From: Nitrososphaeria archaeon
Lineage (GTDB): Archaea; Thermoproteota; Nitrososphaeria; Geothermarchaeales; JDFR-13
Direction of reading: 5' to 3'
Length of the DNA stretch: 32,592 nucleotides
Assembly: GCA_027047855.1 (NCBI GenBank)
Contig: JALTTZ010000035.1
Location: 1 to 32,592, forward strand
The translations under genes and the position numbers were made by a program. The stretch's first letter is position 1, and each line of letters starts with the position of its first letter. Positions 1 to 32,592 of this stretch are shown piece by piece. The notes below the pieces were generated by a model. That model was not told the origin of the DNA and ran no database searches. It saw nothing but the letters and a program-made list of their open reading frames with translations.

Positions 1-40
1 ATTAATAATGATTAATATCGGGATTTATTTGGTGAGACTA

Positions 41-1261
41 ATGTCAGAGGGTCCGGATGAGAGGATTGAGATTGGTAAAGGTAGAAGGAACTTCTTGAAG
101 ATTGCTGTTACTGGTGTTGCTGCATTAGCTGTAGGTGGTGCCGCAGGATTTTATGCACGTGAGGGGGAAGTTGCTTCATTGCGTAACAAAGTTGAGGAAT
201 TATCGAGTCAGTTGGGTGCTGAGGTTGGGCCCGTGTTGGAAAAGAATCTCAATATATATAACTGGACTTGGTACGCTAATTTGGCTTTGGTTGAGCAATG
301 GGCCAAAGAAAACGATATTCATTTAGTATATGACTTCTTTGAGGATTTGGATACAGCCATTTCTACCATCACTACTGGTGCTGCTCAGTATGACTTGACT
401 GTTATTTCAGATAATGAGGCGAAGGAACTTTACGATAATGGCTATTTAAGGGAGATAGATTTGGATAAGATACCGAATTTCGAGTATGTGCCGGAGGAGT
501 TTAAGGGCTTGCCTTTCGACCCTGATAATAAGTTTACCGTAATTTATAGTTATGGTACAACAGGAATCGGTTTTAATTCTGACTTTGTGCCCGAGGGGGT
601 TAAGGCTTGGGCTGATTTATTTGAGGTTGATAATCCGGATAGCATTATACGTAGGCATGCTGGGAAGGTTACTATGATGAGGGATTCGACTGAAACGATG
701 TCTGCGGCCGCGATTTATCTAGGGTATGATGTTGATACTACTGATGAGAAAGAGTTGCAGGATATAGCTAATCTACTTATAGCTCAGAAACCGTATTTGT
801 ATGGGTATGTCCAGACCGAGGATTATATGAACGAACTTCCTGTGGGTCAGAGATATTATATATCGCATGCTTGGAATGGTGACATAGCCGGCATAGTTTA
901 TGCATCGGACGAGTATGAAGTTTATATCGAGAAATATTATGAGAACGTAAGATATGTTGTTCCAGAAGAAGGTGCAGTTGTATGGTATGACAACTTCGTA
1001 ATACCTAAGAATGCCCAGAATATAGAGGCGGCTCATGCTTATATAAATTGGTTCTTGGATCCTGTGGTGTCGGCTATTCACACAATTACGATAAAGTATC
1101 CATATCCCGCTGGTTTGAAGTATGTTCCCGTAGAAATTAAGAGTGATCCGATGATATTCACACCGAGTGAGTTGGCCAGTAAACTTCATTTAGGGCGTGC
1201 ATTAACCCCCGAGGAGAGGGCTATTAGAGAACAGTACTGGAATATGGTAATGACAGCATAA
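41..1261 (+). CDS. potD: Extracellular substrate-binding protein, spermidine/putrescine (PotD-like) ABC transporter, Tat-type signal
   Basis: ORF 8..1261; ATG at 41 preceded by GGTGA (31-35) is the better start. Twin-arginine RRNFLK plus hydrophobic stretch; NIYNWTWYAN and YGTTGIGFNSDFV resemble PotD-type proteins; followed by two permeases and an ATPase. Confidence 0.85.
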   Translation: MSEGPDERIEIGKGRRNFLKIAVTGVAALAVGGAAGFYAREGEVASLRNKVEELSSQLGAEVGPVLEKNLNIYNWTWYANLALVEQWAKENDIHLVYDFFEDLDTAISTITTGAAQYDLTVISDNEAKELYDNGYLREIDLDKIPNFEYVPEEFKGLPFDPDNKFTVIYSYGTTGIGFNSDFVPEGVKAWADLFEVDNPDSIIRRHAGKVTMMRDSTETMSAAAIYLGYDVDTTDEKELQDIANLLIAQKPYLYGYVQTEDYMNELPVGQRYYISHAWNGDIAGIVYASDEYEVYIEKYYENVRYVVPEEGAVVWYDNFVIPKNAQNIEAAHAYINWFLDPVVSAIHTITIKYPYPAGLKYVPVEIKSDPMIFTPSELASKLHLGRALTPEERAIREQYWNMVMTA

Positions 1262-1301
1262 TAAAACCATCCCTTCTCTAAGACCACTGGGAAGAGAGAG
1301 A

Positions 1302-2195
1302 ATGAGTATCATTGATATAATTCGGAGAGGCAAGAAACTAAAACTATTTATATTTATCGGCATCCCAATGATATATCTCCTTATATTCTTCTTTATTCCT
1401 TTTCTCATAGCTTTCTTGTATAGCCTAGGTATGTTTAAACAAGTCGTCTATCAGTATGTTTTTGTTCCTGAGCCGAGTCTTGAGTATTATAGTGGGTTAA
1501 TGAAGTTTCCAGGAATCTTTAAATCTATACAGCGGTCATTTTATTATGCTTCTCTAACTACTTTAGGTACTTTTCTGATTTCGTATCCCTTGACCTACTA
1601 TATTGGTGTTAAGCTTGAGGAGAAGTATAGAGATCTGGCTGTCTTGATTATATTTACTCCATTCTGGATTAATTTTCTATTAAGAGTTTATGCTATGAGA
1701 TTTATTCTACATGAGGCTGGTATGATTAATTTAATTCTCCGCTTAATTGGAATAATATCTGAGCCGATTAAGTTTCTGGGTACAGATACTGCAGTTATCA
1801 TTGTCATGATATATTCTTACCTAATTTTCATGGTTCTGCCCTTATATGGGGTTCTGGAGAAGCTTGATGTGGAGCTCCTTGAGGCTGCCGCCACATTGGG
1901 TGCCACTCCGTTTAAAGCATTTATTAAGATTACGCTTCCGCTCTCACTTCCAGGTATCCTAGCTGGTTCACTTCTTGTTTTTATACCTGCTGTCGGTGAG
2001 TTTGTTATACCTGAGCTTGTTGGAGGTCCGAATACTACTACTTTGGGGACTATAATATATAGTTTCTTCTTGAGGGTTAGGGGAGTTACTGGCTGGGGCA
2101 TCGGGTCTGCAGCGGCTTTAATATATATAGTTTTGATTTTAGTGGCTAGTTATGTTTATATGAAGTTTGTTGGTGGGGAGGTCAGGCTGGGTTGA
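1302..2195 (+). CDS. potB: ABC transporter permease, PotB-like
   Basis: Multi-TM protein with EAA loop (EAAATLGATPFKAFIKITLPLSLPGI); operon context. Confidence 0.85.
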   Translation: MSIIDIIRRGKKLKLFIFIGIPMIYLLIFFFIPFLIAFLYSLGMFKQVVYQYVFVPEPSLEYYSGLMKFPGIFKSIQRSFYYASLTTLGTFLISYPLTYYIGVKLEEKYRDLAVLIIFTPFWINFLLRVYAMRFILHEAGMINLILRLIGIISEPIKFLGTDTAVIIVMIYSYLIFMVLPLYGVLEKLDVELLEAAATLGATPFKAFIKITLPLSLPGILAGSLLVFIPAVGEFVIPELVGGPNTTTLGTIIYSFFLRVRGVTGWGIGSAAALIYIVLILVASYVYMKFVGGEVRLG

Positions 2196-2971
2196 AGCTT
2201 GTAGATAAGCTCTTAAAAATATATACGTTCGGAATATTAGGCCTCATTTATGTACCTATCGTCGTATTAATTGTCTTTTCTTTTAATGAATCTAAGTCCA
2301 AGGTTGTTTTTACGGGGTTTACCTTGGAGAATTATTATAGATTGGTTGGAAATTTTAGAGTTTGGGAATCCTTTTACAATAGTATTTGGATAGGTGTTGT
2401 GGTCACCGTTGTGAGTGTTTTGTTGGCCATATTGATGGCCTATGGTATTACTAGGTATGAGTTTAGGGGCAAGACTATCATTGATTCTTTAGTGTTGGTT
2501 CCCATAATTATACCTGAGATAGTTGAGGCGCTTACTTTACTTGTTTTCCTTGTTATACTCGGGATAGATTTAAGTCCATATACAATAATTATCGGTCACG
2601 TTGCTTTTGACGTCTCTTTTGCGTATGTCGTTATTAAAGCTAGGATGGTTGGGTATGACCCTCAATATGAGGAGGCGGCTAGAACTCTTGGGGCGGATGA
2701 ACTTAGGGCTTTTACAAAGGTTACTTTGCCGATATTAGCTCCGGGGATAATCGCAGCTTCTCTAATTGCTTTTCTTGAGAGTTATGACGATTTCATAAAG
2801 ACTTTCTTTACTAGGCCGGCTGGATTTATGACTTTGCCCGTATATATTTGGAATATGGCTAGTCGTAGGGGTTTCCCCTTGGATTTGAATGCATTGGCGA
2901 CTTTTGTAGTTGCTTTGGCGCTTATATTTGCGTATATTAGGAATAGGGTTGGAAAGGGTGTTTATTTATGA
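2192..2971 (+). CDS. potC: ABC transporter permease, PotC-like
   Basis: TTG start overlapping upstream stop (TTGA); EAARTLGADELRAFTKVTLPILAPGI; multi-TM. Confidence 0.85.
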   Translation: MKLVDKLLKIYTFGILGLIYVPIVVLIVFSFNESKSKVVFTGFTLENYYRLVGNFRVWESFYNSIWIGVVVTVVSVLLAILMAYGITRYEFRGKTIIDSLVLVPIIIPEIVEALTLLVFLVILGIDLSPYTIIIGHVAFDVSFAYVVIKARMVGYDPQYEEAARTLGADELRAFTKVTLPILAPGIIAASLIAFLESYDDFIKTFFTRPAGFMTLPVYIWNMASRRGFPLDLNALATFVVALALIFAYIRNRVGKGVYL

Positions 2972-4035
2972 GTTATGCGGTAGAGTTAATCAATATTTCG
3001 AAGTCATTCGGGAATGTCAGGGCTGTTAGGAATGTCTCTCTACAAATTAGGAAGAATGAGTTCTTTTCTCTCTTAGGTCCGAGTGGCTGTGGAAAAACCA
3101 CTACCTTAAGAATTATAGCTGGTTTGGAGGAACCTGATTCTGGTGTTGTAAAACTTGATGGGAAGGATGTTACATATGTCCCTACTCACAAGCGTAATAT
3201 AGGTATGGTTTTCCAGACTTTGGCTCTCTTTCCCCATATGGATGTATATGACAATATTGCCTTTGGCTTGAGGATGAGGAATTACCCCGAGTCAGAGATC
3301 CGTAAGCGTGTTAAGGAGATGCTTGAGATAGTGCGTTTATCTGGTTTGGAGCATAGGCGTATACATCAGTTGTCTGGTGGCCAGAGGCAGAGGGTAGCAT
3401 TGGCGAGGGCGTTGATTGTTCAGCCTGCTGTTCTATTGCTTGATGAGCCCTTGGGTGCTCTTGATCTCAAGATTAGACAACATATGATGGTTGAGTTAAA
3501 GCGAGTTCAAAGGGAGGTGGGTACCACCTTTATATATGTTACCCATGACCAGAGTGAAGCTATGGTTATGTCTGATAGGATCGCTATTATGAAGGATGGT
3601 GTTATACAGCAGATAGGGGAGCCTTATGAGATTTATATGAAGCCGAGAAACAAGTTTGTTGCTACTTTCATTGGTGATGCTATTAATATGATTGAGGGTG
3701 ATTATCTAGAGCCGGGTATTGTCGCTACTTCTCTTGGACAAATTAAAACTATTGCTAGTGATGAGTATTTTGGGAAGCGGGTTATAGTGGCGATCCGTCC
3801 GGAGAAGGTTTTAATCGGCAGTGAAGTGACGGGAGACGTTGATAATGTGTTTGAGGGGACAGTCTCGATGACAATATTTAGGGGTGCATTCATAGAATAC
3901 AGGGTTATGTTGGGGCATGATATTGAGTTTATAGTGTTTAAGCCGCATGTGGGGTCTTCGGCTCCATTGCTTACCCCTGGTTCCTCAGTTAAGATTGGTT
4001 GGAATAGGGATAGTGGAATAATTTTGGTTGAGTGA
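2968..4035 (+). CDS. potA: ABC transporter ATP-binding protein, PotA-like
   Basis: Walker A GPSGCGKTT, signature LSGGQRQRVALARAL, Walker B LLLDEPLGALD, C-terminal TOBE-like region. Confidence 0.9.
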   Translation: MSYAVELINISKSFGNVRAVRNVSLQIRKNEFFSLLGPSGCGKTTTLRIIAGLEEPDSGVVKLDGKDVTYVPTHKRNIGMVFQTLALFPHMDVYDNIAFGLRMRNYPESEIRKRVKEMLEIVRLSGLEHRRIHQLSGGQRQRVALARALIVQPAVLLLDEPLGALDLKIRQHMMVELKRVQREVGTTFIYVTHDQSEAMVMSDRIAIMKDGVIQQIGEPYEIYMKPRNKFVATFIGDAINMIEGDYLEPGIVATSLGQIKTIASDEYFGKRVIVAIRPEKVLIGSEVTGDVDNVFEGTVSMTIFRGAFIEYRVMLGHDIEFIVFKPHVGSSAPLLTPGSSVKIGWNRDSGIILVE

Positions 4036-4042
4036 ATGCTAT

Positions 4043-4648
4043 TTATATCACAAGTACATTAACTTTGTTTCCGTTGAATAGATAAGCGTTCAATACTTCA
4101 TGTAAGTCTCTGTTTATTATCCCGGGGTCGACTCCATATCTATTCTTGATCCACTTGAAGAATTTGTTTCTAAATATTGCCATACCAATGAATATATAGG
4201 GGTGTTTGGATGTGCAACTAATTTTAACTACCATATCTCCCTTAGTATTTACGCTGTAAATGGTGTTTTTATCATATGTATCTCGTTTGCTTGTTATCAC
4301 TATTGCATCCATATCCAATTTTCTCAGTTTCTTGGCCATGTTAATCAAGTTAATTTTGTTAATATATTCTTCCAATATGTCATAGAATATTACTGTTGTT
4401 TTTTCCTCTTTTTCTCTGATAATTTGTGCACATGAGTAGAGGTATTCTCCATATGTATTGTCATCAACCTCCTTAATTATGAGCAAGACATCGCTGTTTT
4501 GTTGTATCAATTCCTTTGCTTTTCCGATTCTTCTATTTTCCCAAGGAATTATAAATGTTTGGTAGCCCGCTTGTGTAAGGTTCTGCATTAATTCATTAAT
4601 CTCCTTGATTTTTTTATCTGTCTCTTTCGAAACTATTATGCATCTCAT
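4043..4648 (-). CDS. Hypothetical protein, 201 aa
   Basis: Long ORF convergent with potA; no family recognised by eye. Confidence 0.65.
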   Translation of the reverse strand: MRCIIVSKETDKKIKEINELMQNLTQAGYQTFIIPWENRRIGKAKELIQQNSDVLLIIKEVDDNTYGEYLYSCAQIIREKEEKTTVIFYDILEEYINKINLINMAKKLRKLDMDAIVITSKRDTYDKNTIYSVNTKGDMVVKISCTSKHPYIFIGMAIFRNKFFKWIKNRYGVDPGIINRDLHEVLNAYLFNGNKVNVLVI

Positions 4649-4777
4649 CTCTGTTTATCTCCTTTGTGTTGAATAATTATGTGATTATAGTGATTATAAT
4701 TTTTAGGTTTTCTACATATATTAGTCATTAGCCTTAGATATTTTCTTTTTAATAAATTTTTAGGGAAATGTGTTTGG

Positions 4778-4854
4778 TGGTGCGGCCGCCGGGATTTGAA
4801 CCCGGGATCACCGGCTTGGAAGGCCGGCATCCTACCAGGCTAGACTACGGCCGC
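4778..4854 (-). tRNA. tRNA-Gly(TCC), CCA encoded
   Basis: Minus strand reads GCGGCCG...CCGGC-CTTCCAA-GCCGG...CCCGGGTTCAAATCCCGG...CGGCCGC-A-CCA; anticodon loop CTTCCAA gives TCC. Confidence 0.93.
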
Positions 4855-4871
4855 TTATCCCAATGTTTTAA

Positions 4872-4880
4872 TTATATATA
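4872..4880 (-). promoter_or_regulatory. Probable TATA box for tRNA-Gly
   Basis: Minus strand TATATATAA about 20-25 nt upstream of the tRNA 5' end. Confidence 0.5.
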
Positions 4881-4910
4881 GGGGGATATTTTTAATTGTT
4901 TATCTTTCTG

Positions 4911-6326
4911 TTATTGATTTTTCGGGGTGTATTGCTTTAATATAGTTTTCTCGCTTACTTCTAGGAGGCGTTCAAGTGGTTTTAGGTGTTTTAATATTTT
5001 GTCTCCGCTCTTGATCTCTAGATATCCATCTCCAGTATATAGGTAATGTTTAATATGAATCTTTGATATTTTTCTGAGTAGTCCCTTGTTCTCTCTGAAG
5101 TCTATACGGTATTCGGGCACGATCATGCCTTTATATTCTCCCTTTGGCACTATTCTCTCTTCTCCATCTAGTTTGATGAGTCTTCTTCTTCCTGTTGTTT
5201 TTATTTCCATCCAGTGGTATCCCTTGATTCTGAGTTCCGTTATATCGGGGTTTGTGTCGATTACTCTTGGTTGATTAATCTTGACTTCTGGTATTCCATC
5301 CCTTAATCTGCTTCTTATCTTTAGTCCTAGAATCGATATATGTGGCTCAATTCTCTCCATTATCTCTTTTATCTTCTCTCCTAGTGTTTCTCCATCTTCG
5401 GCTACAGCATCTACACCATGTTTTAATGCTTTATCCCGGAGGATGTTTAGGTTCTCTCTTTTCTTCAAGTCTCTTCCTTTTTCGTAGTTCTCTAGACCTT
5501 CATATATTAGACCTACCAGCATCGCTATTATATCGTTGAGATAGTCGATGTTTAGCTGATTATCTATGAGTCTAACTTCTATTCTGGTCGTCTCGGGTGA
5601 TTTAAATATGTCCTCTATGATGTTTGTATAGGGACCTCTTACGGTCAAGTCTAGTAGCCTGTCTCCATCTTTATTAACCTCGATCCTCCTTATGTATCTC
5701 CTTATTTTCTCAAATAATATACCGTATCTGAATCTTTCACGCATGGTTGGCGGGATTATTCTAAATGGTTTTATGACTAGTTTGCTATACTCAGATTTTT
5801 TGAGTACTTTGCTTAGTCTTAGTCGATTGCTTACGTATCCGTTGTACATCCCTCTATATATAGGTGTGTTTGATGTTGCTGCTATTATCTCTGGTATGTG
5901 GTTCCTGAGGTAGTTTGCTACGTAATTTAATTGTCCCAGTCTTCTTGCTTCGCTTATGCCTGAATATGATATGTTTATGTGGGTTCCATTTATCGGTAGA
6001 GGCATAGATTGTATGGGGTGCATGCTTATGAAAGCCATTACGAGATCGTGGTTGTAGGCGCATTCTCCCAGAAGTGCTCTGCTGTATTTTATTGCCTTAT
6101 ATAGGTTTTCTAGCTCGAGTGGATGAGTGACGTATTCTATTTGTGATGGATCTGGTTCCCACTGGATTCCCAGTAATATCTGCCTCACTTTTAGTAGTGT
6201 TCTTCTATTTTTTTGTATTCGGTTAAGGAGATCTTCAGCTACGATATATGAATAAGGAGCTATGAACCCGAGTCTATTTAGTGTGAAGCCCTCCTCCTCT
6301 ACACCTACTCTAAATTTGTATTTCAT
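4911..6326 (-). CDS. GCS2-family carboxylate-amine ligase (glutamate-cysteine ligase-like)
   Basis: N-terminal GVEEEGFTL, WEPDPSQIEYVTHPLE, NGTHINISY, TRIEVRLIDNQ: GCS2-type motifs. Confidence 0.75.
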   Translation of the reverse strand: MKYKFRVGVEEEGFTLNRLGFIAPYSYIVAEDLLNRIQKNRRTLLKVRQILLGIQWEPDPSQIEYVTHPLELENLYKAIKYSRALLGECAYNHDLVMAFISMHPIQSMPLPINGTHINISYSGISEARRLGQLNYVANYLRNHIPEIIAATSNTPIYRGMYNGYVSNRLRLSKVLKKSEYSKLVIKPFRIIPPTMRERFRYGILFEKIRRYIRRIEVNKDGDRLLDLTVRGPYTNIIEDIFKSPETTRIEVRLIDNQLNIDYLNDIIAMLVGLIYEGLENYEKGRDLKKRENLNILRDKALKHGVDAVAEDGETLGEKIKEIMERIEPHISILGLKIRSRLRDGIPEVKINQPRVIDTNPDITELRIKGYHWMEIKTTGRRRLIKLDGEERIVPKGEYKGMIVPEYRIDFRENKGLLRKISKIHIKHYLYTGDGYLEIKSGDKILKHLKPLERLLEVSEKTILKQYTPKNQ

Positions 6327-7273
6327 TGTTTAGTCACCATTCGTGAGTATGTTTGTATGAATTTAGATATTGCTTGCACTACCTCGTCCTTTTTCTCTTT
6401 TCTGGTGTGGCTGCTGATTTCCAGTTGGATTGCTTCATTTCTTCCTACTATGGAGTGGTATCTGATGATGTCTCCTCCTGTAAACTTAACATCTTGGTAT
6501 TTATATGTTAGTCCATAGTTTTCTAGAATCTTGGTTAGTAGATTTACTGTTCTTTGGGATGCCGTGGCACCAAAGGCATATCCAATTTCTATATCTATTT
6601 CATCTTTCTTTGCTCCGTGGACATCTATTATTAATTGGATGTTCTGTTCTCTTATCAGTTTGCTTATTATTCTTCTATAGGGAGTTAGTCTAGAGTATCT
6701 TCTGTTATAGTCTGTGTAAATTCTTGAGAGTTTGCTGTAGATTAAGTGTGAATTTGTTGATTTTGCTATCTCTTTCCCAATTATTAGTGTGCCTATGTCG
6801 TGGAATGGTGGGTGGCAATGGGGTACGCTTATTATGCATCTATTTTCACCTGGTACGTAGACATATCCTTTTGTTAGTTCCTCCAATGGATATATAAACC
6901 CAATTTCGTAGTAGGTATAAAGTACTTTTTTGTTTGTTGGGGTTCTCCCTCCGTATTCACCTAGTTCTATCAAGCCTTTTTCTATCGATGATGAGAGTTC
7001 CCTTAAATATAGTATAAGTCTGTTTATGTCTAGATTTTCTTCAGAAGTTAATATACCTACAGGGAAGTATTTTTCCAGAAGTGCATTTTCATACTCGCTT
7101 TTAGAAATGATCTTTATTATTTCTTTGATTGTGGATAGGTGTCTTAAGATTCCTTCTTTCCATCCTGTTCTGAGATCTTCTATAAGCATCATTACTTCTG
7201 AGTATAGTCTGAGGTTATAAAGGGCGGGCTTTATTTCTATACCTGATTTTTCCTTAATTAATGGGGCGACCAT
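6323..7273 (-). CDS. N-formylglutamate amidohydrolase-like (FGase fold) hydrolase
   Basis: SVPHCHPPFHD, IYTDYNRRYSR, IIDVHGA, GGDIIRYHS, AIQLEISSHTR match the order of FGase family motifs; ATGA overlap with the downstream GCS2-like gene. Confidence 0.65.
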   Translation of the reverse strand: MVAPLIKEKSGIEIKPALYNLRLYSEVMMLIEDLRTGWKEGILRHLSTIKEIIKIISKSEYENALLEKYFPVGILTSEENLDINRLILYLRELSSSIEKGLIELGEYGGRTPTNKKVLYTYYEIGFIYPLEELTKGYVYVPGENRCIISVPHCHPPFHDIGTLIIGKEIAKSTNSHLIYSKLSRIYTDYNRRYSRLTPYRRIISKLIREQNIQLIIDVHGAKKDEIDIEIGYAFGATASQRTVNLLTKILENYGLTYKYQDVKFTGGDIIRYHSIVGRNEAIQLEISSHTRKEKKDEVVQAISKFIQTYSRMVTKQ

Positions 7274-7314
7274 TATTCACACCTGTGTATCATTACTGTT
7301 TTATTTAATTATTG

Positions 7315-7986
7315 TTATGGGAGTGCGTGTTGATAAAGGATGGTTAAAGCCATGCATGCTGCGGTTGTGGCTTTTAAGGTATGTTGGGTCAAGCTTATTC
7401 TGTAGTCTATGAGGGCTTTGATGTCTTCTCGGTAATCGCCTTTTTGGAATCCCCCTATAATTACCGTGTTTCCATAAATGTTTTTTATTTCTATTTTAGA
7501 TAGGTCTTTACCTCTTTTCTCTAATGCGTATACTTTTCTATCATCTTCTTTTAGTACTTCTTCTATAGTTTTATCTATTTTCTCCATCAGTATGGTCTCT
7601 CCGGCTGGGGGGACTCTTCCTTTCTCAAGTAGTTGAATCATTAGTCCCTCGAAGCCATAGAAATGGATGGGTGGGCGTGTTTCTGGGTTTACCCAAAATA
7701 TTTCATCATTTATCGTGTGGAAATATAGTTCAAGCAGGTTCATTTTGTTTAGTGGGTGGTCTAGGATAGTTAGTAGGAGTCTGTGGAGTATGTCTGGTCT
7801 CCCTCGTTTCTCGAAGGGTATCCCTTTTGATGCTAGTGCTGTGTAGTGTACTGGTAGGTATAAAAGGATTTTGTTGGGGCTCCTTTTTCGTCTTTTTGCG
7901 TCTTTCTCTATGGCTGGGTGCTTGTGTAATTCCTTTGGCACTTTTTCTATTGAGGTTTCTACTATTACGAGCCTAATTTTTCTCAT
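7315..7986 (-). CDS. nep1: Nep1/Emg1-like SPOUT rRNA pseudouridine N1-methyltransferase
   Basis: RGRPDILHRLLLTILDHPLNK, FYGFEGLMIQLLEKG, VIIGGFQKGDY; size and motifs of archaeal Nep1. Confidence 0.85.
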   Translation of the reverse strand: MRKIRLVIVETSIEKVPKELHKHPAIEKDAKRRKRSPNKILLYLPVHYTALASKGIPFEKRGRPDILHRLLLTILDHPLNKMNLLELYFHTINDEIFWVNPETRPPIHFYGFEGLMIQLLEKGRVPPAGETILMEKIDKTIEEVLKEDDRKVYALEKRGKDLSKIEIKNIYGNTVIIGGFQKGDYREDIKALIDYRISLTQHTLKATTAACMALTILYQHALP

Positions 7987-8051
7987 AGTTATAAATTAAT
8001 ATTTATTTGGGGTTGCATATATCATTGGTCTGTCTGTTGTGGGTGTGGGGA

Positions 8052-8372
8052 TTGACTAAAACTCCGAGAGTCTCTAAGAAAGTGGTTAGATCAGAGATTA
8101 TTAGGTTGTTGAGGCTGGCTATGGATCCTGGCACTCCAATAGAATATGCTGATAGGTATGTAGAGTTGGCTAGAGAGTTTTCCATGAAGTATAGGGTTAG
8201 GATTCCAAGGCAATATAAATTGTTTATATGTAAAGGTTGCAAAAGAATTTTAAGACCGGGTTCAACAGCCATATTTAGGATTAGGAATCTGCCTGTGAAG
8301 CATATCTATGTAAAGTGTTTGCGGTGTGGAGAGGTTTACAGAAAGATTTTTGGAAGTATGAAACCCGATTAA
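8052..8372 (+). CDS. rnp4: Ribonuclease P protein component 4 (Rpp21/Rpr2 family)
   Basis: ORF 8007..8372; probable TTG start at 8052 (MTKTPRVSKK). Two CxxC pairs (CKGC, CLRC) in Rpr2-type context YKLFICKGCKRILRPG. Confidence 0.85.
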   Translation: MTKTPRVSKKVVRSEIIRLLRLAMDPGTPIEYADRYVELAREFSMKYRVRIPRQYKLFICKGCKRILRPGSTAIFRIRNLPVKHIYVKCLRCGEVYRKIFGSMKPD

Positions 8373-8430
8373 TTAGTTATTTTTTACGAAGTTTTTATAT
8401 TATGTACTTCTTAATAATTATGTTAGGTTC

Positions 8431-9012
8431 TTGGAAATGTATGAAGAGATTGCTTTACTCGCTGGCTCCAGTTTAGCCTCGGTCTCTCTCATACTGATTT
8501 CTATATACCGATTCGATAGGGACATCAAGAAAAGATTGAATATGGATGTTGGAAAGAGCGAGATTGTTTATCAGCCTGGTACTAATTATACAACTAGGAA
8601 GCGTGAACTTGAGTTTATGAGGGATACTCTTCAGGAAGCGATAGCTCGAATTTATAAAGAGTTTGAGGAGGGTAAAATTAAGCCTGAGGAGAAGGATCTG
8701 TTAATAGCTAAATTTAGGGTTAGGTTGGATGAGGTTGAGCGTGAGCTAAAGGAGATTTCTGTTTATGCTGAGCTTGAGCAGCTGGAGAATGAGTATAATA
8801 AGCTGGTTATGGATTATGAAAAAAGGAAGCGAGAGTTAGAGGAGAAGATAAATCGGTTAAAGGAGCGAGTAAGGCTCGTTGAGAGGGTTAAGAAGGCTGA
8901 GGTGGAGGAGGAGAAGAAGGAGATTAAGCGTAGGAGTCGTGAGGAGCTTACGTTGTCTGAGTTGATGTCTGAGCTGAGTGATATGATTAAGAGGCTTGAA
9001 GAAGAGGAGTAG
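8431..9012 (+). CDS. Membrane-anchored coiled-coil protein
   Basis: One N-terminal TM helix followed by a long E/K/R-rich coiled coil; start TTG 8431 or ATG 8437. Confidence 0.7.
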   Translation: MEMYEEIALLAGSSLASVSLILISIYRFDRDIKKRLNMDVGKSEIVYQPGTNYTTRKRELEFMRDTLQEAIARIYKEFEEGKIKPEEKDLLIAKFRVRLDEVERELKEISVYAELEQLENEYNKLVMDYEKRKRELEEKINRLKERVRLVERVKKAEVEEEKKEIKRRSREELTLSELMSELSDMIKRLEEEE

Positions 9013-9013
9013 T

Positions 9014-9616
9014 ATGGTACAGAACCTATTCATGGAGCTCATAAATCAATATGGTTATATCGGAATTTTCCTTGTAAGTCTATTTAGTAATGGAACTATA
9101 ATATTTCCAGTTCCATATCTACTTGTTTTATATGGTCTTGGCACTTCCAAACTATTTAACCCCTTATTGGTGGGGGTTGTTTCGGGGGTTGGAGCTACTT
9201 TAGGTGAGTTAACCTTATATTTTCTCTCGAGTCTGGGCCGATTTATTCTGCCTAAGGAATACCGTGCGAAGGCTGAAAAAATGAAGTTATTAATTGACAA
9301 GTATGGCCCCATAGTTATATTTATATTTGCTGCAACCCCTTTGCCGGACGATCTGATCTATCCATTACTTGGTGTTATGAGGTATAATCTTGTAAAGGTT
9401 TTCTTGAGTTGTTTTCTTGGTAAGGCATTGTTGTCATGGTTTGCATACTTGGCTGGATATTACTCCGCGACATTTGTAGAGTCTTTTCTCGGCGGTGAAT
9501 CCATTATAGTTAATATAATCGCTATAGTATTGGGTATTGTATTAGCAATTATATTTCTTAAGGTTGACTGGGAGAAGTATATTAAGATAGAGGAGTTTGT
9601 GGGTGAGGCCGATTGA
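9014..9616 (+). CDS. VTT-domain (DedA/SNARE-associated-like) membrane protein
   Basis: YGYIGIFLVSLFSNGTIIFPVPYLLVLYGLG, GATLGELTLYFLSSLGR, AATPLPDDLIYPLLG typical of VTT proteins; ATG at 9014 follows the upstream stop. Confidence 0.75.
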   Translation: MVQNLFMELINQYGYIGIFLVSLFSNGTIIFPVPYLLVLYGLGTSKLFNPLLVGVVSGVGATLGELTLYFLSSLGRFILPKEYRAKAEKMKLLIDKYGPIVIFIFAATPLPDDLIYPLLGVMRYNLVKVFLSCFLGKALLSWFAYLAGYYSATFVESFLGGESIIVNIIAIVLGIVLAIIFLKVDWEKYIKIEEFVGEAD

Positions 9617-10716
9617 TTATAGTAGGGACGGGTATAACTGGTGTTGGGCGGACGCATTACTTAAAGGAGGTTGCTGAATATTCTAGACTAAATAATGTGC
9701 CAGCCGATGTAATAGATATTGGTCCGAGGATGTTTGAAAAGGCCTCGAGCCTTAGGATAAAGATTCCGGGGGATAAGATTCTTGACCTGGACACCACTAC
9801 ACTTCGTTTTCTGCGTGCAACTGTCTTCGAAGAGATAACTAGTAATGTGGAGGGGTACAGGGGGTTCGATAAAGATCTAATGATAAGTTTGCATATGAGC
9901 TTTAGATGGAATAAGGTTCTGATGCCAGCCTTTGATTATTACTATCTAAATAAGCTCAAGCCGGATCTATATTGTAGTCTAGTCGACTCAGTAGGTAATA
10001 TTTTGAGGAGAATAGAAGATACACCCGATCTTGCACATTGGAAGGATAAGCTCAGTATCAAAGAGATACTTATATGGCAGGATGAAGAGATGTTTACTAC
10101 GGAGATTGTAGCTGATATTCTAGGTTCGCCTCACTATATGATTCCCTCAAGCGCATCCCCATCCATTATGTATAATGTGATTAATATGGTTGAGAAGCCC
10201 TTGGCCGGTGGGGAGCGCCCAAGAATGTTAAAGGCATACATAAGTTATCCTATGACTATGACCAAGGGGAATGTTGAGTTTGAGGAGACAAGGCGAGAGC
10301 TCGTATCCAAGTTAAAGAAAAAGGGCATAATCATCTTTGACCCAGCCATGATAGAGGATATGATTATACTTGAGAAGGTGAAGGATACGGAGGAGAACAA
10401 TGTATATATTGAAGAGTATGGAGTTTATGTGTCGAGGAAAGAGGTCTTGGATGCCGAAAAATACATTATAGACCATACAGTCCATAGAGATTATAAATTT
10501 ATTGACCAAAGCGACATGATAATAGTCTATTACCCAATAAAAGAGCTATCTGCAGGTGTACTGAGCGAGATGATATATGCACATACACATATGAAAAATG
10601 TATATGCCCTCTTCACCCAAAAGAATATAAGTCCCTTCTTCCTAAACTACTCAACCAAAATCTTCAGAGACATAGATGAATTGGTTGAATTTGTTGCAGG
10701 ATTGGTTGGGCAATAA
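9613..10716 (+). CDS. P-loop nucleotide kinase-like protein with C-terminal nucleoside-deoxyribosyltransferase-like domain
   Basis: N-terminal MIIVGTGITGVGRTHYL (Walker-A-like, K replaced by R); C-terminal KAYISYPMT...DQSDMIIVYYPIKELSAGVLSEMIYA resembles DRT/LOG-type Rossmann domains. TTG start overlaps upstream TGA. Confidence 0.6.
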   Translation: MIIVGTGITGVGRTHYLKEVAEYSRLNNVPADVIDIGPRMFEKASSLRIKIPGDKILDLDTTTLRFLRATVFEEITSNVEGYRGFDKDLMISLHMSFRWNKVLMPAFDYYYLNKLKPDLYCSLVDSVGNILRRIEDTPDLAHWKDKLSIKEILIWQDEEMFTTEIVADILGSPHYMIPSSASPSIMYNVINMVEKPLAGGERPRMLKAYISYPMTMTKGNVEFEETRRELVSKLKKKGIIIFDPAMIEDMIILEKVKDTEENNVYIEEYGVYVSRKEVLDAEKYIIDHTVHRDYKFIDQSDMIIVYYPIKELSAGVLSEMIYAHTHMKNVYALFTQKNISPFFLNYSTKIFRDIDELVEFVAGLVGQ

Positions 10717-10893
10717 TACTAAGAACTATCCAGTCTAGTGTCTTTGAAAAGTTGCGATGGTTTCAGTTAGGACTTGAAGCTTGAATAACTTGCACTCGAA
10801 ATACCGACATCTCTAAGAGGGAGCCATTGGAAACACTTTATTTATCTAAAAAAGAGGAAAAAATTTTGCCTAAAACAATAAAAAGATTGGAAA

Positions 10894-10988
10894 TGCTCCG
10901 GCCGGGATTTGAACCCGGGATCACCGGCTCGAGAGGCCGGTCTCAGCCCCCACAGGGGGTATGCTTGACCGGGCTACACCACCGGAGC
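10894..10988 (-). tRNA. tRNA-Glu(CTC) interrupted by a 19-nt intron near position 25/26
   Basis: Minus strand: GCTCCGG-TG-GTGTAGCCCGGTCAAGCAT-[ACCCCCTGTGGGGGCTGAG]-ACCGGC-CTCTCGA-GCCGG-TGATC-CCGGGTTCAAATCCCGG-CCGGAGC-A. Removing the bracketed 19 nt gives a standard Glu cloverleaf; no encoded CCA. Confidence 0.9.
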
Positions 10989-11048
10989 TTGTATTGTCTA
11001 TAGAGAAATATTGATTAGGTATGTCTTTATAAAGTTTAATTATACTGA

Positions 11049-12395
11049 TTGGTTTTTCTTTTGTTTTCCCTTGTGAATAATGTATCGTTTTGTTGTGTAT
11101 CTGCTCCTAAATCTTTATATAGTAGTGTTGCTTCTACTTTAGAAATCCGTTTGGATTGGTGGAATTTCGGCTTGAATGTGAGGTATTTGGCGTTACCATT
11201 TAGGTATGCTTTGAGGAGTAAGGATAGTTACTTCTCTATAGCGCCGATTAAGATGGCATTAAGTATCCTTTCTATTACTATGATTGTTAGGGTTGTTGAT
11301 TTAGGGGGTTATGGTTACGGTGTTTCCGTCCTTTTCTTTATAAATATATTTGCTGCCCTCGCTGCGGGATATTTATCGCCCTATTTTGGTGGTTTGTCTT
11401 TGAGGTGGCGGGACGTCCTTATTAAAGTCTTTGTTATTACTGGTTTTCTCTCGTTATATTCGCAGGTTCGTGGTGACCTGACACTTGTGTTGTTGAGTGG
11501 GTTGGCTCTTCTCTATACTTTGAATATGTTTATTTATATTATGTACGTTGATATAGGTGGGGCTGGTTTTAGGGATAAGTGGAATGCCTTGTCTAGGTTG
11601 GAGAGTATAGGGGGGTTTTATTGGCTTCTCGGTATAGGTCTGGGACTGTTTATCTCCTTTGTCCTGGGTTATGAATGGAACTATTTAGTGGTTTCTTTAC
11701 TGCTTTTGGTGTTTCTCTTCATGAAGAAGTCTTTTAATGCTTCTTCAGGAAGTGTTACTGTGAATGTTTCTAGGATCCGTCGTAATAGGCATAGGTATCT
11801 GCTAATGGAGGTTTTTATGGTTAACTTTGGTTTGTCTATTGCTTATACGCAGTTAATACCATATCTATCTGGTTTAGGTGCGTTTAATTGGGAGATATAC
11901 GGCTTATCTTTATTGGCTTCCCTCGCTTCATTATTAACATATAGTTATGTTGGTAATACTTTCAGGGGGGTGGACACTCTCTTCAAGGGAGTCTATTACC
12001 GTATATTTACTTATGGGCTGCTTCTTGCAGTGCTTTTGCTTAGTGGGACTTATATTCTGTTGGTCTCACCTATTGTGTTTATATTGATGGGTTTCTCTTG
12101 GGGTTATATATCAATTTCCCTTGGTTCATATATTCTCATGTATAGGAATAGGGAGTTATCTAGGCTTTATTTAGCTAGTGGTTTGGGAGGCGGGTTGGGC
12201 GCTATTATGTCTGGATGGGTTGTCTCGATGTATAGTTACTATGTTACATTAATCATCTCTATTGGTGTCCTACTAGTTTCTGGTTTAGTTCTGAGGAGAA
12301 TTCGTTTATATCCTACGACAGACTTTGTGGTTTATAGGATGCATGTTGTTGAGCATACTTGTCATAGGGCTGTCGTTAGGGCTAGGTCTAGGTAG
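11049..12395 (+). CDS. MFS-like multi-pass membrane protein (likely starts downstream of 11049)
   Basis: About 12 hydrophobic segments; no specific transporter signature. Confidence 0.65.
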   Translation: MVFLLFSLVNNVSFCCVSAPKSLYSSVASTLEIRLDWWNFGLNVRYLALPFRYALRSKDSYFSIAPIKMALSILSITMIVRVVDLGGYGYGVSVLFFINIFAALAAGYLSPYFGGLSLRWRDVLIKVFVITGFLSLYSQVRGDLTLVLLSGLALLYTLNMFIYIMYVDIGGAGFRDKWNALSRLESIGGFYWLLGIGLGLFISFVLGYEWNYLVVSLLLLVFLFMKKSFNASSGSVTVNVSRIRRNRHRYLLMEVFMVNFGLSIAYTQLIPYLSGLGAFNWEIYGLSLLASLASLLTYSYVGNTFRGVDTLFKGVYYRIFTYGLLLAVLLLSGTYILLVSPIVFILMGFSWGYISISLGSYILMYRNRELSRLYLASGLGGGLGAIMSGWVVSMYSYYVTLIISIGVLLVSGLVLRRIRLYPTTDFVVYRMHVVEHTCHRAVVRARSR

Positions 12396-14127
12396 CTTTC
12401 TCTAAGTACTCTTGGATGTAGTTTTCGTTGTTGGGCGTCGCTATTTCTATGGGTATGTTCTTTAATCTTGTTGCTTTGTAGCTGACGAATAGCCATTCTC
12501 CTGTATCTAGTTCTGTTACTTTGTCTACGACGCTTCTGCTTATGGAGAATGCGTCGGCAACTACATTTCTGTCATATGACCTGGGTAGGGTGCTTATAAA
12601 GTAGCTGTGTAGCTGCTGGAGTACATTTGTGTTTAGGTGCGCTATTCTTTGGGTGGCTATCCATCCACCCATAAAGTATTTTCTGCCCTGTCGAAGTAGC
12701 TTTTCTACGGAGAGGTTTGAGTAGAGGGTCCAGTCGTCGGAGCGTTGTCTATCGGGTATGAATTCTTGTGCCTCATCTATTATGAATAGTATTTTGTTAC
12801 CCATTTGCTCACGTTTCTTTATGTTGAAGGCCTCTTCTATTAAGAGGGTTATTGTTTTTCTTGCTTGGATGGGTTCTGGGACATATAGTATAGTTAGGGG
12901 GGCTACATGTGGATCCGTCACGATTTTCCTGGTTATTGTTGTTATATTTTCCTCACGTATCTCTTCCTTTTCTTCTGTGTGTTCGGCTTCGTAGATTATG
13001 GCTTCAATGGTTTTGTATAGGCTTGATTTGCTGGATACGCTTCTTTGGATCTGGGTCATTAAGTCAATCAGTTTGTTTCTTGTCTCCATGTTTTCCTCTT
13101 TCTTTATAAATTCTAGAAGGTCTTGGTCTAGGTCTTGGTCCTTTAATGCTGCCATTATTTTTTCTATTATTATTTGTATGTATGGATATCTCTCAGCTTC
13201 TCCCCTGAGGAATTCTACTAATCTTCTTAATGTCAACCCTCCTCTCTCAATGTTCATATGTTTTAGGCTAATTTTATCTTGTATGACTTTTCTTATAATA
13301 TCAGTATATTCTTCTAGTGTTTCTGGTATTACTTGTGTCTCTGCGAATCGCTGCTTGGATATCGCTTCTGGAGTGTATATCTTTCCGCCTTTGTTGGCTA
13401 GTATGTCTATTAGATGAACCGTGTACTCTCCAGATATGTCTAGTATGACTACTTTTAGTTCAGGGACTTTCTCTAGTATTTTTCTTATTAGGAAGCTTAT
13501 TAAGTTGCTTTTTCCTGATCCTGTGAATCCGAATATGCCTGTATGATATTTGAATAGGCTGTATATGTCTATGGTTAGTGGTATTTGGTATCCGATAAGC
13601 TCCCCGATTACTGTGCTATAATTATTGTCCTTTATGCATACCATCTCCTCTATTACCTTGCTGGACATTATGTGTGCTTTGGAGCCTACTAGGGGGCTTA
13701 AGTTGCTCTTCTCGAATATCAACTTTCCGTTCTTTATTTTCATTATGTACCCTGTGTGTACTGCAACTATCTCCATCCAGTTTTCTCCGCCTTTATGCCA
13801 GCTCTCTCTGATGTTCTCTAGGTATTCCCATTTTAGCACGGGTGGTACCTCGGGTGTCAGGCTCGGCATTTCATAGTGCATAGGCCTCGCGTTTAATACT
13901 TCGAATAGTATGTATATGTCTTCTCCTTCGGCTGTTGTACGTTCAATTCCAATTATATTCGGTTGGTGTAGGTGGTCGAATATTTTTAGGTTGAATAGAG
14001 CATCTATATATGCTATTCCCTCTGTAAATGTTACTTCCTGCCCTCTTAGTGTGGCTTTAGTTTTTTCCACTCTATAATGTCTAAGTTTTCCATCAAATTC
14101 TTTGTCTAGGTCGTGGAAATATTGCAT
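12388..14127 (-). CDS. HerA-family (HerA/FtsK, DUF87) DNA helicase/translocase
   Basis: Walker A GIFGFTGSGKSN, VVILDISGEYTVHL, Walker B ILFIIDEAQEFIPDRQ, ATQRIAHLNTNVLQQ. Confidence 0.85.
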   Translation of the reverse strand: MQYFHDLDKEFDGKLRHYRVEKTKATLRGQEVTFTEGIAYIDALFNLKIFDHLHQPNIIGIERTTAEGEDIYILFEVLNARPMHYEMPSLTPEVPPVLKWEYLENIRESWHKGGENWMEIVAVHTGYIMKIKNGKLIFEKSNLSPLVGSKAHIMSSKVIEEMVCIKDNNYSTVIGELIGYQIPLTIDIYSLFKYHTGIFGFTGSGKSNLISFLIRKILEKVPELKVVILDISGEYTVHLIDILANKGGKIYTPEAISKQRFAETQVIPETLEEYTDIIRKVIQDKISLKHMNIERGGLTLRRLVEFLRGEAERYPYIQIIIEKIMAALKDQDLDQDLLEFIKKEENMETRNKLIDLMTQIQRSVSSKSSLYKTIEAIIYEAEHTEEKEEIREENITTITRKIVTDPHVAPLTILYVPEPIQARKTITLLIEEAFNIKKREQMGNKILFIIDEAQEFIPDRQRSDDWTLYSNLSVEKLLRQGRKYFMGGWIATQRIAHLNTNVLQQLHSYFISTLPRSYDRNVVADAFSISRSVVDKVTELDTGEWLFVSYKATRLKNIPIEIATPNNENYIQEYLEKAT

Positions 14128-15905
14128 TATCTTGACCTCCTCCTCTTTTCCACTAGATATCTATATTCTCTGAATCTCCTTGTAACTACATATATGTTTT
14201 TGTCTCTAATTATTTGTGATATTTTTGAGTCGACGGCATTCACCACAGAATCTCTTACCAGCTTGATATATGTTTTTACGTCTTTGTCGGCAATGAAGAG
14301 GAGATAGTTGTGGCCGGTTGCCTCGGCTATCTCTGTGCTATCCATCTTGCTCAGTAGGTATAGTATTAGGTTATCGATCTTGTTTAGACCTTGTTCTATG
14401 TAGATCTCCAAGTCTATGGTTTTTCCATTCATTTCAACTGGAATATTTATTGTATGGTCTTGATCTATGTCGGTTAGGAATCTGTCGTAGAAGAATACTG
14501 GTGACTTGACATCTATATTGTTTATTCCTTTTAGGGTTCTTAATTGGAAATAGCTACGCGCAATTCTTTTGGTGAGGGTTAATCTACGTCTGGCAGGTCT
14601 AACTGGTGCCTTGCATCCCTGGCATTTTGAGAGAGTGGCTATTACTCCATCGTAGGTTATTAGTCTCCATGGAGTCTTGAATACATCTTTCTTTATCGTT
14701 GATAATGTAGTTAGAAGGGGTTTATCACTTTTTATAGGTACTTCCTCGAGCTTTGTTATGCCTAAGTGGTTAGTTATGGGTATGAGTGCCCTCGATAAGT
14801 CTGTTACATATGTGTCTTTGCCGATTCCTATGAATAGTTTCTTATGCTTGTACATGTAGTTTATTGTGTCGTAGATGGTAAAGAGGATTATGCTGTTTAG
14901 TTCCCTCGAGCCTAGCCAAATTCCTTCACCCATATACAAGGGATGTTCCCCGTCTTTCCGGCCGAATATTCTTTCTCCAGTATACTCAATTAATTCTCTA
15001 AGTTTCTTCCAGTAGTTTAGTCTCTCAGATTTAAGTATTATTTTGTTGGGTGTTATGTCCTCGATTAGGGTCTTGTCTAGTTTTTCGTCTAGTTTTCTTA
15101 GTCTTTTTATTATTTTCTCTCTTTTGGTTTTGGCGTTTTTGACCAGTTCGGAAATATATGCTTCTCCTCCATTTCTTAGGATCTCTTGGATAATCCTATA
15201 TAGTGTGTATGGTCTCTCTCTAGGAATATTATATTTCTCTATACCGTAGTATAGGCCCAAGTATAGGTCTCCTTTTGTTATATTGAAGCGTTGTAGCTTC
15301 GTTATTGCTCCTCCATCTTCCTCAAATATTAATCTTCTTAGGTCCCGGCTATATGGCCCTATGCTTGAGGCGAAGGGCCTATCAAACAGTATAACCTTCA
15401 CTTTCTCGTCATTTTTGGATGCATGATAACCCATGAGATATTCTCCAAAAGTCATTATCGAGAAGGGTATATTTCCAATGATGGTCTCTAGACTCCTCAA
15501 TATGCCTACTTCACTGCTGCTAACCAACTCATTTATATCGTCTAACCATAGAGGTATTATCGCCGATGCAGTGAATCTCTCATCCCTCTCAATATTTGCC
15601 AAGTCTATATCTATTTCATCCCCGGATACATTCATGCAGGCTTTATAGCCCGCTACGGCCACATAAAGGATAAGAACCTCGAGTCTCTCCCTATGTTCCA
15701 TCGATCCATCTATACCCAATACAGAATACTCTCCCTCCCCAAAAAATTCATTACCAAATTTAATAGCCTCTTCTTCATCCAAACTTTTTATTAAAGGACT
15801 AAAGTCATATCCCAAAGCAAGCCTATCCAGCCTGCCGTTAAACACCCGGCCCAAAAAATCTAGATCCCTAGAGAATACCTTAAAATCCCAGCTCATAGCA
15901 ACCAA
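14127..15905 (-). CDS. NurA-domain nuclease-like protein, extended (592 aa)
   Basis: SVLGIDGSMEHRERLEVLILYVAVAGY (NurA motif), VILFDRPFASSIGPYSRDLRRL, IGIGKDTYVTDLSRAL; overlaps the HerA start by one nt (TAATG). Confidence 0.75.
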   Translation of the reverse strand: MVAMSWDFKVFSRDLDFLGRVFNGRLDRLALGYDFSPLIKSLDEEEAIKFGNEFFGEGEYSVLGIDGSMEHRERLEVLILYVAVAGYKACMNVSGDEIDIDLANIERDERFTASAIIPLWLDDINELVSSSEVGILRSLETIIGNIPFSIMTFGEYLMGYHASKNDEKVKVILFDRPFASSIGPYSRDLRRLIFEEDGGAITKLQRFNITKGDLYLGLYYGIEKYNIPRERPYTLYRIIQEILRNGGEAYISELVKNAKTKREKIIKRLRKLDEKLDKTLIEDITPNKIILKSERLNYWKKLRELIEYTGERIFGRKDGEHPLYMGEGIWLGSRELNSIILFTIYDTINYMYKHKKLFIGIGKDTYVTDLSRALIPITNHLGITKLEEVPIKSDKPLLTTLSTIKKDVFKTPWRLITYDGVIATLSKCQGCKAPVRPARRRLTLTKRIARSYFQLRTLKGINNIDVKSPVFFYDRFLTDIDQDHTINIPVEMNGKTIDLEIYIEQGLNKIDNLILYLLSKMDSTEIAEATGHNYLLFIADKDVKTYIKLVRDSVVNAVDSKISQIIRDKNIYVVTRRFREYRYLVEKRRRSR

Positions 15906-16014
15906 CCCTAGCGACTAACAAAGCGAGGGGGTCAGCGTCAGCACACACATCACAAGCAAGACTCAGCTCTATCGAGCCCAATCATCCCCCCACAAAAACA
16001 AAACCAAACAAAAA

Positions 16015-16024
16015 ACTATATAAA
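16015..16024 (+). promoter_or_regulatory. Possible TATA box for tRNA-Asn
   Basis: CTATATAAAC about 45 nt upstream of the tRNA, in a G-depleted A/C-rich stretch. Confidence 0.4.
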
Positions 16025-16068
16025 CAACCAAAACCAATAAATACCAATATAAGACCACACAACCAAGA

Positions 16069-16141
16069 GCCGCCGTAGCTCAGCTGGTAGAGCACCGGGC
16101 TGTTAACCCGGGGGTCCCCGGTTCGAGTCCGGGCGGCGGCG
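16069..16141 (+). tRNA. tRNA-Asn(GTT)
   Basis: GCCGCCGTAGCTCAGCTGGTAGAGCACCGGGCTGTTAACCCGG...GGTTCGAGTCCGGGCGGCGGC-G; loop CTGTTAA, anticodon GTT; no encoded CCA. Confidence 0.95.
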
Positions 16142-16751
16142 TACATATATATTTATTATATATTTCTGACATAAATTGGGTAAGATCTGAAATTTTTCTC
16201 CGTGTTAGGCCTAACCGTTTTTCCATTATGCTGAACCCAGTTTCATCTAGGATTTTCTTTATATGTCGTTTTCTGTAGATAGCTGTTCGGTGAATATCGA
16301 TAATTCTCACATATCTTTCCCCATTTATTTCCATTGTTGTCCCGGCCCTATTACTTAGATAAGATCCAGTTGAAGCTCTGTTGAAATGTTAATGTAGATA
16401 TTATACATATTTCAGTAGTTTTTCATTATTAGTTGTTAGAAATATCCGACTACATTTGTAGTTATTTTCGTGACTGCCGTATAGTTCTCGTAGGAAATGT
16501 GCTACTGTATCCATGTTGTGCTCGATATATTGTTTTCCAACATTGCTCTGTGGTCTAGATAATCCCTTTTTTCAGTAATATAAAATGGTTTTCTTTGTTA
16601 TTGGCCATCCAACTAATTTACATGCTTAGGTTAGACTATATCCTTTTCTTAGTAGTCTCATATCTTGTTCGTATTCTTCAATACTATAGTCTTCTTGTCT
16701 ACGTATCTCTACAATTAAGGGAGTGATCTTATTTTTAAACTGTAAATTTTT
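16142..16751 (-). pseudogene. Decayed gene, probably HTH + LAGLIDADG-like homing endonuclease
   Basis: One continuous minus-strand frame: QIKNLQFKNKITPLIVEIRRQEDYSIEEYEQDMRLLRKGYSLT*ACKLVGWPITKKTILYY*KKGLSRPQSNVGKQYIEHNMDTVAHFLRELYGSHENNYKCSRIFLTTNNEKLLKYV*YLH*HFNRASTGSYLSNRAGTTMEINGERYVRIIDIHRTAIYRKRHIKKILDETGFSIMEKRLGLTRRKISDLTQFMSEIYNKYI. Four in-frame stops (first two at 16626-16628 and 16572-16574); no obvious start. Confidence 0.6.
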
Positions 16752-16766
16752 TATTTGGGGGTTGTT

Positions 16767-16988
16767 ATGAAGTTTAAGCTTTGGGTTTCTAGGGATAAGG
16801 AGATGGTGGCTTTATATACTGACAAGGCATGTGTAGATATTTTCTTAGAGAAGCAGGGTGTTGATATTCCTAGTGATAAGGTTAGGCTTGAGTTTTATGA
16901 GGGTGATGAGTTGGTGCAAGTTAAGTATGTAGATGTGGAGAGGGAGTTAAGTTTAAATGAAATACTGAACTTCTTAAGAAATAAATAA
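16767..16988 (+). CDS. Small hypothetical protein (MKFKLWVSRDKEM..., about 73 aa)
   Basis: ATG at 16767 after a G-rich leader; acidic/mixed composition. Confidence 0.55.
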   Translation: MKFKLWVSRDKEMVALYTDKACVDIFLEKQGVDIPSDKVRLEFYEGDELVQVKYVDVERELSLNEILNFLRNK

Positions 16989-17029
16989 CATAATATATTA
17001 AAATGATAATATTTTTTAAGATGTTGTAG

Positions 17030-17737
17030 GTGTTTATGAGGGTCTTTCCGAGGGACCCTTTGATGCGCAGTATTATTTGGGTTAGGTTACGATGGCTTAT
17101 ACCAGTTTCTATAGTAACTTATCTTCTTTTAGTTTTGGCTGTGTATTACTATTTGGGGTCCGCTTCATTTATAGTATCCCCTATAACTGCTTATCCACCA
17201 GATTATACCGATTATCATGATATGGGTAATTCTATTCTTGTTTTATTTCAGCCTAATGGTTATGTCAGATTTGAATATGTATTTGATAAGCCTCTGTATA
17301 AAGGATGGCTCATATATCCTTCTATTGGTCAGGTGACTCAACACTGGGGGGCTGGAAAGGTCAATATATCTGTATATGCGGTGGATGTTGCCCCTAATCT
17401 AATTACGTCTTATGTTTTTTGGCCGGGTTATGAGGGGCACACCATCCTGCCATCCAATGGATTAATTATATCAGATTATGGAGCTAGAGTAATTAAAATT
17501 ACTTATTTAAATGTGGGTGGTGTGCCTATAGAGTTGGTTATTAAAGATGTGAAGCTCAAGGTTTACCCAGATGTAGCTTATGTTTTCTATTCGGCTTATC
17601 GGTGGTTCGAGGGTGTGACTGGAATTAAATTGCTTAATCCTGAATTAGGTCTTCTTATTGGTATTTTCCTGTGTTTTTTACCGATTCCTCTATTAATTAT
17701 ATTAGCTAGGTATTTGGCGGTTATAAGGGTAGTGTGA
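17030..17737 (+). CDS. Hypothetical membrane protein with N- and C-terminal TM helices and an intervening extracytoplasmic domain
   Basis: TM at LIPVSIVTYLLLVLAVYYYLG and LGLLIGIFLCFLPIPLLIILARYLAV; aromatic/Gly-rich middle. Confidence 0.6.
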   Translation: MFMRVFPRDPLMRSIIWVRLRWLIPVSIVTYLLLVLAVYYYLGSASFIVSPITAYPPDYTDYHDMGNSILVLFQPNGYVRFEYVFDKPLYKGWLIYPSIGQVTQHWGAGKVNISVYAVDVAPNLITSYVFWPGYEGHTILPSNGLIISDYGARVIKITYLNVGGVPIELVIKDVKLKVYPDVAYVFYSAYRWFEGVTGIKLLNPELGLLIGIFLCFLPIPLLIILARYLAVIRVV

Positions 17738-17946
17738 GTATTTATCGGATTCTATTTATTGACTGTACTTGCTTGATTAATTCTAACCTAAGGTATCATT
17801 AAGAATTTGTCTTTAAATGATGAGTAGTTTATCATTATTTTTATTGTTATATTAATTCGATATAGAAGGATGTGATATAATCAAAATTGAATTAATTATT
17901 ACTCGGTAAGGATGGGTTTCTGGGTCTCTTGGAGTATTTGTTTTTA

Positions 17947-18147
17947 TTATATGGTAGGATATTTAGGTAATATTAGTACTAGACCTATTATTAGGATTGA
18001 GATTCCGAATAATGCAGCAATTCCTATGTGTATTGTGCTTATGCCAGGGCTGGTTGCTATTGCATATATCATGGCCAAACCCAGGGCTAATATGAGGAAT
18101 CCGACTAGTCTTACTAGGTTCTTGCTTCGGGGATCTACTTCACTCAC
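17947..18147 (-). CDS. Small two-TM membrane protein, 66 aa
   Basis: GTG start preceded by GGTGAT; two clean hydrophobic helices. Confidence 0.55.
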   Translation of the reverse strand: MSEVDPRSKNLVRLVGFLILALGLAMIYAIATSPGISTIHIGIAALFGISILIIGLVLILPKYPTI

Positions 18148-18336
18148 GTTTTATCACCACTTTTCATTTACCTTACTATTTACTAACTATAGTTATATAA
18201 AAACTTTATGTTAATTACGTTGTACTTTTTCGGTTTTACTTCTCTTAAAATTAAATTTATGTGGTCGGCGGTTTTCATTACTTAATTTAGTGTTTATCTG
18301 TTAATTTTATATTGTTATGTTGTAGGGGTTGATGCC

Positions 18337-19431
18337 ATGTCTAGGAAGTCTAGAAAGAAGCAGTTTAAGAAACGGATAGAGACGCTAAAGTCTCTTGAGG
18401 CCTTTGGTAAATCTATATACAAATATTTGGAGAGGGGGCGCTTCCCGGTTGTTAAGGTGCCTAGTAGGAGTGTAGGGAATATTATTTATGATGAGGAGGA
18501 GCGTGGCTATGTGTTGGGAAATAAAACAAAACTTAGGAACGCGGCTAACTTCCTCCATTTAAAGAAGTTCACTCAATTTGTTTGGATAGCTTATTTTGCG
18601 CACGAGTTGGTGGAGAATAGGAAGACTAGTACCCTTAGGGATGTTTATTACTCAAGTCAGGCCTATGGTGTGGATTTTGAGGAACAGCGTGAGTCCGATG
18701 AATTGATTATGGATCTTGAGGCTTTGTTGGGTAGACCTAGGGAGGATTTTAATATATTTCCGGCTGAGAGGGCAGCGATATTTGGTGATCTTACCATCGA
18801 GTATACTGTGCCGGGATATGAAGGGAAGAGGATTAACCTTACTACTCACCCAGATGGTTTGATGATCGGTCATAGCCTTCGAACAAGTGAGTTTATTGAG
18901 ACTAGTGCAGAGAGGGTCTTTGTTATTGAGAAGGACGCTATATTCAATAGGTTCATCGAGGAGAGGATTTACGAGAAGTATAAGGCGATTTTGATAAGTA
19001 CATCTGGGCAGGCCCCCAGGGCTGCTAGGTATTTGATTAGGAGGTTGAACCAAGAGTTGGGTCTGCCTGTCTACATTTTTACCGACGGTGATGTATGGGG
19101 ACTTCATATCGCCGGGGTCATTATATATGGTTCGGCTAATTCTGCCCATGTACGGGAGTTGCATACTCCGGATGCAAAGTGGATCGGGGTCTGGGCTACT
19201 GATATCGAGAGGTATAAACTACCTACAGATCCCTTTAGTGAGGTGGATATGAAGCGTCTAAATGAGTTGTTGAGGGATCCAAGGTATCAAGGTGAGCTGT
19301 GGCAAAGGGAATTGAATAAGTTTAAGAAGCTGCGTAAGAAGTCGGAGCTTGAGGCATTCAGTAGATATGGCCTAACTTACATTGTCGATACCTATCTTAA
19401 GAATAAGATGGAGGAACTTGACTCTCTTTAA
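18337..19431 (+). CDS. top6A: DNA topoisomerase VI subunit A
   Basis: Toprim-type PVYIFTDGDVWGLHIAGVIIYGSANSAH, WIGVWATDIERYKLPTDPFSEVD, WQRELNKFKKLRKKSELEAFSRYGLTYIVDTYL. Confidence 0.93.
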   Translation: MSRKSRKKQFKKRIETLKSLEAFGKSIYKYLERGRFPVVKVPSRSVGNIIYDEEERGYVLGNKTKLRNAANFLHLKKFTQFVWIAYFAHELVENRKTSTLRDVYYSSQAYGVDFEEQRESDELIMDLEALLGRPREDFNIFPAERAAIFGDLTIEYTVPGYEGKRINLTTHPDGLMIGHSLRTSEFIETSAERVFVIEKDAIFNRFIEERIYEKYKAILISTSGQAPRAARYLIRRLNQELGLPVYIFTDGDVWGLHIAGVIIYGSANSAHVRELHTPDAKWIGVWATDIERYKLPTDPFSEVDMKRLNELLRDPRYQGELWQRELNKFKKLRKKSELEAFSRYGLTYIVDTYLKNKMEELDSL

Positions 19432-20950
19432 TTCCGTACCTCTCCTTAAGCTTATTTAGCAGTGGTGTTATGTCCGGCTTTTCTTTGTGAGCTAGGCGTG
19501 CAGAGAATTCGCTCATGAGTTTCAAATGTTTCTCGAATATCTTTAATCTCTTTTCGGCGTGAATTCTCCTAATTATTCGTTTGGTATATTTACTGAATCT
19601 CCTTAGTAAATACCTTATAGCGAGCTCTATCTCTTTCTCTATCTCTGGTACATCGGCTATGGCTTCTTTTCCTACTGTTTTGAATGGGATTTTGGTGCTT
19701 GCTATATGTATGAATAGGGCGGTTGGTTTATCGCTTGGTCTTTTATAGCTACTGATATTAATGTTATTAAGTACCTTGGTAGATACGTCACTTCCTTCAT
19801 CATATAATAAGGGAATCTTGTTTGCATATCTGAATAATACTATTTCCCCCGCGAAGCCCGGTATGTCTCCGCCATACGCTAATGCAGCTTCGACTATGAA
19901 GGGGTGGCCTTGGTAGCTTGAAGGCGGTCTTGTGACTACGTCTATGTATTCAGGACTGAACTCTTTCTCGATACCTTTTCTGAATATATCCTCTCCTATC
20001 GGGCTCAATACGTCGGCTGAGGGGGATATAAATTTGTCATAGTTTTGTAGTGCTTTATATAATTTTTCTATGTCTTCGTCAGTTAGTTCACCTAGTCTTA
20101 TGTTGTGCTTTATTTTCGCGAAGCTTAGGAATCTTTTTGCCGTGGTTGTACCTACTCGGTGGAACTTTTGGGAGAGGAATTCAACTAGGGTCAGTGCTTC
20201 ATCTGAGGAATTGATTAGGTATTTGAGTGTCTCTATATCGATTCCATGTGGGTGTGGTAGTGTTTCTCGGGGTGGTTGGGGCATCTTATTATATGTTCTC
20301 TTGAAGAAATACAGGTTGCCCTCTGGATCTATAAAAGTTATCTCTGCATAGGGGGTTATGGCGGCGGTCTCTTTAAAATAGCTTATTATGTATCTGGAGG
20401 CTCTCGAGTAATCTCCTTCTAAATATAGCTCTAAGATAGTGCCTCTCCATCTGTCTTTATTTCTATAATTTTTATGTCTGATGATTTTGGGCCTATTTTT
20501 CTTTATATCTATCTTGAATGTGTAACTAACAACGGTTTTTCCACCTGTGCTTGTAGTTACTTTCACTGGTCTCCCGGATGTCGCCTGGGCGTACAGGATG
20601 GCCATGGTGCCTCCCAGACCAAATGTTCCCCTGCTTTGCCTAAGGATATATTTGCTGCTGAAGAATACCCGGCCCAGAGCATCTAATACGTATTCCTTAG
20701 GTATCCCTGACCCATTGTCCTGTACATATAATTTATATATAGCTACTGTTTTCGATATATCTTCCACTTTCCTAAGGGAGACCATTATCTGTGGTTTAAT
20801 TCGATGTAGTTCACATGCATCTAAGGAATTCTCGAATAGTTCCCTTATGGCTGTGTATAGGGCACGGGCTGGATTAGAGAATCCAGCTAACTGCCTGTTT
20901 CTGTAGAAAAACTCGCTCGGACTCGCTTCTCTAAATACTTCACTTACCAT
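19397..20950 (-). CDS. top6B: DNA topoisomerase VI subunit B
   Basis: GHKL ATPase motifs ELFENSLDACELH, VQDNGSGIPKEYV, RGTFGLGGTMAILYAQATSGRPV; SPSADVLSPIGED. Confidence 0.93.
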   Translation of the reverse strand: MVSEVFREASPSEFFYRNRQLAGFSNPARALYTAIRELFENSLDACELHRIKPQIMVSLRKVEDISKTVAIYKLYVQDNGSGIPKEYVLDALGRVFFSSKYILRQSRGTFGLGGTMAILYAQATSGRPVKVTTSTGGKTVVSYTFKIDIKKNRPKIIRHKNYRNKDRWRGTILELYLEGDYSRASRYIISYFKETAAITPYAEITFIDPEGNLYFFKRTYNKMPQPPRETLPHPHGIDIETLKYLINSSDEALTLVEFLSQKFHRVGTTTAKRFLSFAKIKHNIRLGELTDEDIEKLYKALQNYDKFISPSADVLSPIGEDIFRKGIEKEFSPEYIDVVTRPPSSYQGHPFIVEAALAYGGDIPGFAGEIVLFRYANKIPLLYDEGSDVSTKVLNNINISSYKRPSDKPTALFIHIASTKIPFKTVGKEAIADVPEIEKEIELAIRYLLRRFSKYTKRIIRRIHAEKRLKIFEKHLKLMSEFSARLAHKEKPDITPLLNKLKERYGIKESQVPPSYS

Positions 20951-21489
20951 CCTCCTAACCCCATTCTTCTCATACTACGGGCATTATATAGATATTCATA
21001 TACTACTCTGTGTGGTAGACCCATAATTAGTTTCCTAATGGCCTCGTCAAGTATTAGTATATCGTCGAATAGTCCTATAGCGGCCACATAATGTCTATAT
21101 ATAGATATATCGGTATTGGTTGTCTCTTCTAATATCCTCCTGGTCTTACCCTTCTCTCCAATTATTCTCCCTAAGACTCTTCTTAAATTATTCTCATCCT
21201 TCTTTTTTAAGTAGTTATATACATCAATTACATGTAGATTATAATCTGGATCGAGTAGTTTAAACGCCTTATCCGGGGAAAACCCGTAGTTGATGGCTTT
21301 TATAATATTTTGGGCAGTCAAAACATCACTCAAACTTTCTCCCTTGATAGTAACTACTCCCGATTTACTATTAACTTCGATCTTCGTATTTGTAGCTTCT
21401 TCAATTTTTCTTTTTATCTCTCCTTTCTTTCCTATCAACACCCCAACTCTATCGGGTTCTATACCAACCTTATACTCCACTTCAACCAC
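20944..21489 (-). CDS. KH-domain RNA-binding protein (Dim2/Pno1-like)
   Basis: Two KH-type motifs: VGVLIGKKGEIKRKIEEATNTKIEV and LGRIIGEKGKTRRILEETTNTDISIY. Confidence 0.85.
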   Translation of the reverse strand: MVEVEYKVGIEPDRVGVLIGKKGEIKRKIEEATNTKIEVNSKSGVVTIKGESLSDVLTAQNIIKAINYGFSPDKAFKLLDPDYNLHVIDVYNYLKKKDENNLRRVLGRIIGEKGKTRRILEETTNTDISIYRHYVAAIGLFDDILILDEAIRKLIMGLPHRVVYEYLYNARSMRRMGLGGW

Positions 21490-22270
21490 CTTTGATATAG
21501 TCTAACACCTCCTCGACAGATATATCCAGCTCGACTCCTCTGTTTCGGAAAAAGTTTATTATGTTTGATATATCCCTTATAAGAAAAGTCTCAGCCATAG
21601 GATGTTTAATACTAACAGCCTGGCCGAAATCAAATATTATAGGCTTTCTTCTGAAGTAGAAGATATTATATTCGCTTAAATCAGTATGTACTAATCCAGC
21701 TTCATTATATAGCAAATAAATTTGTCTTAATATTTGGTAGAGCATGAATGAAGTAACTCTTCTATAATCTTTCAATATGGGTGCGGGAGTAAAATCTTTC
21801 CCGATAAACTCCATAACCAATACATTATTCTTGAATGCAATGGGCTCGGGGACATATACGCCTGCTTCATATGCCGCTTTAAGATTTCTAAATTCTTTTT
21901 GGGTCCATAGATATACGATTTTGTGCATTGATTTACCGATTCCCTCGAATCTAGGATCGCCCATAATGTATTTCATCCTTCCCTTCCTAAATTCCGCTGT
22001 CATGATTAGAAATATTTTTATCGCTATAGGTTGCCCGTCTGGGTTTGTTCCCGCATATACACGTGACTCCTTTCCGGCTGAGACTACCCCATATAATTCC
22101 TCAATTATTCCTTCATTAGATAATTCATATAGGGTTTTTAACGTGTTTTCATCAAAAACTTCTTCCTCTGTTTCTCTTTCATCTATATCTTTCTCTCTAA
22201 ATTTATACTCTTTTATGTACCTATATAATCTTTGTTCCAGTTTTTTTAGTGCTTTCTCCTCTGCATCCAT
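21482..22270 (-). CDS. rio1: RIO1-type serine/threonine kinase
   Basis: GVVSAGKESRVYAG, IAIKIF, HTDLSEYNIFY, PIIFDFGQAV. Confidence 0.9.
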   Translation of the reverse strand: MDAEEKALKKLEQRLYRYIKEYKFREKDIDERETEEEVFDENTLKTLYELSNEGIIEELYGVVSAGKESRVYAGTNPDGQPIAIKIFLIMTAEFRKGRMKYIMGDPRFEGIGKSMHKIVYLWTQKEFRNLKAAYEAGVYVPEPIAFKNNVLVMEFIGKDFTPAPILKDYRRVTSFMLYQILRQIYLLYNEAGLVHTDLSEYNIFYFRRKPIIFDFGQAVSIKHPMAETFLIRDISNIINFFRNRGVELDISVEEVLDYIKGG

Positions 22271-22277
22271 TTCCCTG

Positions 22278-22592
22278 TCAGCCTAGCCACTCTGGAAGAT
22301 ATCCATTGTCGATAAGCCATTGCTTCTGGGCTCTTGTGTATCTACCAACAATATCTCCTCTTTTGTCATTTTGAAATCCCCACAGCTCGACGAGGACAGC
22401 GTCGCCCACCCTTATCCACACTCTTTTACGTAATTTTCCAGGTATCCTACAGACCCTCTCTTTTCCATCGGCACATAATACTAGTACATTACCCGCTCCT
22501 AGGATCTTTTTTGCTACGCCGAGAATCTGCCCTTCACTGGGCAAAGGTGTATCTTTCAAATCTTTTTCAGACAATATTTTCCTTTTACCCAT
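22278..22592 (-). CDS. eif1A: Translation initiation factor aIF-1A
   Basis: GQILGVAKKILGAGNVLVLCADGKERVCRIPGKLRKRVWIRVGDAVLVELW; SD GGAGGTG upstream. Confidence 0.93.
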   Translation of the reverse strand: MGKRKILSEKDLKDTPLPSEGQILGVAKKILGAGNVLVLCADGKERVCRIPGKLRKRVWIRVGDAVLVELWGFQNDKRGDIVGRYTRAQKQWLIDNGYLPEWLG

Positions 22593-22647
22593 CTTTAAAC
22601 ACCTCCTATTCTCTCTCCAATGCTCTAAATATAATTAATATCCATGT

Positions 22648-22655
22648 TTTATAAA
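22648..22655 (-). promoter_or_regulatory. Probable TATA box for the aIF-1A/rio1/KH/top6B run
   Basis: Minus strand TTTATAAA about 60 nt upstream of the aIF-1A start. Confidence 0.45.
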
Positions 22656-22775
22656 GGAATTTCTCTTTTTGCGCTTTGGGGGAATTTTTCGGGATTTGTA
22701 TTTTACATTTATAGAATTCTAGGTTTAGTTGAGTAAAGATTGTCGACCTTTTTTCTTTACCAATATATATCTAGT

Positions 22776-23081
22776 TCAATACGTTTTTATAAATATTGCT
22801 GTTTTCACCCCTTCCTGTTCGCCTATGGCGTTGGGATGGATGTATTTCAATCTTATGCCCAGGTTTACTGCGTTGTTTCCATAGAATATTATGGATGATG
22901 CTCGTTTCAGTTTGTCAATCACCTCGTCTTCATTCAATACATAGTCGTATGGTTCATTACTTAGGAATGTGTTGCCATCTATGACGTCTTTATCATATAT
23001 AGTTATGAATATTCCATATTGTGGATTATTTTTTTCTGAGATGTAATATATACACTCTTTCTTCTTTTGCGTTTTATCCAT
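22776..23081 (-). CDS. DUF424-like protein
   Basis: FITIYDKDV...VIDKLKRASSIIFYGNNAVNLGIRLKYIHPNAI resembles archaeal DUF424; next to aIF2-beta. Confidence 0.55.
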   Translation of the reverse strand: MDKTQKKKECIYYISEKNNPQYGIFITIYDKDVIDGNTFLSNEPYDYVLNEDEVIDKLKRASSIIFYGNNAVNLGIRLKYIHPNAIGEQEGVKTAIFIKTY

Positions 23082-23090
23082 ACAAATACC

Positions 23091-23525
23091 TCACTTTATG
23101 GGTGGTACGGGGGATTCGGCACCACATATACTGCATTTTATTACCAAGGCCTTCCCCTTCTTTATCAAGTTTGTGTCGTATCCTTCGCACATTGGACATT
23201 TAACATATCTCTTTATGAAGAAGTTGACAGTGTTCTGGAGTGTTTGAAGGTCTATTCTGGTATGTAGTATGAGCCTGCCGTCGCTAGGTGTCGCTGGTGT
23301 AGCAAGCTCATGGGCAAGGAATTTTCTTATTACGTCTGGATCTCTATTTATGTATTCGGCTACATCCTTAAAGTTTACAAATACGGTTTTGTTTTTGCCT
23401 TGGTAGAATAACTGTACCAATGGTGGCTTGAATCTAGCGGCTTTCTTTTTCAAGCCATATTCGGGTAGTTTTTTATATGCCTCATTTATCATTTTCATGT
23501 ATGCATCTTTACTTTTCATATCCAT
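23091..23525 (-). CDS. eif2B: Translation initiation factor aIF-2 subunit beta
   Basis: Zinc ribbon CPMC...CSIC, KFLAHELATPATPSDGRLILHTRI. Confidence 0.93.
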   Translation of the reverse strand: MDMKSKDAYMKMINEAYKKLPEYGLKKKAARFKPPLVQLFYQGKNKTVFVNFKDVAEYINRDPDVIRKFLAHELATPATPSDGRLILHTRIDLQTLQNTVNFFIKRYVKCPMCEGYDTNLIKKGKALVIKCSICGAESPVPPIK

Positions 23526-23639
23526 TGTGTCTCCCCCTCGTATTAAATACAGCCTAATATTAGATATATAATTATTTATAATCTTAAGTGTATATGGGAC
23601 TTCTTCATTTATTTAGTTTTATTTGTGGAGGGGGTTTGT

Positions 23640-24416
23640 TTGAGTATTGGTTTAATTGGAGGTAGTGGATTAGAGACATTATTTGGGGATTCTGGTTATA
23701 AGACATTAGCCACGCCGTATGGTGAAATTAAATATTTAGAGACGTATATTGATGAAACCCATGTTGTCTTTATTCCTAGACATGGTCCCAAGCATGAGAA
23801 TCCTCCCCACAAAGTTAATTATCTAGGGAATATGTATGCCTTGGCAAAACTGGGGGTCGATAAGATTGTGGCGACTAGTGCTGTGGGGGCGGTTGACGAA
23901 TCTCTCCATCCAGGGAACCTAGTCCTAGTAGATCAATTCATAGATTTTACCAAACGGATGATAACGTTTTATGATGAACATGTTGTTCATGTCGATGTTT
24001 CAAAGCCTTATTGTCCCAATATGAATAGGGTTTTATTTAAGGTTGGTAGAGATCTTGGTATAACGTTACGTCTGGGTGCAATTTATGTGTGTACTGAAGG
24101 TCCCAGATTTGAGACTCCGGCTGAGATAAATATGTTTAGGATGTTGGGGGCTTCTATAGTAGGTATGACCAATGTGCCGGAAGTGGTTTTAGCTAGGGAG
24201 GCTGGTTTTCATTATTCTTTGTTGGCTATAGTTACTAATTATGCTGCAGGTATGCAAGATAGAATTACACAGGAGGAAGTCGTTGAGATTATGGGTAAGG
24301 CATCTGCTTCTGTAGGGAATCTACTTGAAAAAGCCGTTGGTGAGCTCACTGGCCAATCTTGGGATGATGATTGTATTAAGTTTAGGGATGTCTTTAAGAA
24401 ACTTATTCTAGGGTGA
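23640..24416 (+). CDS. mtnP: S-methyl-5'-thioadenosine phosphorylase (PNP/MTAP family)
   Basis: IGLIGGSGLE, FIPRHGPKHENPPHKVNY, YVCTEGPRFETPAEINMFRMLGASIVGMTNVPEVVLAREAG; likely TTG start at 23640 after GGAGGGGG. Confidence 0.9.
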   Translation: MSIGLIGGSGLETLFGDSGYKTLATPYGEIKYLETYIDETHVVFIPRHGPKHENPPHKVNYLGNMYALAKLGVDKIVATSAVGAVDESLHPGNLVLVDQFIDFTKRMITFYDEHVVHVDVSKPYCPNMNRVLFKVGRDLGITLRLGAIYVCTEGPRFETPAEINMFRMLGASIVGMTNVPEVVLAREAGFHYSLLAIVTNYAAGMQDRITQEEVVEIMGKASASVGNLLEKAVGELTGQSWDDDCIKFRDVFKKLILG

Positions 24417-24422
24417 TGTTCC

Positions 24423-25747
24423 ATGAATATTCTGATTGAAGGTGGCTATGTGGTTGATGCTGAGGGGATGATCAAGGATGGCGCTGTGGTTATTGAGGGG
24501 AATCGGATAGTATATGTAGGAGATAGAGATGAAGTCAAAAGACATTTTCCTAGAGGCTACTTGAAAATAGATGCTAAAGATAAGATTATTTTACCTGGAT
24601 TGATAAATGGTCATACGCACATAGCTATGACCCTGCTTAGGGGGTATGCTGATGATTTAAGGCTGCAGGAATGGCTCGAGAACTGGATTTGGCCTTATGA
24701 GGCTAAGATGTCGCCCTTGGATATTGAACTAGGGGCTTTATTGGGGTCGGTTGAGTCGTTGTTGAGTGGTGTGACTACAGTATGTTCAATGTATCATTAT
24801 CATAGAGAGCATAATGAAGCTTCCGCGGCTATTAAAGTCGGTCAACGTATAGTAATGGGGGTGGCCATGTTTTACTGGGATGAGGAGGGAAGTATTAAAC
24901 GGGTTGAGGATGCTTTGAAGCACTGGCATGGGAGAGATGAACTAGTTAGGGTTTCCGTATCACCTCATGCTCCATACACCGTATCCCCCAACTTGTGGGT
25001 AGTGGCTGAAGAGACTAGGAAAAATTGGGAGGAGGAGTCTGGTATTCCAGTTACTATAACTTCTCATATTGTTGAGGATTGGAATGAACCTGACCTTGTG
25101 AAGGAGCGGTTTAATGTTGAGGTTCCTAATAGGAGTATTTACATGTATTTGGATGATCTTGGTGTGGTAAGTAATCGTTTGGTTGCGGCTCACTCTATAC
25201 ATATGAATGAGTATGATTATGAGGTGGTTTCTAAGCGGGGGGCTCATGTTATCCATAATCCTGTTGCTAATCTTAAGTTGGGTATGGGAGTAGCTAATGT
25301 CCCTAAAATGTTGGATAAGGGAATTAATGTGGGGTTGGGGACTGACGGCCCCGCTTCAAACAATACTCTGGATATGTTCGAAACTATGAAGATAAACGCA
25401 TTACTTCATAAGGGTGTTAATAGGGATCCGACCTTAGTGTCTGCGAGGGAATCATTTAAAATGGCTACAATTAATAATGCGTTAGCGTTGGGATATCATG
25501 ACTTGGGGCTCTTGAAGGAAGGTTATCTGGCCGATATCTTGATCATGGATTATAAGCGTCCTAACACTATACCTTTATATAATGTTTATAGTCATTTGGT
25601 TTATGCCGTGAGGCCAGAAAATATAGATACGGTGATTGTTAATGGTGAGGTTGTTGTCGAGAAGGGGGTTATTAAGGGTATAGATGTAGGTGATTTGATT
25701 AAAAGAGTTTCACATAGAGCTTATGAAATAGCTAGAGAGGTTGGGGG

Positions 25748-25751
<4 letters not shown>
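24423..25751 (+). CDS. Amidohydrolase, SAH/MTA (5'-deoxyadenosine-type) deaminase
   Basis: LPGLINGHTHIAMTLLRGYADDLRLQEWLENWIWPYEAKM, VSPHAPYTVSPNLW, GLGTDGPASNNTLDMFETMK. Confidence 0.88.
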
Positions 25752-29172
<3,421 letters not shown>

Positions 29173-29307
29173 TCACCTCCACTCAAAAAGGTATAACAGG
29201 GTTATTTATAAGGTTTTATAAAAGCAATTTTTTCAAAAAATATATTTTCTATAAATTGGCTTTTACATTATCATTAAAAAACATTTTTCTAATTTCTCCG
29301 TTTTTTG

Positions 29308-29976
29308 TTATCCCCTGTATTCCATTCCCGGTATCTTAACCCTTTCATAAATTAAGTCAGTTATTTTTACAGATACAGTTATCCAGATGAAGTAAATTAT
29401 AGATATAAATAGGTATACTTCAAGCGGTTTAAATGTCTGGGCAGAGATCGATTTTGCTATGTTTGTCAATTCTCTTACTCCTATGACTAGTAGTGCTGAG
29501 GTGCTTAACCCCAGCGAAACAAGTTCATTTGTCCATGGAGGTATTACTATTCTATATGCTTGTGGTATGACGATATACCTTATTATTTCTTTTCTTGTCA
29601 TTCCTAGCGACTTTGCCGCAACTAGTTGGTCTTTGAATACAGCCTCTATTGCTCCTTTGAAGTATCCTTTTTGGTAAGCACCGCTATTTAACATCAGGGT
29701 TACGGCCCCCGCGGTGAATGAGTCCCAGTTTATTCCTGTTAAATCAGGTATGGCAAAATAGAATAGTAGTAGTTGGACTATTAAAGGGCTTCCCCTGAAA
29801 AACTCTACATATATGTTAACTAGTAGTTTTGTTAATCTGTTTCCATAGACATCTCCTAGAGCCATTAATGTCCCTATAATAAATCCACCAGCTAGGCCGA
29901 GTGCGGTCATCTCTACGGTTAGAAGGAATCCTTCTATTATGAATCTCTGGTACTCAAATATGAATTCGAAGACCAT
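29308..29976 (-). CDS. Polar amino acid ABC transporter permease
   Basis: FFRGSPLIVQLLLFYFAIP, AAKSLGMTRKEIIRYIVIPQAYRIVIPPWTNE. Confidence 0.88.
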   Translation of the reverse strand: MVFEFIFEYQRFIIEGFLLTVEMTALGLAGGFIIGTLMALGDVYGNRLTKLLVNIYVEFFRGSPLIVQLLLFYFAIPDLTGINWDSFTAGAVTLMLNSGAYQKGYFKGAIEAVFKDQLVAAKSLGMTRKEIIRYIVIPQAYRIVIPPWTNELVSLGLSTSALLVIGVRELTNIAKSISAQTFKPLEVYLFISIIYFIWITVSVKITDLIYERVKIPGMEYRG

Positions 29977-29979
29977 TCT

Positions 29980-30729
29980 TTATGTCCCCTCCAGCAATCT
30001 ACTTAGGAATGTCTTGGCTCTTTGGGTCTTAGGGTTATAAATTAGTTCTTGGGGTGTGTTCTCTTCTATTATTTTCCCATGGTCCATAAAGTATATCCAG
30101 TCGGCTACTTCCTTGGCGAAGCCTATCTCATGGGTAACCACCAGCATTGTTATACCTTGCCTACTAAGTTCCTTCATAACATCTATGACTTCCCAAGTTA
30201 ATTCGATATCTAATGATGCCGTAGGTTCATCGAATAGTATTATGTCTGGGTCCATTGCTAAGGCCCGGGCGATGCCGACTCGCTGCTGTTGGCCTCCAGA
30301 TAGTTGCGCCGGATAGTGATCAGCCCATCTCTCGAGATGAACCATTTTCAAGGTCTCTAAAGCTTTCTTCCGGGCCTCCTCTTTACTCAACTTGAGAACT
30401 ACTCTTAGTCCTAGTGCTACATTGTCTAAAGCTGTGAGATGTCTAAATAGGCTCGGCTCTTGAAATACGAATCCAATCTTACTTCTTAACTTATTTAAAT
30501 CAACTTTTTCGCTGTAAACATCTATTCCTTCAAAATATACTTTGCCTTTATCTGGTTCTTCCAAGAGACCCAATATTCTGAGAAGGGTTGATTTCCCAGA
30601 GCCACTTGGTCCAATAATTACTTTTGTTGACCCCTTCTCTATATTTAGAGTTATCCCCTTTAAAACTTCTAGTTCTCCATATCTCTTATGTATGTCTGTG
30701 CATGCCATTATCATATCATCCATAGACAT
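29980..30729 (-). CDS. Polar amino acid ABC transporter ATP-binding protein (GlnQ/HisP-like)
   Basis: GPSGSGKSTLLR, LSGGQQQRVGIARALAMDPDIILFDEPTASLD. Confidence 0.9.
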   Translation of the reverse strand: MSMDDMIMACTDIHKRYGELEVLKGITLNIEKGSTKVIIGPSGSGKSTLLRILGLLEEPDKGKVYFEGIDVYSEKVDLNKLRSKIGFVFQEPSLFRHLTALDNVALGLRVVLKLSKEEARKKALETLKMVHLERWADHYPAQLSGGQQQRVGIARALAMDPDIILFDEPTASLDIELTWEVIDVMKELSRQGITMLVVTHEIGFAKEVADWIYFMDHGKIIEENTPQELIYNPKTQRAKTFLSRLLEGT

Positions 30730-30733
30730 ATTC

Positions 30734-31390
30734 TCACCTTAATCCATATCTTGTTTTTAATGCAGATCCCTTCTTATCTAGGTAGTTTGCTATGGGGAAT
30801 GTCATAGCTATGTAAAGTAGTGCTGAGAGTAAGTAGGGTTCGAAGAATATTCTCTTTGCGTGTCTTAGTATGTCAGAGTACATTGTTAGATCTAGTACAC
30901 CTAGAATGAAGCTATAGGATGAGTCTTTTATCAGTAGTGCTATCTCTGAACCTAATCCTGGTAACGCTACTATAAAGGCTTGAGGTATTATTACATATCT
31001 TATGATACTCCATTTCCCCATTCCCAAAGATTTGCCTGCAAGGTATTGTTGGTACCCTACACTGTTTATGGCGCCTCTAAATATCTGTGATTGATAGGCG
31101 CCGCTTCTCATCCCTAGTGCTAAAGATGAGGCTAGTAAGGGATCTTTGAAGATGTGAATTATACCCCCTATCCCAAAGTATAGGAATAGCATAAATACTA
31201 GTACTGGGACTCCACGGAAGATTTTTTCATATCCTTCGGCTAGGATAGATATGTATTTGGGAGTAAATTCACGAATTATGGAGAGCGGGATCCCAATTAC
31301 AAATCCGATTAGGAATGATACAAACGAGATAAATAATGTATTGGGGATGCCTTGTAATATAAAAAGGATGTCGGAGATAGTTAGTGGCAT
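30734..31390 (-). CDS. Polar amino acid ABC transporter permease
   Basis: IFRGVPVLVFMLFLYFGIG, AGKSLGMGKWSIIRYVIIPQAFIVALPGLGSE. Confidence 0.88.
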   Translation of the reverse strand: MPLTISDILFILQGIPNTLFISFVSFLIGFVIGIPLSIIREFTPKYISILAEGYEKIFRGVPVLVFMLFLYFGIGGIIHIFKDPLLASSLALGMRSGAYQSQIFRGAINSVGYQQYLAGKSLGMGKWSIIRYVIIPQAFIVALPGLGSEIALLIKDSSYSFILGVLDLTMYSDILRHAKRIFFEPYLLSALLYIAMTFPIANYLDKKGSALKTRYGLR

Positions 31391-31411
31391 ACTTTTATAA
31401 CCACTTCAGAT

Positions 31412-32281
31412 TTATAATCCACTGCTTACGTTCCATTTGGCTCTTATTTGGTCTATTTCTCCTGATGCGAATAGCTCTGCCAATGCAGAATTTATCTTGA
31501 TTACGAGTTCATTAGCGTCTTTGTGAGCAACGAATGCAACTGGCCAGTATGATCTGGAATATACAACTACCATTGGAACCGTCTCAGTAGAGATCCACCA
31601 AGTAGTTATTGGTGTCTCGGCGTATAGTGCATCAATGTTACCGTTCTTTAATTCCTCTAATGCCGTGTCGAAATCGGGATAGCTCTTCACCTGTCCAGAT
31701 GACAAAACTCCTTTGTTCACCAGCCCTAGGAGTTCATCCTCCTGTGTAGTTCCACTTCCTGTACCTACTATAAGCCCATATTGAGCAATTTCGTCTAAAC
31801 TGTTTAGTTTAGTTATTCCGAGTTCGTCTGCCCTTGATTTAAGCATTATAAGTTGTACTTGGGTAACGATATGTGGCATTGTGAATAATACTTCTTGGTA
31901 TCTTTCTGGGGTTACTGAGAAACCGCTTACACCTAGGTCGACTTCTCTGTTCTTCACGGCAGCTATTATTGAATCGAAGCTCATCTGTTTCCACTCCACC
32001 TGTAACCCTAGTTTCTTTGCTACTGCGTTGAATAAATCAATCTCATAACCTATCAGTTGATTGGTCTTTGGGTCTAGATATTCGAATGGTGGCCAATCTG
32101 GTGAAGTAGCTACAACTATCTTCCCCCTGCTTACTATTTCTTCCCATATACTCTTCTCTTGAGGTGGTGCTGGACCTATAGTCGATGGGTTCAGTAGCGG
32201 GTAGAGATAGTAACCGACACCTAAGAATATTATTGCAACTACGACAATCGCAACTATATTAATTAACTTTGTTTCAGCCAT
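31412..32281 (-). CDS. Polar amino acid ABC transporter substrate-binding protein, membrane anchored
   Basis: ORF to 32347; probable ATG at 32281 (MAETKLINIVAIVVVAIIF TM). SPDWPPFEYLDPKTNQLIGYEIDLFNAVAKKLG typical of SBP family 3. Confidence 0.88.
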   Translation of the reverse strand: MAETKLINIVAIVVVAIIFLGVGYYLYPLLNPSTIGPAPPQEKSIWEEIVSRGKIVVATSPDWPPFEYLDPKTNQLIGYEIDLFNAVAKKLGLQVEWKQMSFDSIIAAVKNREVDLGVSGFSVTPERYQEVLFTMPHIVTQVQLIMLKSRADELGITKLNSLDEIAQYGLIVGTGSGTTQEDELLGLVNKGVLSSGQVKSYPDFDTALEELKNGNIDALYAETPITTWWISTETVPMVVVYSRSYWPVAFVAHKDANELVIKINSALAELFASGEIDQIRAKWNVSSGL

Positions 32282-32488
32282 ATTAACCAAACCCCTTAAA
32301 AGGTTTAAAGTATTTAGGGTTATTAAACATTTAAAGATATTGTACAAATTATGTATAGTTTTGATATATTTTGTTATAAAAATAACATAAACATTGCTAA
32401 TATATATCTAGTATTTGGTAAAAATTGCTTTCCTTTTGTATACTGGTTATATTTTTATTTATTTTTTTGAACATTATTCTATATTTTT

Positions 32489-32592
32489 ATGAAAGTATGG
32501 AGGATTGGACTAATAGGGTTTGGTAACGTTGGACAGGGGTTTGTCAAGCTTTTACATCGTACGCGGGTTTTCTTGGAGAGACGGTATGGGTT
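32489..32592 (+). CDS. Homoserine dehydrogenase, N-terminal fragment (runs off window)
   Basis: MKVWRIGLIGFGNVGQGFVKLLHRTRVFLERRYG: Rossmann GxGxxG start typical of archaeal homoserine dehydrogenase. Confidence 0.65.
   Translation, partial: MKVWRIGLIGFGNVGQGFVKLLHRTRVFLERRYG

What the first reader, a model, noticed from the sequence alone, without database searches (positions are those of the whole stretch)
16142..16751. Decayed HTH+LAGLIDADG-like gene hidden beside tRNA-Asn, not resolved by the ORF track
Seen: one minus-strand frame of about 200 codons reads as convincing protein with only four nonsense codons, and joins in frame to the 84-aa ORF 16080..16334. Two stops are easily explained as single substitutions: SLT*ACKLVGWPITKKTILYY*KKGLSRP looks like a helix-turn-helix with E->stop and W->stop. 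Inference: VAHFLRELYGSHENNYKCSRIFLTTNNEKLLKYV and YRKRHIKKILDETGFSIMEKRLGL resemble a LAGLIDADG motif region and the terminal 'IGFSI..K' block, with the catalytic acid apparently lost. The frame runs directly into the 3' end of tRNA-Asn, suggesting an insertion or truncation boundary at the tRNA.
Basis: partly seen in the sequence, partly recalled or inferred. Interest (0 to 1): 0.7.

Follow-up and report, generated by a model that had tools for sequence, protein, structure and literature searches.

The report
Dead homing-endonuclease gene at tRNA-Asn
The window holds the wreck of a selfish DNA-cutting-enzyme gene pressed against the end of a tRNA gene; its intact relatives in many archaea sit almost always in that same position, head-on against the ends of at least 18 kinds of tRNA gene, a widespread pattern for which I found no earlier description.

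Summary
Window (-) 16194..16700 is a decayed member of a multicopy family of about 265-aa proteins: an N-terminal helix-turn-helix plus two LAGLIDADG domains (AlphaFold pLDDT 92; best PDB match I-DmoI). The window copy has four stops, a lost terminal stop, a deletion of about 270-290 nt that removes the first LAGLIDADG motif, and a changed catalytic Asp in the second. Its ortholog behind tRNA-Asn in a same-genus genome is decayed too; a third relative carries a stop-free (contig-truncated) copy; two others have the same tRNA-Asn without it. The larger finding lies outside the coordinates. Relatives in Geothermarchaeota, Caldarchaeales, Thaumarchaeota, Thermococcus, Archaeoglobaceae and Methanocaldococcus sit convergently at the 3' end of tRNA genes: 45 of the 57 best loci by scan (49 with interrupted T-loops), against well under one expected, covering at least 18 isotypes. 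Copies within one genome occupy different tRNAs; Thermococcus tRNA-Met shows near-empty, occupied, inverted and deleted states. Best explanation: free-standing homing endonuclease genes specialised for tRNA 3' ends, here in the terminal stage of their cycle. Cleavage is inferred, not shown. I found no prior description.

The parts
16069..16141 (+). intact tRNA-Asn (GTT), the host gene whose 3' end the element abuts
   Evidence: ARAGORN and Rfam RF00005 73.5 bits
16142..16193 (-). 3' extension of the frame into the tRNA after loss of the family's stop codon; its tRNA-proximal ~34 nt are almost identical in G002, perhaps the tRNA trailer/terminator
   Evidence: relatives stop after GLPRRRK; nucleotide alignment with G002
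16194..16535 (-). decayed C-terminal part: second LAGLIDADG motif (FLRELYGSHENN, catalytic Asp changed), second domain, terminal GFSI..K block; 2 TAA stops
   Evidence: profile A1 positions 145-260, E 4.6e-28; alignments
16536..16559 (-). deletion junction: about 97 codons (profile 48-144), including the first LAGLIDADG motif, are missing
   Evidence: alignment to the full-length decayed ortholog in G002
16560..16700 (-). decayed N-terminal helix-turn-helix, 1 TAA and 1 TGA
   Evidence: profile A1 positions 4-47; HTH families in intact relatives
16755..16988 (+). small conserved ORF that directly follows tRNA-Asn in the empty-site genome G009; marks the far side of the insertion
   Evidence: tblastn 81% in G002 (L162), 38% in G009 (L167)

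Best explanation
The window feature is the remnant of a free-standing homing endonuclease gene (HTH plus double LAGLIDADG) that had inserted immediately 3' of tRNA-Asn, convergent with it. In the proposed cycle the enzyme cuts tRNA genes at or near their 3' end, repair from an occupied copy installs the gene next to a still functional tRNA, occupation protects the site, and selection on the enzyme then lapses so it decays and is deleted. Shown: family membership, fold, catalytic-acid conservation in intact copies, position relative to tRNAs, presence/absence and decay at one locus, within-genome spread across tRNA types. Inferred: DNA cleavage, the exact target, and the repair route.
For: Family and fold; D76 and D167 invariant in 32 members. 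Position: convergent tRNA within about -110..+135 nt of the gene end in 45 of 57 best loci, 1 codirectional downstream, plus 4 with interrupted T-loops. Same-locus states at tRNA-Asn: window and G002 decayed, G006 open, G009 and G005 empty. Spread: similar copies behind different tRNAs of one genome (SKYB24 Pro/Ser/Val; HR02 Trp/Ile). Thermococcus tRNA-Met: near-empty, occupied and inverted states. Intact pairs under purifying selection, dN/dS about 0.1-0.3 where dS is estimable.
Against: No cleavage data; no target-site duplication seen. A minority of copies lie at non-tRNA sites (G147 0 of 6; several in G144 and G153) and a few are codirectional or inverted. Most genomes are metagenome assemblies that break at repeats. 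Deep members stay at one isotype (Cys in Thaumarchaeota, Met in Euryarchaeota), which vertical descent could also give.
Confidence: 0.83

Rival explanations
1. The family is a domesticated HTH-LAGLIDADG regulator (WhiA-like) that lies next to tRNA genes because it regulates or terminates tRNA transcription; the window copy is a lost paralog.
For: Helix-turn-helix domain, weak WhiA LAGLIDADG hits, WhiA among structural matches, consistent convergent orientation, purifying selection.
Against: Both catalytic acids are invariant in 32 members; sporadic presence/absence, copy numbers from 0 to 20 or more among related genomes, frequent decay and deletion scars, different tRNAs occupied in different relatives.
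Confidence: 0.07
2. The genes are passengers at tRNA genes: integrative elements target tRNA 3' ends with integrases, and the LAGLIDADG genes are debris of those elements.
For: tRNA 3' ends are classical integrase sites; in G003 a recombinase-like frame follows tRNA-Asn.
Against: The inserted unit is about the size of this single gene (0.9-1.0 kb in Thermococcus) with no integrase or other cargo inside; the same family is at the boundary in dozens of sites and several phyla; same-genome copies share only this gene and its flank.
Confidence: 0.06
3. The disrupted frame in the window is a sequencing or assembly artefact of an intact gene, or a recoded gene.
For: The genome is an incomplete metagenome assembly (75% complete).
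Against: Several independent lesions, a ~270-290 nt deletion, and a separately assembled same-genus genome with a decayed ortholog at the same site, 74% identical; stops are a mix of TAA and TGA.
Confidence: 0.01

Closest known systems
I-DmoI and other archaeal double-LAGLIDADG homing endonucleases (rRNA-intron encoded)
   Same: Two LAGLIDADG domains with one acid each; best solved-structure match.
   Different: Those lie inside introns of rRNA genes and have no N-terminal HTH (from memory); this family is free-standing and abuts tRNA genes.
Free-standing homing endonucleases of T4-like phages; SegB is linked to the phage tRNA region (PMC2988022, PMC13096335; homing role from memory)
   Same: Free-standing genes next to the genes they target; SegB is tied to a tRNA region.
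   Different: SegB is a GIY-YIG enzyme of phages (from memory); this is a LAGLIDADG family on archaeal chromosomes with convergent placement at tRNA 3' ends across many isotypes.
SSV-type and pNOB8-type integrases of archaeal viruses and plasmids
   Same: Use tRNA ends as sites and leave a working tRNA (described in PMC3293823).
   Different: Tyrosine recombinases with attachment-site repeats and cargo; none seen here.
Two-part 'a-b' insertion at tRNA-Thr of Ca. Caldiarchaeum subterraneum (Sugahara et al. 2012, PMC3293823)
   Same: Multicopy element beside tRNA genes in the same broad lineage.
   Different: The ORF beside tRNA-Thr(CGU) in that genome does not match this family; the genome does carry a family member overlapping tRNA-Gly(TCC).
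WhiA
   Same: LAGLIDADG fold joined to an HTH.
   Different: Bacterial regulator; HTH is C-terminal and catalytic acids are largely lost (from memory), whereas here HTH is N-terminal and both acids are invariant.

Membership tests
LAGLIDADG homing endonuclease superfamily | LAGLIDADG domain detectable by sequence | tested here: met
   LAGLIDADG_3 in 8 of 8 intact relatives, best E 9.5e-17; window alone sub-threshold but profile E 4.6e-28 to the family
LAGLIDADG homing endonuclease superfamily | Two LAGLIDADG domains with the homing-endonuclease fold | tested here: met
   AlphaFold pLDDT 92, pTM 0.81; I-DmoI E 9e-9 and other homing endonucleases
LAGLIDADG homing endonuclease superfamily | One catalytic acid at the end of each motif | tested here: met
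   D76 and D167 invariant in 32 members; lost in the window copy
LAGLIDADG homing endonuclease superfamily | Site-specific DNA cleavage and homing | not testable with these tools
   needs biochemistry or crosses
Free-standing homing endonuclease gene | Not inside an intron or intein | tested here: met
   own ~265-aa ORF outside the tRNA, own upstream region
Free-standing homing endonuclease gene | Presence/absence polymorphism at the target in relatives | tested here: met
   tRNA-Asn occupied vs empty; tRNA-Met states in Thermococcus
tRNA-targeting integrase elements | Tyrosine recombinase and attachment-site repeat | tested here: not met
   inserts of 0.9-1.0 kb hold only the LAGLIDADG gene; repeats were not searched systematically
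WhiA regulators | Degenerate catalytic residues | tested here: not met
   catalytic acids invariant

The most novel reading that the evidence does not exclude
A class of archaeal selfish elements homes on tRNA 3' ends with a LAGLIDADG enzyme instead of an integrase, copying the tRNA's own 3' half along with the gene so that different tRNAs can be invaded. The resulting pressure may favour T-loop introns and other tRNA disruptions that destroy the target. Hints: copies at non-tRNA sites that carry only a tRNA 3' half (L094, L304), T-loop-interrupted target tRNAs (L033, L034, L060, L073), varied T-stems of Thermococcus tRNA-Met.
Probability: 0.35. Interest if true: 0.87.

Novelty: new variant of a known kind. 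Interest (0 to 1): 0.74.

Why it matters
tRNA genes are the classical docking sites of archaeal mobile DNA, and the origin of the many introns and splits in archaeal tRNA genes is an open question. A widespread endonuclease family fixed to tRNA 3' ends is a new candidate agent of that pressure and can be tested directly: each tRNA with an element predicts a cut site. Such enzymes could also be thermostable meganucleases with a natural spread of tRNA-derived targets.

Tried and rejected
The window protein alone against Pfam and PDB gives only chance-level hits. Recoding of the stops was rejected: mixed codons, a deletion and a decayed ortholog. SRP RNA and 5S RNA as extra targets (L035, L061) were rejected because a tRNA T-arm lies between them and the gene. 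The Caldiarchaeum 'b' ORF as a published member was tested and rejected. A general link between element and tRNA introns was considered, but intron-bearing tRNAs are so common in these genomes that I claim nothing. IMG/VR relatives are distant (22-28% identity) and were not pursued. Eight open-library searches returned no description of the tRNA link; subscription papers were not searchable.

Full report
Observation. The minus frame at 16142..16751 exists as described, with four in-frame stops, and joins the 84-aa ORF that runs antisense through tRNA-Asn 16069..16141. With X at the stops it matches proteins in six relatives: E 1.5e-31 in a same-genus genome (G002) and 3.2e-30 in a same-family genome (G006), with 7 of 61 genomes positive including its own. 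A profile made from eight intact relatives, without the window, finds it again in two pieces: 16194-16535 (profile 145-260, E 4.6e-28) and 16560-16700 (profile 4-47). The stretch from 48 to 144, which contains the first LAGLIDADG motif, is missing.

What it is. Intact relatives are about 265 aa with conserved blocks 'ELAYVIGVLLGDG' and 'FLRGLYDSEG' and a terminal 'GFSI..KQ' block. Pfam finds LAGLIDADG_3 in all eight, LAGLIDADG_WhiA in six and assorted HTH families at the N-terminus. Across 32 members the Asp of each motif (D76, D167) is invariant. AlphaFold gives pLDDT 92 and pTM 0.81, with three N-terminal helices followed by two domains in the LAGLIDADG pattern. The best solved structures are I-DmoI (E 9e-9), then intein endonucleases and WhiA. 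In the window copy motif 1 is gone and motif 2 reads FLRELYGSHENN, so it should not be an active enzyme.

The locus. The order NurA, tRNA-Asn, Top6A is shared with G005 (one contig), which has no element there; in G009 the small ORF p77 follows tRNA-Asn directly. G002 (same genus) has tRNA-Asn, a full-length but decayed element with about ten stops, then p77 and p235 as in the window. G006 has tRNA-Asn followed by an open copy, truncated only by the contig end. Window and G002 copies align at 74% identity over 620 positions, and the deletion is specific to the window. So empty, occupied and decayed states of one site are all seen. The window copy groups with the tRNA-Asn copy of G006 and three other copies of the same organismal family (96% SH-aLRT).

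The family pattern. A scan of one genome for each of 84,980 bacterial and archaeal species found 111 relatives; the 80 best are nearly all archaeal. Rfam, ARAGORN and a T-arm scan place a tRNA on the opposite strand, its 3' end facing the gene's 3' end, at 45 of the 57 best loci, with gaps from about -110 to +135 nt. Four more have tRNA-Met or tRNA-Cys whose T-loop is interrupted (read by eye). One is codirectional downstream, one is inverted with the tRNA upstream, one ends at a contig edge, and five have no tRNA. With 43 tRNAs in 1.58 Mb (G005), a random gene end would meet this arrangement in roughly 0.3% of cases, so about 0.2 of 57 (my arithmetic). Isotypes seen: Ala, Arg, Asn, Asp, Cys, Glu, Gly, His, Ile, Leu, Lys, Met, Pro, Ser, Thr, Trp, Tyr, Val. 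The more distant LAGLIDADG relatives of Woesearchaeota and similar groups show almost none of it.

Mobility. In one genome (SKYB24) three copies about 80-83% identical lie behind tRNA-Pro, -Ser and -Val; in HR02 copies 89% identical lie behind tRNA-Trp and -Ile and share the bases immediately after the tRNA. Genomes of one order carry from none to more than 20 matches, 30 of 44 positive (matches include fragments). In Thermococcus the site between tRNA-Met and the S15 promoter holds an element in convergent or inverted orientation or only a short gap of 62-138 bp; two of the three short gaps look like deletion scars, since they keep ends resembling an element (read by eye). Two contigs of one metagenome genome have the same flanks but different elements in opposite orientation. 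Pairs of intact copies show dN/dS of about 0.1-0.3 where dS could be estimated.

Limits. Not every copy is at a tRNA: G147 has none of six there, and about half of the listed copies in G144 and G153 have no tRNA found, although contig ends and interrupted tRNAs hide some. No cleavage was tested, no target-site duplication was seen, and native intergenic sequence appears replaced rather than split, as gene conversion would do (inference). Taxon names of the genomes behind G-handles are inferred through matching contigs.

Known or new. Free-standing homing endonucleases and tRNA-directed mobile elements are both known kinds. The combination, an archaeal LAGLIDADG family with an HTH fixed convergently to tRNA 3' ends across several phyla, I did not find in the open library. 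The nearest precedent, a multicopy element at tRNA-Thr of Caldiarchaeum subterraneum (PMC3293823), was tested: G130 matches that genome by length (the length is recalled) and by its tRNA-Thr(CGU) coordinates, the adjacent ORF does not match this family, and the genome has a family member overlapping tRNA-Gly.

Verdict. The window feature itself is an ordinary decayed copy. The family it exposes is the interesting part.

Noticed in passing
L015:1489-2292 (G000:C90): The window's own genome has one intact paralog (267 aa); its nearest tRNA is codirectional, an exception to the convergent rule.
   Followed up: partly
window 16142-16175: About 34 nt directly after tRNA-Asn are nearly identical to G002 while the rest of the element is 74% identical; perhaps a tRNA trailer or terminator under selection.
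   Followed up: no
L033, L034, L060, L073: Target tRNAs (Met, Cys) have their T-loop interrupted by an apparent intron, which Rfam misses at its gathering cut-off.
   Followed up: partly
L094 and L304: Elements at non-tRNA loci are preceded by only the 3' half of a tRNA (T-arm and acceptor strand).
   Followed up: partly
L074 and L081 (G061): Two contigs of one Thermococcus metagenome genome carry different elements in opposite orientation at the same tRNA-Met site with almost identical flanks.
   Followed up: partly
L164 (G003:C6) after 5959: A tyrosine-recombinase-like frame directly follows tRNA-Asn in a same-family genome: the same tRNA end is used by a different kind of element.
   Followed up: no
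window 16069-16141 vs L162:107-223: tRNA-Asn lacks an intron in the window but has one in the same-genus genome G002 and in G004, G007 and G009.
   Followed up: no
window 10894-10988: Intron-bearing tRNA whose anticodon ARAGORN does not resolve.
   Followed up: no
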